From NCBI RefSeq assembly GCF_000332175.1, contig NZ_KB235914.1:1247966-1311965 (forward strand): a stretch of 64,000 nt of DNA. The letters are read 5' to 3'. This document shows, piece after piece, positions 1 to 64,000 of this stretch (within the stretch, counting starts at the first letter, position 1; every line of letters begins with the position of its first letter). The position numbers were made by a program, and so were the translations under genes. This DNA is from Pseudanabaena sp. PCC 6802. Lineage in GTDB: Bacteria > Cyanobacteriota > Cyanobacteriia > Pseudanabaenales > Pseudanabaenaceae. The notes beneath the pieces are model-generated. The model made no database searches, had not been told where the DNA came from, and saw only the letters and a program-made list of their open reading frames with translations.

Positions 1-1
1 C

Positions 2-835
2 GCCCAGTCGCTCAAGCGTCAGGGTAAGTCCGGCTCGCGCAGCATGGTATTCTCGCAGGAACGGGGTCGATATATCAAGCCAGTGATGCCGCAGGGTAAG
101 AGCGATCGCATTGCTGTTGATGCCACGTTGCGTGCCTGTGCGCCTTACCAAAAGGCGCGGCGCAGTCGCCATCCCGATCGCAAAGTGATTGTCGAAAATG
201 TGGATATGCGAGCGAAACGCTTGGCTCGTAAAGCGGGGGCGCTGGTAGTATTCGTAGTGGATGCCTCTGGCTCGATGGCGTTGAATCGGATGCAGTCCGC
301 CAAGGGTGCAGTGCTGCGCCTTTTGACGGAAGCATATCAAAACCGCGACCAGATTGCTTTGATTCCCTTCCGAGGCGAACGGGCAGAGGTCTTGCTGCCA
401 CCCACGCGCTCGATTGAAGCGGCGAGGAGGAGATTGGATTTGTTACCCTGTGGAGGTGGTTCGCCCTTGGCACACGGTCTGACGCAGGCGGTTAGAGTGG
501 GACTCAACGCGCAGCAGTCCGGCGACGTGGGGCAGGTGATGCTGGTAGCAATCACCGACGGGCGCGGTAATATTCCGCTCTCGCGATCGCTAGGCGAACC
601 AGCCGATCCAAATATCAAACCCGATATCAAAGCAGAGTTGTTGGATATTGCCAAAAAGATTCGGGTGCTAGGCTTATCTCTGTTAGTGATAGATACGGAA
701 AACAAGTTTGTTTCAACTGGCTTTGCGAAAGAGTTAGCCCAGAATGCTGGCGGCAAATATTATCATCTACCGAAAGCAACTGATGCGGCGATCGCGGCTA
801 TGACCCGCAACGCGATTAACGACATGCGCAGTTGA
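2..835 (+). CDS. chlD: Magnesium chelatase subunit D, C-terminal part (cut by window edge)
   Basis: This is the C-terminal part of the AAA+/von Willebrand factor A subunit of magnesium chelatase, which with ChlI and ChlH inserts Mg2+ into protoporphyrin IX, the first committed step of chlorophyll synthesis. The frame is open from base 2, so the gene begins outside the window. What is visible is the basic linker and the whole VWA domain: the MIDAS motif DASGSM is near the start of the domain, followed by GSPLAHG and the ITDGRGN strand. The protein ends MRS. The last codons (787-812) match a stretch at 6881-6906, so the downstream DNA looks inserted against this gene. The family assignment is secure. 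Confidence 0.95.
787..812 (+). repeat. 26-bp direct repeat, copy 1 (inside chlD 3' end)
   Basis: These 26 bases match 6881-6906 in the same orientation with one mismatch (G807 versus A6901). Only the first part is a HIP1 palindrome; the following GGCTATGACCC and CAACG are not. The pair brackets the island that holds the Argonaute operon and two IS elements, so it may be an integration or duplication footprint. Confidence 0.7.
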
Positions 836-893
836 TGATGAGTAGCAGTGACTAGCTTTTCAGCTTGAGACACTGCTAAAATGCTAAACTTGA

Positions 894-1259
894 ATGCGAT
901 TAGTGTTTCATAATTCTGTGGCTGAAATCTCCAAAGAGGCTATTGGCAAAATTTTAGAATTGATGGGTAGGCTATCAATGTTAATAGATGCAGCTTCATC
1001 TATAGAGTTATCTATTTTTAATAATTATGGTGAAACTGAGGAAATAGTCTACGTGTTAGAGCAACTACAAAACACTAAGGAGAGGGGAATTTCCGCTTAT
1101 TCAAGGCTTTCTACTCTTCTGTTAAAAGTGTCTGAGGTTCAACCATCTGCGCCTATGGTTATGATGGAGATGTTAGCCAAAGCCATGGAGCAAGCCCAGG
1201 CTACTGTTGACGCTGGAGAAGCAACTGTTAGAGAAGCAAGAAATGATTGGAGTATGTAA
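894..1259 (+). CDS. Small hypothetical protein, probably alpha-helical
   Basis: I do not recognise this 121-residue protein. It looks mostly helical, with heptad-like leucine spacing (KILELMGRLSMLIDAA and LEQLQNTKERGISAYSRLSTLL), no membrane segment and no catalytic motif. It is the first gene of the accessory island after chlD, and its stop overlaps the start of the next gene as TAATG, so the two are probably translationally coupled. Base composition is AT-richer than chlD. It could be an accessory gene of the downstream SMEK/Argonaute pair or a remnant of another cassette. Confidence 0.6.
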   Translation: MRLVFHNSVAEISKEAIGKILELMGRLSMLIDAASSIELSIFNNYGETEEIVYVLEQLQNTKERGISAYSRLSTLLLKVSEVQPSAPMVMMEMLAKAMEQAQATVDAGEATVREARNDWSM

Positions 1260-1450
1260 TGACTACACCTGTTATACCAGATCCTCAAAAAGTTCAGAAA
1301 ACTGTAGTTAAGTTGCAGGAAGTTTGCCAGCAATTTGACGCGCTGAACTTTACACTTGATGAATTAATTGCACAAGTTGATGCAGAAATACAAAATAGCC
1401 CCTTGACGATTTACCATCTTAGGAAAAATCGCGAACCGCAAAGCGCATAG
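1259..1450 (+). CDS. Small hypothetical protein coupled to the preceding gene
   Basis: A 63-residue product starting MTTPVIPDPQKVQ. I chose ATG 1259, which overlaps the upstream stop codon; a TTG at 1247 would add four residues. It reads as a short amphipathic helix region (KVQKTVVKLQEVCQQFDALNFTLDELIAQVDAEI is the helical part, residues about 9-42) followed by a basic tail. No family is recognised. The tight coupling suggests the two small proteins act together. About 50 bp separate it from the region where the SMEK gene may start. Confidence 0.55.
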   Translation: MTTPVIPDPQKVQKTVVKLQEVCQQFDALNFTLDELIAQVDAEIQNSPLTIYHLRKNREPQSA

Positions 1451-1567
1451 CGCTCGCATGCAATGAAATGGGGGTTTACGCTATGGATTATGGAGTAAAG
1501 ATTGTTGCCGTTCGGTGATGCAAACCGTTCGCTTTATTTCTTGGCGGGTACTGTACTTTACACTTCT

Positions 1568-3031
1568 ATGAACCTTTTGGAAGCACGTAATAAAATTAAC
1601 TCTCTAATGTCAGTATTTGTTACGCAAGTGAAAGGTGCAACAGTAATGGGACAAACGGACATCAATCGAGTTGCGGAAATGATGCTTATTCCATTGTTTG
1701 CGGAGGTGTACGGCTTTAAGGCACTTAAAAACTTGAACACTGATAAGGATAATCACCCAGCAATTGATTTGGGTGATGAAACTGCTAAGGTGTGCGTTCA
1801 AGTCACGTCAACATCTGACATAGAAAAAGTGAAATCTTCTTTACGAAAATTTGTGGAATACAAGTTTTATGAAAAGTACGATCGATTGATCGTTTACATC
1901 CTAACAGAAAAGCAAAAATCATACTCAAGTAAAGCTTTTACGAATATTATTCAAGGGAAATTCAAGTTTGACTCAAAGAAAGATATTCAGGATTCCTCTA
2001 ACTTATTAAAAGTAGTAGCTCATTTCTCGATCGATAAAGTAGAAAAAGTAAAAGAAATCCTTGAGGCAAATATTGAAGGCAAAACTAGACTGCTTCCCAG
2101 CCCAGAAGAACATAAGACTGAGACCACATATCTTAATCTAGTCAAAATATCCTTTCCTAAAACTCTCTACACAGCGGATTTAGCTATTCAACCACAATTT
2201 TCCTCTGCCGATAGAGGTAAATCATCAGGAAGAAGAAATAGCGCTCCGCGAGAGATAGTTCAAGAAGCACTTGCAAAACAAGGGCTGAAGTTTGGAGTTG
2301 ATTGGGAGTATTTTAAGAGAAGAATTATTACATTCCACGATCTTAACAATAGTGATTTACCTCTAGCAAAAATTGTGAATAGAGAAACAATAACTGAAAT
2401 CAACACTCAGGAATTCTTTGATAAAGGTGAGGAGCACGAAAAAACATTCAAATCCTTGTTGAGAAGATGCTTACAACAAAAACTATATCAACAGCAAGTT
2501 TTGTGGCAATATAAAGAGCAATTATTTATATTCGGTCAAATCGAAGAAGAATCAGAGCGTAAAGAACATTGGTTCGGAGAACGTGCTGCCGATAGAGTAG
2601 TTTATGAGCGATTTATGAAGAAAGAAAAGCCGCTTGAAACTTCTTACTGCAAGCATCTTGCTTTCAAAATACAATTTAAGAGATTTGGGGGGGATTGGTA
2701 TATCCTAATTAAGCCAGAATGGTTCTTTAGCTATGATGGCTACAAAAAATCTTCCTTTAATAAAGATAGAGCTGATTGGTTAAAGAAAAGAGAGAACAAT
2801 AATCAGGTTTTTAACCATCTTCGTTTCATCACATATTTTCTGGGCAATAGCGAACCTCTTCAAATTACTAAACGCACCTATCCATTTCTTTCCTTTGGAC
2901 AACTTCTATCCTTTGATTCCTCTCCTTTGTTAAATGACTATGAATGGAATCCTCCAAAGAAAGAAGAAGAAGAGGATTTCAATGATATTCAAGATCTACC
3001 ATTATTTAAGTATGAAACTGCACCTAATTGA
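1568..3031 (+). CDS. SMEK-domain protein, partner of a short Argonaute
   Basis: The protein has 487 residues from ATG 1568. Residues about 1-115 match what I know as the SMEK domain of prokaryotic conflict systems: an N-terminal helix (NLLEARNKINSL), TDINRVAE, then AIDLGD and CVQVTSTS. The D67...Q78-V-T80 arrangement resembles a PD-(D/E)XK core with the lysine replaced, so nuclease activity is possible but unproven. Residues 115-487 include a FKIQFKRFGGDWYILI segment and an acidic tail. By position this half may be the APAZ (N-L1-L2-like) domain that binds short Argonautes; that is inference. The 3' end overlaps the Argonaute start by 20 bp. A TTG at 1502, preceded by GGAG, could add 22 residues. 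Confidence 0.8.
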   Translation: MNLLEARNKINSLMSVFVTQVKGATVMGQTDINRVAEMMLIPLFAEVYGFKALKNLNTDKDNHPAIDLGDETAKVCVQVTSTSDIEKVKSSLRKFVEYKFYEKYDRLIVYILTEKQKSYSSKAFTNIIQGKFKFDSKKDIQDSSNLLKVVAHFSIDKVEKVKEILEANIEGKTRLLPSPEEHKTETTYLNLVKISFPKTLYTADLAIQPQFSSADRGKSSGRRNSAPREIVQEALAKQGLKFGVDWEYFKRRIITFHDLNNSDLPLAKIVNRETITEINTQEFFDKGEEHEKTFKSLLRRCLQQKLYQQQVLWQYKEQLFIFGQIEEESERKEHWFGERAADRVVYERFMKKEKPLETSYCKHLAFKIQFKRFGGDWYILIKPEWFFSYDGYKKSSFNKDRADWLKKRENNNQVFNHLRFITYFLGNSEPLQITKRTYPFLSFGQLLSFDSSPLLNDYEWNPPKKEEEEDFNDIQDLPLFKYETAPN

Positions 3032-4184
3032 CGAGCCTCTCCTTGAATTTGCCCAGGGAAATCATGTTTGCCCAAGAAAGGGAATTACGGACTTCAATGT
3101 TTATGATACAAAAATGAGTGCAAGACGAGAGCGCATTTTTGTAGGTGCAGTTGGCACGAGTGACAATTTAGCCAAATTATCTGCCTGGCTAGAAAGATGC
3201 TCAAACTTCATTCCAGCTAACTCTAATAGCAAGCACCCTACGTTATTTCCTGCGTTCTGTGGATTTAATCAAAGCTCTGGATTTAAGGCAAATCTGCTGT
3301 TTGAAGAGGGAATTACACGAAACATAAACAATTCTGATGTTAGGAAGATTCTTGCAATTACAAGTTGGAACGAACGTGTTGATGCTGCTATTGAACTGTA
3401 TTATAAGTACGTTAAGTTCCTAGCTCAAAATAGAACCGTTGATGTAATTGTATGCATTATCCCTACCCAATTGTATGACAAGATTGTTCAAGAAGACCAT
3501 GAGTCTTTTGAAGATTCTGATAGAGATGAAGAACCTCAAGACAATCTAGAAACTAACTTTAGGAGAGCTTTAAAGGCAAAAACCATGCATCTTGGTAGAC
3601 CATTACAACTTGTAAGAGAATCATCTTTAGAATCAAATGCCAGAGGTCAACAGGATGATGCAACAAAAGCATGGAATTTTTGTACTGCACTTTATTACAA
3701 AGCAAATCAAACTGTCTGTTGGAAACTAATTGCAAATCCACATAGACCATCTATCTGCTTTGTTGGCGTTAGTTTCTACAAAAGTAGAGATAGAAAGATT
3801 TTGCATACTAGCTTGGCACAGATATTTGATGAACTTGGTAATGGGGTCATATTGAGAGGTACTCCAGTTGACTTGAATAAAGAAGACCGACAGCCACATT
3901 TAATGGAAAAACAGGCTTATGAGTTACTACAATCGGCTCTATCAGAGTACCGGGTAGCTATGAATAATTCTCCTGGCAGGTTGGTCATGCATAAATCTTC
4001 AAATTACTTTACGGATGAGCTAAAAGGGTTTCGTCAAGCAGCATTAGAGTCTCAGGTAAATACGGTTGATTTTGTGACTATCCTTCGCACAGATATTAGA
4101 TTGTTTCGAGGTGGTATATATCCTCCATTTAGAGGCACACATATCGAGATGGATTGGAATACCCACCTCTTAGAACCCATTTAG
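3012..4184 (+). pseudogene. Short prokaryotic Argonaute (MID-PIWI), 5' part, interrupted by an IS
   Basis: The start is ATG 3012 (MKLHLIDEPLLEF), the usual opening of short pAgos; an in-frame ATG at 2934 lies inside the SMEK gene. The first 389 codons are intact, then an IS adds one codon and a stop. The MID region is residues about 110-240, with VDVIVCIIPTQLYDKI, HLGRPLQLVRESS and TKAWNFCTALYYKA. PIWI begins at FVGVSFYKS (about 250). The first catalytic Asp of slicing Argonautes is replaced here (GVS), and HKSS stands where another Asp is expected, so this is a guide-dependent sensor without slicing, as in other short pAgos. The C-terminal 91 residues lie beyond the IS at 5038-5313. Full length would be about 480 residues, typical of the short class. 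Confidence 0.88.
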
Positions 4185-5040
4185 GAAGTCGCAGTTGCCA
4201 GATTTCTTAGCATTTTGCGGATTAAAGCCAAGTAAATAAACGATTCAGACATTTGCTCATAAAATTCATAATCCTTGCTTAGTCTACGACAATTACCTAA
4301 CCAAGCAAAGGTTCGCTCTACCACCCAACGCTTTGACTCCACTACAAAACCTTTCTGATTGTCTGCCCGTTTGCTAACTTCCCAAAGCCATCCGAAGTTG
4401 TCGTTGACCCATTGTGTGATTTCATCACCAGAGAATCCAGCATCAACCAGAATTTTCTCTAATCGTGGTAATGGAGATGTGAGATTCTGTAACAACTGCT
4501 TAGCTCCTGCTCTTTCACCGATGTTAGCTGCACACACCAACACCTTTACAACTAAGCCCAAGGTGTCAACCATAGCGAAGCGTTTCTGCCCTTGATTTGC
4601 TTACCGCCATCAAAACCTCGACTGCCCGCACTTTCTGTTGTCTTCACACTCTGGCTATCGATACTCACCAAGCTTGGGGTCGCCTCTTTACTAACCTTTT
4701 CCCTAAATTGTTGGCTCAATTTGCGATTAATCTCCTCCAGTAGCCCAGTTCTTTCCCACCTTTGCCAGTAGAAATAGACCGTTGAGTAAGGCGGAAAGTC
4801 ATGGGGTAGATTCTGCCATGTACAACCATTTTTGAGTATATAGAAAATGGCATTCAGTAACTCTCGCATATTTGTTTTGGGTGGCCTACCCCATTTTGAT
4901 GGTTTGGGTAGCATGGGTGCGATAATTTCCCATTCTTGGTTGGATAAATCGGTATTATAGGATCGGCGCATCTCTTCAGGTTTATACTAGACTTCATCAG
5001 TATTTATACCTGCTTTTGGTGCGCCTTTTACTTCCTAAAT
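4179..5040 (-). mobile_element. IS5-family (IS427-like) insertion sequence inside the Argonaute gene
   Basis: The element is about 0.86 kb, bounded by perfect 11-bp inverted repeats ATTTAGGAAGT (4179-4189) and ACTTCCTAAAT (5030-5040). A TA lies at the outer side of GGAAGT at both ends, which would suit the TA duplication of IS427-type elements, but the exact target duplication cannot be fixed because the ends are palindromic with the flank. The transposase lies on the minus strand and its stop codon overlaps the left repeat. Removing 4179-5037 joins Pro (CCC) to Asn (AAT) in frame and rebuilds the PIWI domain. Confidence 0.88.
4181..4971 (-). CDS. IS5-family DDE transposase encoded in two overlapping frames
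   Basis: The N-terminal frame (4971-4552, 139 residues) carries the DUF4096-type domain (YNTDLSNQEWEIIAPMLP) and the first catalytic Asp in SIDSQSVKT. The C-terminal frame (4573-4181) carries VDAGFSGD with the second Asp and WVVERTFAWL with the Glu. Slipping back one base at AGAAAC, just after IKGR, joins them as KGRKRFAMVD, the usual family reading. This is either programmed -1 frameshifting, common in IS5/IS427 elements, or loss of one A. The DDE triad and lengths otherwise look complete. Confidence 0.88.
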
Positions 5041-5313
5041 GGCTTCTTATATACAAGGGGTGCAGTGGAATACTATAAAACCTATCCCGGACTTTACATT
5101 CCTCAACCATTAGAGATTAGGATTATAGAGTCAGATGAGTCTCCTGGGGTTATCTGCCGAGAAATTCTCGGACTAACTAAAATGAATTGGAATAACACCC
5201 AATTTGATGGGAAATATCCAATCACTATTCAATGTGCACGAAAGGTGGGCGAAATCATGAAGTATTTAGGAGAAAATGACCAGCCACAAATTCGTTACAG
5301 TTTTTACATGTAG
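5038..5313 (+). pseudogene. Short Argonaute PIWI domain, 3' part
   Basis: This is the missing C-terminus of the Argonaute gene that stops at 4184. It reads NGFLYTRGAVEYYKTYPGLY and then TKMNWNNTQFDGKYPIT, ending RYSFYM, the typical end of short pAgo PIWI domains. A GTG at 5065 allows a separate open frame, but it would only make a fragment. The frame runs without stops from the IS edge to the TAG at 5311, so the gene was probably intact when the IS entered and has decayed little since. Confidence 0.87.
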
Positions 5314-5348
5314 AGTCAAAATTGCTCCTTACCTGAGTATGCTTGCTA

Positions 5349-6830
5349 CTGGAGTTTAGACTAAAAGGCAACAAGAAGCATCTCGCTAGATAGAAACTAG
5401 CGAGAGAGAGGATAAAAGGGAAGAAGTTGAGCTAAGCAGTTGCAGCGGAAGCTTTTTGAGGGGCTTGGCATAGCGTTTTTTGACAGTAGGATAACGAATC
5501 CGTTGGGTTCGTTTTTCCCAAGAGGCCAACCTGGAGACTTACCGCGAGGTTTAGGGTCAGGGGAAGGAGAGCCAATCCTGACCAAAACTAAAGCAAAAGC
5601 ATTTGCAACTCGACCAGGAGACAATTTAGTCATCGGTTTCTGCCAAGGCAGAGGAGAGTCTTGGACAAGTTCACGAGCGAGCCACAATTGCCAAGTAAGT
5701 AAAGGCATCAAGTCCGACCAAGTCTCCATCTGAGCAGGGGTAGAAAGCTGAGGGATTGTCCAATGGAGACGTTGACGCACCAAGCGATACCAATGCTCAA
5801 TGGCAAATCTGCGCAGATATTTTTGCCATACCTCACTCAAGATTGGCTCGTCTTTAGCGACCCAAATCAACCACAGGGGTTTCGATTCAGGCATATCAAG
5901 ACGTTCGACCAGAATGAGTGTAAAGGGATGGTCTGCGGCTTGCTTTAAGTGCAGGTTTGGCCATCGACGAATTTGCAATCGTCCCAGTTTAGGCTCTGCA
6001 ATTGTGATGTCTGCTTGGGGAATAGACCAAGTGTCAGAGTCTTTGAGGCTAAATTTCTCTCCATGCTTATGGGGTCGCCCATGCCCCTCGTAATCCTTTG
6101 GGGCATGATACAGAACCCGGTTGGGGCGTAGCCTGAGCAGCTTGATACACGGGATGTCTGCTGTTTGCTGCAAAAATGGTGCGCACCCATACTCGCCATC
6201 CCCCAGGAAAAGCACAGTCCCAGGAATTTCCGCACAAACCAAGCGTAACTGACTAGCGGCTTTCTGAATCGGGTTCTCGAAACTGGTGATCCGCTCATGC
6301 CGCAACGGTAAGGCAAAACTCCCTTCTGACTCTGGAATCCAGGCAATTGTGCTGTATCCTTGCCCCACCGTAACAGGTTTGCTTCCTACTCCCGGTTGAG
6401 GTTGATGTTCGTAGGTGCGTTCTTGTAATGTCACCGCATAGGGACGCGACCAGGCTGTATGGTCGCCCGCCAATATCGTCACCTCTGCTGCCGGCATTTG
6501 CTGTATGTATTGCTTCATCAAGTCTTCACGTGGAGGATGACTATCTTGCAGTGCTTCATAGATACTCGACCACTCCCTCCGAAATAATGGGCTTAACGAA
6601 AGTTCCACAAACGATGAAACACTCCGACTCGTCAGTACCGCATCCATCAAGTCGAACAGCGCATCTCTCCCGTTCCCTATAATTTCGTACGTGTACTTGC
6701 GAAATTGCTCAAGTTTATCCAAACTAATCATGATGAAGCTGTTGATTTTATAGTCTTTTCAGCTTCCATCATCAAGCGGTCAGTCTGCAATGGCTGGCTG
6801 CTTTTTACCACTTTTTAGTCTAAACTCCAG
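5349..6830 (-). mobile_element. IS701-like insertion sequence, copy 1
   Basis: The element is 1482 bp with perfect 18-bp terminal inverted repeats starting CTGGAGTTTAGACTAAAA. It is flanked by a 6-bp direct repeat TTGCTA (5343-5348 and 6831-6836), which marks a genuine transposition. A near-identical second copy lies at 54090-55573 with a different duplication (TTGGTA). Copy 1 lacks one T in each of two T-runs (5453-5457 and 5512-5516), which frameshifts the end of its transposase. Confidence 0.93.
5397..6731 (-). CDS. DDE transposase of the IS701-like element, C-terminus frameshifted
   Basis: A 444-residue open frame. Candidate catalytic acids are in LAGDHTAW, FLGDGEYG and FAIEHWYR, the D-D-E spacing of this cyanobacterial transposase family (I know it as the NF041680 group). 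Up to WPLGK it is the same as the second copy at 54173-55474. After the T-run at 5512-5516 the frame changes to NEPNGFVILLSKN and runs on to an unrelated end, instead of the KKASAATA end of copy 2. The catalytic region is complete, so activity is uncertain rather than excluded. Confidence 0.88.
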   Translation of the reverse strand: MISLDKLEQFRKYTYEIIGNGRDALFDLMDAVLTSRSVSSFVELSLSPLFRREWSSIYEALQDSHPPREDLMKQYIQQMPAAEVTILAGDHTAWSRPYAVTLQERTYEHQPQPGVGSKPVTVGQGYSTIAWIPESEGSFALPLRHERITSFENPIQKAASQLRLVCAEIPGTVLFLGDGEYGCAPFLQQTADIPCIKLLRLRPNRVLYHAPKDYEGHGRPHKHGEKFSLKDSDTWSIPQADITIAEPKLGRLQIRRWPNLHLKQAADHPFTLILVERLDMPESKPLWLIWVAKDEPILSEVWQKYLRRFAIEHWYRLVRQRLHWTIPQLSTPAQMETWSDLMPLLTWQLWLARELVQDSPLPWQKPMTKLSPGRVANAFALVLVRIGSPSPDPKPRGKSPGWPLGKNEPNGFVILLSKNAMPSPSKSFRCNCLAQLLPFYPLSR

Positions 6831-6880
6831 TTGCTAGCTTCTCCGAACCACCTTCGTCCGCTGAATCAACAACCTAAAAC

Positions 6881-6906
6881 GGCGATCGCGGCTATGACCC
6901 ACAACG
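6881..6906 (+). repeat. 26-bp direct repeat, copy 2 (distal edge of island)
   Basis: This matches the end of chlD (787-812) at 25 of 26 positions. The surrounding 6837-7028 has no recognised gene. The same frame as in chlD (AIAAMT) stays open for about 34 codons to a TGA near 6982 (ending ARGSCNW), which may be a leftover chlD-derived tail or coincidence. Confidence 0.65.
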
Positions 6907-7028
6907 ACTTTCCTCACACCGAGGCTATAATCTCCCAAGAACTGTGTGCGCAACTCTATGCGCGGGGTTCCTGCAACTGGTGATAAAGGCCAAGAAAAAG
7001 TTGTTTGTGCTAGAATTGCATGTAGTCA

Positions 7029-7631
7029 ATGAGTCCTGCCAGTGAAATGACGACGACTACACAACATCTCACCCTAGCTGAGTATCTAAACTACAGTGAC
7101 AGCAAAGATAGATGCTACGAACTCGTGAATGGGGAACTCGTAGAGATGTCGCCTGAATGGGATTTTAATAGCCAGATTGCTTCCAATTTATTCGCAGAGC
7201 TTTTGCAGATTGTTTCAAGCCGCTTAATCCGATGCAAAGGCACCGAGATTGTAGTAGCTGGTGTGCGAGCCACTACCCGCGTTCCAGATCTGATGGTACT
7301 GAGCGAAGAACTACTTTTAGCTTTGCGACAGTCGAGTCGCGGCACGATTACCTTGGATATGCCACCGCCCGTGCTGGTGGTGGAGGTAGTATCGCCGGGT
7401 AAAGAGAATGAAGATCGAGACTATCGTTACAAGCGATCGGAGTATGCTGCCCGAGGCATTGCTGAGTATTGGATTGTTGACCCAGAACGCGCTCAGGTGA
7501 CTGTTCTAGTTCTCGTACATGGTTTATATGAGGAAGTAGTTTTTCGAGGGAGCGATCGCCTAATCTCTCAAGTCTTCCCAACGTTACAAATAACCGCCGA
7601 GCAGGTATTACGGGCAGGGGAATTGCTATAG
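7029..7631 (+). CDS. Uma2-family (DUF820) putative endonuclease
   Basis: A 200-residue protein of the PD-(D/E)XK-fold Uma2 family, heavily expanded in cyanobacteria and of unclear role. The visible signature is YELVNGELVEMSP near residue 30, RVPDLMVL at about 85, VVEVVSP at about 115, then RDYRYKRSEYAARGIAEYWIVDP. The acidic residues of PDL and EVVSP and the following lysine form the presumed active site. The start is ATG 7029; ATG 7047 (MTTTTQHLT) is also possible. It is the first gene beyond the island. Confidence 0.9.
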   Translation: MSPASEMTTTTQHLTLAEYLNYSDSKDRCYELVNGELVEMSPEWDFNSQIASNLFAELLQIVSSRLIRCKGTEIVVAGVRATTRVPDLMVLSEELLLALRQSSRGTITLDMPPPVLVVEVVSPGKENEDRDYRYKRSEYAARGIAEYWIVDPERAQVTVLVLVHGLYEEVVFRGSDRLISQVFPTLQITAEQVLRAGELL

Positions 7632-7671
7632 TTGGATCGACAATAATTCCTAAGGAACTACGCGATCGGAG

Positions 7672-9993
7672 ATGAGGATGTCACAGGACTATGCGGGGCA
7701 ATCTCTTAGAGGAAGATCTTTTAAGGGACAGGACTTAACGGGCGCAAACTTTAGTCGCGCCGATATTCGCAGTGCTGATTTCAGCGGTGCTAACCTTACA
7801 GGCGCAAATTTCAGCTATGCCAAGGCTGGCCTGAGCGATGTTTGGCAAGCAGGGCTACTCTCTGGTTTGGTTGCTCTGGCGCTACTTTCTGGCGGACTTT
7901 CACTGGTGCTGAGCATTCTCGTCACCCATGAAGCTTTTGCCCTGTCATCGGTTTCTCATAGCGCGATCGCTACACCATCTGTAGCTATCCTCTTAACTAT
8001 CCTGGCTTTTGCCGCGCTCTTTGCTATCCGCGAGGGCTTTGATCGCTTAGATGCCCTGTTGTTAAAAAGCATGGTGTTAGCGACAGTAGTTGCTACGACT
8101 ATCCTGGGAGCGCAGCCCACCCTGGCGGTAGCGATCGCCGTTGCTACCCTGACTGCAATCGCAGCAATTTTCCTGACAGAATTGGTAGCCATACTCGTTG
8201 CCAGTGCGGAAACGATCGCGGGAACGCTTGCAGGTGCCTTAACGGGAGCGATCGCTCTGGTTGCCGCTGCTTCCAGTGCGAGTTTTGCTAATTCTCCCAT
8301 CTGGTTGCCTTTAGCATCGGTGGGATTGGGAATATTTACAGCTTGGCGCTCTCTCTCCAATTACGCAGGGGATACCTGGATTCACAATCTTGCCCTGACG
8401 CTCGTTAACCTTGGGGGCAGCAGCTTTCGCGACAGCAATCTCACCGATGCAGATTTCTCCCACGCGCGCCTTAATAGCACCGACCTGCGTCAGAGTATTC
8501 TCACTCGTACGCGCTTCCATCAATCCGAAAAATTAGATGTGGCAAGGGTGGATGGTACGACTTTGAACCAGCCTGCAATCTGTTCTCTATTAGTGACGGG
8601 AAATGGACGCAAAAAGAATTTTGAAGGAGCGAGCCTGCAAGGGGCTAATTTAACTGCTGCGGATCTCAGCGGCGCTAATCTGAGAGGGGCAGATTTGCGT
8701 CACGCCACTTTGCGCGGTGCGAATTTGGAGCGAGCGAATCTCACGCTCGTAAATGCCATAGGAACGGATTTTGAGAATGCTTTGATGACAGGTGCGTGTC
8801 TGGATCGATGGGCAATTGATGCTACTACGAACCTGAATCGAGTTGATTGTCGTTATATCTACACACAATCCCACTCAGAAACCGGATTCGAGCGAAGTGA
8901 TTTCGTTCCGAATGCCTCAGTTCGGCAACCGGAGCAGGGCGATTGGGCACAGGGAGAATTTACCCGCTTGTTTGCGGTAACAGAGAAGCAAACGGCAAGT
9001 ATTTTTGATGCCAAGGTATCTGCAACACTGATGTCTTCAGCAATTAATCGCGAAGAGATTCTCGCCAGCTTGATGATATTGACCCAGATGGCGATCGCTG
9101 ACAACCGACTTGAGGCTGAGGAAAAGGCGATGCTAGCGGAGGCAATTCAAGCCTTAGATTTACCAGCAGAAATTACCGTGGAGCGCTTGCTAGATGAGCG
9201 CATTAGCATTAACGAGCTACTTGGGAAAATTCACAGTCCTTTGATTAAAGAACAACTGTATCAATCCGCTTACGTGATGGCACGAGTCGATCGCGATGTG
9301 AGCGATCGCGAACTCGATCTTTTAAGTACAATCCAAACTAAGTTGGAATTATCAGAGCCTACGGTCAAGAAACTAGTAACGCTGGTGGAAGAAGCGCAGA
9401 AATTCTCAATTGCCGAGCAAATAGAGCATATCATCGATCCCGAGCGGCGCGAGGATGCGGTAAATACCAACGTGCGCCTGATGTCGGTGATGCACGCGAT
9501 CGGCGGCGCAATGCCTACGCCTGGATTTGCTACCGTAACGCATTTGATGATTTACAAAGATCAGGTCGAATTGATTCAAAAAATCGGCAAGATTTGGGGT
9601 TATCCGGCAGGTCATGACACGCCAGAGTTTAAAAAGGCAGTATTTGGTAGTGTCGGCGCAACCGCCGCTCGCATTGCTCTTTCCAATGTCGTCCTCCTCA
9701 TTCCCGTGGCAGGCAGCATCATTAGCGGCTCTACGGCATTTAGCATGACCTGGGCGATCGGCAATCTCGCCAATCAATACTTTGCCGAGGGCTGCGAGAT
9801 GGACGATGTCAAATTGCAGGAACTATTCGCCGATGCCAAAGCTGAAGGCAAGCGCACCTTCGAGGATCTAAAAGAAGCGATCGCCGACAAACAAAAAGAG
9901 ATTGCACCCGCGATCGCCGCCCTTCAGGAAAAATTCAAGCTAGGCAAAGTTAGCGAACAGGAGTATTTATCAGAAGTAAAAGCGATCTCATAG
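7672..9993 (+). CDS. Multidomain membrane protein: pentapeptide repeats, TerB-like and C-terminal helical domains
   Basis: A 773-residue protein. Residues about 8-50 are pentapeptide repeats (A-D/N-L/F). Residues about 60-215 hold several hydrophobic membrane segments. A second repeat block follows (about 235-385, SLQGANLTAADLSGANLRG). Residues about 445-570 look like a TerB/DUF533-type helical domain (MAIADNRLEAEEKAMLAEA, ARVDRDVSDRELDLL). The last 170 residues carry a DUF697-like module with hydrophobic ALSNVVLLIPVAG and IGNLANQYF, then a charged helix. No enzymatic motif is seen; a membrane scaffold or stress role is a guess. ATG 7678 is an equally good start. Confidence 0.8.
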   Translation: MRMSQDYAGQSLRGRSFKGQDLTGANFSRADIRSADFSGANLTGANFSYAKAGLSDVWQAGLLSGLVALALLSGGLSLVLSILVTHEAFALSSVSHSAIATPSVAILLTILAFAALFAIREGFDRLDALLLKSMVLATVVATTILGAQPTLAVAIAVATLTAIAAIFLTELVAILVASAETIAGTLAGALTGAIALVAAASSASFANSPIWLPLASVGLGIFTAWRSLSNYAGDTWIHNLALTLVNLGGSSFRDSNLTDADFSHARLNSTDLRQSILTRTRFHQSEKLDVARVDGTTLNQPAICSLLVTGNGRKKNFEGASLQGANLTAADLSGANLRGADLRHATLRGANLERANLTLVNAIGTDFENALMTGACLDRWAIDATTNLNRVDCRYIYTQSHSETGFERSDFVPNASVRQPEQGDWAQGEFTRLFAVTEKQTASIFDAKVSATLMSSAINREEILASLMILTQMAIADNRLEAEEKAMLAEAIQALDLPAEITVERLLDERISINELLGKIHSPLIKEQLYQSAYVMARVDRDVSDRELDLLSTIQTKLELSEPTVKKLVTLVEEAQKFSIAEQIEHIIDPERREDAVNTNVRLMSVMHAIGGAMPTPGFATVTHLMIYKDQVELIQKIGKIWGYPAGHDTPEFKKAVFGSVGATAARIALSNVVLLIPVAGSIISGSTAFSMTWAIGNLANQYFAEGCEMDDVKLQELFADAKAEGKRTFEDLKEAIADKQKEIAPAIAALQEKFKLGKVSEQEYLSEVKAIS

Positions 9994-10019
9994 ATCGCCC
10001 CCCTCATGTAAAGTCAGAG

Positions 10020-12731
10020 CTATGCGTGATGGGTAAGAATCAGAGATTTGCGTTCCCGAACGTAGCGTTGCTGCCATCCAGATACATCGATCGCCATGCG
10101 ATCGCCCAGAGCTAACAGTATTTCTAACTCCTCAGAAGACATGGAATCCGATGGTAAGATGGCTACTAGCTCGTGGGATATCAGCGACGTAGAGCGATCG
10201 GATAGCCAGCAGCGAGGTGCAATCTGACCTGACAGGAAACTGATGTAGAGTTCTTGAGATTTGTCCAAATTAAGGTTCAGATATAACTTTTCTGCCACAT
10301 CTAACGCTAAATCGATCTGAAGTAGGTGTTCCATTACCTCCTCATCGCTGTAAACTAGCTGCCATATATGTCCCAAAATTAAGCGTTCCAAAATAGCTGC
10401 TGCCTCAGTGCGATTCAGGTCGCAGCTTAATTGCTCTGCTTCCGCTGCCACCGCGTCTAATTCCAATAAGGGCAGGCGATCGCCATTTTCCAGGCGCTTT
10501 AATTCCGCCAGCATTCTCTGATTGAGCGTAATCTCAGCGGCTACTTGCAGTTCTGGCGGTACTTCCAGCCCATCGCGGCGGAAGGATGCCAAAATACCGT
10601 AGTTATCGCGATACACCTGCGCGTAGAGTTGATCGAGTCTGGTTAGAGTTTCGCGCGACAGTAAATGTAAAAGTTTGTGGCGGTCTTCTGCAAACAAATG
10701 TTGCAGGCTGAAATACGTTTCACCAAAAATCTCAGCCATGCTCAGCACTACTTTGGCAGCACTGGTACTTTGTAAAGCTGCAAATATGCGGGTTTTAATT
10801 TCTTCGTAGACTTCTATATTGGCTGAATTCTGAATGCAGCAATGGAAATCATAGCCGCCTAAATGCAGAACGGCAAAGGTATATGCCCGCGATTCCTGCG
10901 TAATGCCAGAAGTAAGCTGAATCTGCCCGATCGCCACTGTCATGGCACCCATGCGCTGGAGTTGATAGTCGTGCTGCTCGATCGCGTAGCAATAAAGTTG
11001 CTGCGATCGCAAGTAGCTGGTAAACAGGGAGCCAATCGCATAGTGAGCGGCAACCTGTTCCAAACTTATCCGAGATGGAATCACGAGTTGACGATAGACC
11101 TCGGCTCCATTCCCAAATTGCTCGACATTGCTGGGACAATGAGCCAAACGATTGATGAATTCCAGTTCGAGTACAACTCCGGAAACCGCCTCCGCTAGCT
11201 CGATCGCTCGGGCAGCATAACGCAGAATCTGCACGCCTTCGGGACGTGAAATTTCCTCAAAGAACCAACCGCAACTGGTGAACATCAGTAAGGAGTGGCG
11301 CTGCATCTCTAGCAGCCGCAAGGCATCAATTTGCCACTGTAAGGATGGAGATGAGGATCGATCTGAAGATGGACTGGAATCTTTACGTCCATAGCGCAGG
11401 AAAAACTCATCTAGGCTTGCCTGACTATCAATCGTACTGTGGCGCAATGAGTCTTTCAGAACCTGGATATAGGCATCCCTTGCTACCCAAGGGTCGTTAA
11501 AGTAGTGGGTCGCTTTTTCTGCATAAATGTCAATCAGGCGATCGCGCAACCAGTTTAAGCTATCTCTCAAAGGTCTCCGCCAGTTTTGATGCCATACGCC
11601 ACCCTCACCAGCACAGCCGCAATTATCCTCCCAACGTCCTACGCCATGGGCGCAACTCCAGGCCGTGACGGGCTTCAGCTCGACTTCCCACATCGGTGGA
11701 TTCAAACTGAGATAGTGGGCAAAGTTAGTGACTATCCAATCGCGATGCGGGAATTCCTCAGTAAAGGCATAGGCTAATGCTTTTTCTGTAAAGTGCTTGT
11801 GATGTCCGAACGTTTCGCCATCGGTTGCCACGGAAATTAACTGGGCAGAGCGACCGTCCCCTTTTACAGCCTGCTTCAGGCGGCTAGCAAAATTATAGGA
11901 ACTGCTGAGCAGATCGCCAAACCCCATATCGCGGGAGATCGGTCCATCGTAGAAGAAAATATCGACGTAGGGCGTTTCCAGGATAGAATGGGAGCCCGAT
12001 TCTCCTAAATGGCGCATACCGTGCAGGTAGCAGCGATAGGGGCGCGTGGGATCGATCTGGCTGCCGCCAACTTCAGTCCAGTGGCGATCGTGCCCGTTAT
12101 GCGACGGATCTACCATCGGACGGCACCGCTGCGCCTGCGATGGTGCCAGCACGATAAACTTAATTCCTTCCAGTACCAGTGCTTCTAGAGTTTCGTAATC
12201 GACCGCCGTTTCCGCCAACCACATACCTTCAGGATCGCGACCAAATCTTGCCTTAAAGTCTGCTTTGCCCCAACGAATCTGGGTGAGTTTATCCCGCCAA
12301 TTTGCGAGCGGCATGATGATGTGGTTGTAGACCTGGGCGATCGCATTGCCATGCCCGTTGAGACGAGCGGCACTGAGGCGATCGGCTTCGATAATGCGCT
12401 GATATACTTCGGGATCGTACTGCTCCAACCATGAGAGCAAGGTCGAACCGATATTAAAGCTCAGATATTCATAGTTGTTGACAATCTTGATGAGTTTGCC
12501 CTCCTCGCTAACAATGCGGGCAAAAGCATTCGGACGATAGCATTCGGAATGTATGCGCTGATTCCAGTCATGAAAGGGGGCAGCGCTATCTTGACGCTCG
12601 ATCGCGTTGAGATAAGGATTTTCGCGGGGAGGCTGATAAAAATGCCCGTGAATTGCAATGTAAATACCGGAGTGAGTTGATGAAAACTCCGATCGCTCGT
12701 TAGAAGTTGCAGAAGATGAAGTTAAACTCAC
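10020..12731 (-). CDS. Glycoside hydrolase family 57 protein with DUF3536
   Basis: A 903-residue protein related to GH57 alpha-glucan-active enzymes. The N-terminal barrel opens with IAIHGHFYQPPRENPY (His-rich first conserved region) and continues with LNGHGNAIAQVYNHIIMP and GMWLAETAVDYETLE, where the Glu would be the nucleophile. VATDGETFGHH gives the likely acid Asp. The C-terminal half matches the DUF3536 extension, which contains AHGVGRWEDNCGC. The length suits this cyanobacterial type. It is probably involved in glycogen or another glucan; the substrate is not inferable. It is a monocistronic gene convergent with its upstream neighbour. Confidence 0.9.
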   Translation of the reverse strand: MSLTSSSATSNERSEFSSTHSGIYIAIHGHFYQPPRENPYLNAIERQDSAAPFHDWNQRIHSECYRPNAFARIVSEEGKLIKIVNNYEYLSFNIGSTLLSWLEQYDPEVYQRIIEADRLSAARLNGHGNAIAQVYNHIIMPLANWRDKLTQIRWGKADFKARFGRDPEGMWLAETAVDYETLEALVLEGIKFIVLAPSQAQRCRPMVDPSHNGHDRHWTEVGGSQIDPTRPYRCYLHGMRHLGESGSHSILETPYVDIFFYDGPISRDMGFGDLLSSSYNFASRLKQAVKGDGRSAQLISVATDGETFGHHKHFTEKALAYAFTEEFPHRDWIVTNFAHYLSLNPPMWEVELKPVTAWSCAHGVGRWEDNCGCAGEGGVWHQNWRRPLRDSLNWLRDRLIDIYAEKATHYFNDPWVARDAYIQVLKDSLRHSTIDSQASLDEFFLRYGRKDSSPSSDRSSSPSLQWQIDALRLLEMQRHSLLMFTSCGWFFEEISRPEGVQILRYAARAIELAEAVSGVVLELEFINRLAHCPSNVEQFGNGAEVYRQLVIPSRISLEQVAAHYAIGSLFTSYLRSQQLYCYAIEQHDYQLQRMGAMTVAIGQIQLTSGITQESRAYTFAVLHLGGYDFHCCIQNSANIEVYEEIKTRIFAALQSTSAAKVVLSMAEIFGETYFSLQHLFAEDRHKLLHLLSRETLTRLDQLYAQVYRDNYGILASFRRDGLEVPPELQVAAEITLNQRMLAELKRLENGDRLPLLELDAVAAEAEQLSCDLNRTEAAAILERLILGHIWQLVYSDEEVMEHLLQIDLALDVAEKLYLNLNLDKSQELYISFLSGQIAPRCWLSDRSTSLISHELVAILPSDSMSSEELEILLALGDRMAIDVSGWQQRYVRERKSLILTHHA

Positions 12732-12794
12732 AGTATTCTTATACCTTTAACTAAAATTCTGGAATTACGCGGCAAGAGTTACGATGCCATTAAC

Positions 12795-12830
12795 CATAAC
12801 TCACCACAATGGCATAACTCACCACAATGG
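12795..12830. repeat. Perfect 18-bp tandem duplication
   Basis: The unit CATAACTCACCACAATGG is present twice head to tail. It lies in the 350-bp gene-free stretch 12732-13084 between the GH57 gene and the TIGR03792 gene. Nothing else convincing was found in that stretch. Confidence 0.8.
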
Positions 12831-13084
12831 TATTGGGCGATGGTGAAGCCAGCCTGTTGCCACAGAAGCATACGGCAAACTTTAAATATTTAAACTTGCC
12901 AGATTTTCAGGATACAGGGTTTATTTCAGGAACCAGGGTTTTCTTAATGAATAGTTTCAATGTTAGCTTTACCTGACTATATAGCTACACCTGCGTAGAA
13001 GATCCTGAAACCCTTATTCCTTGGGCAACTAACGGGTACAGCCCTCACACCTCTTGTCCCGATAGATCTATCTGCGGCTATACT

Positions 13085-13378
13085 TCAGTGTGAAAATTTG
13101 CGTACTTGAAGGGCGCGGCTTTCTTGAACGGGGAATGCTAGCTCTCCCATGAGGTTGTCTAGTCTGTCTATTTCAGCTTGAGGCACTGACTGCCACGCCT
13201 CTATACTTTCCCACCGAATTACCAAAATCACATCTGAACTACTGGGATCGATCCATACCTCTTTACCCAGGTATCCCCGCCATTGTTGTTTAGAAGCAGT
13301 CCAAACCTCGGCATCCCTTTTGATAAATGCCTCTCGCAATGCGATCGGTACTTGAAATCTCAAATATTCGATTACCAT
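13085..13378 (-). CDS. TIGR03792-family protein
   Basis: A 97-residue small protein of a cyanobacterial family with a ferredoxin-like (dimeric alpha/beta barrel) outlook: MVIEYLRFQVP, FIKRDAEVWT, GYLGKEVWIDPS and VILVIRWESIEAWQSVP are the conserved blocks. Such ABM-like proteins can be monooxygenase or stress-response related, but this family has no known function. The start ATG at 13378 is clear. It stands alone. Confidence 0.8.
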   Translation of the reverse strand: MVIEYLRFQVPIALREAFIKRDAEVWTASKQQWRGYLGKEVWIDPSSSDVILVIRWESIEAWQSVPQAEIDRLDNLMGELAFPVQESRALQVRKFSH

Positions 13379-13658
13379 GCTAATCTTCAGAGCCTGCCAG
13401 TACTCTCAAATTTTACTCAAGAGGAACTGGCTAAAGCCCTCTTGGACTTTGAACGCTCTACTCTTTTGCCCCCCTGATGGCGTGACATCCAAAAGCGAAT
13501 TTCACCAGTCCCCTTATAGGGCATAACTTCTAATCCCATCATTTTGATTTAGAGAGGGGTAGCGATCGCGATATAAGCATAACTGACTATGAAACCTCCT
13601 TGCTTGAGGGGGTTGCAGCAAATTTTCGTTACTGCTCGATCGCTACCCAAATGTAAAT

Positions 13659-13958
13659 CTAGGTGCTACCAGTGAAAATGACATCGGGAAACTTAGCTTG
13701 AGCTTCGACCATTGGGCGCTTGCGACCTTCTTCTTGCCAATAGTTAATTACCTCGGTAGCTTTATTAAGCAATTCAATGCGATCTGGCGACTCAATCCAG
13801 GGTTTGGATTCCATTTCAGCCTTAAGTTGTTCCCAAGCATCATCGCGAGGCCAGAAAAAGTACTTGGTCAAGGGACTGTGCCCTTTCCCAACTACTTGAT
13901 CGACAGCAAGAGCAACATTTTCCTCTAACCAGAGGATTTTTAGAATAAACTGGGTCAA
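13659..13958 (-). CDS. Ribosomal protein PSRP-3 / Ycf65
   Basis: This is the plastid-specific ribosomal protein 3 homologue, a small-subunit component found in cyanobacteria and chloroplasts. Recognisable blocks are [61 protein letters not shown] place the start at TTG 13958 ([10 protein letters not shown]) because GGAGG stands just upstream of it; the longer ATG 13988 frame would put the ribosome site inside the gene. About 100 residues is normal for this family. Confidence 0.9.
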
Positions 13959-14012
13959 TCTTAACCTCCGTAAAAAAACACAATACATCCAGTAGCGATC
14001 GTATACTCTATC

Positions 14013-14804
14013 ATGGTAGACCTGTCAAAAATTGCATTAGTCCTAGATATTGATGGTGTAATCAGAGATGTTGCTGGCTCCTATCGCCGTGCCCTTGCCG
14101 ATACCGTCGAGTATTTCACGGCTGGAACCTACCGTCCTACGCCTGAAGACATAGATTTACTCAAAGCTGAAGGCATCTGGAACAACGACTGGGAAGCATC
14201 GCAGGAACTAATAAACCGTTATTTTAGCAAAACTGGGCATAGCCCTGGCAATTCTGGTGAAGATCTCAGCTATGACAAGATCGTGCAGTTTTTTCAAAGT
14301 CGGTACCGTGGCAGCGACCCCAACAATCCGCAACACTGGAATGGCTATATTGCCCGCGAACCCCTAATTGCTACGCCTGAGTATTTTCAAAACCTCACAA
14401 TTGCCCAAATTGCCTGGGGTTTTTTTAGCGGCGCGACGCGCGGATCGGCTACCTACGTGTTGCAACGCTTGCAGATTTACTCTGCTGTCTTGATCGCGAT
14501 GGAAGATGCGCCCGGCAAACCCGATCCGAAGGGCTTACTAGATGCGATCTCCCTGTTAGGCGATCGGCCCATCGGAATTTACGTTGGCGATACGGTTGCG
14601 GATATGCACACCGCGATCGCGGCTAGGGGCGTAGATCCAGATCGCCGCTGGATCGCCGTGGGCGCAATCCCGCCCCACATTCAAGCCGAGCGTGCGGTGG
14701 AATATACAAAATTGCTGCGATCTCATGGGGCTGACCTCGTGGTAAGTAGCATTTTGGAACTCACGCCGGAAGCGATCGATTGTTATGTCGCTCAATACAG
14801 CTAA
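14013..14804 (+). CDS. HAD-superfamily hydrolase, TIGR01548 type
   Basis: A 263-residue phosphatase-like protein. Motif I is [10 protein letters not shown], with the nucleophile and acid/base Asp pair. [10 protein letters not shown] gives the conserved Lys of motif III and YVGDTVADM gives motif IV with its acidic residues. The long cap insertion after motif I (about 40-150, [16 protein letters not shown]) is characteristic of TIGR01548 of cyanobacteria and related bacteria. The substrate is unknown. The last 20 bp overlap the start of the next open frame. Confidence 0.88.
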
Positions 14805-15381
14805 TACCAATTTGAACAGTAAACACGACAGATCGAACGGGGTGAAGGGGTTCCACCCCTTCGTGGGGGCAACGCCCCCACCCCCCATCCGTAACCACAA
14901 CAATTTAAATAGGTATAAACTTGTAGCGATCGTTTTGAACCTGCATTTGCTAGTTGCAGGCTGCGGTGGATTTGGGGTTAAGTTTGGTGACAACTACAAC
15001 TACCAAAGCGATCGGCAAATGGGCAAGCAAGTGCCGCTTGAAGCGATCGCTAAGTGGCTAGGCAAGCCACTACCCGCAAGTTATTCTGACTTGCGATACG
15101 AGATTATCGCTGATACGCCCGATCCTCAAGCAAAGATTAGCGTTAAGGTACCGGAATTTTATTACAAGAGTATCGTGCAGAATGTGGTTGACTATGACAT
15201 TGTCAAAAGCCAACTGCAAAACTTCGATCTTGTAAAACCGAGGGAAATGGCTAACGATCCAGGTGGCATTATCCAAAAGCCGCTACCAAGCACCAGAATT
15301 TGGGTGAGTAAAACGGGAACCTATCGCCGCTATATCTGGTACCAAGGGTCTGTACTGTATCTAGTTTATGCATCGCAATAG
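14785..15381 (+). CDS. Putative lipoprotein, uncharacterised
   Basis: The 198-residue frame from ATG 14785 contains a lipobox-like LLVAGC at about residue 60, preceded by a hydrophobic stretch, so the mature protein is probably a lipoprotein of about 140 residues. The first 45 codons run through a GC-rich inverted repeat (about 14836-14890) resembling the dispersed family A elements and encode a Pro/Gly-rich stretch, so the true start is probably downstream at a non-obvious codon, or the repeat has been absorbed into the gene. No domain is recognised; the mature part has several Tyr/Lys-rich strands. Confidence 0.55.
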   Translation: MSLNTANTNLNSKHDRSNGVKGFHPFVGATPPPPIRNHNNLNRYKLVAIVLNLHLLVAGCGGFGVKFGDNYNYQSDRQMGKQVPLEAIAKWLGKPLPASYSDLRYEIIADTPDPQAKISVKVPEFYYKSIVQNVVDYDIVKSQLQNFDLVKPREMANDPGGIIQKPLPSTRIWVSKTGTYRRYIWYQGSVLYLVYASQ

Positions 15382-15400
15382 CTGCTATTCTAGCGCCATC

Positions 15401-16141
15401 CTATATTGACTGTAGCGGTACGTCCATAACTGGGAAATGTTGCCATCCGACGGCATCAAAATGCCACCACTCCGTCGGTAATGGGATAAAACCATGTTTA
15501 ACCATGACGGTTGCTAATAATTGACTGTGCTGCCGCGCTAAAGGACTCGCAGTTAGATCGTCCCGATGCGCCTTTGTGGTGAAGTCATCGAATTCAGTGG
15601 GCATCTCTAGTTCTTTCCCATTGCGATCTACAAGTGTCAGATCTACTGCCGAAGCGCGATTGTGGCGCGAGCCTTTGGCAGGATTGGCAACATAATGCTC
15701 GTCGGGAACCACCTGCCACATCTGTCGTTGTACGGATAGGGGGCGATAGCAGTCGTAGACTTTAAGCCCTAACCCTTGCGATTCCAACTCTAACTGAACT
15801 TTAGCTAGCTGTTTTGCTACTGCTGAACGCAAAATGCAACGACTAACAGGATATAGTTTTCGCTTCATAAAGTTGTTAGTCGTGGCATAGCGCATGTCAA
15901 GCTCGATCGCAGGACTTACTGTTTGGATATCAACCAGGGCATCGTCTGGGAGTTGTGGATTATCTTGGGGCGGATTAGATCTGGATTTTACCTGGGGTAG
16001 AGCAGTAATTGTAGGAGATGGGGCAACTACTGGTTGAGACTGAGGCGATCGCGCTGGCTGGCAGGCGATCGCTACCCAGAGCGATACCGCCAGTGCGATC
16101 GATTTCAACCAGCTTAACTTCCTACTCATCATCTTAAGCAT
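15401..16141 (-). CDS. M15 D-alanyl-D-alanine dipeptidase, VanX-like lipoprotein
   Basis: A zinc peptidase that cleaves D-Ala-D-Ala or related peptidoglycan dipeptides. A type II signal is visible (ALAVSLWVAIAC) with the lipid Cys at about residue 27, then a Pro/Gln-rich linker and the catalytic domain. VYDCYRPLSVQRQMW and SRHNRASAVDLTLVD give the metal-binding His and Asp, and EWWHFD gives the catalytic Glu and third ligand. The length of 246 residues fits. The upstream Uma2 gene ends one base before its first codon, so the two are probably cotranscribed. Confidence 0.92.
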   Translation of the reverse strand: MLKMMSRKLSWLKSIALAVSLWVAIACQPARSPQSQPVVAPSPTITALPQVKSRSNPPQDNPQLPDDALVDIQTVSPAIELDMRYATTNNFMKRKLYPVSRCILRSAVAKQLAKVQLELESQGLGLKVYDCYRPLSVQRQMWQVVPDEHYVANPAKGSRHNRASAVDLTLVDRNGKELEMPTEFDDFTTKAHRDDLTASPLARQHSQLLATVMVKHGFIPLPTEWWHFDAVGWQHFPVMDVPLQSI

Positions 16142-16900
16142 CTAAAAGTCAGGGAGTCGATCTGGATCGATGCCTTGCGATCGCAAGTAGTCCTCTAGGC
16201 GCTCCTTGGCCAACCGCTCTTGTTCTTTTGCCAAGCGTTCTTGCTCGGCTTGCTGTTGTGCTTGCTCTTTCGCCAGTCGTTCTTGCTCCTCGGGTAGTGG
16301 AATAAGTTCTCTTTCAGCGCTAAACCACCGCAACTGTCGCTCGTGAATGCCCAGGTATAGCCCTAACTGCTCGCTCCATAGCCATCCTGCCTCTGTGGGC
16401 GCGATCTCCTGGTACTGACCGTTGACGAGGTGAAATCCCTGAAATTCCATTGTCTCTGGATGGAACCAGAAGTAGTTCGGCACTCGCCATACATCTTGAT
16501 ATAGTAGCTTCTTATCACCGCGATCGACCTTTGCAGTTTTGCTAGAAAGCAGCTCGATGACCACATTGGGATATCTGCCTCCTTCTTCCCAAACTGCCCA
16601 ACTGCGGCGGCTCTTTTTTTCCGTGCCCAGCACTACGAAAATATCGGGACCGCGAAACTTCCGTTTTTTAATCTGCTGTTCGTCGTAATAGACAGTCAGA
16701 TTACCCGAAATATAAAAATCTGGGCGATCGCGCCACCAATGTTTCAGTAGCCGAATTAACAGCTCGATCTGTTCGCGGTGAAAATCAGTTTCCAAGGGTG
16801 GCTCATCACTATATAAGTTAGTTGGAGGCAGATTAATTTCGTTGGCAACATCCTCTACTTCCCCGCTCATGAGTGGTGGATTAACATCAAGACGAACCAT
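16142..16900 (-). CDS. Uma2-family (DUF820) putative endonuclease with coiled-coil tail
   Basis: A 252-residue member of the PD-(D/E)XK Uma2 family. The core shows RGPDIFVVLGTE, with the PD pair, then PNVVIELLSSKTAKVDRGDKKLLYQDVWRVPNYFWF, giving the E...K part of the active site. The last 55 residues form a highly charged coiled coil made of EQERLAKEQ repeats, a common add-on in cyanobacterial members. It lies immediately upstream of the VanX-like gene. Confidence 0.88.
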   Translation of the reverse strand: MVRLDVNPPLMSGEVEDVANEINLPPTNLYSDEPPLETDFHREQIELLIRLLKHWWRDRPDFYISGNLTVYYDEQQIKKRKFRGPDIFVVLGTEKKSRRSWAVWEEGGRYPNVVIELLSSKTAKVDRGDKKLLYQDVWRVPNYFWFHPETMEFQGFHLVNGQYQEIAPTEAGWLWSEQLGLYLGIHERQLRWFSAERELIPLPEEQERLAKEQAQQQAEQERLAKEQERLAKERLEDYLRSQGIDPDRLPDF

Positions 16901-16936
16901 AGCACGACTCTCTGATAAAGCTAGCTTTAGTATAGC

Positions 16937-18670
16937 CTAACCAGGACAGCCAGTGCGGCTTTTGGCTACCCATCCCTGAATGGGAGAGCTAATTTGCAGC
17001 CACCCATCTCGTTCTCCAACCACCTGCAAGATCGTGCCATATTCCAGCTTGCCAGCGATCGCAAATTGAGTTCCCGCTCCACTTCGCACGTTCAGAACGG
17101 AGATCGGGTCGCGGTTTGCGCGAACTGAAGCCGTATAGCAGGGATTTTGCGCCTGGTGCTGTGCTAGATTCTTTTGATAGTCAGCTATAAACTGAACATT
17201 CTGTTTTTCAATTTCACCGAGCAGATAATCGGGGAATCGATCTGGGTCGTAGATGGGACGATACCAGACCTGGTTATTGAAATAAGCTTGTAGTTCGGCA
17301 TCTTTAAAACGGCGACCGTGGCGAGCAAAAACTTCGTTGCGGATTACGTCCAACTCGATCTCGCTGAGTCCGTCTAGATCGGCAGCGCTAAGTGGCTGGC
17401 TGGAGATGGTTTCGTAGTTTGGTAGAGATGGGGATTGGGGATTGGGGATTGGTGGAGATGTGGGTTGGGGATCGGTAGAGATGGGAGTTGGGGTTTGAGA
17501 GGATTGGGGTGTAGGGGTTGGAGTAGGGCTATTAGGGATTGGGGGTTGGGAGTTGGGGGTTGAGGCGGGAAGATTGGATTGATTGAATTGAGTTGTAGGG
17601 CGGTTAAGGAGAATGGTTGGGATGGCGATCGCGATCGCTAAAACACTTGCTACTCCTAACCCCACTTTCCAGGGAAATTGTGCTTGAGCGCGATTTTGGG
17701 CAAAATTTGCGATATTGTTTGATGCTCGATCCGATCCGACGGCAACGGTTGGGGTGACTTCTGTCGCTTGTCCAAAGCCATCGGTGCGACCCGAATTGGG
17801 ATGGGGATAGGTCAAAAGATGAGGAGGTGTTGATACTGCTGTGGAAGCAATTGGTTGGTTCAGATGCTTCAGTGCTGCTATTACCTCTGTTGATGTCTGA
17901 TAACGAGTTCGGAAGTCATAGCGCACCATGAGATCGATAATCGCTGCCAGGGCTGAACTGACTGGGGCTAATCCGTGCCAGACAATTTCTCCGGTAGCAG
18001 GATCTTCGGGTAACTGCGCAGGCAGTTTGCCTGTAAGTGCTTGAATGGCGATTATCCCCAATGCATAGATGTCACTGCATGGGCGGGGTTTGCCACTAGA
18101 CTGCTCGCTGGGCATGTAGCCTGGTGTCCCGATCGCGACTGTGACGTTAGTTGGGTTGACCGTGCTAGTTAGTTGATTGGGAATTTGCTTAACTGCGCCA
18201 AAGTCGATCAGGACGAGCTTGCCATCTGAGTTACGGCGGATGAGGTTGGCGGGTTTGAGGTCGCGATGGATCGCGTTTTGCTGATGCACGAACTCCAGAA
18301 CTGACAATATATCCATTAGCAGCGCAATTACCTGCGGCTCGGGCATGGGCTGGTTTAGCTCGGCATCGAGGCTATGTCCCTCAATTAACTCCTGGACGAG
18401 GTAAAATTCCTGGTTTTCTTCAAAATGGGCAAGTAATTGGGGGATCTGGGGATGTTTGCCAAGTCTATGCAGGACGATCGCCTCAGTTTCAAACAGGCGG
18501 CGAGCGGTTTGCAAGACGAATGGATCGTTAGTTTGGGGTTTCAGGCGCTTAACCGCGCATTGCATGCGATCGGGCAATTGCAGGTCTTCAGCGACAAATG
18601 TTTCTCCAAACCCGCCACCACCAAGCGTGCGAATAATCTTATAGCGACCGCCAATTGTTGTGCCTAACAT
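16937..18670 (-). CDS. Serine/threonine protein kinase with YARHG and SH3-like domains
   Basis: A 577-residue Hanks-type kinase. The kinase domain (about 8-270) has LGGGGFGET, the Lys in AVKRL, IHRDLKPAN and LIDFGAVKQ, so all catalytic motifs are present. A single membrane helix at about 335-355 (VGLGVASVLAIAIAIPTILL) separates it from the outer part. That part has a Pro/Thr-rich linker encoded by short imperfect GGGGATT-type repeats (about 17410-17580), then a YARHG domain (NEVFARHGRRFKDAELQAYF) and a bacterial SH3 domain at the end (VLNVRSGAGTQFAI). The outer domains suggest cell-wall sensing. Confidence 0.92.
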   Translation of the reverse strand: MLGTTIGGRYKIIRTLGGGGFGETFVAEDLQLPDRMQCAVKRLKPQTNDPFVLQTARRLFETEAIVLHRLGKHPQIPQLLAHFEENQEFYLVQELIEGHSLDAELNQPMPEPQVIALLMDILSVLEFVHQQNAIHRDLKPANLIRRNSDGKLVLIDFGAVKQIPNQLTSTVNPTNVTVAIGTPGYMPSEQSSGKPRPCSDIYALGIIAIQALTGKLPAQLPEDPATGEIVWHGLAPVSSALAAIIDLMVRYDFRTRYQTSTEVIAALKHLNQPIASTAVSTPPHLLTYPHPNSGRTDGFGQATEVTPTVAVGSDRASNNIANFAQNRAQAQFPWKVGLGVASVLAIAIAIPTILLNRPTTQFNQSNLPASTPNSQPPIPNSPTPTPTPQSSQTPTPISTDPQPTSPPIPNPQSPSLPNYETISSQPLSAADLDGLSEIELDVIRNEVFARHGRRFKDAELQAYFNNQVWYRPIYDPDRFPDYLLGEIEKQNVQFIADYQKNLAQHQAQNPCYTASVRANRDPISVLNVRSGAGTQFAIAGKLEYGTILQVVGERDGWLQISSPIQGWVAKSRTGCPG

Positions 18671-18746
18671 TTTTTATTGTTTCGATCCCACACTATTAAA
18701 CACTATTAAATACTAAACCTTTGCCCAACCCCTGTAAGATCTAGTC

Positions 18747-19307
18747 ATGGCAGGTGCAGAAGAATATAAAATAAGAATCAAAGGATATCAGTGGAGCGAT
18801 CTTCTGGAGCTATGGCATCAGATTCTGTCACGCAAAACGCCTGACTGGGATACAGGCAAAGCATTAGAGTATTTTATACTAAGGGCATTTGAGTTAGAAG
18901 GAGCAGAAGTAGTATATCCCTACAGCATTTATCAAGGTGGCGAGCAGATCGAGCAAATAGATGGTGTAATCTATATTAGCGGACTTGCGTGTATAGTTGA
19001 ATGTAAGGACTACGCTCCAAGCGCTCCAATAAGTATTGAGCCAATTGCAAAGCTCCGCAACCAGATCCTACGCAGACCAACAGGAGTAATGGGCAGTATA
19101 TTTAGTACAAGTGGATTTACCGATTCAGCTATTACCCTTGCCCAGTTCATGCTGCCACAAGCTATTTTGTTATGGGAAGGAGACGATATCAACTATGCTG
19201 TTCAGAGCAAATTGCTGTGTCAGTCCTTTCTCCAGAAATATCGCTATTGTATAGAGTATGGGGTTCCTTATTATGGCATTTCTAGAGGAGGTATAGATCT
19301 CAAATGA
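18747..19307 (+). CDS. PD-(D/E)XK nuclease-like protein (Mrr-like)
   Basis: A 186-residue protein. The core pattern is EYFILRAFELEGAEVVYPY, then EQIDGVIYISGLACIVECKDY, which gives D...E-x-K with a hydrophobic strand, the active site of Mrr-like restriction endonucleases. Then LRNQILRRPTGVMGSIFSTSGFT resembles the helix and strand following it in that family. It overlaps the next gene by four bases (ATGA), so the pair is one translational unit. Its job is probably DNA cleavage in a defence context; this is inferred from the fold and partner only. Confidence 0.8.
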   Translation: MAGAEEYKIRIKGYQWSDLLELWHQILSRKTPDWDTGKALEYFILRAFELEGAEVVYPYSIYQGGEQIEQIDGVIYISGLACIVECKDYAPSAPISIEPIAKLRNQILRRPTGVMGSIFSTSGFTDSAITLAQFMLPQAILLWEGDDINYAVQSKLLCQSFLQKYRYCIEYGVPYYGISRGGIDLK

Positions 19308-19846
19308 ATGCATATATAGTTACTGAAGGGCAATCGGATGTTGATATACTGCGAAAGCTCCTACCTGAGGAAATCGCACAGCAGGTTAGTATCATTGGAA
19401 GAAATGGCAGGTCAAGTGCGATTTCAACCGCAGCAGGCATTATGATAGACAAACGCAAACCAGTAGCTTTGGTTCTTGATTCAGATACAGAGGATCAGAG
19501 AAATATCAACGCTCAGCTCAGTACTTTAAACTATCTACTCCGTCAAGCTTTAGCAGGTAATACATTCAAAGTAATTCTTGCAATTCCTGAAATAGAGACT
19601 ATCTTCGCCCAAGATCGCTCCCTGCTGTCAAAGATTGTAGGTAAGCAAGTAGAAGAAATGGAATGGGAATATGCTAAAAGTCAGCCCAAGAAGTATTTCA
19701 AGAAGCTGTTAAGCGACTCTCCACAATGGTTGTATGAGATTTTAAATAAGCTTACCGAGGAGGATATACAAATTCTCCAGCAACATGAACTTCTCGTCAG
19801 TCTTTCTCAATTTTTAACAGAATCTTGTATGGCTGCAACTATTTGA
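19304..19846 (+). CDS. TOPRIM-like protein coupled to the Mrr-like nuclease
   Basis: A 180-residue protein that begins MNAYIVTEGQSDVDILRKLL, the E-G-x-S-D glutamate motif of TOPRIM domains, and has PVALVLDSDTEDQRN (D-x-D) at about residue 62. AIPEIETIFA follows, where OLD-type nucleases carry another acid. There is no ATPase domain, so this is a standalone TOPRIM protein of the kind seen beside nucleases and OLD-like systems. It may be a nuclease or a nucleotidyl-transfer partner of the upstream gene. The next gene, menH, follows after one base. Confidence 0.75.
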   Translation: MNAYIVTEGQSDVDILRKLLPEEIAQQVSIIGRNGRSSAISTAAGIMIDKRKPVALVLDSDTEDQRNINAQLSTLNYLLRQALAGNTFKVILAIPEIETIFAQDRSLLSKIVGKQVEEMEWEYAKSQPKKYFKKLLSDSPQWLYEILNKLTEEDIQILQQHELLVSLSQFLTESCMAATI

Positions 19847-19847
19847 T

Positions 19848-20657
19848 TTGAGATTAGTGATAGGCGAATCCGGTCAACATTTCAGCTACTATACAACGGG
19901 AGATTCTCACAATCCCCCCATCCTGTTTTTGCATGGCTTTATGGGCGATCGCACTGAATTCCACGCAGTCATGCTGTCTCTCGCTAGTCAATATTACTGC
20001 ATCTCTATCGATTTACCCGGTCATGGCGATCTGTTAACTGATCGCGATCTCAGCAACTACACGATTATCGATACAGCACGCGCGCTAATTGAATTCCTAA
20101 ATGCATTCCAAATCGAGAAATGTCATTTAGTCGGCTATTCTATGGGTGGACGACTGGCTTTATATCTGGCGCTCCATTTCCCAGAATATTTTCTTAAAAT
20201 TGTACTGGAATCAGCTTCGCCTGGATTAAAAACAGCATCGGAACGGAGCGATCGCTGGCAAAGCGATCTTAAATTAGCAGAAAGACTGGAAACTGGGGAT
20301 TTGGAATTATTTTTGCGTCAATGGTACGAACAACCTATATTTGCTGCGTTGAGAGAACATCCAGATTTTGAGAAATTGTTGGAGCAGCGATCGCAGAACG
20401 ATCCTGTCGCTTTGGCGCGATCGCTGCGCCATCTCAGCGTAGGATGTCAGCCTTCTTTATGGGAAAAGCTAAGTGAGAATACAATTCCTCTCCTTCTATT
20501 AGTGGGGGAATTAGATCTAAAATTTGTAAATATCAATACTGAAATGGCAAACCTATGCCAATTGGCGAAACTAGAAATCATCCCTCATTGTGGGCATAAC
20601 ATCCATTTTGAAAACACAAATCTATTTATTGAGAAAATCAAACATTTTCTGTTATGA
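19848..20657 (+). CDS. menH: 2-succinyl-6-hydroxy-2,4-cyclohexadiene-1-carboxylate synthase (MenH)
   Basis: An alpha/beta hydrolase of phylloquinone/menaquinone synthesis that eliminates pyruvate to form SHCHC. The oxyanion segment LFLHGFMGDRTEF, nucleophile elbow VGYSMGGRLALYLAL (Ser), ESASPGL (the SPGL signature that separates MenH from other hydrolases), LVGELDLKF (Asp) and HCGHNIHFEN (His) are all present. Length of 269 residues is typical. The start is probably TTG 19848, one base after the TOPRIM stop; GTG 19857 is an alternative. Confidence 0.87.
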   Translation: MRLVIGESGQHFSYYTTGDSHNPPILFLHGFMGDRTEFHAVMLSLASQYYCISIDLPGHGDLLTDRDLSNYTIIDTARALIEFLNAFQIEKCHLVGYSMGGRLALYLALHFPEYFLKIVLESASPGLKTASERSDRWQSDLKLAERLETGDLELFLRQWYEQPIFAALREHPDFEKLLEQRSQNDPVALARSLRHLSVGCQPSLWEKLSENTIPLLLLVGELDLKFVNINTEMANLCQLAKLEIIPHCGHNIHFENTNLFIEKIKHFLL

Positions 20658-20668
20658 CAGATCCATTG

Positions 20669-20735
20669 GTAGGGGCAGGTTTCGTCTAATTTCTACTGGT
20701 AAAAGTCAAAAACTTCTTACTAAAACTGCCCCTAC
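20669..20735. repeat. Small inverted repeat element (AGGGGCAG family D)
   Basis: The ends GTAGGGGCAG and CTGCCCCTAC form an inverted pair around about 45 bases. The same end sequence occurs at 43643-43705, so it is a dispersed small repeat rather than a one-off terminator. Confidence 0.6.
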
Positions 20736-20794
20736 ACTGAGGACATCAATAGAAAGTTTACAAGTGAAAATATTTTCCAAGTTGATGGATAGGG

Positions 20795-21733
20795 TTAAGG
20801 AACTGCAATTGTATGGAGTAGGCGATCGATTACGGCTTTGCTGGATTTCCTTCCTGCCACAATCAATCTATGCCCCAGCACGTAAGGAGCCAGAAACTTG
20901 ACATCATCGGGCATGACATAGTCCGATTGCCGATTTGGATCGAGCATTATGCGGAGGAAAGCTAAACTTTGGACAGCCCGCTGGAGCGCTGCGGTTCCCC
21001 TAGGGCTAACTCCTAGCGTCACCTCGCTATCATCGCGAGTAGCACGAACTAAATCGACAATATACTGACTAATAGTGGCATTTACAGGTACGTTGGCACA
21101 ACGACGACGCAGTTCCAGCACTTCCTCTGGCGTAACGCATGGCTCTAACTGACTGGCTCCCACTTCACCCGTCTGCATCCGTTGCAACATCTGCAATTCT
21201 TCATCCTTGCTGGGATACCCCAAACTAAACGAGAGGGCAAAGCGATCGAGTTGAGCTTCGGGCAACGGAAAAGTGCCCTGGTATTCAATGGGGTTTTGGG
21301 TGGCGATCGCAAAGAAAGGTATAGGAACTTTATGGGAAACGCCATCAACAGTCACCTGGGTTTCTTCCATCACTTCCAATAGAGCAGCCTGAGTGCGCGG
21401 TGTGGCGCGGTTGATTTCGTCGGCCAGGAGGATATTGGCAAAAACGGGGCCGGGTAAAAACTCGAAAATACCATCGCGGGGACTCCAAATATTCGTACCC
21501 GTAATATCAGTTGGCAGTAGATCGGGCGTGCATTGTACCCGTTGAAATTTTCCTGCGATCGAAGCAGCTAGAGACTTGGCTAATAAGGTTTTGCCTACTC
21601 CAGGTACATCCTCTAATAGTGCGTGTCCCCCCGAAAGCAAAGCCACCAGTACGAGCTGAATTGCCTCATCTTTGCCCACGATCGCTTTAGTCAGGTTTTC
21701 GACCAGTTGCTTTACTTTTTGTCGATCGTCCAT
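20795..21733 (-). CDS. MoxR-family AAA+ ATPase
   Basis: A 312-residue ATPase. Walker A is EDVPGVGKTLLAKS, Walker B is ANILLADEINRATPRTQAALLEVMEE, and sensor FFAIATQNPIEYQGTFPLPEAQLDRF follows; the C-terminal lid contains SPRGTAALQRAVQSLA. This is the MRP subgroup, usually a chaperone for VWA-domain partners. No VWA or DUF58 gene lies beside it, so its partner is elsewhere. Start ATG 21733. Confidence 0.92.
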   Translation of the reverse strand: MDDRQKVKQLVENLTKAIVGKDEAIQLVLVALLSGGHALLEDVPGVGKTLLAKSLAASIAGKFQRVQCTPDLLPTDITGTNIWSPRDGIFEFLPGPVFANILLADEINRATPRTQAALLEVMEETQVTVDGVSHKVPIPFFAIATQNPIEYQGTFPLPEAQLDRFALSFSLGYPSKDEELQMLQRMQTGEVGASQLEPCVTPEEVLELRRRCANVPVNATISQYIVDLVRATRDDSEVTLGVSPRGTAALQRAVQSLAFLRIMLDPNRQSDYVMPDDVKFLAPYVLGHRLIVAGRKSSKAVIDRLLHTIAVP

Positions 21734-21833
21734 GATTTTTAATATGCTGTACAGCCATTGAATAACGCCAATTATGACATTACTGTTGGCTATTAGCAGC
21801 CAGCATTTTTGTAAACCCTAGCCCACAAAAGAT

Positions 21834-22307
21834 TTAGCGCAACATTTGCTTTAACTGCTTGCTTAACCGTCTTAGTACTTTAATTGAGATTTGCAACTCG
21901 TCAATATCCATATCTTGGGCAAGACTTTCAGCTTCTTGAGCTATGCGTTCTGAGATCTCTTGAAAAACAAGTTCTCCTTTAGCCGTGATCTGTAAAAGTT
22001 TTGATTTCTGGTGGGCGGGGTTGGAGATCGACTCAATTACACCCTCAGCAATCATCTCGTTGGCTAATTTTTGGACGTGCTGACGAGAGACGGGGCGCGA
22101 TCGCGCAATTTGCGGCACTGTTTGCGCTCCCTCCACTTTTAAGCTGCGCAGTATCCCCCAATAGCCACCATCTGTAGCAGTAACTGCTCCAATCCGTTTA
22201 CCCACGGCCCTCAATAAAAAAAATACAGAAATGGTTTCGAGCATAAGCTCCTGCATCGCTTCACCGTTAGCCGTCTCATGCGTTCTATTTACTTTGTTGA
22301 GTGACAT
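21834..22307 (-). CDS. MarR-family transcriptional regulator
   Basis: A 157-residue winged-helix regulator: LRSLKVEGAQTVPQIARSRPVSRQHVQKLANEMIAEGVIESI is the helix-turn-helix (about 55-95), followed by the wing (NPAHQKSKLLQIT) and a long C-terminal dimer helix. It is divergent from the methyltransferase gene at 22414, and the 106-bp gap carries a near-perfect palindrome, so it most likely controls both genes. Confidence 0.9.
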   Translation of the reverse strand: MSLNKVNRTHETANGEAMQELMLETISVFFLLRAVGKRIGAVTATDGGYWGILRSLKVEGAQTVPQIARSRPVSRQHVQKLANEMIAEGVIESISNPAHQKSKLLQITAKGELVFQEISERIAQEAESLAQDMDIDELQISIKVLRRLSKQLKQMLR

Positions 22308-22340
22308 TAATCTGGACAGTTTTACATTGAGTTGCCAAGG

Positions 22341-22378
22341 TTGACAACTTAGTTGTCAAATTGGTAACTTAGTTGTCA
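22341..22378. promoter_or_regulatory. Palindromic operator, probable MarR binding sites
   Basis: A perfect palindrome TTGACAACTTAGTTGTCAA (22341-22359, 9-bp arms around a central T) is followed at once by a second imperfect copy with the right arm AGTTGTCA (22361-22378). It lies between the divergent MarR and methyltransferase genes, the expected place for autoregulation. Confidence 0.75.
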
Positions 22379-22413
22379 TAATCCCATTATGCTCAACTTG
22401 GGGGTACAACACA

Positions 22414-23067
22414 ATGAGTTTGAGTTCATCTTCTCTAGAACCCTGTCCTGCTGCTTGCAAACCATCAGGTATTTTCAAACAATTTAGTAACCCAACTGGT
22501 TGGCTGGGCTGGTGCATCGGTCAGCTAATGGCAATAAAGAATCGCGAACGCAGTGAATGGGTAATTGAACTGCTGCAAGTTCGACCCAACGATCTAATCC
22601 TGGAGGTTGGTTTTGGTTCTGGTGCAGACATTGGTAGAGTGAGTGCCCTGGCAACGCAAGGATTCGTGGCTGGGATCGATCGCTCGGATGTCATGGTAAA
22701 ACAGGCCGGAAGGCGCAATACAGCCGCTATTCAAGCTAAACGTGTCGAATTGCAGTGCGCTACAAGCTCGTCGATTCCTTATGATAATGCTATGTTTGAT
22801 AAGATTTTTGCGATCAATGTAGCCCACTTTTGGACGGAACCATTGGAAGTACTGATGGAGTTAAAACGGGTCTTGAAACCAGGTGGTCTACTTGCACTTG
22901 CAATTCAACCTAGAATTCCTAATGCCACTGAATCAACTTCCCAAGAGACTGGTAAATATCTAGTTAATCTCCTCGCAGTTGCTGGATTCGAGCAAATTAG
23001 ATGCGAAACTAAATACGTCAAACCAGTTTCAGTAGTTTGCGTTTTAGGCACTACAAACCTAGCATAA
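22414..23067 (+). CDS. Class I SAM-dependent methyltransferase
   Basis: A 217-residue methyltransferase. Motif I is ILEVGFGSGADIGRV (SAM binding), then VAGIDRSDVMVKQA, CATSSSIPYDNAMFDKIFAINVAHFW and LKRVLKPGGLLALAI. No substrate motif is recognised. The neighbouring MarR gene and shared palindromes suggest induction by a small molecule, such as a toxic phenol or drug; this is inference. Start ATG 22414. Confidence 0.88.
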   Translation: MSLSSSSLEPCPAACKPSGIFKQFSNPTGWLGWCIGQLMAIKNRERSEWVIELLQVRPNDLILEVGFGSGADIGRVSALATQGFVAGIDRSDVMVKQAGRRNTAAIQAKRVELQCATSSSIPYDNAMFDKIFAINVAHFWTEPLEVLMELKRVLKPGGLLALAIQPRIPNATESTSQETGKYLVNLLAVAGFEQIRCETKYVKPVSVVCVLGTTNLA

Positions 23068-23095
23068 TCGCTTATGGAGGCAGCAATCGCGGTTA

Positions 23096-23197
23096 TATAG
23101 CGCTTTTCAATTGAGAACGGGCTTTATCAGGGTAGGCCCCCTTCTTGGGGGCATTGCCCCCCAACCTCCTATCTCTTCCGATCTGAAAACCGCTATA
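23096..23197. repeat. MITE-like element, family A, copy 1
   Basis: It begins TATAGCGCTTTTCAATTGAG and ends ATCTGAAAACCGCTATA. The middle is a GC-rich hairpin (CCCCCTTCTTGGGGG). The same ends occur at 37859, 51581 and, inverted, 56984. It fills the gap between the methyltransferase and DUF3531 genes. Confidence 0.8.
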
Positions 23198-23223
23198 CTC
23201 ATAAAGGAATTGGAAATTTAAAC

Positions 23224-23658
23224 ATGCATGTAAGTTTTCGCGAATGCGATTGGTTCGATCTGTGGATTTGGGTTGAGTTTCAGAATTTTCCCTCGGAGCC
23301 AGAAAAGCAAATGGTGGATGAGTTGTTTAACTCGTGGTTTTTGTTAGGGAAGCTGGGAGGATTCAACGCAGTTAATCTACAAGTGCAGGAGATGGGGCTG
23401 GATATTAGCTATCTCGACTACGATAATGCTACCGCCGAAGACGAGATGATGTCGGTCATGCACAATATGGGCGAAGTTGAATACGAACGCAACTGGGCTA
23501 GATGCTGGTTAGATTTGGGGACTGCTGATGCGATCGCGCTCGACGTGCTGGTTAATGCCCTGCGTCAGTTCAGTCAGGAATACGTGGCGATCGAGCAAGT
23601 CATTATTGGCGGTCAAAACGATGATTGGCCGATAAATCGGGAAGATTTAGACAACTAA
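23224..23658 (+). CDS. DUF3531 family protein
   Basis: A 144-residue conserved protein of cyanobacteria and plastids: MHVSFRECDWFDLWIWVEF, PEKQMVDELFNSWFLLGKLGGFN, MMSVMHNMGEVEYERNWARCWLDLGTADAI are the family blocks. It is highly acidic. No function is known. It starts just after a family A repeat and is convergent with the MBL-fold gene. Confidence 0.88.
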   Translation: MHVSFRECDWFDLWIWVEFQNFPSEPEKQMVDELFNSWFLLGKLGGFNAVNLQVQEMGLDISYLDYDNATAEDEMMSVMHNMGEVEYERNWARCWLDLGTADAIALDVLVNALRQFSQEYVAIEQVIIGGQNDDWPINREDLDN

Positions 23659-23673
23659 GCTGACTGCCATGTC

Positions 23674-24648
23674 TTAAAGATCGACGCAAGTACCATCGCC
23701 AGCAAACGACCACTTCACAGGATGGAGCCTGATTTTGGAGTTAGTTGCCATCTGCAAGGCTTTATCGTAATAGCCCCGAGCTTCCTCATCTGCTAAGGCA
23801 ATTTTTCTATCGGTGGCGGCTGGATCGTGGTGGACGAATAGTACCTGCTCGATACCCTCGCGCATGGCAATATCGAGGGCAACTGAGGCGGAAGCATGTC
23901 CCCAGTTAACTTTCTCCATTGCCTCTAGCAGCGTGTACTGTGCGTCCATCACCGCCAAATTTATACCCTGGTACAGTGGTAGATCGTTACCTAAATCTTC
24001 CCGCGTGACGCGCTTCATCTCATTATCAACGCAGTGAGAGAAAACTTTCCCATCTGCTTCAATTCGGTAGCCCCAGCAAGGATCGGGATGATCGAGTTGA
24101 TAGGGAGTGATTGTAAAATCTGCTAGCTTAAAAGGCTGGCGCGGCTTTAGAATGTGAAATTCCAATTTGGCATCTACTTGCTCTAAAGTGAGAGGGAAGT
24201 AAGGCTTTTGGAACACCGTGCGAAAAACATCTGGCAGTTCTGGTTGAACGGCATAAACATGAATTCTATTCCCAGGCACAAATAGAGGTACAAAAAATGG
24301 CAGCCCCGCCAAATGATCCCAGTGGAAATGGGTATAAAAAAGATGCAATTCCCCCCTGCCCCGACTGCATTCGTCCTTCATTAGTTGGTACCCCAGCCGT
24401 CGGATGCCGCTACCGCTATCAATTATTAGTCGTTCCTGGTTGCTGGTAACCTCAACGCACAGAGTCTCTCCCCCAAATCCTCCAAATTGACAGGGTGTCA
24501 ATGTGCTTAGATACGGTTCAACATCTTCGAACTGTTTGCCCCCAGACTTCAAAAAACCGTACAGCACATCTCTGATACGTTCCTCAATCCTGGCAGGTGA
24601 TTTAGGCGTTGTTAGGGAACCCCTCGTTCCCCAAAGCGTAACTCGCAT
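23674..24648 (-). CDS. MBL-fold metallohydrolase
   Basis: A 324-residue beta-lactamase-fold hydrolase. The metal site THFHWDHLAGLPFF (HxHxDH) is intact, with a preceding LIIDSGSGIRRL, and VFSHCVDNE, WGHASASVALDIA and VLFVHHDP following. The opening VTLWGTRGSLTTP is typical of the group related to cyclic-nucleotide or RNase Z-like phosphodiesterases. The substrate is not identifiable. Confidence 0.88.
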   Translation of the reverse strand: MRVTLWGTRGSLTTPKSPARIEERIRDVLYGFLKSGGKQFEDVEPYLSTLTPCQFGGFGGETLCVEVTSNQERLIIDSGSGIRRLGYQLMKDECSRGRGELHLFYTHFHWDHLAGLPFFVPLFVPGNRIHVYAVQPELPDVFRTVFQKPYFPLTLEQVDAKLEFHILKPRQPFKLADFTITPYQLDHPDPCWGYRIEADGKVFSHCVDNEMKRVTREDLGNDLPLYQGINLAVMDAQYTLLEAMEKVNWGHASASVALDIAMREGIEQVLFVHHDPAATDRKIALADEEARGYYDKALQMATNSKIRLHPVKWSFAGDGTCVDL

Positions 24649-24802
24649 TGGTGCTACCTTTTTAACTTAAGATCCGTTTGCAATTGGGTATACATAAATT
24701 ATCCAGTATCTACTCGCAATTCTTCCCAATTAAGCAATATTTTTTGATATGGGTATATATGGCTATAATTAAATAAATTCTGATCTGGATCGATCGCCCC
24801 CT

Positions 24803-26755
24803 ATGCTAGTTGGTACAACCCTACGCAATCGTTACAAGATCGTCAAGCTACTAGGAAAAGGGGGAATCGGCGAAACTTATTTAGCTGAAGATCTGGATAT
24901 ACCCGTTACACCTAAGCCCACATGCGTTGTTAAGCGGCTGCGCTCACAGGCAATAAATCCAGAAATTACCAGATTGTTTCAGCAGGAAGGGGAAATTCTC
25001 TATAAATTGGGGCAAAAATGCCATCGGATCCCCAAACTATTTGCCTATTTTCAAGAAGCAGACGAGTTTTTCCTCATACAAGAGTTTATTGACGGTTACG
25101 ATCTCAGCGAAGAGATCGTTCCAGGGTATAAGTGGTCAGAAAGTGAGGTCATCGTCCTGTTGCAAGAGATCCTGGAAGTTCTGGAGTTAGTCCACCAGGA
25201 AAATATCATTCATCGCGATATCAAACCGGAAAATCTAATGCGCCGCAACTCTGATGGGAAGATCGTGTTGATTGACTTTGGTGCTGTCAAGCAATTTAGC
25301 GGGATGCAAGTCAACGCACAAGGACAAACCACCCCAACCGTTTCGATCGGGACGCTGGGCTATATGCCTGCCGAACAATCAATTGGCAAGCCCAGACTTT
25401 GCAGCGATATCTATGCGGTGGGCGCGATCGGCATACAGGCTCTAACTGGTCTGTTGCCAAGACAATTTCCAGAAGATCTCAAGACCGGAGAGATTGTCTG
25501 GCGAAATCTCACTCAGGTCAGCGATCGCTTCGCCAATGTCATAGACACGATGGTGAAGCTGCAGTTTAGCCAGCGCTACCAATCGGCAACAGAAGCACTA
25601 CAAGCCCTGAGAGCCTTGCCAACCGCCCGATCGTCAACCCCATCTTCGTTGCAGGCAACTACGATCTCCTCAAAGACATCGCCAGCAGTAGCTGCCATAC
25701 TCAACGTTCTCCAGCCACCAAGCAGTTTACCCACTACTCCTATATCTCATTCTTATCCAAGTAGGCGCAGATTTATTATCATTAGTTCTTTGGTAGGAGT
25801 GGGAGTTCTCAGCGCGATCGTTTGGGAGAATTTTCGACCTAAGTCAGATCGAACTCCAACTATACCGAATAATAACAATCGACCGTCACCGCTTCCCGCA
25901 TCACAGACGGCGAAATTGCCTCTCAAGAAGGCAACATTTGACGTAGTCACGCTAGATAGTCGGGGTCAAGAAACGCTCTCCCGCCAATCTGGACAGTTCC
26001 TAACTGAAGACCTGGGTAAGGGCATAGGATTGGTGATGGTAGAAATTTCAGGCGGTCAGTTTCTCATGGGATCGCCAGATACAGAACTAAGTCGCAGGAG
26101 CAGTGAAAGCCCCCAACATTCTGTCGCGATCGCTCGTTTTTTTATGAGTAAGTACGCGATCGACCAGACAAAATGGCAGGCGATCGCGTCTCTTCCTAAA
26201 GTCGAACGCGATTTGCCTGCTAATCCGTCTGGATTTAAAGGGGCAGAGTTACCCGTAGAGAATATTTCCTGGTTGGAAGCGATCGAGTTTTGCGCTCGAT
26301 TATCAAAATACTCTGGGCGCACCTACAGGCTGCCAACCGAAGCAGAATGGGAATATGCCTGTCGCGCTGGAACCTCCACTCCATTCCATTTTGGAGAGAC
26401 AATCTCTACAAATCTCGCCAATTACTATGGCGACTATACCTACGGCGCGGGTCGCAAAGGTGAATTCCGCAGGACAACCGTAGATGTAGATAAGTTCAAA
26501 GCCAACGCCTTTGGTCTTTATCAGATGCACGGCAATGTCTGGGAATGGTGTGCTGACTATTGGCACCCCAATTATCAGGAAGCTTCTACTGATGGCAGTG
26601 CGTGGCTGGGAGACGGTCAAAACGCCCAGAGAATTCTGCGGGGCGGGTCGTGGGGCAACAGTCCGGGCGAATGCCGATCGGCATCTCGTTTTAAAGCCGT
26701 ATTAGATTATCGGGGGCACGATGTTGGTTTTCGAGTATGTTTCTCAGCGACATAA
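24803..26755 (+). CDS. Serine/threonine protein kinase fused to an FGE-sulfatase (SUMF1) domain
   Basis: A 650-residue protein. The kinase (about 8-275) has LGKGGIGET, VVKRL, IIHRDIKPEN and LIDFGAVKQ. A membrane helix lies at about 318-337 (FIIISSLVGVGVLSAIVW). The C-terminal 250 residues form a formylglycine-generating-enzyme-like domain: GGQFLMGSPDTE, YRLPTEAEWEYACRAG, MHGNVWEWCADYW and ILRGGSWGN. The Cys pair needed for true formylglycine synthesis is not evident, so this is probably a ligand-binding domain, as in other bacterial kinases of this build. Confidence 0.92.
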   Translation: MLVGTTLRNRYKIVKLLGKGGIGETYLAEDLDIPVTPKPTCVVKRLRSQAINPEITRLFQQEGEILYKLGQKCHRIPKLFAYFQEADEFFLIQEFIDGYDLSEEIVPGYKWSESEVIVLLQEILEVLELVHQENIIHRDIKPENLMRRNSDGKIVLIDFGAVKQFSGMQVNAQGQTTPTVSIGTLGYMPAEQSIGKPRLCSDIYAVGAIGIQALTGLLPRQFPEDLKTGEIVWRNLTQVSDRFANVIDTMVKLQFSQRYQSATEALQALRALPTARSSTPSSLQATTISSKTSPAVAAILNVLQPPSSLPTTPISHSYPSRRRFIIISSLVGVGVLSAIVWENFRPKSDRTPTIPNNNNRPSPLPASQTAKLPLKKATFDVVTLDSRGQETLSRQSGQFLTEDLGKGIGLVMVEISGGQFLMGSPDTELSRRSSESPQHSVAIARFFMSKYAIDQTKWQAIASLPKVERDLPANPSGFKGAELPVENISWLEAIEFCARLSKYSGRTYRLPTEAEWEYACRAGTSTPFHFGETISTNLANYYGDYTYGAGRKGEFRRTTVDVDKFKANAFGLYQMHGNVWEWCADYWHPNYQEASTDGSAWLGDGQNAQRILRGGSWGNSPGECRSASRFKAVLDYRGHDVGFRVCFSAT

Positions 26756-26758
26756 GTT

Positions 26759-26858
26759 ATACCAATTCTCTAAAGTAAAATTACAGATTGCTGGAGGGGC
26801 GAACGGCCGTTCGCCCGTACTTAGATTGATATGTAGTTTGATTTTGAAGAATTGGTAT
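26759..26858. repeat. Small inverted repeat element (family C) with an internal palindrome
   Basis: The ends ATACCAATTCT (26759-26769) and AGAATTGGTAT (26848-26858) are inverted copies. The middle holds a perfect 20-bp palindrome at 26797-26816 (GGGCGAACGG then its complement). A related single end, ACCAATTCTCTAAA, occurs near 51510. It may also end transcription of the convergent kinase and ABC genes. Confidence 0.65.
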
Positions 26859-28624
26859 TACGAACCCTGGTGTACGAGATTCATTGTGGGAATTGAGCCG
26901 ATCAGTTTCTGCGTATAAGCAGTTTGAGGCTGGCTGTAAATTTGTTCTGCCGTATCGATCTCCTCAATCTTGCCACGGTTCATCACCATAATGCGATCGC
27001 TCATAAATTTCACGACGCTCAAATCGTGGGAAATAAAAATGTAAGTTAACCCAAATTCTACTTGTAGCTCCTTAAGCAAATTTAACACCTGTGCCTGTAC
27101 CGATACATCCAGAGCCGAGACCGATTCGTCCGCCACAATTAATTTAGGATTAAGTGCTAATGCTCTAGCAATGCAAATACGCTGGCGTTGTCCGCCGGAA
27201 AACTCGTGGGGATAGCGGGTCAGATCGCTGGCGCTTAAGCCTACCCGCTCCAGCAGATAAGCTACCCGCTCTTGCCGCTTTTGCTTATTCTTGAATACGA
27301 TCGCATGTTCGCTATGGATTACCAAAGGTTCCGCGATCGCCTCACCAATACTCATGCGCGGATTCAAAGAACCAAAGGGATCTTGAAATACTATTTGCAT
27401 CTCGCGGCGTAACTTTTGCAGTTGGCGCGCCTGCATCCGGGTTACATCCTGCCCGTCAAACCAGACCTTGCTGTTAGCCATTGGTTTCACTAATTGCAGA
27501 ATTGCCCTGGCTAGCGTAGTTTTACCGCAGCCCGATTCTCCCACCAGACCGAGCGTCTCGCCTGGATATACTTCAAAGCTGACATCATTAACCGCAGTGA
27601 CGTAGCGACGGGTCATGCCCCAGACTCCGCGCTCGGGGAACTGCACCCACAGGTTCTCTACTCGCAGAAGTGGTGCTTGCGCCTGTAGTGCTTGCAATCT
27701 CTCTTCAGCTTCTGTGACGGTAACAGTTTGCTGGAAACGGCTTTCATCCGGGTGTTTGTCAATAATTTTGCCGTCTACCTCTTCCATATAATCGCTGACG
27801 GTGGGCAGATATTTGCGACGCAGCTCCGGCTGTGGGCGACAAGTAACCAGACCTTTAGTGTAGGGATGCTCGGGTTGTCTGAATACATTAAGCGTATCCC
27901 CATACTCCACAATTTTGCCTTTGTACATAACAGCAACGCGCTCGGCAATTCTAGCAATCACGCCCAGATCGTGGGTAATAAAAATCATCGACATCTGACG
28001 ATCGCGCTGAATCTGCTTCAGCAAATCTAGAATCGTCGCCTGGACGGTAACGTCCAAAGCAGTAGTTGGTTCGTCGGCAATCAGGATAGCAGGGTTGCAG
28101 GAAATCGCCATCGCGATTGTAACCCGCTGTAACTGCCCGCCGGACAGTTCGTGAGGATACCTCTTAATCATTTGTTCCGGTGATGGCAGTTGCACTTCCG
28201 TAAATAATTGAATCGCCTGCGCTTCTGCCTGCGCTTTCGTCACTTTTTGATGCAGTTGAATTGCTTCGACAACCTGGAAACCACAGGTAAACAAGGGGTT
28301 GAGCGAGGTCATCGGCTCTTGAAAGATCGTGGCGATGCGATCGCCGCGATATTGACGCATCCGATTGGGGTGGAGGGTTGTGAGGTTGACCTGCTCCGTC
28401 TCGGTATGAAATAAAACTTCACCTTTAACCCGTCCAGTTTGACCGAGCAGACCCATAATCGCCAGAGCGGTGACGGACTTACCCGAACCCGACTCTCCCA
28501 CAATCCCGAGAGTTTCGCCCTGGTGCAACTGAAAAGACACATCCCGCACGGCATTAACTACACCTTCATCGCTTTTAAAATCTACCTGAAGCTGGTTTAC
28601 GGTTAGGATTGTGTCTGTCTGCAT
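26858..28624 (-). CDS. Dipeptide/oligopeptide-type ABC transporter, two ATPases in one chain
   Basis: A 588-residue DppD-DppF-like fusion. The first ATPase has [18 protein letters not shown], the ABC signature LSGGQLQRV and Walker [14 protein letters not shown]. The second has [30 protein letters not shown] and [13 protein letters not shown]. Each half has the C-terminal extension of peptide transporters ([22 protein letters not shown]). No permease or binding-protein gene is near. A second protein of the same build lies at 31620-33251. Confidence 0.9.
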
Positions 28625-28743
28625 AGTCTAGAACGCCCGGATAAATTTTCCTAGAGGTTCCTTGATTATAGACATGTTGGTGCGATTGGCAATTAGGTGT
28701 TAATTGACGGCTTCTTAAAGGCTTACGTATCCAGCACTTTGGC

Positions 28744-29172
28744 TTGGGTTGCGGAGTTGCATGTATTTTCGCCTACAAGCCTTCAGTTGCTGGCGTGTAC
28801 GTCCATCCAAATTTTATACGTCGAGGTATAGGCTCGCAACTGCTTGAAGCATTAGAGAAAATAGCGATGGACAGAGGAGATGAGACTATTAATGTACTTT
28901 CATCGTTGGCAACAGAAAACTTCTATCGAGCGAATGGCTATCAATTAATTCGCAAATCAGGTTTCTATTCGGAGTACACAACCTGGATACCATGCGTAAA
29001 TTTTAAAAAGGAGCTTATTCGTACTCGAGGAGCTAAAAGATTGTACAAGCATGTACGCTCCTTTTTACCTATACTGAACCGAGTATTTTTGTCTATTCTG
29101 CTTGTACTTGTAGTAGTTTCAGCAATTATTCTCTTACCACTGTTAATTAGCTGGATAATGAGTCTATTTTGA
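28744..29172 (+). CDS. GNAT acetyltransferase-like protein, 5'-truncated, with hydrophobic tail
   Basis: Residues about 15-75 are the acetyl-CoA-binding half of a GNAT fold (VAGVYVHPNFIRRGIGSQLLEALEKIA, then LATENFYRANGYQL). The N-terminal half is missing: the frame upstream hits TGA at 28705 and no good ATG exists, so this may be a 5'-truncated pseudogene. It ends with a hydrophobic helix (VFLSILLVLVVVSAIILLPLL) that is unusual for GNAT proteins. The start given is TTG 28744. Confidence 0.55.
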   Translation: MGCGVACIFAYKPSVAGVYVHPNFIRRGIGSQLLEALEKIAMDRGDETINVLSSLATENFYRANGYQLIRKSGFYSEYTTWIPCVNFKKELIRTRGAKRLYKHVRSFLPILNRVFLSILLVLVVVSAIILLPLLISWIMSLF

Positions 29173-29255
29173 TAAACTAGTGCAGCGCCACATCTTAATT
29201 TTAGGGTTGCTGTCTTTTGAAAGCCTCATTAGGTAAAGCCTTCAGAGATTGTCAA

Positions 29256-29380
29256 CACGACTTGGAAGGTTAGCACTCAGTTACAGGGCTGAAACCCAGT
29301 ATCCTCGTTGAAAAGGCTAAAGTGCTCATCCTCTGAGACCCTTATTTGGTAAGGTTTTCAAAATAACCTTCCAAGTCGTG
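29256..29380. repeat. Inverted repeat of 17 bp around a structured 91-bp spacer
   Basis: CACGACTTGGAAGGTTA at 29256-29272 and its exact complement at 29364-29380 enclose 91 bases with no open frame. It could be a small non-autonomous element or a structured RNA. It lies in the 265-bp gap before the small 29438 gene and about 300 bp from the tRNA-Thr gene. Confidence 0.7.
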
Positions 29381-29437
29381 ACTTAACGGGAAAAGTCAGA
29401 TTCAGAAGCTATCGATACCAATCGAGGAGAAGTGTAA

Positions 29438-29656
29438 ATGATTTGGCAATCTACTACTGATGCAGCAAAAGCACTCAAGAAGCATCCAGAAACACTCAGG
29501 CGCAGAATACATTCTCACGAGTTTACCTACGGAATCCATTACCGTAAAATTACTTCAGCTACGGCTAGTCGTCCTGAGTATGAGTTTAACGTTGACGCTA
29601 TCAATACTCTTTGGGCAACGCCGCCAGAAAAACGCAAGCCTGCAAAAATAAGGTAA
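29438..29656 (+). CDS. Small excisionase-like or hypothetical protein
   Basis: A 72-residue basic protein. The N-terminus (WQSTTDAAKALKKHPETLRRRIHSHEF) reads like a short helix-turn-helix of the excisionase/MerR type, and the middle resembles a wing (FTYGIHYRKI). A ribosome site GAGGAG precedes the ATG by 8 bases. It may be a DNA-binding remnant of a mobile element; no integrase is nearby. Confidence 0.55.
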   Translation: MIWQSTTDAAKALKKHPETLRRRIHSHEFTYGIHYRKITSATASRPEYEFNVDAINTLWATPPEKRKPAKIR

Positions 29657-29693
29657 ATCTTAAGGCAAACTTTTTATACTTTTCTGAAACCCA

Positions 29694-29765
29694 AGCTGGT
29701 GACGGGATTTGAACCTGCGACCGGCGGTTTACAAAACCGCTGCTCTACCGCTGAGCTACACCAGC
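29694..29765 (-). tRNA. tRNA-Thr (anticodon UGU)
   Basis: On the minus strand the acceptor pairs GCTGGTG with CACCAGC, the D arm has GCTC...GAGC, the anticodon stem GCGGT/ACCGC encloses the loop TTTGTAA with anticodon TGT, and the T arm has GGTTCAAATCC. The CCA end is not encoded. The 3' end has no duplicate in the window, so I see no sign of integration at this tRNA. Confidence 0.93.
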
Positions 29766-29826
29766 AATCAAACAGTTTTTAATTTTAACAGATCTCAGAT
29801 TGCAGATCTATGCCTTTGTCTTGTAA

Positions 29827-30435
29827 TTATCTGGATAAGCCCGTTAGTTTTAGTAAAGGTGTTAGTTCGGCATCTGTGAGGTTGCGCCATTGTCCTGGTG
29901 CGAGGGTGCCTATTCGTAAGTGGGCGATCGCTACCCTAACCAACCTTAGGGTGGGGAAGCCGACGGCAGCAGTCATGCGGCGCACCTGGCGATTTTTGCC
30001 TTCGGTGAGGGTCATTTCTAGCCATGCGGTGGGGATGGTGGCACGATCGCGAATGGGGGGGTGGCGCGGTGGTAGATCGGGTGGCTCTGGGAGCAGGCGC
30101 ACTTTGGCCGGTTTAGTTTTGTAGCCGCCTTTAATTACGACACCTGTTTGTAATTTCGCGATCGCAGCCGCATCGGGAATATGCTCTACTTGTACCCAGT
30201 AAGTACGGCTATGCTGGAAGCGCGGATCGCTGAGTTTATGTTGTAGTTGTCCATTATTAGTTAGTAGTAACAGCCCTTCGCTATCTAGATCGAGGCGACC
30301 CACTGGATAAACGGATGCGACGGGAATTTAGTCTTTGAGTGTAGGTCTTGAGTCATTGGCGTGGGAGTTGTCATTATCGGTAAATTGGGTTAAAACTCCG
30401 TAGGGTTTATTAAAAATTAAGTAGCGGTAGGACAT
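29827..30435 (-). pseudogene. RluE-like 23S rRNA pseudouridine synthase with one in-frame stop
   Basis: The reading frame from ATG 30435 gives MSYRYLIFNKPYGVLTQF and continues to PTLKD, then TAA at 30328-30330, then [18 protein letters not shown] to the end with no further stop. Homologues have Tyr at the stop position (TLKDYIP), so a single base changed TAC or TAT to TAA. The catalytic Asp (GRLDLD), the LLLLTNNG strand and [10 protein letters not shown] are intact. A shorter protein from GTG 30303 would lack the N-terminal KPYG strand. It may be a recent pseudogene, a read-through stop, or a sequencing error. Confidence 0.85.
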
Positions 30436-30557
30436 GGTGTTTTGCTGTTGCCAAAACCTCAAATATTTTAGACTTGGATAGTTCCAGTCCCAAGGCAGCA
30501 GTTTAAAGCACTATTTCGATAAAATTGATCTAACTAGACCGGAGAACACGCAACGAA

Positions 30558-31613
30558 ATGCAACTTGTCGCACTGCAAAGCCTTTTAGACAATATTTCAT
30601 TTGCCATTCTATTCACGACCATGCTGGTGTATTGGGTAAGCATAGCTTTTCCTGGCATCGGCTATTTAGGCTCCATTGGTACGGCTGGGATGGTAATCGC
30701 TAATCTCAGTATTGCCACGTTGCTGGGAGCGCGTTGGTTAGATGCTGGCTACTTTCCCTTGAGCAACCTCTACGAATCGCTTTTCTTTCTGGCTTGGGGC
30801 ATAACTGCCATGCACCTGGTGGCGGGAAGCATCGGTAAGAAAAATGCCAACAGTAAAAACCTGATTGGTGCTTTTACCGCCCCGATCGCGATGGGAATTA
30901 CGGCGTTTGCTGCCCTCGTGCTGCCCAACGATATGCAATTATCTGCACCTTTAGTTCCTGCCTTGAAGTCAAATTGGCTGATGATGCACGTGACGGTGAT
31001 GCTATTAAGCTATGCGGCGTTGATGGTCGGGAGTTTACTGGCGATCGCTTTTCTGGTAGTTACGCGCGGCGAAGAAGTCGTGTTGCAAGGTAGCTCGTTT
31101 GGCAACGATAGCAAGCGTCATAGCTCTCCCATCAATCGCGTAGTTGCATACAAGGATGTTGCCACCCTGAGCACGGAGGAATTTGTGGTTGCCAATTCTG
31201 CGGCATCGGTTAATGGTAATGGTCGCGCTACATCGACTACTTTACTGATGGACAAACCAGTAACGCAGCGTCAACCCCTGTCGCTCCAGCGCTTGACTTT
31301 GGGCGAGACCTTAGACAATCTCAGCTACCGCACGATTGGGCTGGGCTTCCCTTTGCTGACAATTGGTATTATCGCTGGCGCGGTGTGGGCTAACGAGGCA
31401 TGGGGTTCCTATTGGAGTTGGGACCCAAAGGAAACCTGGTCGCTGATTACCTGGTTGGTGTTTGCTGCTTATTTACATGCGCGCATCACTAAGGGCTGGC
31501 AGGGACGCAAGCCTGCTTTGCTTGCCAGTGCTGGTTTACTAATTATTTGGACGTGCTATCTTGGGGTCAATCTTTTAGGGAAAGGACTGCATAGCTATGG
31601 TTGGTTCTTGTAA
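30558..31613 (+). CDS. Cytochrome c biogenesis protein CcsB (CcsA/ResC type)
   Basis: An integral membrane subunit of the System II heme-delivery complex for c-type cytochromes (cytochrome f, c6). The protein has 351 residues with about eight membrane helices. The tryptophan-rich WWD motif is visible in [18 protein letters not shown] at about 295-310, with conserved His in [14 protein letters not shown] and YLHARIT. A Ser/Asn-rich loop at about 175-235 is variable in the family. Start ATG 30558. The ABC gene follows after six bases. Confidence 0.92.
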
Positions 31614-31619
31614 GCACCG

Positions 31620-33251
31620 ATGCTGCTAGAAATTAAGGATTTAACGGTTAGCTACGGTGCGGCTTTGCCAGCGGTAGAGCGGGTGAGCTTGCAGCTACAA
31701 GCAGGTGAAAGTTTAGGTTTGGTGGGCGAGAGTGGTTGCGGGAAGTCAACGCTGGGGCGATCGCTGATTCAGCTATTACCAAGTCATGCCCAAGTATCAG
31801 GTCAGATTTCGGTTGCCGATACGTCAGTCCTGGAATTGTCGGCGGGTCAGCTCAGGCATCTGCGCGGTGAAAAGGTGGCGCTAATTTTCCAAGACCCGAT
31901 GACGCGGCTCAATCCGCTGATGACGATTGAGGCACATGGTTTGGAAGTACTGCGATCGCACTGCCCCAATCTCTCTAAGCTGCAAGCAAAACAGCGGGTT
32001 CATCAAGCACTCCATGCTGTCCGCATCGATCCGAAACGGGCGCGCCAGTATCCCCACGAGTTTAGCGGCGGGATGCGCCAGCGCGTCACGATCGCCCTAG
32101 CGTTACTATTAAATCCGGCCTTACTAATTGCAGACGAACCAACTACCAGTCTGGACGTGACGGTGGCGGCGGAAATTTTGCAAGAACTGACGCAACTCCG
32201 ACGCGAGAAGAATATGGGATTGCTGCTGATTACCCACGACCTGGGGTTGGTAGCAAGGTATTGCGATCGCATTGCGGTGATGTACGATGGCGCGATCGTG
32301 GAGACTGGCGATGCACTGCAAGTGTTTCGTCATCCCCAGCACCCCTATACGCAAAAACTACTGCGATCGGTAATTCACTTTAAAGATCCTGCGAATCGAG
32401 AGACTGAGTCCAATCGCTCTGGCCAAAATCGATCGGATCGACCGTTACTGAAAGTTAGCAATCTCGTCAAGCACTATGCCACTGGCAGTAACCTGTTGGC
32501 GCGCTGGTTCGATCGCGCGGACAGCTTAGTGCGAGCGATTGATGGGGTTAGCTTCAATATTTATCCCGGCGATATTTTTGGTGTAATTGGTGAAAGTGGT
32601 TCCGGTAAAAGTACGACTGGGAGAGCGATCTTACAGTTGGTAAAACCGGATCGAGGTTCGGTGGAATTCGATGGTGTGGAATTGACCGCTCTCAAGGGCG
32701 AAAAGCTGCGCCGCCTCAGACCGCAGATGCAGACGATCTTTCAAGATCCGCGTGCCTGTCTCAATCCCCGCATGACGGTTTTAGAAAGCGTCGCCGATCC
32801 GCTATTAATTCATAAGCTAGTGCCTAATCTAGCGACCGCGCAGGAGAAGGTGCTGTCAATCCTAGAAAGGGTTGGTTTACCGCGCCAGTTCGCCTCGCGG
32901 TTACCTCAGGATCTCTCTGGCGGGCAGTTGCAGAGGGTGGCGATCGCCCGCGCTCTAATTACAAATCCGCGATTTCTGATCTGCGACGAGCCGGTCAGCA
33001 TGTTGGATGCCACGATTCAAAGCCAGATTCTGCATCTGATGTTGGAGATCAAGCAAGAATTCAACCTCACCTTCATGTTCATCACTCACGATCTAGGCGT
33101 AGCGCAAAGCTTTTGCAATCGCCTTGCCGTCATGCGGCAGGGCAAGATTGTCGAGCAAGGCACGACTGAAAGCCTCTTGGGTAATCCCCAACATGCCTAC
33201 ACCATGGCTTTGCTCAATTCTATTCCTCGTCTGCCCGCGCTAGAGATTTAA
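31620..33251 (+). CDS. Dipeptide/oligopeptide-type ABC transporter, second double ATPase
   Basis: A 543-residue chain with two ATPase domains. Half one has GESGCGKSTLGRSL, FSGGMRQRVTIALAL and [13 protein letters not shown]; half two has [29 protein letters not shown] and FLICDEPVSMLDA. The build equals that of the gene at 26858-28624, but the sequences are clearly diverged, so this is an old paralogue. It begins six bases after ccsB and may be cotranscribed with it. Confidence 0.9.
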   Translation: MLLEIKDLTVSYGAALPAVERVSLQLQAGESLGLVGESGCGKSTLGRSLIQLLPSHAQVSGQISVADTSVLELSAGQLRHLRGEKVALIFQDPMTRLNPLMTIEAHGLEVLRSHCPNLSKLQAKQRVHQALHAVRIDPKRARQYPHEFSGGMRQRVTIALALLLNPALLIADEPTTSLDVTVAAEILQELTQLRREKNMGLLLITHDLGLVARYCDRIAVMYDGAIVETGDALQVFRHPQHPYTQKLLRSVIHFKDPANRETESNRSGQNRSDRPLLKVSNLVKHYATGSNLLARWFDRADSLVRAIDGVSFNIYPGDIFGVIGESGSGKSTTGRAILQLVKPDRGSVEFDGVELTALKGEKLRRLRPQMQTIFQDPRACLNPRMTVLESVADPLLIHKLVPNLATAQEKVLSILERVGLPRQFASRLPQDLSGGQLQRVAIARALITNPRFLICDEPVSMLDATIQSQILHLMLEIKQEFNLTFMFITHDLGVAQSFCNRLAVMRQGKIVEQGTTESLLGNPQHAYTMALLNSIPRLPALEI

Positions 33252-33728
33252 TCATGCCGCTTGCACCACCAGCACCGAACAGGGAGCGTGGTGCAGGACG
33301 TAACTACTGCTGCTACCAACAAACAACTCTTCCAGTCCCGATATGCCGCGTCGCCCTAAGACAATCAGGTCAGCCTCCCAGGTTTTGGCAATCGTGCAGA
33401 TGGTTTTGCCAGGGCTGCCCAGGTTTTGAGAAAACTCAGTGGCAATACCAGCCGCAGTAGCTTCTTCCGTTAGCGATCGCAAAAGGTCTATCCCTTCTTC
33501 TTCCCTGGTCTTCCAACGCTCCTGGTATTTGCTCATAATTTGTGAATTTAGCTCTGGGAAGTAACCCAGGCTGGCAGGGTAGGCGCTAGTTGACGGATCG
33601 TCTTCGGCATCCAGGGAAAGTACGTGGAGGAGCATAAGAGATGCTCCATGAGCTTTAGCTAGATCGAGAGCTTGCTCGAACACGTGGCGATCGTGAATGT
33701 TAATTGCTGCCAGGATTTTCTTAAACAT
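33252..33728 (-). CDS. Universal stress protein (UspA family)
   Basis: A 158-residue single Usp domain: FKKILAAINIHDRH at the start and VLGRRGISGLEELFVGSSSSYVL at the end, the G-x2-G-x9-G-(S/T) ATP-binding pattern, then HHAPCSVLVVQ. It is convergent with the ABC gene and shares the stop region. No export signal; cytosolic. Confidence 0.92.
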   Translation of the reverse strand: MFKKILAAINIHDRHVFEQALDLAKAHGASLMLLHVLSLDAEDDPSTSAYPASLGYFPELNSQIMSKYQERWKTREEEGIDLLRSLTEEATAAGIATEFSQNLGSPGKTICTIAKTWEADLIVLGRRGISGLEELFVGSSSSYVLHHAPCSVLVVQAA

Positions 33729-33753
33729 GACAAATCTGAAAATAGTTCAATAT

Positions 33754-33901
33754 TATAGCCATAGACAGATCTGTTAGGACAGGGGGTGTGGGGGCTGCGC
33801 CCCCACGCAGGGGAGGCAGGGCAGTCTTGGGGGTTCCCCGCTAGAGCCACTGCCGTGTGGAACCCCTGCGCCCCGTCCTAAGCCTGTTGGCTATAGCTAT
33901 A
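33754..33901. repeat. MITE-like element, family B, copy 1, with a nested block
   Basis: It starts TATAGCC...AGATCTGTTAGGACAGG and ends with GTCCTAAGCC...GGCTATA. A GC-rich hairpin (GTGGGGGC, GCCCCCAC) follows the left end. A 57-bp block at 33810-33866 is nested inside and recurs, inverted, in the family A copy at 37903-37959. Confidence 0.8.
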
Positions 33902-34054
33902 AGAGCATTCAGTAATTAACGCACAACTAAATTAACCATAGTTTAAGAGCTAGTACACCAAAACAAAAGTTTTAGAGGAGGTAGAGGGGGTGAAGCCCCC
34001 TTCTGATGGCTTTGCCTCCATTCCCCCATGTTGCCAAATTTATGATTTGCAGCA

Positions 34055-34456
34055 CTAGCTATGAAATAGCTCAAATATACTGCGGCAGAAATGCTTGAGG
34101 CGGCTGGCAAATTCATCAGTGGGTAAGTAAGGGCCAATAAATTGCCAATCATCGACCGTAGATATCGTCCATTGTTTACCCTGGTGCCCAAATCCCGATG
34201 CTTCAATGCCAATGAGATATCCATCATGAAAGCGGATCTGTACCAGAACGCATCGGCTTCTCACCAATTTGCTAATGCCAGGAAAACTAAAACTGATATC
34301 GATCGAGTCAGGATCGACTAGCTGTCGCGTATCCGGGTCGTTTGTCCAGGGACTGAGATCGGCTTTGGCATCTGGGAACTGCTGCTTAAACAAGCTGACC
34401 GCAGATGCAATCTTAGTGGCTACCTCAATACTTCTTGCCTGCTCCGCTGCGTTCAT
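34055..34456 (-). CDS. Uncharacterised protein
   Basis: A 133-residue soluble protein with no family I recognise. It has an N-terminal helix (EQARSIEVATKIASAVSLFKQQFPDA), then a beta-rich part (SIDISFSFPG, CVLVQIRFHDGYLIGIEASG, QWTISTVDDWQFIG) and a C-terminal helix. Composition matches neighbours. A second repeat-like GC-rich hairpin lies just downstream (about 33975-34030). Confidence 0.6.
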   Translation of the reverse strand: MNAAEQARSIEVATKIASAVSLFKQQFPDAKADLSPWTNDPDTRQLVDPDSIDISFSFPGISKLVRSRCVLVQIRFHDGYLIGIEASGFGHQGKQWTISTVDDWQFIGPYLPTDEFASRLKHFCRSIFELFHS

Positions 34457-34745
34457 CTTGGCTTGCTCGACTTGAGGACGGGGTATTGCAAAACACCTTA
34501 TATCAACCTCGATCGATTTGTAAACTGCTGTGTAGAACTGATTTATAGAGACTTAAGGTGGTTTAGAATAATTAAAACAGGATTTCCAAAGAATATACTC
34601 TTCGGGTTGCAACTCTAGTTTACGCAATAAGTAAATGTGCGTACTAGATTATATGACCTATGGTAGAAGATAGATCTAACGTAAAAAAGTATATTTCTTT
34701 ACATAATAAATCTTTCTGGTAGCGACTTTATTTAGTTGAGTTACT

Positions 34746-35126
34746 ATGACATCTTCAACAACATCTGCATTGCGTGTCCTGGTTGTAGATGACCACGAGT
34801 TGACCCGCTGTACTTTGAAATTATCCTTAGAGTTTCAGGCGCATATACAGCTTGTTGGTCTTGCTAGTAACGGTAAAGAAGCATTAGAACTTGTTCGCAA
34901 ACACCAACCCGATCTAGTTGTTTTGGATCTGCATATGCCAATCATGGATGGTTGGACAACTTCGCAAGAAATTAAGCGCAAATATCCACAAATCAAGATT
35001 GTTGCTTATTCTTCTGTTGATGGTGGCAAGGCGCAAGCTCAAGCTGACGGCGCAGCAATTGATGCCTTTTGTGAAAAAGGTGCATGTACTAAAAGTTTGT
35101 TGGAGATGATTAGGGCGATCGCCTAG
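34746..35126 (+). CDS. Single-domain response regulator (CheY-like)
   Basis: A 126-residue receiver domain with no output domain. The acidic pair is in RVLVVDDHELTR, the phospho-acceptor Asp in LVVLDLHMPIMDGW, the switch Ser in VAYSSVDGG and the Lys in FCEKGA. It resembles the receiver of NarL/LuxR types with the DNA-binding part absent. No kinase is adjacent. It follows a 290-bp AT-rich gap that could hold its promoter. Confidence 0.92.
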   Translation: MTSSTTSALRVLVVDDHELTRCTLKLSLEFQAHIQLVGLASNGKEALELVRKHQPDLVVLDLHMPIMDGWTTSQEIKRKYPQIKIVAYSSVDGGKAQAQADGAAIDAFCEKGACTKSLLEMIRAIA

Positions 35127-35195
35127 TCATCGTTACGGGAATTACGCAGAGATACCATAGGTAGGGTGGCCACTGCGCACCTTAAAATTGTTATT

Positions 35196-35301
35196 TATAG
35201 CTGTAACACAGATCTGTTAGGACAGGGGGTGTGGGGGCTGCGCCCTCACGCAGGGGTCTCACCCCTGCACCCCATCCTAAGCCTGCTGACTATAAGCTAT
35301 A
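35196..35301. repeat. MITE-like element, family B, copy 2
   Basis: The ends TATAGCTGTAACACAGATCT and GACTATAAGCTATA match copies at 33754 and 56440. The centre is the same GC-rich hairpin pair. It lies between the response regulator and a methyltransferase gene. Confidence 0.8.
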
Positions 35302-35331
35302 GTTTATTAGCCTAAATGTTGAGCAAAGGAT

Positions 35332-36015
35332 TTGACTTCTAATTCTGAGAGTTTTGCTAGTTTAGTTGAGTCTGTAGGTAAACGCTTCGAGCGGGAATAC
35401 AAGCACGAACCTTTCAGCCTGCCGCCAGAGGTTGAAGCTATGCCTCTGTTTCGCGAGTGGGTTAGCGGTGCTTTAGCCAGCAGAACTAGTTCGCCTTTTT
35501 GGGAGTTGGCGCAAATACGCAAGCAGCACCGCTGTCTGGACGTTGGCTGCGGTGTCAGCTTTCTGATCTATCCCTGGCGAGAATGGGATGCTTTTTTCTA
35601 CGGTCAGGAAATCAGCGTGGTGGCACGCGACGCGCTCAATTCACGCGGCTCGCAACTCAACTCCAAACTATTCAAGGGCGTGAAACTTGGCCCCGCCCAC
35701 CATCTGCTGTATGAAGACGATGCGTTCGATCGCGCGATCGCTACTGGCTTTAGTTGCTACTATCCCTTAGATTATTGGGCAACTGTTTTGCAAGAAGTGA
35801 AGCGAGTCTTGAAACCGGGGGGGATATTTGTATTCGATTTTGTCAATCCTGACGCTGAGATAGCTGAAAATTGGTCGATCCTAGAGCTTTATTTGGGGGT
35901 GGAAGTATTTCTGCATCCCTTAAAAGATGTAGTCGATTTGGTAGGCGCGGCAGGCGGTAAAGTTACGGCAACAAAGCCTGGCGAGCTTTATCAGATGTAT
36001 CGAGTCACCTTTTAG
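35332..36015 (+). CDS. Class I SAM-dependent methyltransferase
   Basis: A 227-residue methyltransferase: CLDVGCGVSFLIYPW (motif I), FYGQEISVVARDAL, EDDAFDRAIATGFSCYYPLDYW and EVKRVLKPGGIFVFDFVNP. The start is TTG 35332, with AAAGGA upstream and no better ATG in frame. It is not closely related to the methyltransferase at 22414. The substrate is unknown. Confidence 0.82.
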   Translation: MTSNSESFASLVESVGKRFEREYKHEPFSLPPEVEAMPLFREWVSGALASRTSSPFWELAQIRKQHRCLDVGCGVSFLIYPWREWDAFFYGQEISVVARDALNSRGSQLNSKLFKGVKLGPAHHLLYEDDAFDRAIATGFSCYYPLDYWATVLQEVKRVLKPGGIFVFDFVNPDAEIAENWSILELYLGVEVFLHPLKDVVDLVGAAGGKVTATKPGELYQMYRVTF

Positions 36016-36198
36016 CCCGATTAATGTGGACAGTGATCGCTTCACTATTAGCAGCAACAATAGCTTTACTGCGGTCAAGTCAATTTTGATGTTCGTCAGT
36101 CATGTGATTTTTCAGGATAGGTGCTCTAGCTTAATGTTAAAATCCTGAGCTAATGCAATGCTTAATCATTTTTATTCTATATACCAACTGAGCCTGCT

Positions 36199-36477
36199 AT
36201 GGAAACGACAACTGGTGCTGACGCGATTGATGTGGCGATCGCTAAAGGAATTGATTTTGACGGTTCTGCCATCGATCCTAAAAAGCTAGAACTTTACAAA
36301 ACCGTAATGGCAATTGAGGCAAATCGCCAGCGCAGTGGGGTTGTGAATACGATGCGATCGCGCATTGTCCGCATTGGTGCCAAGCATATTCCCCAAGATG
36401 AGCTGAACCAGAAATTACTAGATGCGGGGTTTAATCCACTCAAAGAGAAAGAAATCGCCTTTTATTACACGAAATAG
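36199..36477 (+). CDS. Small conserved hypothetical protein
   Basis: A 92-residue protein, probably helical (PKKLELYKTVMAIEANRQRSGVVNTMRSRIVRIGAKHIPQDEL covers residues about 27-70). I do not recognise the family. It has its own upstream gap and a hairpin with a T-run after it, so it is probably a single-gene unit. Confidence 0.6.
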   Translation: METTTGADAIDVAIAKGIDFDGSAIDPKKLELYKTVMAIEANRQRSGVVNTMRSRIVRIGAKHIPQDELNQKLLDAGFNPLKEKEIAFYYTK

Positions 36478-36492
36478 AAACTTTGCATATGT

Positions 36493-36516
36493 AAGGTGGG
36501 CAATGCCCACCCTTTT
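36493..36516 (+). terminator. Hairpin terminator after the 36199 gene
   Basis: GGTGGGC (36495-36501) pairs with GCCCACC (36505-36511) across a three-base loop and is followed by CTTTT. The same GGTGGGC hairpin type is a common dispersed motif in cyanobacteria, so a repeat origin is also possible. Confidence 0.6.
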
Positions 36517-36556
36517 AGAAAGCTGACCGCTGAAAGCCGATCGCTGAAAGCTAACT

Positions 36557-37627
36557 ATGGAATTGAAATTCAAATTTGCGATCGCATCAGATCTTCACAT
36601 CGCTTTACCTGAAACGGTTTGGGATCATCCCAGCCGATTCCATCTGGTTGAGTTCAGCATTCCCGCCCTAGAAGTGGTGCTGTCTCATTTAGCCCAGCTT
36701 AATCTGGATTTTCTCCTGTTGCCCGGCGATCTGACCCAGCATGGCGAACCAGATAATCACATGTGGTTGACTGCAAGGTTAAGACAGCTTCCCTATCCCG
36801 TTTATGTCATTCCGGGTAACCATGATGTCCCAACGGTAGAAAGCATGGACTGCTTTGCCCCATATTACAGACAGTTTGGTTATAAAAATCCGTCGCGTCT
36901 CTACTACGACTGCGAAGTTCTACCTGGCGTTCATCTGATTGGGTTGAACTCCAATCAATTTGATGCGGATGATGGACAAATTGGCTGGATAGATCGAGTG
37001 CAGCTAGATTGGCTGGAGTCGGTTTTGAGTCGGGTTAGCAAAGATAAACTAGTCCTGGTTATGGTGCATCACAACATCTTAGAGCATATGCCAGGACAAG
37101 CTAGTAACCCCTTGAGCAAGCGCTATATGCTTGACAACGCCGATCGACTTTGCCAGCTACTGCATCAAGCCAACGTTAAGTTAGTCTTTACGGGACATTT
37201 GCACGTTCAGGATATTGCCTACAGCGATCGCTTCGATCTCTATGACATTACTACTGGTTCCCTCGTCAGTTATCCCCACCCCTACCGCGTACTCACCTAC
37301 GAACGCGATCGCGATGCAGAGCGCTTGTCGATCGAGTCATATCGTGTAGAAGCAATACCAGAGCAACCCAACCTCCAGCACTTTTCGCGCGAATGGATGG
37401 GCGATCGCTCTCACCTATTTATGCTCAACCTGCTGACCAAGCCACCATTAAATCTGCCAAGCGCGATCGCTTCAAACCTGACACCTCACCTGCGTTATTT
37501 CTGGGCAAATATTGCCGATGGCGATGCCGAGTTTAGCTTCCCCAATTTTCCCACTAATGCCAAGAAGTACTTTGAGGCATTTAGCGATCGTCCTCCCGCT
37601 GATAACAACGCGATTCTGAGGCTCTAG
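36557..37627 (+). CDS. CpdA-like metallophosphoesterase
   Basis: A 356-residue calcineurin-like phosphoesterase. Metal-binding motifs appear in order: IASDLHIALPE, LLPGDLTQHGEPDN, VIPGNHDVP, VMVHHNIL and VFTGHLHVQD. This is the class III cyclic-nucleotide phosphodiesterase group, so cAMP is a plausible substrate. The last 90 residues are specific to this subgroup. A direct repeat GCTGAAAGC precedes the start. Confidence 0.87.
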   Translation: MELKFKFAIASDLHIALPETVWDHPSRFHLVEFSIPALEVVLSHLAQLNLDFLLLPGDLTQHGEPDNHMWLTARLRQLPYPVYVIPGNHDVPTVESMDCFAPYYRQFGYKNPSRLYYDCEVLPGVHLIGLNSNQFDADDGQIGWIDRVQLDWLESVLSRVSKDKLVLVMVHHNILEHMPGQASNPLSKRYMLDNADRLCQLLHQANVKLVFTGHLHVQDIAYSDRFDLYDITTGSLVSYPHPYRVLTYERDRDAERLSIESYRVEAIPEQPNLQHFSREWMGDRSHLFMLNLLTKPPLNLPSAIASNLTPHLRYFWANIADGDAEFSFPNFPTNAKKYFEAFSDRPPADNNAILRL

Positions 37628-37858
37628 CCTTCCGCGCCATGTCACTAATCTGTTGTTTGACCTCAGCTAAATGACCTCGGTAGGTGTAGTTCAGGATAAA
37701 GGTACACCGCTATAACTATTTATGTTGTAGGACTTTTTGGCTATTGTGCTAGCGACTCCAAATCCTCCCCCAATCCTCAATTCTGGGTGGCACAATTATC
37801 AAAGCCCTCCAGAATTGGGGGATTGAGATGGTATAGGACTATGCTTAGTTCTCAGCGA

Positions 37859-38015
37859 TATAGCATTTTTTAATTGAGAACAGGTTTTATTGACGGGGTG
37901 AAGGGGTTTCACACGGCAGTGGCTCTAGCGGGGAACCCCCAAGACCGCCCTGCCTCCCCTTCTTGGGGGCAACGCCCCCAAACCCCCTTCTCGTTTTCAT
38001 CTGAAAACCGCTATA
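37859..38015. repeat. MITE-like element, family A, copy 2, enlarged by a nested block
   Basis: The ends TATAGCATTTTTTAATTGAG and ATCTGAAAACCGCTATA are those of family A. It is 157 bp instead of about 100 because a 57-bp block (37903-37959) sits in the hairpin; the same block is inverted in the family B copy at 33810-33866. Its right end abuts the stop of the prohibitin-type gene. Confidence 0.82.
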
Positions 38016-38816
38016 TTATTTCTTGCGTAATTTGAGCAGCTTATTTAAATCCAAAAATTTGGTACTATCCTCTCCTAAAATGAGAGGCAGGTTGCCATCC
38101 CACTTATCGATTATCAGTTTTTGCAATACGCTGGGAGTCACGACATCGTGTAGCAAGCGCAGCGATTCTGCCTCTCCTTTAGCCAGGTTCACTCTCGTCT
38201 CTGCCTCCTTAATTGCTTTTCGGGCAACGAATTCCGCGCGTTTTGCTTCCTGTTCCGCAATCTGTTTTGCTTCTACCGCATCGCTAAATCGTTTTGAGAA
38301 GTGCACGTGAACGAGAGAGATATCGTCAACTGCTACGTGATAGTTAGCCAGTCGCTTGGTGAGCAGGTTGTCTACGCCATCTTTGACTTCCCCGCGTTTG
38401 GTGATAATTTCCTCCGCAGTGTATTTCGCCATTACAGCTTTTAATACCTCCTCCACAGCAGGATTAATAATTCCATCGACAACATTATTCTCATCGCCAA
38501 TACGTTGAAAAATCAAGTTAGCTTCCTCCGGTACGATATGCCAGTTGAGTGCAACATCAGCGAATACATCTTGCAGATCCTTAGAGGAAGCCTCAGCCGA
38601 GATTTCCTGTTTTTGCACGCGCACGCTCAAATTTTTCACAGTTTCAACAATAGGAATGACCAAGTGAATGCCTTCTCCCAGGATTTGCTCCTGCACCTTG
38701 CCAAATTGCATGACTACGCCCCGCTCGCCAGCACTGACGATCTTCAGTGGACTGAACAGGACAGCCACCAGTAACAGAGCGAAAATTATCTTACGTCCGA
38801 TCGCACGGCTATCCAT
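38016..38816 (-). CDS. Prohibitin-family (SPFH/band 7) membrane protein
   Basis: A 266-residue protein with one N-terminal membrane helix (IIFALLLVAVLFSPLKIV) and an SPFH domain (GERGVVMQFGKVQEQILGEGIHLVIP, DVALNWHI, VDDISLVHVHFSKRFSDAVEAKQIAEQEA). A long C-terminal helix then follows. Such proteins form membrane ring scaffolds and often steer FtsH protease. It follows the cysA stop by three bases, so the two are cotranscribed. Confidence 0.9.
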   Translation of the reverse strand: MDSRAIGRKIIFALLLVAVLFSPLKIVSAGERGVVMQFGKVQEQILGEGIHLVIPIVETVKNLSVRVQKQEISAEASSKDLQDVFADVALNWHIVPEEANLIFQRIGDENNVVDGIINPAVEEVLKAVMAKYTAEEIITKRGEVKDGVDNLLTKRLANYHVAVDDISLVHVHFSKRFSDAVEAKQIAEQEAKRAEFVARKAIKEAETRVNLAKGEAESLRLLHDVVTPSVLQKLIIDKWDGNLPLILGEDSTKFLDLNKLLKLRKK

Positions 38817-38819
38817 AGT

Positions 38820-39836
38820 TTATGGCAGCGACGAGGGAAAAACCTTTGCCTGACGGGGTTTAATGTAGACTTGCTGTTTTGGCACTAGTCGCAGTCGATC
38901 GAAGCGATCGCGATTGATTTTGATAGTTACCGACTGTCGATCCGGCAATGTTACCTCCGCCTGAATTTCTCGACCGAGATGCGCTACGTAGCTGACCTTA
39001 GCAGGTACGCTGCCATCAAGAAGTTCGTCTTGCTCGTCAAACACATCTATATCGTGCGGGCGCAGAAAAACGCGATCGTCGGGATCTACATTAATGTGAT
39101 GGGCAATACCCCTCGCTGAAAGTACGTTCACCTCGCCGATAAAGCCCATGACAAAGGGCGAAGCAGGATTGTCATAAATTTCTGAAGGCGAGCCGCTCTG
39201 TTCGATGCGACCGTTGTTCATAACCACAATTTCGTCCGCGACTTCCATCGCTTCTTCCTGGTCGTGGGTAACAAATACTGTCGTGACGTTGACTTCATGA
39301 TGGAGCTGCCGCAACCATATGCGTAACTCTTTGCGCACCTTGGCATCTAACGCTCCAAATGGTTCGTCAAGTAACAGAATTTGGGGTGCGACTGCTAAAG
39401 CCCTGGCTAGCGCAATTCGCTGTCGCTGTCCTCCCGAGAGTTGAGATGGATAGCGATCGCCCAATCCTTTCATCTGTACCAATTCTAGAAGCTCCCCTAC
39501 TTTTTGCTTGACGGTATGCCGGGGAACTTTACGTATGTCTAACCCAAATGCAATATTTTCAGACACCGTCATGTGTTTAAACAAGGCATAGTGCTGAAAG
39601 ACAAAGCCAATGTTGCGGTTTGCTACTGGTTGGTAGGTGGCATCGTGGCTGGCAATCCATATTTGGCCGCGATCGGGTATTTCCAGTCCCGCAATCAGGC
39701 GTAACAGAGTTGATTTCCCAGACCCCGAAGGCCCGAGTAGAGCTACTAGCGAACCTGTATTAACCTTGAGACTAACGCGATCGATCGCCTGAAAATCACC
39801 AAACTGCTTCGAGACATCCTCAACCAAAATTCCCAT
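38820..39836 (-). CDS. cysA: Sulfate/thiosulfate ABC transporter ATP-binding protein
   Basis: A 338-residue CysA-type ATPase: Walker [17 protein letters not shown], signature [15 protein letters not shown], Walker [13 protein letters not shown], switch [14 protein letters not shown], then a TOBE domain ([10 protein letters not shown]). It energises sulfate uptake with CysT/CysW and SbpA. None of these is next to it; instead a prohibitin-type gene follows in the same operon. Confidence 0.9.
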
Positions 39837-39997
39837 TCTGTAAATTACCTCTATAGCTTTGTAGTAAAGGAAAACTAGTAGCGTAAGAGCCTGTTTGCGG
39901 GTTTAGTTGACAAGACCTTTAGCCTTATAGCTTCAGAGACTTGTTGCTTTTGCACTGCCGTACTAGTGTTGGTAATTCTACACCAAATCTACGGTAT

Positions 39998-41263
39998 TCA
40001 CATGTAAATACTGTATTTTTTACTGAAATGCGATCGCAATATAGTGACGGGATTGAGGGGTGAGAGGCGGCTGATACCGTCGCTGTTGCCAATAGGAACG
40101 GAACGGGCGAGATTCACCTGCAAAAGCTGTACCTCACAGTCGTGCTGCTTGAGCCACTGCATCGCCGTATATAAATGTTCCGGGCTGGCGAAATTTGCCA
40201 CAAGTACGCCATCCGCTCGCAGGCGATCGCAGCATATTGCTAAAATCTCAATCAGTTTGCCACTACTGCCACCCATAAAAATCCGATCGGGTGGCGGCAA
40301 GTCCATCAATGCTTCGGGGGCACTGCCAGCAATTACCTGCACGTTCGATACACCAAAGCGATCGCAGTTCTGGCGAATTAAAGTTACACCTGCGGCATTC
40401 TTCTCGATCGCAAAAATCTGACTGCTCGGCGATAGTCTTGCCATCTCGATTGCCACGGAACCCGTACCTGCACCGATGTCCCAAATTACTTGCCCCGGCA
40501 AGAGCGAGAGTTCGCTAATACTGAGTACCCTTACTTCTTTTTTGGTGATCAGTCCTGGCAAATCGCTAAAGCAATGGAATTCTGCGTCTGGAATGCCGAT
40601 GGTGGGGAGATGTGCGCTTACGGGCGCAATTTGCTCCTGCTTGACCAGAACTACAACATTTAAGGCGGCAAATTCCTGACGATCGCTATCTTCGCCATCT
40701 TCGCGTAATTCGCTAACGCACTCATCGCGACCGCCCAAATTTTCGCACACCCAGATGCGATATTTAGTTGGCAAATGCAAACTTTTGAGCAAGCTTGCGA
40801 TCGCGATCGGACTATTGACAGCATCGGTGAGAATGGCAATGGGCGAAGCACCCTTATGTAAAAGCGATTCCAGACAATCTAGCGATCGTCCGTGGGCGCT
40901 TACTACCTGGGCATCCTGCCAGGGAATCTTGAGGCGATTGAACGCTAACTGTACGGAACTAATGTAGGGATGGAAAGTGAGAATTTCTGATGGGAAATTA
41001 GCTAAAAGCAGCCGTCCCAAGCCAAAAAAGAGCGGATCGCCGGAAGTAAGCACTACAACCATGCGCCCCGCTTGTATATGCGATTGGATGTGCTGAATTA
41101 CTCGATCGATGTCTCCTAAAACCAGGCGATCGCCTGCATAGCTTGGGAAAAATTCCAGATGTCTCGGACTACCTACTAATACATCTGCTGTATCTACCAG
41201 TTTTGCCACGCGAGGCAGCAGCTCTGACTCCAAACCAATACCAACGACATGAATAGACGGCAT
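39998..41263 (-). CDS. Precorrin-6Y C5,15-methyltransferase (decarboxylating), CbiE-CbiT fusion
   Basis: A cobalamin-pathway enzyme of 421 residues. The N-terminal half is the CbiE methyltransferase (VVGIGLESELL, VVVLTSGDPLFFGLGRLL). The C-terminal half (about 225-410) is CbiT (QVIWDIGAGTGSVAIEMARL, IFMGGSSGKLIEIL). Together they methylate C5 and C15 and decarboxylate the acetate side chain, as in CobL. No other cobalamin genes are in the window, and no cobalamin riboswitch is recognised upstream. Confidence 0.92.
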   Translation of the reverse strand: MPSIHVVGIGLESELLPRVAKLVDTADVLVGSPRHLEFFPSYAGDRLVLGDIDRVIQHIQSHIQAGRMVVVLTSGDPLFFGLGRLLLANFPSEILTFHPYISSVQLAFNRLKIPWQDAQVVSAHGRSLDCLESLLHKGASPIAILTDAVNSPIAIASLLKSLHLPTKYRIWVCENLGGRDECVSELREDGEDSDRQEFAALNVVVLVKQEQIAPVSAHLPTIGIPDAEFHCFSDLPGLITKKEVRVLSISELSLLPGQVIWDIGAGTGSVAIEMARLSPSSQIFAIEKNAAGVTLIRQNCDRFGVSNVQVIAGSAPEALMDLPPPDRIFMGGSSGKLIEILAICCDRLRADGVLVANFASPEHLYTAMQWLKQHDCEVQLLQVNLARSVPIGNSDGISRLSPLNPVTILRSHFSKKYSIYM

Positions 41264-41288
41264 GAAAATAAGAACGCTAATTAGCTAG

Positions 41289-41834
41289 CTAATTATGTCC
41301 GTTCAGTTGTACGAGCGTATCTGGTGCTAGGAAGTGAGCGATGTGATAGGCTCGCTCCTCGGTTTTGAGCAGGATTTTTTCATACATGTAGCGAGTGGCG
41401 CGATCGCCCAGGCTCTCTGCTTGCCCTGCCTGACGGCGAATGAGCGAGAGTATGCCCTGCTCGGCAGCTAGATCGTGCTCTAGCATTTGACGGCAAGCAA
41501 AGGTTCCATCGGGTTCGGGTGTAAAGCAGCACAGTTCCGCTAACTTTGCAAAACTAGCAACTGGCACTCCACCAAGACCGTTTAAGCGCTCGCCAATTTC
41601 GTGGACGTGCTCCTGCACGTCACCGTAGCTTTCCGCAAAAAACTGGTGCAATGAGTAAAACTCAGCCCCTTCCACCACAAAATGATGTTTCTGGTATTGC
41701 AGATAGAGGGCTTGGAAACTGGCTAAGGCAATATTCAGACCTTCGCAGACTGGCTCTGTTACAGAGGTCTCAAATAAAACTGGGTTATGCGAAACTCGAC
41801 CAAATGGGTGCACTAAACCCTGAATAGCAGACAT
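41289..41834 (-). CDS. Dps-family ferritin-like protein
   Basis: A DNA-protection/iron-storage protein of the cyanobacterial Dps type. [35 protein letters not shown] carries the conserved H...D...E residues of the inter-subunit ferroxidase site. I place the start at ATG 41834 ([18 protein letters not shown]) because AGGAGG stands six bases upstream; an in-frame ATG at 41891 has no such site. About 181 residues is normal. It is convergent with nothing and divergent from a long AT-rich gap. Confidence 0.87.
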
Positions 41835-42580
41835 ATAGAGCCTCCTGTATGCTTTAACTGGTATGCAACGATACAAAGCGATATGCAACAAGGAATTTGT
41901 AGTAACAAATTCTTTACAAGAAATATAGCACGACTAAATTCTCGTTCGGGTGTCTGCTAAATACAGAAGCCCTATAAACATATAAATTTTTATAGGACTG
42001 AAATACAACTAAACCATAGGCAATCTTCCACAATTCTTATTAGCCTATAATGGATGCTTTTGAGCTAAAACCATGACTTAGCAAGAGACTTGCTTAGACT
42101 TATATTTTTAAATTATTGCAAATATATTCAAATGTAATACTAATTACTATTAGAAAATAAATATAAATACACTTAATTACACTTAATTAATAGTTTTGCG
42201 AACTAATAGCTTGCATGAGTATAAATTTTACTTAAAAGTCTTTTTCCTTGTTGAGAATACTTGTAAGCTAAAGCTTAAGCTACAAAAGAACCGCGATCGG
42301 GCTGTACCTATGGAGATAGGCCAAATGAGATGCTTGTATGCCAGCACTCAGTCTGCATATTCCTAAAGATTTATACGCAAGCAGACAAATTATTTCTCCA
42401 GGTTATTGCATCTAATTTTCATTTAGGCTATGCTTTATACGAGCTTAAACACTGAATAGATGCTGTTGCAAAGCGAATGTCTGGGTAAAGTCATGTCTGG
42501 GGCTGTTTGATGCATTTCTAGACCAGAGTAGAGCTTTAGAGTGTTTTTCTTATTAATTAGATAGTACGCAGAGGGATAAC
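41835..42580. other. Long AT-rich intergenic region
   Basis: These 746 bases separate the divergent dps-like and 42581 genes. I see no protein gene, tRNA or clear repeat. The left part must hold the dps promoter. Much of 42050-42250 is very AT-rich, with repeated ACTTAATTA motifs near 42172-42187. A small RNA is possible but not supported by any signal I can read. Confidence 0.5.
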
Positions 42581-42823
42581 GTGGTCTCAGATTCAATGGA
42601 AGCAAGTCAGATTGTAGAGATTCGGTGGAGCGATCGCTGGCAAGCCTACCGGAGACTACAGGAATTGGGAATTTCTTGCTCCTGCTCTAGCGGTCAGCCG
42701 CTCAAGGTCTTAGTTAGGAATACAAGCGAAGCAATTCAGCTTTGGAGTGTAGTTCGGCAGTTTAACGAACCCCGCTACCAACTGGCATTCTGGTTAAATG
42801 ACTGCCTGCAAAAATCCAGCTAA
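42581..42823 (+). CDS. Small cyanobacterial protein, Asr1405/Asl0597-like
   Basis: An 80-residue protein whose central pattern (RWQAYRRLQELGISCSCSSG, then QPLKVLVRN and AIQLWSVVRQF) fits my memory of a small conserved cyanobacterial family. The start is GTG 42581, after GAGGGATAAC. No function is known. It has a CSCSSG motif but too few Cys for a metal cluster on its own. Confidence 0.65.
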   Translation: MVSDSMEASQIVEIRWSDRWQAYRRLQELGISCSCSSGQPLKVLVRNTSEAIQLWSVVRQFNEPRYQLAFWLNDCLQKSS

Positions 42824-42937
42824 CTGGGGAATTATTTCTCTAACTGTAAGGCGAGCATCGTCACCCTACTAAAGATATCTCTAACGCCACACCATAGGAA
42901 CACCATCCCAAACTTAGTTCAAGCACAATTCAAATCA

Positions 42938-43603
42938 ATGCTACATATGGGTAAGTCGAGTAAGTGCGATCGCGATCGAGTTTCAGATTTTAGCTATGAA
43001 GGCCAATTTCTAGGCTTTACGGCACTTGATGGCTACAAACTGAAGTATCTCAAGCTGAGCGCTTCTAATCGCGACTACATCATTAAAATTCCCAAAGAAC
43101 AGCGATTAGATCTATATAGGAGTTTGAAACCTGGAGATCTAATTCAGTGTACAGGCGAGCAAAAGTTGAATTTCAGCACGGGGGAATGCAAACTCAAAGC
43201 TTATACGATTAGCAAGATCGCAAACCATCAAACGAACTCAGAAGTTATTCATCTACATAGCAACGTGCGCGATCTAAATAGCGATCGCCCCTCAAGCAAG
43301 CAGCACGCAAAGTCAGATAGCAAGCCTTTAGTTAATGTTTTAGTTTGCCAAAAATCAGATTGCGCTAAGCGAGGGAGCGGTCAGATTTGTAGCGCTTTGA
43401 TGAATGCTCTGGAGCAACAAGACCTGGCGGAATATGTCAAGGTGAAAGGTACGGGTTGCATGAAACACTGCAAGAGCGGCCCGCATGTAGTGGTGATGCC
43501 AGATAAGTCTCGTTTCAGCCATGTCAAGGTCGGACAGATCCAGGAGATTGTTGCAGAGATCGGCAGCCAGGTATCCGCGCAAACCATGCCGAAAGCTGTT
43601 TAG
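42938..43603 (+). CDS. Thioredoxin-like [2Fe-2S] ferredoxin-domain protein
   Basis: A 221-residue protein. The C-terminal 90 residues are a thioredoxin-like ferredoxin: VLVCQKSDCAKRGSG provides two Cys and GCMKHCKSGPHVVV two more, as in the NuoE/shethna-like [2Fe-2S] fold. The N-terminal 90 residues form a separate beta-rich domain (YEGQFLGFTALDGYKLKYLKL, GDLIQCTGE) of unknown role. A Ser/Lys-rich linker joins them. Start ATG 42938, or the in-frame ATG four codons later. Confidence 0.85.
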   Translation: MLHMGKSSKCDRDRVSDFSYEGQFLGFTALDGYKLKYLKLSASNRDYIIKIPKEQRLDLYRSLKPGDLIQCTGEQKLNFSTGECKLKAYTISKIANHQTNSEVIHLHSNVRDLNSDRPSSKQHAKSDSKPLVNVLVCQKSDCAKRGSGQICSALMNALEQQDLAEYVKVKGTGCMKHCKSGPHVVVMPDKSRFSHVKVGQIQEIVAEIGSQVSAQTMPKAV

Positions 43604-43642
43604 TTGCGCGATCGCTAATATTAGAAGATATGCCCTTAGTGC

Positions 43643-43705
43643 AGGGGCAGGTTTAGCCCAAATCTAATGATCTTAGCCATAGATTAACTACAAAACCTGC
43701 CCTTA
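43643..43705. repeat. Small inverted repeat element (AGGGGCAG family D), copy 2
   Basis: AGGGGCAGGTTT at the left pairs with AAACCTGCCC at the right. The left end matches the element at 20669-20735. It lies in the convergent gap between the ferredoxin-domain gene and the zinc-ribbon gene. Confidence 0.6.
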
Positions 43706-43731
43706 CCAGGATGTTATTTACTAGCAACTTC

Positions 43732-44025
43732 CTAATCTAAAGTTTCTTCCCAACCGCACTCTTCGCAATACCAGTTTGCAGGTGGCAGCTTGAATCGGGA
43801 AAACGGATAGTGGCATGCGGGGCACCTGCCCGTAAATAAGGGGTGCCACATCAGACCTCTCAAATTAAGTCCCCTGTAGTTTTTCGGATCTTCTAGCTCC
43901 CATAGCTCGGCAGTCTCGAAATCCCGGCAGTAATTCCCTGTGGGGCCAGCAGGATGTACCGCACAGACAATGTACTTTGTATGTGAGAACAGCTTACAGC
44001 GATCGCAGTCAGGTATTTTCGGCAT
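43732..44025 (-). CDS. Small Cys-rich (zinc-ribbon-like) conserved protein
   Basis: A 97-residue protein with two Cys clusters: DCDRCKLFSHTKYIVCAVHPAG near the start and GRCPACHYPF plus WYCEECGWEE near the end. The second is a classical four-Cys zinc ribbon. The central LRGLMWHPLFTG is conserved in cyanobacterial homologues I recall. No function is known. It follows the DUF3084 gene in the minus-strand direction by nine bases and is probably cotranscribed. Confidence 0.8.
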   Translation of the reverse strand: MPKIPDCDRCKLFSHTKYIVCAVHPAGPTGNYCRDFETAELWELEDPKNYRGLNLRGLMWHPLFTGRCPACHYPFSRFKLPPANWYCEECGWEETLD

Positions 44026-44034
44026 GTTGCAATT

Positions 44035-45402
44035 CTAGCTAAATCGCTTAATCTCGACTCCGTTACTCACAACCACGAGTTCTAAAGACAAAGGCCCAGA
44101 AACGAAAATTGATTCTTTAGCAACCGCACGCACCTCAAAGCCAGTTTTATACTGCCCGATTGTTTGTAAAAGATCTGAGATGGCATCCGTGGGAAAACTT
44201 CCGACATTGCCAGTGATCGGATCGGCTAGTATCTCTTTGCTGTTAGCACGGAACCTCACAAGGGAAAACAGACGGCTGACTCTCTCTGCCATTTCCTGCG
44301 GTTGCAGGTTGGGCTTAAATTGCAATGAGGCAATTACTTCGCCTTTATTAAATATCTTGCGATTCGGGATGACATCGACAGCGATCGAGACCTTATTCTC
44401 GCGACGCAGGTAGTTACGAGTGGAAAGAATGCGCATGACGTAGCTGCCGCCACCTTTAATGCTTTCAATCATGCTATCTATATCGGATTGCTTCACCTCG
44501 ATGACAGCATCTCCCATATCTCCTTTGGTTGGCAGGTATAGCAGATTGCGGGCTTGCAACTCAGCCCGCTGTAACAGCGCATAGACGGCTTCCTTTGACT
44601 CCTGCGGCGATAGCCCTGGTCTAATCACCGTTGATGCCAGAACCTGCTCGGAGTTGATTGCCACATTGCCCAGACGGAAAGCTTCGATGTTTTTGGATAG
44701 AACTTCTTTACTGGCTTCTAGCTCCTTAATTTCGCTACCCAGCTTTGTCACGTTCTTCTCTAGTTTGATGCGTTGCTCTCCCAATGTAGCAATCTGTACT
44801 TGGGATTCTGCTGCTTGTTTGCTCAAAGCATCTCGTTCCGTTGTCAGGCGATCGCGCTCTTGCTTTAATTTATTCCCCTCTGCAATCAGGTTATCTCTTT
44901 CCGAGCTAAGACCTTGTACGCGATCGCGCAGTTGCTGTTCCTGTAGCTGTACTTTTGCCAACTCGCTATTTGCCTGCTGGAACTTTGCCTGCACTGCTTG
45001 CAGCCTGGCTTGTGTTTCCGCCTGCCTGTTCACCGCAGTAGATAAAAACTTATTAATTAGATCGAGGCGATCTTGCGCTTCTTTTCTTTTGGTATTTGCA
45101 TTACGCAATTCCTCCTCGACCTTTTGCTTCTCCGCCTTTGCATTTTGAAGTTCGGCCTGGATGCGCTCGTATTCAAATATACCTTTACGCAACTCGCTAT
45201 TAGTGGCAAGTAAAATTCCAAAGGTGGAGGCAGCGATCGAAGCCCCAGTCAAAATCGTCACTAAGGTAGCTGTATTGCGAGGTCTGAGATTAAAAATACT
45301 GAGCCGCGATTTACCAACTTTTGTGCCAATGCGATCGCCCAGAGTGGCAACTATGCCACCCAAGATTAAAATCGCTAGAACTAGCATATAGCCGCCAGCC
45401 AT
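44035..45402 (-). CDS. DUF3084 family membrane-anchored coiled-coil protein
   Basis: A 455-residue protein with two N-terminal membrane helices (MLVLAILILGGIVATLG and TLVTILTGASIAASTFGILL) and a long coiled coil (about 75-235) rich in E, Q and K. A C-terminal globular DUF3084 domain follows (NLLYLPTKGDMGDAVIEV, SIAVDVIPNRKIFNKGEVIASLQF). It is widely conserved in cyanobacteria and probably a cell-envelope factor; the function is not known. Start ATG 45402. Confidence 0.9.
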   Translation of the reverse strand: MAGGYMLVLAILILGGIVATLGDRIGTKVGKSRLSIFNLRPRNTATLVTILTGASIAASTFGILLATNSELRKGIFEYERIQAELQNAKAEKQKVEEELRNANTKRKEAQDRLDLINKFLSTAVNRQAETQARLQAVQAKFQQANSELAKVQLQEQQLRDRVQGLSSERDNLIAEGNKLKQERDRLTTERDALSKQAAESQVQIATLGEQRIKLEKNVTKLGSEIKELEASKEVLSKNIEAFRLGNVAINSEQVLASTVIRPGLSPQESKEAVYALLQRAELQARNLLYLPTKGDMGDAVIEVKQSDIDSMIESIKGGGSYVMRILSTRNYLRRENKVSIAVDVIPNRKIFNKGEVIASLQFKPNLQPQEMAERVSRLFSLVRFRANSKEILADPITGNVGSFPTDAISDLLQTIGQYKTGFEVRAVAKESIFVSGPLSLELVVVSNGVEIKRFS

Positions 45403-45657
45403 GCCTGCTCCTTACACCTGATGCTGCAATATTAGCACTTGCGTCGCCCCTCACCTGAACAATGGTTCTTAGCTTCTAGATATAGTGGTTAACTTCCAGC
45501 AAACAGCTTTTCCAAAAGCTTGTGCTGCAAACACTTCAGTACGTAGCATCTATACTAACTGACTTCCAGACTGCCGCACATCAATATTTCAGAATTCCAG
45601 CCACCTTTCCTGAAATGCTATCATCTACCAGTCAGGATCGAGATCTTAACTGTAGAT

Positions 45658-47130
45658 ATGACCACTACTACCCCGGTAAAAACTAAGTACGAAGCTGTGA
45701 TCGGCTTGGAAACGCATTGTCAACTGAGTACCGCCACTAAGATATTTTGCGGTTGCTCGACCCAGTTTGGTTCTGCGCCAAATAGCAATGTCTGCCCTAT
45801 TTGTTTAGGGATGCCTGGTGTATTACCCGTCCTGAACGAAAAAGTTTTGGAATATGCGGTCAAAGCCTCTCTGGCACTTAACTGCCAGATTACGCCCCAT
45901 AGCAAGTTCGATCGCAAGCAATACTTTTACCCTGACTTACCCAAAAATTATCAGATCTCTCAGTACGATCTCCCGATCGCTACCAATGGCTGGCTGGAGA
46001 TTGCCCAAGAAGATGGCACCACCAAGCGAATCGGGATTACGCGCCTGCACATGGAAGAGGATGCGGGTAAGCTCGTCCACGCTGGCTCCGATCGCCTCTC
46101 TGGTTCCAGTCATTCTCTAGTGGACTACAACCGCGCTGGCGTGCCGTTGTGTGAAATTGTCTCCGAGCCGGATATTCGTTCTGGGGTAGAAGCGGCTGCC
46201 TACGCCCAGGAAATGCGCCGCATTCTGCGATATTTAGGCGTATGCGACGGCAATATGCAGGAAGGTTCCTTGCGCTGCGACGTAAATATATCGGTGCGCC
46301 CGGAAGGATCGGAAAAGTTTGGCACTAAGGTCGAGATCAAGAATATGAACTCCTTTAATGCCATTCAACGGGCGATCGACTACGAAATCGAGCGCCAAAT
46401 TGAAATTTTAGAGTCGGGAAAAGGCAAAATCGTACAGGAGACCCGCCTGTGGGAAGAAAATACGCAGCGCACGATTAGCATGCGTTCTAAAGAAGGTTCC
46501 AGCGACTATCGTTACTTCCCCGAGCCGGATTTAGTCGCGATCGAAGTTCCCGCAGCAACGCAAGCACATTACCGGGACGAGTTACCGGAACTACCAGCCT
46601 CGAAGCGCGATCGCTACCAAAAGCAACTGGGTTTGAGTGCCTACGACGCGAACCTGCTGGCAGACGATCGCGGTGTAGCGGAATATTTTGAGGCAGTACT
46701 GACAACTGGTGCCGATCCCAAACAAGCCTTTAACTGGATTATGGGAGATATTACAGCTTATCTAAACGAGCATAAACTCAAAATTACAGATATTCCTCTG
46801 ACTCCCTCGATTTTAGGCGAACTAATCGCTCTGATCGGTGACGGAACGATCAGCAGCAAAATCGCCAAAGATATCCTACCGGAGCTATTAGAGAATGGCG
46901 GCTCTGTCAAATCTCTGATTCAGAAGAAAAACCTGACAGTACTCTCGGGTGCCGAACTAGAGAAAGTAATCGATGAGATCCTGGCTGGCAATCCCAAGGA
47001 AGTAGAGCAATATCGAGGTGGCAAAACCAAACTACTGGGCTTTTTTGTGGGGCAGGTGATGAAAAAAACCCAAGGACGCGCTGCTCCGCAAGTTACGAAT
47101 GAGATGTTAACCGTCAAGCTGAATGGATAG
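45658..47130 (+). CDS. gatB: Asp-tRNA(Asn)/Glu-tRNA(Gln) amidotransferase subunit B
   Basis: The tRNA-binding and kinase subunit of GatCAB, which amidates misacylated Glu-tRNA(Gln) and Asp-tRNA(Asn). The family hallmarks are [61 protein letters not shown] and [14 protein letters not shown]; the tail YqeY-like domain ends the protein. Full length, 490 residues. The next gene overlaps its last eight bases. Confidence 0.96.
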
Positions 47131-48034
47131 TGGTTTGAGCGATCGCGAGATTAAAATCGCTGTGGTGGGAGATATCCACGAGCAATGGGAGCCTGAAGAT
47201 GGCATTGCTTTACAGCGCTTAGGCGTAGATTTAGTTCTGTTTGTCGGCGATTTCGGTAATGAATCGGTGGAGGTCGTGCGTGCCATTGCCACCCTCGATC
47301 TCCCCAAAGCCGTCATCCTCGGTAACCATGACGCTTGGTATACCGCCTCGGAATGGGGTAGGCGCAAATGCCCCTACGATCGCAAACAAGAAGATCGCCT
47401 GCAGCAGCAAATCGATCTGCTCGGCCATACCCACGTTGGCTATAGCTACCTCGATTTCCCCAATTTGAACTTGTCGGTCGTGGGCAGTCGCCCTTTTAGT
47501 TGGGGTTCCTCGGAATGGAAAAATGCCGAGTTTTATCGCGATCGCTACGGCATCGAAAATTTCGAGCAATCCACGGCACGGATAGCTCAGTCCGTTGCTG
47601 CTGCCGCTGGTGAAGTAATTATCTTTTTAGGACATAATGGCCCCTTTGGACTCGGCGATCGCCCTACCGATCCCTGTGGCAAAGATTGGCATCCGGCGGG
47701 CGGCGACTACGGCGATCCAGATTTTACCGAAGCGATCGCGAAATCCCGTCTGCTATGCAAGCAAATTCCCCTTGTCGCATTCGGCCACATGCACCATCGC
47801 CTGCATCACACCACCGAACTGCGCCGCCCCATCGCGATCGACCCAGAAGGTACGATTTACCTCAATGCCGCCGCCGTACCCCGCATAGTTAAGACATTAC
47901 AGCAGCGCGATCGGAACTTCTCATTGGTATCTATGCAAGGGGGCAAGGTCGCACGGGTATCTCTTGTGTGGGTAGATCGGAACTATAGCATCACATTGGA
48001 AGAGATTCTATATGAATCCCAAGTAAGGGTTTAG
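47123..48034 (+). CDS. TIGR04168-family metallophosphoesterase
   Basis: A 303-residue calcineurin-like protein found in cyanobacteria and plants. Metal motifs are [46 protein letters not shown] and [12 protein letters not shown]. It overlaps gatB by eight bases and is therefore translationally coupled to it. The substrate is unknown. The final codons coincide with a short repeat (GTAAGGGTTTAGCATTTG). Confidence 0.9.
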
Positions 48035-48198
48035 CATTTGCGCGATCGTTCGCAACGCGATCGCCACCGATGCGATCTCTCCTCTGCATCGTCTTTCTTC
48101 TTCGCCCTGCTCCTCTGGTGGAAACCACGGTAAGGGTTTAGCATTTGTTTCGATAGTCTTCGCATCAAACACAAGCATTATTCACAAATGCTAAACCC
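48023..48198. repeat. Short repeated motif, two direct and one inverted copy
   Basis: GTAAGGGTTTAGCATTTG occurs at 48023-48040 and 48130-48147, and CAAATGCTAAACCC occurs inverted at 48185-48198. It spans the gap after the TIGR04168 gene; the inverted pair could form a hairpin. Downstream runs of GCGTCCGC-type short repeats follow to about 48243. Confidence 0.65.
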
Positions 48199-48249
48199 CT
48201 GCGTCCGCTGCGTCCGCACCCCTGCGTCTGCTCTGCGTCCGCGCTCTAT

Positions 48250-48915
48250 CTATCCCCCCACCTGAACCTCTGCGGTATCTGGCTCCAAAATGGGAGGACG
48301 GATACATAGGTAGACTAACGGCCCAAATAGAGGGATGGTAGAGGCTAGAACGAATAGCTGAGAATCTTCTAGGCCGCGCCTTGACATATCATCGCCCAAG
48401 ATCCAGCCAAACATTAACGATAGAAGGCAAAAATCTAATCCCATTACGTGAATAAATCGACTGGTACGCCATTGCTGAGCAAAATCCACTAGATTGCCAA
48501 ATCGAAAACCATAGAATATGAGAGCGATCGCGGCAGATGTCAACAAAATACCCAACCAGCGAGAATCTAATAACTTAATTAATCGATCTTTCTCGCCCAT
48601 AAAACTGGGATTGCTCTCTCTCAGTGCAAAATAGGGTAATAAGCCAAATGCCCCAATACCAAAGGATAGTAGTGCAAACGGCCATGCTCTCACTTTTTGT
48701 CCTCTGCCATCGGCAAACAGGACGCAGGCATAGATAAAAGGCCAAATGCCCATTAGATTAAATAGCGTAACTACCCAAGCGTTAATGCCATCCCACTGTC
48801 CCAAGGCAAGCTTTTGAATTAATGCCAAAGTGTCGGGGTGATCGGGGGGAGCTAATAAAAAGGCATAGGCAATAAATCCTAACCATAGCAAGCCAAATCC
48901 AAGCTTTTTTTCCAT
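48250..48915 (-). CDS. Multi-pass membrane protein, uncharacterised
   Basis: A 221-residue integral membrane protein with about six hydrophobic helices (LGFGLLWLGFIAYAFLL, LFNLMGIWPFIYACVLF, PFALLSFGIGAFGLLPYFAL, LGILLTSAAIALIFYGF, MGLDFCLLSLMFGWILG and ASTIPLFGPLVYLCI). It looks like a conserved cyanobacterial/plant plastid membrane protein, but I cannot name the family. It lies downstream of the cellulose synthase gene on the same strand, 80 bp apart. Confidence 0.75.
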   Translation of the reverse strand: MEKKLGFGLLWLGFIAYAFLLAPPDHPDTLALIQKLALGQWDGINAWVVTLFNLMGIWPFIYACVLFADGRGQKVRAWPFALLSFGIGAFGLLPYFALRESNPSFMGEKDRLIKLLDSRWLGILLTSAAIALIFYGFRFGNLVDFAQQWRTSRFIHVMGLDFCLLSLMFGWILGDDMSRRGLEDSQLFVLASTIPLFGPLVYLCIRPPILEPDTAEVQVGG

Positions 48916-48995
48916 AATTAAATAAGATTACCTGTGTTCTGTTGTCTTAATGAGTGTCGAGTCCCATATGTTTTTCAGTTTTTGAAGCGATCGCT

Positions 48996-51344
48996 CTAGG
49001 TCTGAGTAACTGCGATCGCGCTGATTCCATTTCTCTTGCCAAATAATGCTCGAGGTCGCACCAAACTCCTAAACAACAGCCACAAGGATAGTAATTCACC
49101 AGGCGAATTTTGGCGCTTCCATTGACCGGGGCGGCAGAATAGCATCGCTACTAACTGCCGGTGTTGTGCTAAGGTTACCTGTTCAAACCTCACAGTTATG
49201 CATGGGAATTCGCCATCAAAAGTTGATTGGGTAATTATCCCTTTTAGCTTGATTCCCTCTTCCATGATTTCGAGGACGATGGGTATAGCTTCACCCCTGC
49301 GGAACTGAGGTATACCTGACTGGGTAAGCAAAATTTGCGCTCCTACTTCCGAAATCGCTGCTGTAGTACCCCAGAAAGTATTGATAGGAGCATTACTGCC
49401 ATTTGTCGGGAATTCTAATTCAGTTTGGGTATGAGAATCGCGAGTCGATAATTCTGGATTGTAGCTGATGCGCACAACCCTTTGCAGCGTGAACCATTCA
49501 TACAAATCTGGTTTAGGTAAGTCCAACATCACGAGCAAAGCAATCCCAATCAACACCAGATTATAGCTACTCCAGATCCACCCTAGAGATAATCCTTTAT
49601 AGTTAATGTCATACCCAGCGGGGGAAATACGCATCATGCAATTGCCCATATTGCGCCATAGACTGACTGCCGTGAGGACGAACAGAGCAATCAACGGCCA
49701 TGCCAGCGACCAATTGAACATCAGGCGATCGCGCTGACTGCCCTTGGGCGTAACCTTAAAGCCTTTCCCAAACGGCTTGAACATCGTCTGAATTACCGTA
49801 GCAGCTAGAGGGAAACACAGCACCACATCATAGATATCCGATAGGAAAGAAGAACGGCTGCGGTAGCTGAGCCATGAGAATACAGTGAGATGTACTAGAT
49901 ACTGCGGTAAGAAGTAGAAAATAATCTGTTCAGTCGTAGCGCGGATAGGGATAATACCAACGAACGAATAGGCAAGGGGCATTAACAAAAATCCCACCCG
50001 CGACAAACTGGTGAACCAATGCAAAATCCCCGTGAAGTGCGAGAGGCGCTGTAATGGCCGCAAACCAGGAATGGTAAGGGGATTTTCATCAATGAAAAAG
50101 GCTTGCAACGTCCCCTGCGCCCAACGCAGTCTTTGCGTTGCTTGCGCTCCCATATCTTCGGGGGCGGTGCCCGCGCTTAGTTTCTCATCTAAGTAAATGA
50201 GGCGATAACCTTTTCCTGATAAACGTACCGCAGTGAAATAATCCTCTGAGAGAGAACTCGTCACAAATTCGCCACCAGTACTGAGCAGGGCACTACGCCT
50301 CATCACAAAAGAAGTCCCAGCGCACACCACGCTATCGGTGCCGTCGCGGACGGGTTGAATTTGGCGGTAGAACACCTCTTGCTCTGGCACCAGGATATTC
50401 TCTAAGCCCAGGTTGCGGGCGATTGGATCGGAGTTGTAATAGCTTTGCGGTGTCTGAACCAGTGCCACCTTGTCGTCTTGAAAGAATCCTACGGTGCGCT
50501 TAAGGAAATTGCGTGTGGGGACGAAATCCGCATCGAAGCACGCGATCAGATCGCCATGAGTATGCATTAATGCATTATTCAGGTTCCCTGCTTTGGCATG
50601 TTTGTTGTCCTGGCGACAAACATATTCGCAGCCTAATTCCTCTGCCAAGGCTCTAATCTCCTCCCGCCGCGTGTCGTCGAGGACGTAGATGTTTTTGCGG
50701 GGATAGTCCATTGCCTGACAGCCAATAATGGTGCGACGCAGGATAAATGCCGGCTCGTTATAAGTGGGAATCATTACATCTACCGATGGCAAAAATTCCC
50801 CCTTTTCCACCGCCATCGCCATTGTGTCGGCATCGGCGCGTCTATCCCTAGCTTGTACCAGCAGAAATAGCTGGAGGACACCGTTGACAATCATCAACAG
50901 TTCCAGAATAAATAGACCTACACTGAATACACCTTGCAGAGGGGTTCCTAGATTTAGCGTCCAGAGCGATCGCCAGATCACGTAGCGAATTGTCAAAATC
51001 AGTAAAATTGCCACGACGACAAAGCGCGACCATACTCGGGGCTGGGGCGAAATTTTAGTAATCGCAAACGTGATGACTGTCAGGGCGATCGCTGGCGCAA
51101 TCAGGAACTCACCCGTCGCCATCGGCACCTGCAGCCAGATGGGGGGATTTTTTTGAAACCATTGATACTGGTCGATCAACTTTTCAATCGTACCTTCACC
51201 AGCGAACCAGCCCACCACAACTAGAGCGCAGGCCAGCACTATGCCTAACATGACTAAAGTAGCCGTTTGGGGGCGAAAGACTCTCCTGATGTCAGAGTTC
51301 GTCCAACCAGGATGATGTAACTTGGAAACACTCGCGTCTTCCAT
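48996..51344 (-). CDS. bcsA: Cellulose synthase catalytic subunit (UDP-forming), GT2 with PilZ domain
   Basis: A 782-residue membrane glycosyltransferase that polymerises UDP-glucose. The GT2 core shows DVMIPTYNEPAFILRRTI, VLDDTRREEIRALA, CFDADFVPTRNF (DxD), SLSEDYFTAVRL (catalytic Asp) and QATQRLRWAQG (QxxRW). Transmembrane helices flank it (about 30-150 and 430-640). A C-terminal PilZ-like segment (GEAIPIVLEI, FPCITVRFEQV) would bind c-di-GMP, although its RxxxR arginines are not clear. No bcsB/C genes are adjacent, which is usual for cyanobacteria. Confidence 0.9.
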   Translation of the reverse strand: MEDASVSKLHHPGWTNSDIRRVFRPQTATLVMLGIVLACALVVVGWFAGEGTIEKLIDQYQWFQKNPPIWLQVPMATGEFLIAPAIALTVITFAITKISPQPRVWSRFVVVAILLILTIRYVIWRSLWTLNLGTPLQGVFSVGLFILELLMIVNGVLQLFLLVQARDRRADADTMAMAVEKGEFLPSVDVMIPTYNEPAFILRRTIIGCQAMDYPRKNIYVLDDTRREEIRALAEELGCEYVCRQDNKHAKAGNLNNALMHTHGDLIACFDADFVPTRNFLKRTVGFFQDDKVALVQTPQSYYNSDPIARNLGLENILVPEQEVFYRQIQPVRDGTDSVVCAGTSFVMRRSALLSTGGEFVTSSLSEDYFTAVRLSGKGYRLIYLDEKLSAGTAPEDMGAQATQRLRWAQGTLQAFFIDENPLTIPGLRPLQRLSHFTGILHWFTSLSRVGFLLMPLAYSFVGIIPIRATTEQIIFYFLPQYLVHLTVFSWLSYRSRSSFLSDIYDVVLCFPLAATVIQTMFKPFGKGFKVTPKGSQRDRLMFNWSLAWPLIALFVLTAVSLWRNMGNCMMRISPAGYDINYKGLSLGWIWSSYNLVLIGIALLVMLDLPKPDLYEWFTLQRVVRISYNPELSTRDSHTQTELEFPTNGSNAPINTFWGTTAAISEVGAQILLTQSGIPQFRRGEAIPIVLEIMEEGIKLKGIITQSTFDGEFPCITVRFEQVTLAQHRQLVAMLFCRPGQWKRQNSPGELLSLWLLFRSLVRPRALFGKRNGISAIAVTQT

Positions 51345-51580
51345 CTTTAAACTTTTACTCCTGAGCGATCTAATGTGCGATCGAAGCGATCTTGCTTACA
51401 TAAAGATTAGTACGCGAACATAACTAATTTAGATTACCTAATTGGTATTTTTTGTTTCGTAGGACGTACTAACTAAACAAACATACCCAAATTGCATATT
51501 GACTTTATACCAATTCTCTAAATTCCAGCTACGGACAGTGCATCCAAAATATATGCTCTTCTCGTGTATAGATGCGATGA

Positions 51581-51680
51581 TATAGCGCTTTTCAATTGAG
51601 AAAGGGTTTGTTTATGGGGTGCCCTTCTTGGGGGCAAAGCCCCCAAACCCCCTTCTCGTTTTCATCTGAAAACCGCTATA
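51581..51680. repeat. MITE-like element, family A, copy 3
   Basis: Its 100 bases run from TATAGCGCTTTTCAATTGAG to ATCTGAAAACCGCTATA, with the hairpin CTTCTTGGGGGCAAAGCCCC in the middle. This is the shortest full copy and the likely basic form of the family. Confidence 0.85.
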
Positions 51681-51830
51681 GCGCCGATTCGGAGGTGAAA
51701 CCCCTACACCCCCTCCTAAGTCTAGTCGCGACAGCTATAAATTCAGTAAATTTTCGCTTCTATGACAATCTGCTAATTTTGTCAAGTTCTACAGATACTG
51801 CGTAGTTTGAGATAAGTTGGGTAAACTACA

Positions 51831-53417
51831 ATGTTGGCAGCCGTAGAAAAAGGTATGCCTTTACACACAGATATTCTGAGGAGTGGAAAACTTAAAATGG
51901 CAGTGTTTACCGGTACTGATGCCAACGACAATTATTTAGCTACGACTGAAGGTGATAATGCTCGGGGACTTAGAGGCGATGACACTCTGATCGGCAACGT
52001 CGGCAAAGATACGCTCAATGGTAATGCTGACAACGACCTTCTATTTGCTGATAGCTTAACCCAAACCGCAGGCGGCAACGACAGTCTCTTTGGCGGTCAA
52101 GGTGCTGACACCCTGGTAGGCGCTCGTTTTGGTTTTAGCGCCGATAGCTTGGGTGGCAACAGAGATGGAGATTTGTTGATTGCTTCTACCAATGGAGGTA
52201 ACACTCTGTTTGGCGGTCAAGGGAACGACACGATCTACGGTAGCGTCGCTAATGCCAACACTATGAACGGCGACATCGGTGACGACGTTGTTATTGCTGG
52301 TAACGGTAACGATCGCATGTTAGGTGCGGATGGTAACGATACCCTCATCGGCGGCAGGGGCAACAACGACATGTTCGGCGAAGCTGGTAACGACCAGTTC
52401 CAATTCTTCACCGCAGTACCACAAGATTTAGTAGCATTCACGGATGCCGAGCAGGTAGTCAGAAGCAGAGGTGGTTTTGGTGGCTCTGACACGATTTTCG
52501 ACTTTGCTACAGGCGACACGATTTCAATTTCACAGCTAGACCGCAATGCCACAGTCACGGTCGAGACGAACTCCGCAGGCGCAGCGGTCATTACCATTAC
52601 GGGTACGGCTAGCGATGGTACTCCAGCGAATCAAACCATTACGGTTGTGGGTGTAACAAAAGATCAGCTATTGGCACCAGGCGCACAGTTGCTCGCAGTA
52701 AACGGTAACTTCATCACCACTAACGATACTGTAAATACTGGTGATGGCAGCAAGTCTATCTTCACGGTAGGCGATGGTCAGCCTGGAGCCAATATTGGGG
52801 GCAAAAATTTGGTAGGTAGCCCTACTGCCGATACCTTTACCGATGACCCAACTGCTGCAACCACTGCTGACGGTATTCAGTTAGTTACTACCGTTAACGA
52901 CGACACCCTAACTGGTAATGCCGGGGATGATTTTATGAGTGGTAGTGCTGGCAATGACATTATTCGCGGCAACAGTGGCAGAGATACCTTAGTCGGCAAT
53001 ACGGGTTCCGACACGCTCACGGGTGGCTCTGGGACTGATTTCTTCAGGTTTGTTAACTTCAACCCCGGTGAAATCGATGTCATCACCGACTATAGAGGCT
53101 CGGTTGAAGGTACTCCCGAAGACTTTATCCAGGTTAGTGCCGCAGCATTTCGCGGTTCGCTAGTAGCCGGACAGAAGGCTGGCGCTGCAGCCCCAGCCAA
53201 TTTCTTTTTTGCGTCCGGTGCTGGTGGAGTAGAAGGAATCAACTCCGCTGCTCCCATTGGTACTTCCGCTTTCTTTTACGACACTGTGGGTGGCGGTGTT
53301 TACTTTGACCAAGATGGTGGGGGTACTGGAACCAGGTACGTCCAGTTTATTCAGCTATCACCAGTTCCTGCACCAGGGTTTCGGGTTGGTCCAGCTTGCA
53401 TTCAAATTATTGCTTAG
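51831..53417 (+). CDS. RTX-type calcium-binding repeat protein
   Basis: A 528-residue secreted-type protein with hemolysin-like nonapeptide repeats (GGxGxDxLx) at residues about 50-185 and 345-405, for example GGNDSLFGGQGADTL and GSAGNDIIRGNSGRDTL. Each repeat block is followed by a beta-rich capping region (FDFATGDTISISQLD; INSAAPIGTSAFFYDTVGGG). No lytic or enzymatic domain is visible, so a surface or S-layer-like role is possible. ATG 51897 (MAVFTGTDANDNY) may be the real start, as the first 22 residues are atypical. Confidence 0.88.
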   Translation: MLAAVEKGMPLHTDILRSGKLKMAVFTGTDANDNYLATTEGDNARGLRGDDTLIGNVGKDTLNGNADNDLLFADSLTQTAGGNDSLFGGQGADTLVGARFGFSADSLGGNRDGDLLIASTNGGNTLFGGQGNDTIYGSVANANTMNGDIGDDVVIAGNGNDRMLGADGNDTLIGGRGNNDMFGEAGNDQFQFFTAVPQDLVAFTDAEQVVRSRGGFGGSDTIFDFATGDTISISQLDRNATVTVETNSAGAAVITITGTASDGTPANQTITVVGVTKDQLLAPGAQLLAVNGNFITTNDTVNTGDGSKSIFTVGDGQPGANIGGKNLVGSPTADTFTDDPTAATTADGIQLVTTVNDDTLTGNAGDDFMSGSAGNDIIRGNSGRDTLVGNTGSDTLTGGSGTDFFRFVNFNPGEIDVITDYRGSVEGTPEDFIQVSAAAFRGSLVAGQKAGAAAPANFFFASGAGGVEGINSAAPIGTSAFFYDTVGGGVYFDQDGGGTGTRYVQFIQLSPVPAPGFRVGPACIQIIA

Positions 53418-53450
53418 AGCCGCGACGAATTGGATTGCGGGTCTTATGGT

Positions 53451-53482
53451 GGGGTAAGTAGTAGCAACTTACCCCGTTTTTC
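53451..53482 (+). terminator. Intrinsic terminator after the RTX gene
   Basis: GGGGTAAGT (53451-53459) pairs perfectly with ACTTACCCC (53467-53475) across a seven-base loop, followed by GTTTTT. It stands 34 bases after the RTX stop codon. Confidence 0.88.
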
Positions 53483-53490
53483 TATGGAGT

Positions 53491-53904
53491 CTAAGCGCAA
53501 CAAACTGGTTCGGCAGTTTGCGGAAACTCGCCAAACGTATTGGAATCTGCCAAGACTGTATAGACTTCCCAATCCGCACCATCTGGATCTTTCGTCCAGA
53601 TCTTGTCTTGCAGGGCGTAACAGCAAGTAGTTTGCGTTTCGGGTTTAATCGCTAGATCGTTCTGCTGGAGGCGATCGCTAGCTAGTGCAACCATCTCCGA
53701 TGACTCTACCTCAATCCCCAAATGATTTAACTTTTCAGTAGCACCTGGGTTTTCCATCAGGACGAGTTTTAAAGGGGGTTCGGCGATCGCGAAATTAGCG
53801 TAACCTGGATGGCGCTTGGCTGGCTCAGTACCAAAGAGCTTGCTGTAAAAGTCTACAGCGGAATCGAGATTGCTGACATTGAGCGCTAATTGAATGCGGG
53901 ACAT
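53491..53904 (-). CDS. ArsI/CadI-type glyoxalase-fold metalloenzyme
   Basis: A 137-residue vicinal-oxygen-chelate protein of the ArsI/CadI family. ArsI is a C-As lyase that removes methyl or phenyl groups from trivalent organoarsenicals. RIQLALNVSNLDSAVDFYSKLFG opens the fold, LNHLGIEV provides the His ligand, TTCCYALQDKIW has the vicinal Cys pair that binds arsenic, and DPDGADWEVY the Glu ligand. No ArsM or transporter is near, but a palindrome lies upstream. Confidence 0.87.
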   Translation of the reverse strand: MSRIQLALNVSNLDSAVDFYSKLFGTEPAKRHPGYANFAIAEPPLKLVLMENPGATEKLNHLGIEVESSEMVALASDRLQQNDLAIKPETQTTCCYALQDKIWTKDPDGADWEVYTVLADSNTFGEFPQTAEPVCCA

Positions 53905-53968
53905 AAAAATTAATCCTCCATATATTGATTAATATCTATATTTGGATATGTCAATATTACGGCAAACT

Positions 53969-53988
53969 ATATTGATGTGTGTCAATAT
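53969..53988. promoter_or_regulatory. Palindromic operator upstream of arsI
   Basis: ATATTGA and TCAATAT form a perfect inverted repeat around six bases. A related ATATTGATTAATAT lies at 53922-53935 next to the arsI start. The spacing and AT content suit an ArsR/SmtB-type repressor, though no repressor gene is intact nearby. Confidence 0.6.
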
Positions 53989-53996
53989 ATAAAGCA

Positions 53997-54089
53997 TGAA
54001 GTTATCTAAACCACGTGAGTTCGGGTTAATCCGAAGGCAGCAAATTCTGGTCAATGGCAATCAGCAATCGCAGGTTTCTTGGGTTGGTA
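53997..54089 (+). pseudogene. Small open frame cut by the second IS copy
   Basis: An ATG directly downstream of the operator begins MKLSKPREFGLIRRQQ and stays open into the IS at 54090. Rejoining the flanks across the TTGGTA duplication extends it to about 42 codons, ending at a TAG near 55615. I do not recognise it. It may be a lost divergent gene of the arsenic locus or a chance frame. Confidence 0.3.
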
Positions 54090-55573
54090 CTGGAGTTTAG
54101 ACTAAAAGGCAACAAGAAGCATCTCGCTAGATAGAAACTAGCGAGAGAGAGGATAAAAGGGAAGAAGTTGAGCTAAGCAGTTGCAGCGGAAGCTTTTTTG
54201 AGGGGCTTGGCATAGCGTTTTTTGACAGTAGGATAACGAATCCGTTGGGTTCGTTTTTTCCCAAGAGGCCAACCTGGAGACTTACCGCGAGGTTTAGGGT
54301 CAGGGGAAGGAGAGCCAATCCTGACCAAAACTAAAGCAAAAGCATTTGCAACTCGACCAGGAGACAATTTAGTCATCGGTTTCTGCCAAGGCAGAGGAGA
54401 GTCTTGGACAAGTTCACGAGCGAGCCACAATTGCCAAGTAAGTAAAGGCATCAAGTCCGACCAAGTCTCCATCTGAGCAGGGGTAGAAAGCTGAGGGATT
54501 GTCCAATGGAGACGTTGACGCACCAAGCGATACCAATGCTCAATGGCAAATCTGCGCAGATATTTTTGCCATACCTCACTCAAGATTGGCTCGTCTTTAG
54601 CGACCCAAATCAACCACAGGGGTTTCGATTCAGGCATATCAAGACGTTCGACCAGAATGAGTGTAAAGGGATGGTCTGCGGCTTGCTTTAAGTGCAGGTT
54701 TGGCCATCGACGAATTTGCAATCGTCCCAGTTTAGGCTCTGCAATTGTGATGTCTGCTTGGGGAATAGACCAAGTGTCAGAGTCTTTGAGGCTAAATTTC
54801 TCTCCATGCTTATGGGGTCGCCCATGCCCCTCGTAATCCTTTGGGGCATGATACAGAACCCGGTTGGGGCGTAGCCTGAGCAGCTTGATACACGGGATGT
54901 CTGCTGTTTGCTGCAAAAATGGTGCGCACCCATACTCGCCATCCCCCAGGAAAAGCACAGTCCCAGGAATTTCCGCACAAACCAAGCGTAACTGACTAGC
55001 GGCTTTCTGAATCGGGTTCTCGAAACTGGTGATCCGCTCATGCCGCAACGGTAAGGCAAAACTCCCTTCTGACTCTGGAATCCAGGCAATTGTGCTGTAT
55101 CCTTGCCCCACCGTAACAGGTTTGCTTCCTACTCCCGGTTGAGGTTGATGTTCGTAGGTGCGTTCTTGTAATGTCACCGCATAGGGACGCGACCAGGCTG
55201 TATGGTCGCCCGCCAATATCGTCACCTCTGCTGCCGGCATTTGCTGTATGTATTGCTTCATCAAGTCTTCACGTGGAGGATGACTATCTTGCAGTGCTTC
55301 ATAGATACTCGACCACTCCCTCCGAAATAATGGGCTTAACGAAAGTTCCACAAACGATGAAACACTCCGACTCGTCAGTACCGCATCCATCAAGTCGAAC
55401 AGCGCATCTCTCCCGTTCCCTATAATTTCGTACGTGTACTTGCGAAATTGCTCAAGTTTATCCAAACTAATCATGATGAAGCTGTTGATTTTATAGTCTT
55501 TTCAGCTTCCATCATCAAGCGGTCAGTCTGCAATGGCTGGCTGCTTTTTACCACTTTTTAGTCTAAACTCCAG
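54090..55573 (-). mobile_element. IS701-like insertion sequence, copy 2 (intact)
   Basis: The element is 1484 bp with the same 18-bp terminal repeats as the copy at 5349-6830 and a TTGGTA target duplication (54084-54089 and 55574-55579). The only differences I found from copy 1 are the two longer T-runs at 54194-54199 and 54254-54259. Confidence 0.93.
54173..55474 (-). CDS. DDE transposase of the IS701-like element, full length
   Basis: A 433-residue transposase, the same as the first copy up to WPLGK but continuing as KRTQRIRYPTVKKRYAKPLKKASAATA in the expected basic tail. Acids in LAGDHTAW, FLGDGEYG and FAIEHWYR provide the D-D-E triad. This is probably the active parent form. Confidence 0.92.
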   Translation of the reverse strand: MISLDKLEQFRKYTYEIIGNGRDALFDLMDAVLTSRSVSSFVELSLSPLFRREWSSIYEALQDSHPPREDLMKQYIQQMPAAEVTILAGDHTAWSRPYAVTLQERTYEHQPQPGVGSKPVTVGQGYSTIAWIPESEGSFALPLRHERITSFENPIQKAASQLRLVCAEIPGTVLFLGDGEYGCAPFLQQTADIPCIKLLRLRPNRVLYHAPKDYEGHGRPHKHGEKFSLKDSDTWSIPQADITIAEPKLGRLQIRRWPNLHLKQAADHPFTLILVERLDMPESKPLWLIWVAKDEPILSEVWQKYLRRFAIEHWYRLVRQRLHWTIPQLSTPAQMETWSDLMPLLTWQLWLARELVQDSPLPWQKPMTKLSPGRVANAFALVLVRIGSPSPDPKPRGKSPGWPLGKKRTQRIRYPTVKKRYAKPLKKASAATA

Positions 55574-55718
55574 TTGGTAACAGTAGGCAATCAAGCCGCA
55601 AACGATACTGCTAGGGCCACTATCGTGGTCAAGTTCTGCTTACTTCAGAATTTGCGATAACCTGCATAAAGTGATGGATTGCCATTTACAATAAAGTGAA
55701 ATCATTGAGAGCAATTGT

Positions 55719-56351
55719 GTGGCTCAAGTACTGGCAGTTACGGACTATACGGACTATATTGATAGCTTGGCTGAAGCAGAAGCTCAGTTTGGGTTATCTC
55801 AAAATGACGATCCGCTATTTTTCACTGAGTGGGTGAGAGATTTACCAGAACTAAGTGCTGTGGAACGACAAAGGCTAGACTTGATTAAACAGCGTTATCT
55901 ATATCATCGCCAATACGGACATTTATTAGAAGGGGCAGTCAATTTCATTGTAATTGCACCGTTGTTGGAAATGGCAGGCTTTTACGATCCACTGTTTCAT
56001 CTACGTTCTGAAGCATCAATCCAATTAGAACTTGAAGATGAGAATGACAAGGTTTACCAAGGGAGGATTGATAGCTTGATTTTGCAGGAAGGACTCTGGA
56101 TTGTTTTAGTGGAGTCTGAAAGGACTTCGTTCAGTGTAGAAGTTGCACTTCCTCAAGCGATCGCTTATATGGCTGCTAATCCTCAGCCTGAGAGAGCAAC
56201 TTTTGGACTGGTGAGTAATGGAGCATACTCAATTTTCGTGAAGTTGCATCAATCCCAATATGGATTTTCTCAAGATTTTTCGCTAAATCGCCGTCAGAAC
56301 GAATTGTACGATGTTCTGCAAGTGCTAAATCGGCTAAAATCGTTGTTATAG
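55719..56351 (+). CDS. Possible PD-(D/E)XK-fold protein, type I restriction R-like N-terminal
   Basis: A 210-residue cyanobacterial protein. YQGRIDSLILQEGLWIVLVESER gives D...E-x-E/R in the place of the nuclease core, and VALPQAIAYMAANPQP follows as in restriction-related HsdR N-terminal domains. The catalytic Lys is not clear. Start is GTG 55719. It is the first gene right of the second IS, and it could be a standalone remnant of a restriction locus. Confidence 0.65.
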   Translation: MAQVLAVTDYTDYIDSLAEAEAQFGLSQNDDPLFFTEWVRDLPELSAVERQRLDLIKQRYLYHRQYGHLLEGAVNFIVIAPLLEMAGFYDPLFHLRSEASIQLELEDENDKVYQGRIDSLILQEGLWIVLVESERTSFSVEVALPQAIAYMAANPQPERATFGLVSNGAYSIFVKLHQSQYGFSQDFSLNRRQNELYDVLQVLNRLKSLL

Positions 56352-56439
56352 GTGCCTCGACTCTGGAGCTTGCGATCGCTCTCTCAAAGTGTCATCAGAA
56401 AAAGCGATCGCATTCGCAAAAACTAAATCATTAATTTCT

Positions 56440-56543
56440 TATAGCTGTAGCAACCAGGCTTAGGACGGGGTGCAGGGGTAGAACCCCTGCGTGGAGGCTG
56501 TGCTCCCACACCCCCTGTCCTAACAGATCTGTCTATGGCTATA
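56440..56543. repeat. MITE-like element, family B, copy 3 (inverted)
   Basis: TATAGCTGTAGCAACCAGGCTTAGGACG at the left and CCTAACAGATCTGTCTATGGCTATA at the right are the family B ends in reverse order. A GC-rich hairpin core is preserved. It lies between the 55719 gene and the broken vapC; a HIP1-rich repeat precedes it at about 56370-56425. Confidence 0.8.
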
Positions 56544-56591
56544 TCAAAAGGATTGAGATACTCAAGTGGAATGCCCTGCGTTGGGTGTTGT

Positions 56592-57113
56592 CTAACTTTC
56601 AACGATTGATAGAAGAACGGGAATATATGCTTGGAAAACCTGAAAGTCGTTGTCGGTTGTCAGAATACTGTAGCCTCGACGATGGGCGACGGCACAAATT
56701 AGAAAATCAGTGTTTGAGCCTTGGACGCCATTGCTACGGCAGGTGTTGAAAAACTCTGCAGCAAGTTCGTAGTCTTCAGATATGAGTTCCAAATCCGGAA
56801 AGGCGCGAAGGTGATTTCGCAGGCGGGTAAACTGCTCTAAACTGCGAACTCCAGACAGGATCTCCTGACGGATTGCCCCTAGCAAGGCCACTCGGTTATC
56901 GGCGACTAAATTCCGCAACAGTGTGACGGCAGGGGGAGAATTGGGTGGCATTCTCCGACGCAGAGCTAGCGACCAAACAGAGGTATAGCGGTTTTCAGAT
57001 GAAAACGAGAAGGGGGTTTGGGGGCGTTGCCCCCAAGAAGGGGTTCCACCCCTTCACCCCATCAATAAAACCCGTTCTCAATTGAAAAGTGCTATATCAA
57101 CAATAACGCTCAT
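56592..57113 (-). pseudogene. VapC-type PIN-domain toxin, interrupted by a family A element
   Basis: The gene starts ATG 57113, overlapping the antitoxin stop as ATGA. MSVIVD is followed at once by the repeat element at 56984-57096, then TSVWSLALRRRMPPN and the remaining 130 residues. Removing the element with one TA restores VIVDTSVW, the PIN motif with its first catalytic Asp. ITDGR-like acids downstream include LGAIRQEILSG and SNTDFLICAVA. The insertion is 111 bp, so the frame is kept, but it brings a TGA, so the toxin is cut after six codons. A product from ATG 56951 would lack the first Asp. Confidence 0.85.
56984..57096. repeat. MITE-like element, family A, copy 4, inserted in vapC with TA duplication
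   Basis: In inverted orientation it reads TATAGCGGTTTTCAGATG...CAATTGAAAAGTGCTATA. The host gene fixes the target: TA at 56984-56985 and 57095-57096 flank a 109-bp element, and the pre-insertion sequence was GATACC. This shows that the family transposes, with TA target duplication. Confidence 0.88.
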
Positions 57114-57310
57114 GTCTGCTGGCGTTGCTGCTTGTAGTCGTAGTCTTCATCATAATCAATGGTGCCAAAGAGATCTAACACTTTGAGGCGCTTGCGACGT
57201 TGAATATATTCGCGTAGTGCTGTTTCGACCAGAGCATCAATATTTGTCTGTTCGTTGAGTGCCAGTGCTTCTTGCAGTAGGGCTTCGTCTATGTTAAGTT
57301 GTTTTGCCAC
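57110..57310 (-). CDS. VapB-type antitoxin
   Basis: A 66-residue ribbon-helix-helix-type antitoxin: AKQLNIDEALLQEALALNEQTNIDALVETALREYIQRRK is the DNA-binding part, and the C-terminal LFGTIDYDEDYDYKQQ would bind the toxin. It overlaps vapC by four bases. Since the toxin is broken, it may now be an orphan. Confidence 0.87.
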   Translation of the reverse strand: MAKQLNIDEALLQEALALNEQTNIDALVETALREYIQRRKRLKVLDLFGTIDYDEDYDYKQQRQQT

Positions 57311-57430
57311 GATTCAGTTCTGATTTGACGACTCGACTAAATCAATGTTATCGCACTTTCTCTTTCTTGCTTTTGCCAAGCATCAAAAGCGATCGCATTC
57401 CCAAAGTGTCACCAGAAAAAGCGATCGCAG

Positions 57431-57616
57431 TTAATTCACTTGAGAATTTGCCTCTGTCATTGTTTGAGGAATTCGATCGGCAGGTATGACAGTGACCTGG
57501 CCTTCCTGCCAGACTGCGATCGCTTCGCCTAGTTTGCGATGGCGTTCGAGGGCTTGAGCGATTGCAGCTTTCACCCCTTCATTAATTTTGCTGGATAGTA
57601 AACGATCTTCAGTCAT
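57431..57616 (-). CDS. Small partner of the zeta-toxin-like protein, copy 1
   Basis: A 61-residue protein identical to the one at 61612-61797. It has a helix (SKINEGVKAAIAQALERHRKLGEAIAVW) and a short beta strand. It overlaps the zeta-like gene by eight bases, with that gene upstream. By position it is the putative antitoxin or co-toxin, but it does not resemble classical epsilon. Confidence 0.7.
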   Translation of the reverse strand: MTEDRLLSSKINEGVKAAIAQALERHRKLGEAIAVWQEGQVTVIPADRIPQTMTEANSQVN

Positions 57617-58184
57617 TGAGCCCTCTCAAGATTTGATGCCAAGCTTCAGAATCATAAATAATTGGTTGCCGATCGCTGCTACGCTCAGCAATTAGTTTGA
57701 AGACTATTTCAGAATTATTGTAGACGATCCAACTGTCACAAAGGGGCAAGTATAAATCAAGCAGATTTTGACAACTTCGTTGATAGCGGCGGCGAATGTC
57801 TGCTTCTGGAATAGAATGTCCACCGCTTGCAACTCGTCGTGCCACTCGCTCAACCGCTAGATCGGGACTTTGAAGCCAAAAGTAAATTAGGTTGATTGTG
57901 TAACCTTGAGATTTACAGCGTTTTAAGAACGGGACGAATGTACGAGCAGCCAGGGTGGTTTCAAAGGCAAAATCTGTACTGGATGCTGCAAGTTGTTTGA
58001 TTCTTGCTAACATCAGCCGTCCTGCTTGTATAGCCATAGATTTTGGGTTAAGGGGCGACAGTCCTGCGGCGATCGCATCGGCATTCACATACTCAAATAT
58101 GCCCAGAAGATTGGGGAGTAAGCTTAGTGCAACAGTTGTTTTGCCTGCTCCATTAGGGCCGCCTATGATGTAAAGGCTTGGCAT
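57609..58184 (-). CDS. Zeta-toxin-like kinase, copy 1
   Basis: A 191-residue P-loop protein of the zeta/COG4185 family. Walker A is IIGGPNGAGKTTVALSLLP, VNADAIAAGLSPL marks the substrate Asp region, and FAFETTLAARTFVPFLK and RRYQRSCQNLLDLYLPL follow. Known zeta toxins phosphorylate UDP-N-acetylglucosamine. It is part of a 0.77-kb module duplicated at 61600-62365; the copies differ at only a few residues. Confidence 0.85.
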   Translation of the reverse strand: MPSLYIIGGPNGAGKTTVALSLLPNLLGIFEYVNADAIAAGLSPLNPKSMAIQAGRLMLARIKQLAASSTDFAFETTLAARTFVPFLKRCKSQGYTINLIYFWLQSPDLAVERVARRVASGGHSIPEADIRRRYQRSCQNLLDLYLPLCDSWIVYNNSEIVFKLIAERSSDRQPIIYDSEAWHQILRGLND

Positions 58185-58250
58185 AAATCCCGTGGCTCAT
58201 TTGTTGTGTTGTTTGATATACTCTTCACCTTACCAGGCAAATATCTAGGA

Positions 58251-58675
58251 GCGATCGCATTTTTAGAACCACAAGAAAACAAGCTCGCGATCGCTCTCCC
58301 AAAGTATCACGGAGAAAAGCGATCGCATTCGCGCAAACTAAACCATTACGGGGCGATCGCTAAGAAATACGAATGACAAAGCGATCACCCTAAATCTTTC
58401 CCATTGTTAGCAAAAGCGCGATCGCAGTTTTAGGACTACAGCAAGATAAATTCGCGATCGCTCTCTAAAATTGTCACGGAGAAAAGCGATCGCATTCTCA
58501 AAAACTAAACCATCGCTAAGAAATACGAATGACAAAGCGATCTCCCAAACTCCTCTTCATTGTTGGCAAAAGTGCGATCGCAGTTTTAAGCCCACAGAAA
58601 GACAAGTTCGCGATCGCCATCCTAAAGTATTGCTAGAGTATGCGTCTCATTCCCTGAACTAAACCATCAATCTCA
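58251..58675. repeat. HIP1-rich long tandem repeat, three units
   Basis: Units begin with GCGATCGCA(T/G)TTTTAG at 58251, 58418 and 58574, giving periods of 167 and 156 bases. Each unit then has AAGxxAxxTTCGCGATCGC, a CAAAGT-like piece, AGAAAAGCGATCGCATTC, an AAACTAAACCAT piece and AAGAAATACGAATGACAAAG. Further units occur at 60854, 61466, 63134 and 63302. There is no open frame across the region. Confidence 0.82.
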
Positions 58676-58714
58676 AATCACTTATCCTTGACGCTTTCCG
58701 CTTTAGAGATTGGC

Positions 58715-58836
58715 CTATTTCATCAGGTGAAGATCGAGTTCCACATATTGAGAGAATAAGCTATCAATACTAGCTAACTTTGCCTTATATTCTAGTGTTG
58801 TAGCAATAATCAGGCGGTCAAACGGATCTTTATGAA
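58715..58836 (-). pseudogene. PIN-domain toxin, C-terminal part, cut by an IS256-type element
   Basis: From the IS edge it reads HKDPFDRLIIATTLEYKAKLASIDSLFSQYVELD, the second half of a VapC-like PIN domain with the catalytic DPFD acids. The N-terminal half lies at 60188-60474 across the IS. The 7-bp target copy TTATGAA is at 58830-58836. Confidence 0.85.
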
Positions 58837-60187
58837 GAGACTGATCAGAATTTTGTGTAAGCGGTCTAGAATCACAAAAACCAAGGAGACCGCAACATGT
58901 TAAGAGGCAAACAAGCAACTAATCGTACAGATGAACTACTAGACGAGTTGGTGTCAGAGTGCCATAGCCCCGAGGACATTCTAGGAGAATCGGGCTTACT
59001 GAAGCAACTGAGTCAACGACTAATCGAGCGAGCGCTCACGGGAGAGCTGAGCCATCACCTCAAATCAAGCACGCCTAAGGGAGAGGAAGCGGTAGAAGAC
59101 GAAGTTGTGCGACGCAACAGCCGCAATGGCTACTCGCAGAAGACGGTGCAGTCGCAACAGGGCGAAATGGAGTTGTCGATACCGCGAGACCGTAACGGCG
59201 AGTTTGACCCCGTGCTGGTACCGAAACACCAAAGGCGAATAGCAGGACTCGATGAGAAAATCCTGGCTATGTATGCACGGGGATTAAGCACCCGAGACAT
59301 TAGTGCTCAACTCGAAGAACTCTATGGTGCCAAGATCTCCGCCGCACTCATCAGTGAGGTCACTGATGCAGTTAGCGACGAGGTCAAGGCTTGGCAGTGC
59401 CGTCCCCTGGAACCTGTATATCCCATCATTTACCTCGATGCCCTCTACGTGAATATCAAGGTGTCGGGTCGGGTGAGCAAGCGAGCGGTCTATGTCGTCT
59501 TGGGTATTACGGTTGAGGGCAACAAAGAATTGCTTGGGCTGTGGATTGGGGAGGTGGAATCCGAAGGCGCTAAGTTCTGGCTCAAGGTGCTGACTGACCT
59601 CAAAAACCGTGGGGTCAAGGACATTCTGATTGCCTGTTGCGATGGCTTAGTGGGATTCCCCCAGGCGATTGAGGCTGTTTTCCCGCAAACCCAGGTGCAA
59701 CTATGTATTGTGCATCTGATCCGCAACTGTTTGCGTCATGTGCCCTGGAAAGACGCTAAAGCTGTTGTGGCTGACCTCAAGCCCATTTATCATGCTGCCA
59801 CTTTGGCAGAAGCCGAAGCTGCGCTTGAGGCTTTTGCCGCCAAGTGGGATCGCCTATACCCCGCGATTAGCCAAATCTGGCTGCGCCATTGGCAGAACAT
59901 TATCCCCATCTTTGACTATCCCATGGACATCCGCAAAGTCATCTACACTACCAATGCCATTGAATCCCTCAATCGCTCCCTGCGCAAGGTGATTAAAACC
60001 AAGGCTGTCTTCCCCGATGAGGAATCTGTCTTCAAGCTCATGTTCTTGGCCATGCATAACATTGCCAAGCGTTGGACTCGCCCCCTTAAAGATTGGAAGG
60101 CAGCGTTGTCATATTTTGCTATCCTATTCCCAGGACGTTTAAATTACTGACCTTATTTCTCGCTTACACAAAAATCTGAGCACTCTC
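58837..60187 (+). mobile_element. IS256-family insertion sequence inside a PIN toxin gene
   Basis: The element is 1351 bp with imperfect terminal inverted repeats of about 27 bases, GAGACTGATCAGAATTTTGT at the left and its near complement at the right. TTATGAA repeats at 58830-58836 and 60188-60194 mark the target duplication. Joining the flanks at that heptamer restores PIHKDPFDR in the PIN toxin. Confidence 0.9.
58897..60150 (+). CDS. IS256-family transposase
   Basis: A 417-residue mutator-type DDE transposase: IYLDALYVNIK (Asp), LIACCDGLVGFPQAIEAVFP (Asp), LCIVHLIRNCLRHV and YTTNAIESLNRSLRK (Glu). The AAGGAG ribosome site is directly upstream of ATG 58897. The length is normal and no stop interrupts it, so the element may be active. 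Confidence 0.94.
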   Translation: MLRGKQATNRTDELLDELVSECHSPEDILGESGLLKQLSQRLIERALTGELSHHLKSSTPKGEEAVEDEVVRRNSRNGYSQKTVQSQQGEMELSIPRDRNGEFDPVLVPKHQRRIAGLDEKILAMYARGLSTRDISAQLEELYGAKISAALISEVTDAVSDEVKAWQCRPLEPVYPIIYLDALYVNIKVSGRVSKRAVYVVLGITVEGNKELLGLWIGEVESEGAKFWLKVLTDLKNRGVKDILIACCDGLVGFPQAIEAVFPQTQVQLCIVHLIRNCLRHVPWKDAKAVVADLKPIYHAATLAEAEAALEAFAAKWDRLYPAISQIWLRHWQNIIPIFDYPMDIRKVIYTTNAIESLNRSLRKVIKTKAVFPDEESVFKLMFLAMHNIAKRWTRPLKDWKAALSYFAILFPGRLNY

Positions 60188-60474
60188 TTATGAATTGGAG
60201 ATAATTCTACGGCACGGCAGATAATTTCAGGAGTTAACGGAAATAATGTAATGCCTGTTGGTTCTAATGCCTCTTGAAACCATTGATTTGCTGCACAAGG
60301 TAACTCCAATCTTCCTCGTTGCTGTGCTAATGCAATTTCGTAACAGGAAATTACCGAAATACCTACCTGTTCAGTCGTTTTAATGGTTTCTCGCCAGTGA
60401 GTTGGAAACCGTTCAAACTCTTGAGTGATAAACCAGAACCAAATATGGGTATCGAGGACAATTACTTCAGGCAT
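60188..60474 (-). pseudogene. PIN-domain toxin, N-terminal part
   Basis: It starts MPEVIVLDTHIWFWFIT at ATG 60474 (an ATG two codons earlier overlaps the antitoxin more), with the first catalytic Asp. SVISCYEIALAQQRGRLELP holds the Glu. The reading runs to AVELSPIHK, where the IS256-type element enters; the frame then adds RVLRFLCKREIRSVI from the IS and stops at 60139. The C-terminal half is at 58715-58836. Confidence 0.86.
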
Positions 60475-60683
60475 TCCCATTCCTCTTCATCAACAATAGG
60501 ACTAATAATGTCTCCTAGTGTTTTACCTTTACCAGAGATAGAAGTAGGAGGTGTGCGACGTTTTGGGGAGGGAATAGTCTCTTCTAGGATAGTTACAATT
60601 ACACGAGCAACCTTGACATGAGGCTGTTCGGCTAACCAAGTTACTTGACCGTTCTCATAAATTGCTTCGTAACTTTTCAGCAT
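60462..60683 (-). CDS. Antitoxin partner of the interrupted PIN toxin
   Basis: A 73-residue protein directly upstream of the broken toxin and overlapping its start. MLKSYEAIYENGQVTWLAEQP forms a small beta part like DUF104/DUF2281-type antitoxins; the C-terminal half (IISPIVDEEEWECLK) is acidic and would contact the toxin. Confidence 0.75.
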   Translation of the reverse strand: MLKSYEAIYENGQVTWLAEQPHVKVARVIVTILEETIPSPKRRTPPTSISGKGKTLGDIISPIVDEEEWECLK

Positions 60684-60729
60684 AGCGTTCTCCTTGCGTT
60701 TTAAATCTTTCTGAAGGTATTCTAACTCT

Positions 60730-60960
60730 TTGCGATCGCACCGTTAACTCTAGAGATCGCACCCTTAACTCATACTAATCGTCGGCATTAGAACTTTGTG
60801 TGATTTTTTGGCGATCGCACTGTCTAATTTCTGCCTAATGCAAGAGGAACGCGCGATCGCAGTTTTAGTGCCACAGGAAGACAAGTTCGCGATCGCACTC
60901 CCAAAGTATCACCAGAAAAAGCGATCGCATTCCCTAAAACTACACTATTGAAAGTATTGT
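60730..60960. repeat. HIP1-rich repeat stretch
   Basis: The gap between the antitoxin gene and hicA contains GCGATCGCAGTTTTAGTGCC, a TTCGCGATCGC piece and AAAAAGCGATCGCATTCCC, i.e. one unit of the long repeat described at 58251. An imperfect short TTAACTC repeat lies at 60745-60772. Confidence 0.7.
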
Positions 60961-61005
60961 CACTTGTTTAAGCTTGTTTTAAGCCTTTGAGTCTATAATA
61001 AGCCT

Positions 61006-61215
61006 ATGCCTAGGAAAATTAGGGAATTAAGATCTGTTCTCTTAAAAGCAGGGTTTCAGGTCATCAGAACCAAGGGGAGCCATCAAAGATGGGTTCACCC
61101 TCTTTTGCCAGAGTTTCCTCTCACGATCGCTGGAAAAGATGGAGATGATGCGAAGGCATATCTTAAGAAACTGGTTGAGGCAGCGTTAAACGCCTTAAAG
61201 GATAGAGAATCATGA
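61006..61215 (+). CDS. hicA: HicA-type toxin (mRNA interferase)
   Basis: A 69-residue HicA: KIRELRSVLLKAGFQVIRTKGSHQRWVHP, where GSHQRW carries the catalytic His of the dsRNA-binding-like fold, then PLTIAGKDGDDAKAYLKKLVEAAL. It overlaps hicB by four bases (ATGA). The order toxin then antitoxin is the usual one. Confidence 0.9.
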   Translation: MPRKIRELRSVLLKAGFQVIRTKGSHQRWVHPLLPEFPLTIAGKDGDDAKAYLKKLVEAALNALKDRES

Positions 61216-61433
61216 AACACAAGTACCGCATTAATATTGTTTGGTCTGACGAGGACGAATGCTATTTGGCCGAGCTACCTGAGTTTGCCCACAAGTTGCA
61301 ACGATACTTTACCCATGGAGAGACCTACGAGGAGGCGATCGCCAATGCTCAAGAGGTTTTGGAACTCCTGATTGAGGACTATGAAGCAACAGGCAAACCC
61401 TTGCCCTCCCCCCAAACCTTGCAGACAGCATAA
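61212..61433 (+). CDS. hicB: HicB-type antitoxin
   Basis: A 73-residue HicB with the partial RNase H fold: YRINIVWSDEDECYLAELPEFA, FTHGETYEEAIANAQEVLELLIEDYEATGKPLP. The C-terminal DNA-binding domain found in longer HicB proteins is absent, which is common in cyanobacteria. Confidence 0.9.
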   Translation: MKHKYRINIVWSDEDECYLAELPEFAHKLQRYFTHGETYEEAIANAQEVLELLIEDYEATGKPLPSPQTLQTA

Positions 61434-61439
61434 CGTAAT

Positions 61440-61611
61440 GCTGAATTGGCTTGTTCTAGGGAAAAGCGATCGCTCTCCCAAAGTGTCACCAGAAATAGCG
61501 ATCGCCCAAAATTCTCTCAATTGTTGGCAAAAGCACGATCGCAGTTTTAGAACCACAGGAAGATAAATTGCGATCGCTCTCCTAAAATGTTGCTAGTAAA
61601 AGCGATCGCAG
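61440..61611. repeat. HIP1-rich repeat stretch at the edge of the duplicated module
   Basis: It contains AAGCGATCGCTCTCCCAAAG, CACGATCGCAGTTTTAGAAC and AAAAGCGATCGCAGTTAATT in the unit order described at 58251. The last piece also precedes the first module copy at about 57417, so the duplicated segment starts inside the repeat. Confidence 0.7.
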
Positions 61612-61797
61612 TTAATTCACTTGAGAATTTGCCTCTGTCATTGTTTGAGGAATTCGATCGGCAGGTATGACAGTGACCTGGCCTTCCTGCCAGACTGCGA
61701 TCGCCTCACCTAGTTTGCGATGGCGTTCGAGAGCTTGAGCGATTGCAGCTTTCACCCCTTCATTAATTTTGCTGGATAGTAAACGATCTTCAGTCAT
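61612..61797 (-). CDS. Small partner of the zeta-toxin-like protein, copy 2
   Basis: A 61-residue protein with the same sequence as the 57431 copy (MTEDRLLSSKINEGVK at the start). It is the last gene of a four-gene overlapping operon (antitoxin, PIN toxin, zeta-like, this protein). Perfect amino acid conservation with only a few silent base changes indicates recent duplication or selection. Confidence 0.7.
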   Translation of the reverse strand: MTEDRLLSSKINEGVKAAIAQALERHRKLGEAIAVWQEGQVTVIPADRIPQTMTEANSQVN

Positions 61798-62371
61798 TGA
61801 GTCCTCTCAAGATTTGATGCCAAGCTTCAGAATCATAAATAATTGGTTGCCGATCGCTGCTACGCTCAGCAATTAGTCTGAAGACTATTTCAGAGTTATT
61901 ATAGACGATCCAACTGTCACAAAGGGGCAAGTATAAATCAAGCAGATTTTGACAGCTTCGTTGATAACGGCGGCGAATGTCTGCTTCTGGAATAGAATGT
62001 CCACCGCTTGCAACTCGTCGCGCCACTCGCTCAACCGCTAGATCGGAACTTTGAAGCCAAAAGTAAATGAGGTTGATTGAGTAACCTAGAGATTTACAGT
62101 GTCTTAAGAACGGGACGAATGTACGAGCAGCCAGGGTGGTTTCAAAGGCAAAATCTGTACCCGATGCTGCAAGTTGTTTGATTCTTGCTAACATCAGCCG
62201 TCCTGCTTGTATAGCCATAGAGTTTTGGTTAAGGGGCGACAGTCCTGCGGCGATCGCATCGGCATTCACATACTCAAATATGCCCAGAAGATTGGGGAGT
62301 AAGCTCAGTGCAACAGTTGTTTTGCCTGCTCCATTGGGGCCGCCTATGATGTAAAGGCTTGGACTACTCAA
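61790..62371 (-). CDS. Zeta-toxin-like kinase, copy 2
   Basis: A 193-residue homologue of the 57609 gene, with Walker A GGPNGAGKTT and FAFETTLAARTF. It differs at about nine positions (for example NQNSMAIQ for NPKSMAIQ, RHCKSLGYS for KRCKSQGYT). The start is TTG 62371, overlapping the PIN toxin stop by four bases, so it has become coupled to that locus, unlike copy 1. Confidence 0.85.
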   Translation of the reverse strand: MSSPSLYIIGGPNGAGKTTVALSLLPNLLGIFEYVNADAIAAGLSPLNQNSMAIQAGRLMLARIKQLAASGTDFAFETTLAARTFVPFLRHCKSLGYSINLIYFWLQSSDLAVERVARRVASGGHSIPEADIRRRYQRSCQNLLDLYLPLCDSWIVYNNSEIVFRLIAERSSDRQPIIYDSEAWHQILRGLND

Positions 62372-62799
62372 TTTTGCTCTAGCAGTAAGTTTTCAAATGG
62401 GTTAGTGTTGTTCCATCGGTAAATACTAAAATCTCGGCGATCGCAGGTTAGAATCCTTCCGTGTCCTAGATGTTCCGCTAAAACTACCAGAGAGGCATCG
62501 GCAAAATCCATGGGTAAGTCAGCGTAGCGTCTCATGAGTTCGACCATGCGAGTAATGTGATGTTTTTGGAGATCGAAAACGGGAAATGTCCCATTGGCAA
62601 CTTCTGTTAAAAAAGCAAATTGTGCTGCTAGTCCAGCATCTCTTGCCAAGAGATAGCTAGTTTCTGTAATTACAGGATAAGTGGTAAGCAGGGGGGCGTT
62701 CAGGGTGGATATAGTTTGTATAGCAATGGAATGATCGAGATCGCTCCTGTTACCCAAGGCAATGAAAAATCCTGTATCAGCGAGGATCGTATTTTTCAT
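62368..62799 (-). CDS. PIN-domain toxin (VapC-like)
   Basis: A 143-residue PIN-domain ribonuclease. Acids are in ILADTGFFIALGN, VITETSYLLARD and MDFADASLVVLAE, and LTCDRRDFSIYR closes the site. The gene overlaps its upstream antitoxin by 23 bases and the downstream zeta-like gene by four. All PIN residues are present, so it is likely active. Confidence 0.9.
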   Translation of the reverse strand: MKNTILADTGFFIALGNRSDLDHSIAIQTISTLNAPLLTTYPVITETSYLLARDAGLAAQFAFLTEVANGTFPVFDLQKHHITRMVELMRRYADLPMDFADASLVVLAEHLGHGRILTCDRRDFSIYRWNNTNPFENLLLEQN

Positions 62800-63049
62800 T
62801 CATGATTGCTTTAAAATTAGCTTCTGAATTAGCGGCTAGATTGGGATCGCCGCTAAAGCAACCAATAAACTTACTTTGTCGCAGTTGTGTTAGACGATCT
62901 AGGTTAGATGCTTGAATTTGTTGGTAATAAGCATCGATCGCTTCGGTAAGCGTACGATTTAGCAATGTCGCTGCGTCTTGGTTGGTTTGCTGCTGGATGT
63001 ACTCTAGTTTGTGAACTTGTTCGTCTTCTAGGTGAATGGTGATATCCAT
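62777..63049 (-). CDS. Antitoxin of the PIN toxin
   Basis: A 90-residue protein, MDITIHLEDEQVHKLEYIQQQTNQDAATLLNRTLTEAIDAYYQ, with an MDITI...L N-terminus typical of ribbon-helix-helix antitoxins. The C-terminal half (FIGCFSGDPNLAANSEANFKAIM) matches the F-x-G-CFSG-DPNL tail seen in cyanobacterial VapB-like proteins. It overlaps the toxin gene. Confidence 0.82.
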   Translation of the reverse strand: MDITIHLEDEQVHKLEYIQQQTNQDAATLLNRTLTEAIDAYYQQIQASNLDRLTQLRQSKFIGCFSGDPNLAANSEANFKAIMNEKYDPR

Positions 63050-63133
63050 AGGGTCTGTGCTTATAGCGGTCTGAATTTAGTGTAGCGTACCCTATGGTTA
63101 ATCGCGATCGCATTCCCTATTATTCGATTTCAG

Positions 63134-63420
63134 GACGATCGCATTTTTAGAACCACAAGAAAACAAGCTCGCGATCGTCATCCTAAAGTATTGCTAGAGT
63201 ATGCGATCGCCTTCGCAAAAACTAAACCATTACGGGGCAATCGCTAAGAAATACGAATGACAAAGCGATCGCCCTAAATTCTCCCCATCTTCGGTTAAAG
63301 GACGATCGCAGTTTTAGTACCACAGGAAGACAAGTTCGCGATCGCTCTCTTAAAGTGTCATCAGAAAAAGCGATCACACTCGCAAAAATACCCATTTGGG
63401 AGAGTCTATTAAGAAATACA
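63134..63420. repeat. HIP1-rich long tandem repeat, two units
   Basis: Units starting CGATCGCATTTTTAGAACC at about 63134 and CGATCGCAGTTTTAGTACC at about 63302 are 168 bases apart. The first is nearly the same as the unit at 58251. No gene is seen in 63114-63594. Confidence 0.78.
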
Positions 63421-63458
63421 ACTAGAGAATCGCCCAAAGTCTTTTCCTTTAAGGGTTA

Positions 63459-63511
63459 AAGTGCAATCGCTAGATTCCTGTCTTACTCTTACAAGATTTG
63501 CGATTGCACTT
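63459..63511 (-). terminator. Long hairpin downstream of the amylase gene
   Basis: AAGTGCAATCGC (63459-63470) and its exact complement GCGATTGCACTT (63500-63511) form a 12-bp stem with a 29-base loop. It lies 84 bases after the amylase stop. The T-rich stretch needed for an intrinsic terminator is weak on the minus strand, so its role is uncertain. Confidence 0.4.
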
Positions 63512-63594
63512 ATTTTAAAATTATTTTAGAAGTAACTCTAGCTATCTACTATTTATTAGAAAAGCGGTAAGGGAAAGGAAAATTGATTACTTTC

Positions 63595-64000
63595 TCAACT
63601 TTTTGTCCACACGGCATAATCTGGACCATCTAGAGCAACTTTCCAACCATCACCAGGAGACCATGAAGCTGATCCGATCTTTATCGCAACCTTTCCATCT
63701 ACGATCGCTGCATATTTACCATCAGTGTTGGGTTCGATGAAAACGCTACTTTTGCTTGTGATGCCAGCATTTTTGCGAATTTCGATTAGTTTAACAATCT
63801 GAGCTTTCTGGGAGTCGCCCCCATCGAAGAAATGACGCCAGAACACAGTTGGAATACCTGGATGAGTAAGTATGTAAACATATCCCTGCATCACTTTGTC
63901 GTCGGGGAATCGCTTTTGACCTCCATTGCGAACTGCTTCAGTATCATGATTTTCAATGAACGTAACACTCATTTCAGGCCACATGCCGATTACGCCAGGC
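63595..64000 (-). CDS. Alpha-amylase, C-terminal part (cut by window edge)
   Basis: The frame is open at the right edge (PGVIGMWPEMSVTF). SVTFIENHDTEAV is conserved region IV of GH13 alpha-amylases, carrying the Asp of the HD pair; GYVYILTHPGIPTVFWRHFFD and LIEIRKNAGI follow, then the C-terminal beta domain ends WTKS. The catalytic nucleophile and acid lie outside the window. It fits the short bacterial/plant-like amylase type. Confidence 0.9.
   Translation of the reverse strand, partial: PGVIGMWPEMSVTFIENHDTEAVRNGGQKRFPDDKVMQGYVYILTHPGIPTVFWRHFFDGGDSQKAQIVKLIEIRKNAGITSKSSVFIEPNTDGKYAAIVDGKVAIKIGSASWSPGDGWKVALDGPDYAVWTKS

Follow-up and report, generated by a model that had tools for sequence, protein, structure and literature searches.

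An Mrr-type nuclease gene (gene A) and an overlapping gene for a stand-alone TOPRIM protein (gene B) in Pseudanabaena sp. PCC 6802 form a pair that recurs in distant genomes and decays from one side, A being disrupted or lost where B is still intact. We interpret the pair, with moderate confidence, as a small, horizontally moving module in which A would be a nuclease harmful to its own cell and B its restraint.

The window, that is, the whole 64,000-nucleotide stretch of DNA analysed, comes from a 5.6-Mb genome that is the sole representative of its genus in our genome set. Gene A (18747..19307, forward strand) encodes a 186-aa Mrr_cat PD-(D/E)XK nuclease with active-site residues E41, D72 and E85-x-K87, and gene B (19304..19846, forward strand) encodes a 180-aa stand-alone OLD/GajA-type TOPRIM protein in which E8, D12, D59, D61 and E98 are intact. 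The A stop and the B start share an ATGA overlap (19304..19307, forward strand), which is also found in several relatives (for example, L018-L021 and L017) and likely couples translation of the two genes; an ATPase domain is absent from both proteins. A divergent protein kinase gene lies 5' of the pair, a menH-like hydrolase open reading frame starts 1 bp after B and no recombinase gene adjoins. The initial annotation had described an Mrr-like nuclease and a stand-alone TOPRIM protein joined by ATGA, free of an ATPase and placed between a kinase gene and menH, and the reading frames, the Pfam match of A (PF04471), the B model and the flanks bear this out. The pair is AT-rich, with 41.0% G+C against a mean of 47.0% (sd 3.7; 38th lowest of 629 windows of 1.1 kb). 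The 76-bp divergent intergenic region 5' of A (18671..18746, forward strand) contains a tandem ACACTATTAA repeat at 18698-18718, a possible candidate operator, and promoter, terminator and Rfam scans returned nothing above chance at the pair. A putative Uma2-family endonuclease gene (PF05685, 1e-24) lies two genes upstream on the opposite strand (window positions 16142-16900).

Gene A matches Mrr_cat (PF04471) with 28.0 bits, above the Pfam gathering score of 21, and the same domain is matched by 28 of 29 A homologues at E<=0.01. Residues E41, D72, E85 and K87 are invariant in all 55 intact copies, and membership of the Mrr family suggests that A cuts DNA. Pfam recognises no winged-helix, ATPase, helicase or separate DNA-reading domain in A, and a sequence search of the PDB with A gave no match. 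Of the two folds proposed in the initial annotation, structure prediction recovered the TOPRIM fold of B, with OLD and GajA as best matches (pLDDT 77.9); the model of A reached pLDDT 48 and was built from a two-sequence alignment only. Distant proteins of ~300-330 aa (G185, G117, G276, G335, L029 and others) carry an A-like nuclease domain at the C terminus, joined to a different N-terminal part, and have no B match.

Pfam finds no meaningful match in window B alone. At the family level, B matches DUF3226 weakly in 19/44 members and OLD-like_TOPRIM (PF20469) weakly in 16/44. Among defence models, HEC-01B is best (6e-6 for window B, up to 19/44 members), with weak and partial matches, followed by a weak, partial match of AbiLii to 3/44 members and weak matches to GajA and AriB, the latter by a single B member. 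The predicted structure (pLDDT 77.9, pTM 0.74) consists of TOPRIM plus C-terminal helices only; its best PDB match is the C-terminal region of Class 2 OLD (6nk8; Z 12.2 over 165 residues, rmsd 3.5), and it matches GajA with Z 9.7, against <=8.5 for unrelated Rossmann-like entries. By its model, B is a TOPRIM fold; a PDB search with its sequence gave one match, at chance level. In the Burkholderia OLD nuclease, E400, D455 and D457 bind one magnesium ion, and E404, T506 and E508 serve the other (PMC6755086). Motif order and spacing suggest that E8, D59 and D61 of B correspond to E400, D455 and D457, and from motif order D12 and E98 probably correspond to E404 and E508.

We used both A and B as queries on the same 388 genomes of the cyanobacterial class and 192 genomes of one family. 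A is present in 42/388 and B in 38/388 class genomes (~10%), and B occurs in 51/192 family genomes, about one-quarter. Every intact A of this protein family lies directly upstream of a B in these 388 and 192 genomes, and A and B distances are correlated (r = 0.91; none of 1,000 permutations as high), B evolving faster than A (mean identity 43% versus 60%). Because of this linkage and co-divergence, the pairing is not a matter of chance. Outside cyanobacterial chromosomes, the pair is found in a Methylobacter bin, on two Leptolyngbya plasmids and on a conjugative Rhizobium plasmid. The Methylobacter A is 52-55% identical to window A, as near as most cyanobacterial copies, and the pair has therefore moved between phyla. 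Searches of phages and viral contigs found no relatives of the pair. In the Methylobacter bin (L017, 7087-10776), the pair lies within a core sulfate-assimilation operon, where it separates cysD from cysN but leaves both genes unbroken.

Occupancy varies from site to site. The initial annotation had proposed a check for variable occupancy and had named universal conservation in relatives at the site of the window pair as an observation that would count against a defence system. Such conservation is not seen: a menH homologue is present and the pair absent in about 24 relatives from the family; because the menH flank is not syntenic in these relatives, this demonstrates absence rather than an exact empty site. 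Clean empty sites occur elsewhere. In one genus, the pair lies between MnmC-like and rhodanese genes in G182 and G188, and the same site is cleanly empty in G349, G251 and G229, the gap measuring 1.2 kb with the pair and 0.14 kb in G349. In another genus, the gap between ParA and DUF6713 genes is a small hotspot (L161/L163/L165/L019/L023-L025): the pair is intact in G023 and G029, reduced to B with a deleted A in G032 and present with an insertion-split A in G017, and the same gap is empty in G031, holds an AbiTii gene in G024 and holds a PIN toxin gene preceded by a small ORF and accompanied by a possible nuclease in G015. Neighbours of the pair elsewhere vary freely, and a few are MazF, PIN, HsdM, AAA_15 or GIY-YIG genes. 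The patchy distribution, the empty sites and the unrelated genes on either side led us to reject a core-gene reading. In L105, L108 and L109 (G188, G349 and G182), the gene directly downstream of the pair, on the same strand, is a type I restriction HsdM gene.

Decay of the pair is one-sided. Each locus was classed according to whether the reading frames of A and B stay open across the full profile, and broken ones were checked by reading the DNA, which corrected the class of L120, where the catalytic core is lost in frame, and of the second copy in L095; L113 and L126 were left out as contig-end artefacts. After correction there are ~53 intact pairs, 29 loci with a broken or missing A and an intact B, and 10 loci with both genes decayed. 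The 388 and 192 genomes yielded no clear case of an intact A with a broken B, and any stray intact A would have come to light, since each genome was queried with both proteins. Two loci had been placed in that class automatically. One, in G365, is a contig end; the other is the Rhizobium pair, in which A is intact and B is 131 aa long, lacking the last helices with no remnant downstream, and this B is possibly a short form or a true exception to the one-sided decay. The lesions in A are diverse, comprising nonsense changes (G167, G146, G143 and G519), frameshifts (G543, G457 and Leptolyngbya copies), IS insertions (G017, and G252 with a transposase reading frame), internal deletions (G032, G240 and G479) and 5' truncations (G053, G200, G395 and G549). 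In L024/L025 the insertion is real, with inverted ends on both sides of the A break; assembly errors may account for some of the frameshifts. The breaks in three A genes fall at nearly the same position, but a programmed frameshift was rejected because the kinds of lesion differ and most copies are intact.

On a B tree of 82 sequences (IQ-TREE), the broken-A state requires 24 changes, at least 19 of them forced by well-supported branches, and the asymmetry is significant whether taken as a 29:1 split (p ~6e-8) or as 19:1 (p ~4e-5). The broken-A lineages are scattered at the tips, with no old orphan-B clade, and it follows that A is lost first and B later. Orphan B genes have dN/dS of 0.14-0.34, overlapping the 0.17-0.27 of paired B, and because the losses are so recent these values do not demonstrate selection on orphan B.

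The catalytic residues of the two proteins also differ in their conservation. The E-DxD triad of B is complete in 36/53 loci with an intact A, the window included, and incomplete in 17/53, through about ten changes on the tree, among them N or R at D59 or D61 and D or V at E8; the contrast with the invariant A site is significant (Fisher p ~1e-6). From the one-sided decay and these residues together, B is probably not an obligatory second nuclease, and those B proteins with full metal ligands, including window B, may still bind nucleic acid or cut. The initial annotation's picture of two coupled nucleic-acid-type active sites is thus half sustained: the genes are tightly coupled, but the sites do not appear to work jointly, given an A site kept in 55/55 copies, a B triad incomplete in 17/53 and at least 19 losses of A alone.

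In the mechanism we propose, A would be the effector, a metal-dependent Mrr-type DNase harmful to its own cell if unrestrained, and B, made from the same mRNA by way of the ATGA overlap, would use its OLD-derived TOPRIM fold to bind A or the substrate of A and hold A off. A would then be released by a trigger, whether foreign DNA, interference by a phage or the loss of B itself. Under such an arrangement, A would be dispensable at any time and B only after A. We infer both the self-harm of A and its neutralisation through binding by B. If B acts as a brake, its TOPRIM metal site is expected to be optional, as seen; if B were a toxin, cells should not survive without A, yet loss of A is seen. 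From its genomic context, the pay-off may be phage or plasmid defence, or addiction; that one site holds AbiTii or PIN genes in place of the pair, and that plasmids carry it, favours a conflict role of some kind. More tentatively, and with some doubt, the pair may represent an OLD-derived TOPRIM that has turned from a nuclease into an inhibitory or licensing subunit of an Mrr DNase, becoming a dead TOPRIM pseudo-enzyme in some lineages, within a two-gene cassette moving through cyanobacteria and proteobacteria.

Alternatively, A and B could form one two-nuclease restriction complex in which both sites cut invading DNA, following a Gabija- or PARIS-like logic with the Mrr nuclease in place of the ATPase. 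The complete E-DxD triad of most B proteins, window B among them, the proximity of the B fold to active OLD and GajA nuclease domains, and the linkage and co-divergence of A and B are all in keeping with such a complex, as is the requirement of PARIS for both of its components (PMC9122126). We nevertheless consider it rather unlikely. If both proteins were needed and neither were harmful alone, lesions should strike both, yet 29 loci have lost A and at most one has lost B, and changes to the B triad recur beside an intact A site. The invariant A site, the incomplete B triads and the at least 19 losses of A alone fit B as a restraint better than two cooperating nucleases.

The excess of A lesions does not by itself argue for restraint, as it is predicted both by loss of the costlier gene first and by loss of a restrained toxin first; only the missing class of intact A with broken B separates the two. 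A could be an effector that is costly and the first to go, and B a protein useful in itself, acting for instance as a decoy or as an anti-addiction factor against A on incoming elements rather than as a direct antidote in cis. Orphan B does have low dN/dS, in the range of paired B, and Leptolyngbya NIES-3755 holds several broken-A copies beside an intact pair. However, orphan-B lineages are tips only, so that any lasting selection to keep B once A is gone looks weak, and loci in which both genes have decayed are common (10); we judge this explanation quite improbable. A housekeeping DNA-repair pair of cyanobacteria would suit the chromosomal place beside menH in the window, where no recombinase adjoins, but it is hardly credible for a pair that is carried by ~10% of genomes, occupies unrelated sites, is also plasmid-borne, extends to other phyla, is missing from some of its sites and often decays.

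TOPRIM proteins of bacterial defence (OLD, GajA, AriB and retron effectors) are the cutting part of their systems and are usually governed by an ATPase, and OLD, Gabija and PARIS all require one. As the pair has no ATPase, it is a member of none of these three. Almost all of B shares its predicted fold with Class 2 OLD (Z 12.2) and GajA (Z 9.7), but B has no fused ABC/AAA ATPase domain and no helicase partner, is paired with an Mrr protein and does not always keep its metal ligands. PARIS (AriA ATPase plus AriB DUF4435/TOPRIM) likewise combines two genes, one of them for a stand-alone OLD-like TOPRIM protein, but there the partner is the AriA ATPase instead of an Mrr_cat nuclease. In PARIS, deleting either gene causes no toxicity, and the system depends on its TOPRIM residues (PMC9122126), whereas the present pair decays one-sidedly and the B TOPRIM residues are dispensable in some lineages. 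Of the defence models, the PADLOC candidate HEC-01B and AbiLii match the B sequence best, but these matches are weak and partial, the partner gene differs and the window pair includes no ATPase gene. A shares Mrr_cat and the E/D/ExK residues with Mrr type IV restriction endonucleases, and differs from them in its size of 186 aa, the lack of a recognised DNA-reading domain and an obligate TOPRIM partner.

The initial annotation knew of no named system with exactly this pair, and our search of the open-access literature (subscription papers and preprints lying outside it) likewise uncovered no account of an Mrr nuclease partnered by a lone OLD-type TOPRIM protein, and nothing on HEC-01, MAD4 or DUF3226. 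In a survey of BREX, OLD-ABC ATPases are reported together with TOPRIM or PD-(D/E)XK nucleases as partners, and the term 'Mrr' is absent from its text (PMC12839542). In the present pair, the TOPRIM protein has no ATPase, is paired with another nuclease, seems to outlive that partner and has a metal site that is dispensable in several lineages. If the antidote reading is true, it would place the TOPRIM fold in use as a brake, offer a small effector open to direct toxicity assays, and add to defence-gene searches in cyanobacteria an unlisted module, which about one-tenth of the sampled genomes carry.

Type II toxin-antitoxin systems resemble the pair in their short overlapping genes, patchy, mobile and plasmid-borne distribution, and loss of the effector before its partner, and the pair shares sites with MazF, PIN and AbiTii genes; the difference is that the effector would be an Mrr DNase and its partner a TOPRIM fold. 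In L201 and L217 (G549 and G418), a PIN-domain gene stands immediately 5' of an intact B, having taken the place of all or most of A. In L220 (G518, 2080-2800), a MazF/PemK-like gene runs straight into an A lacking its first third, an arrangement that resembles the product of recombination between two toxin-type genes.
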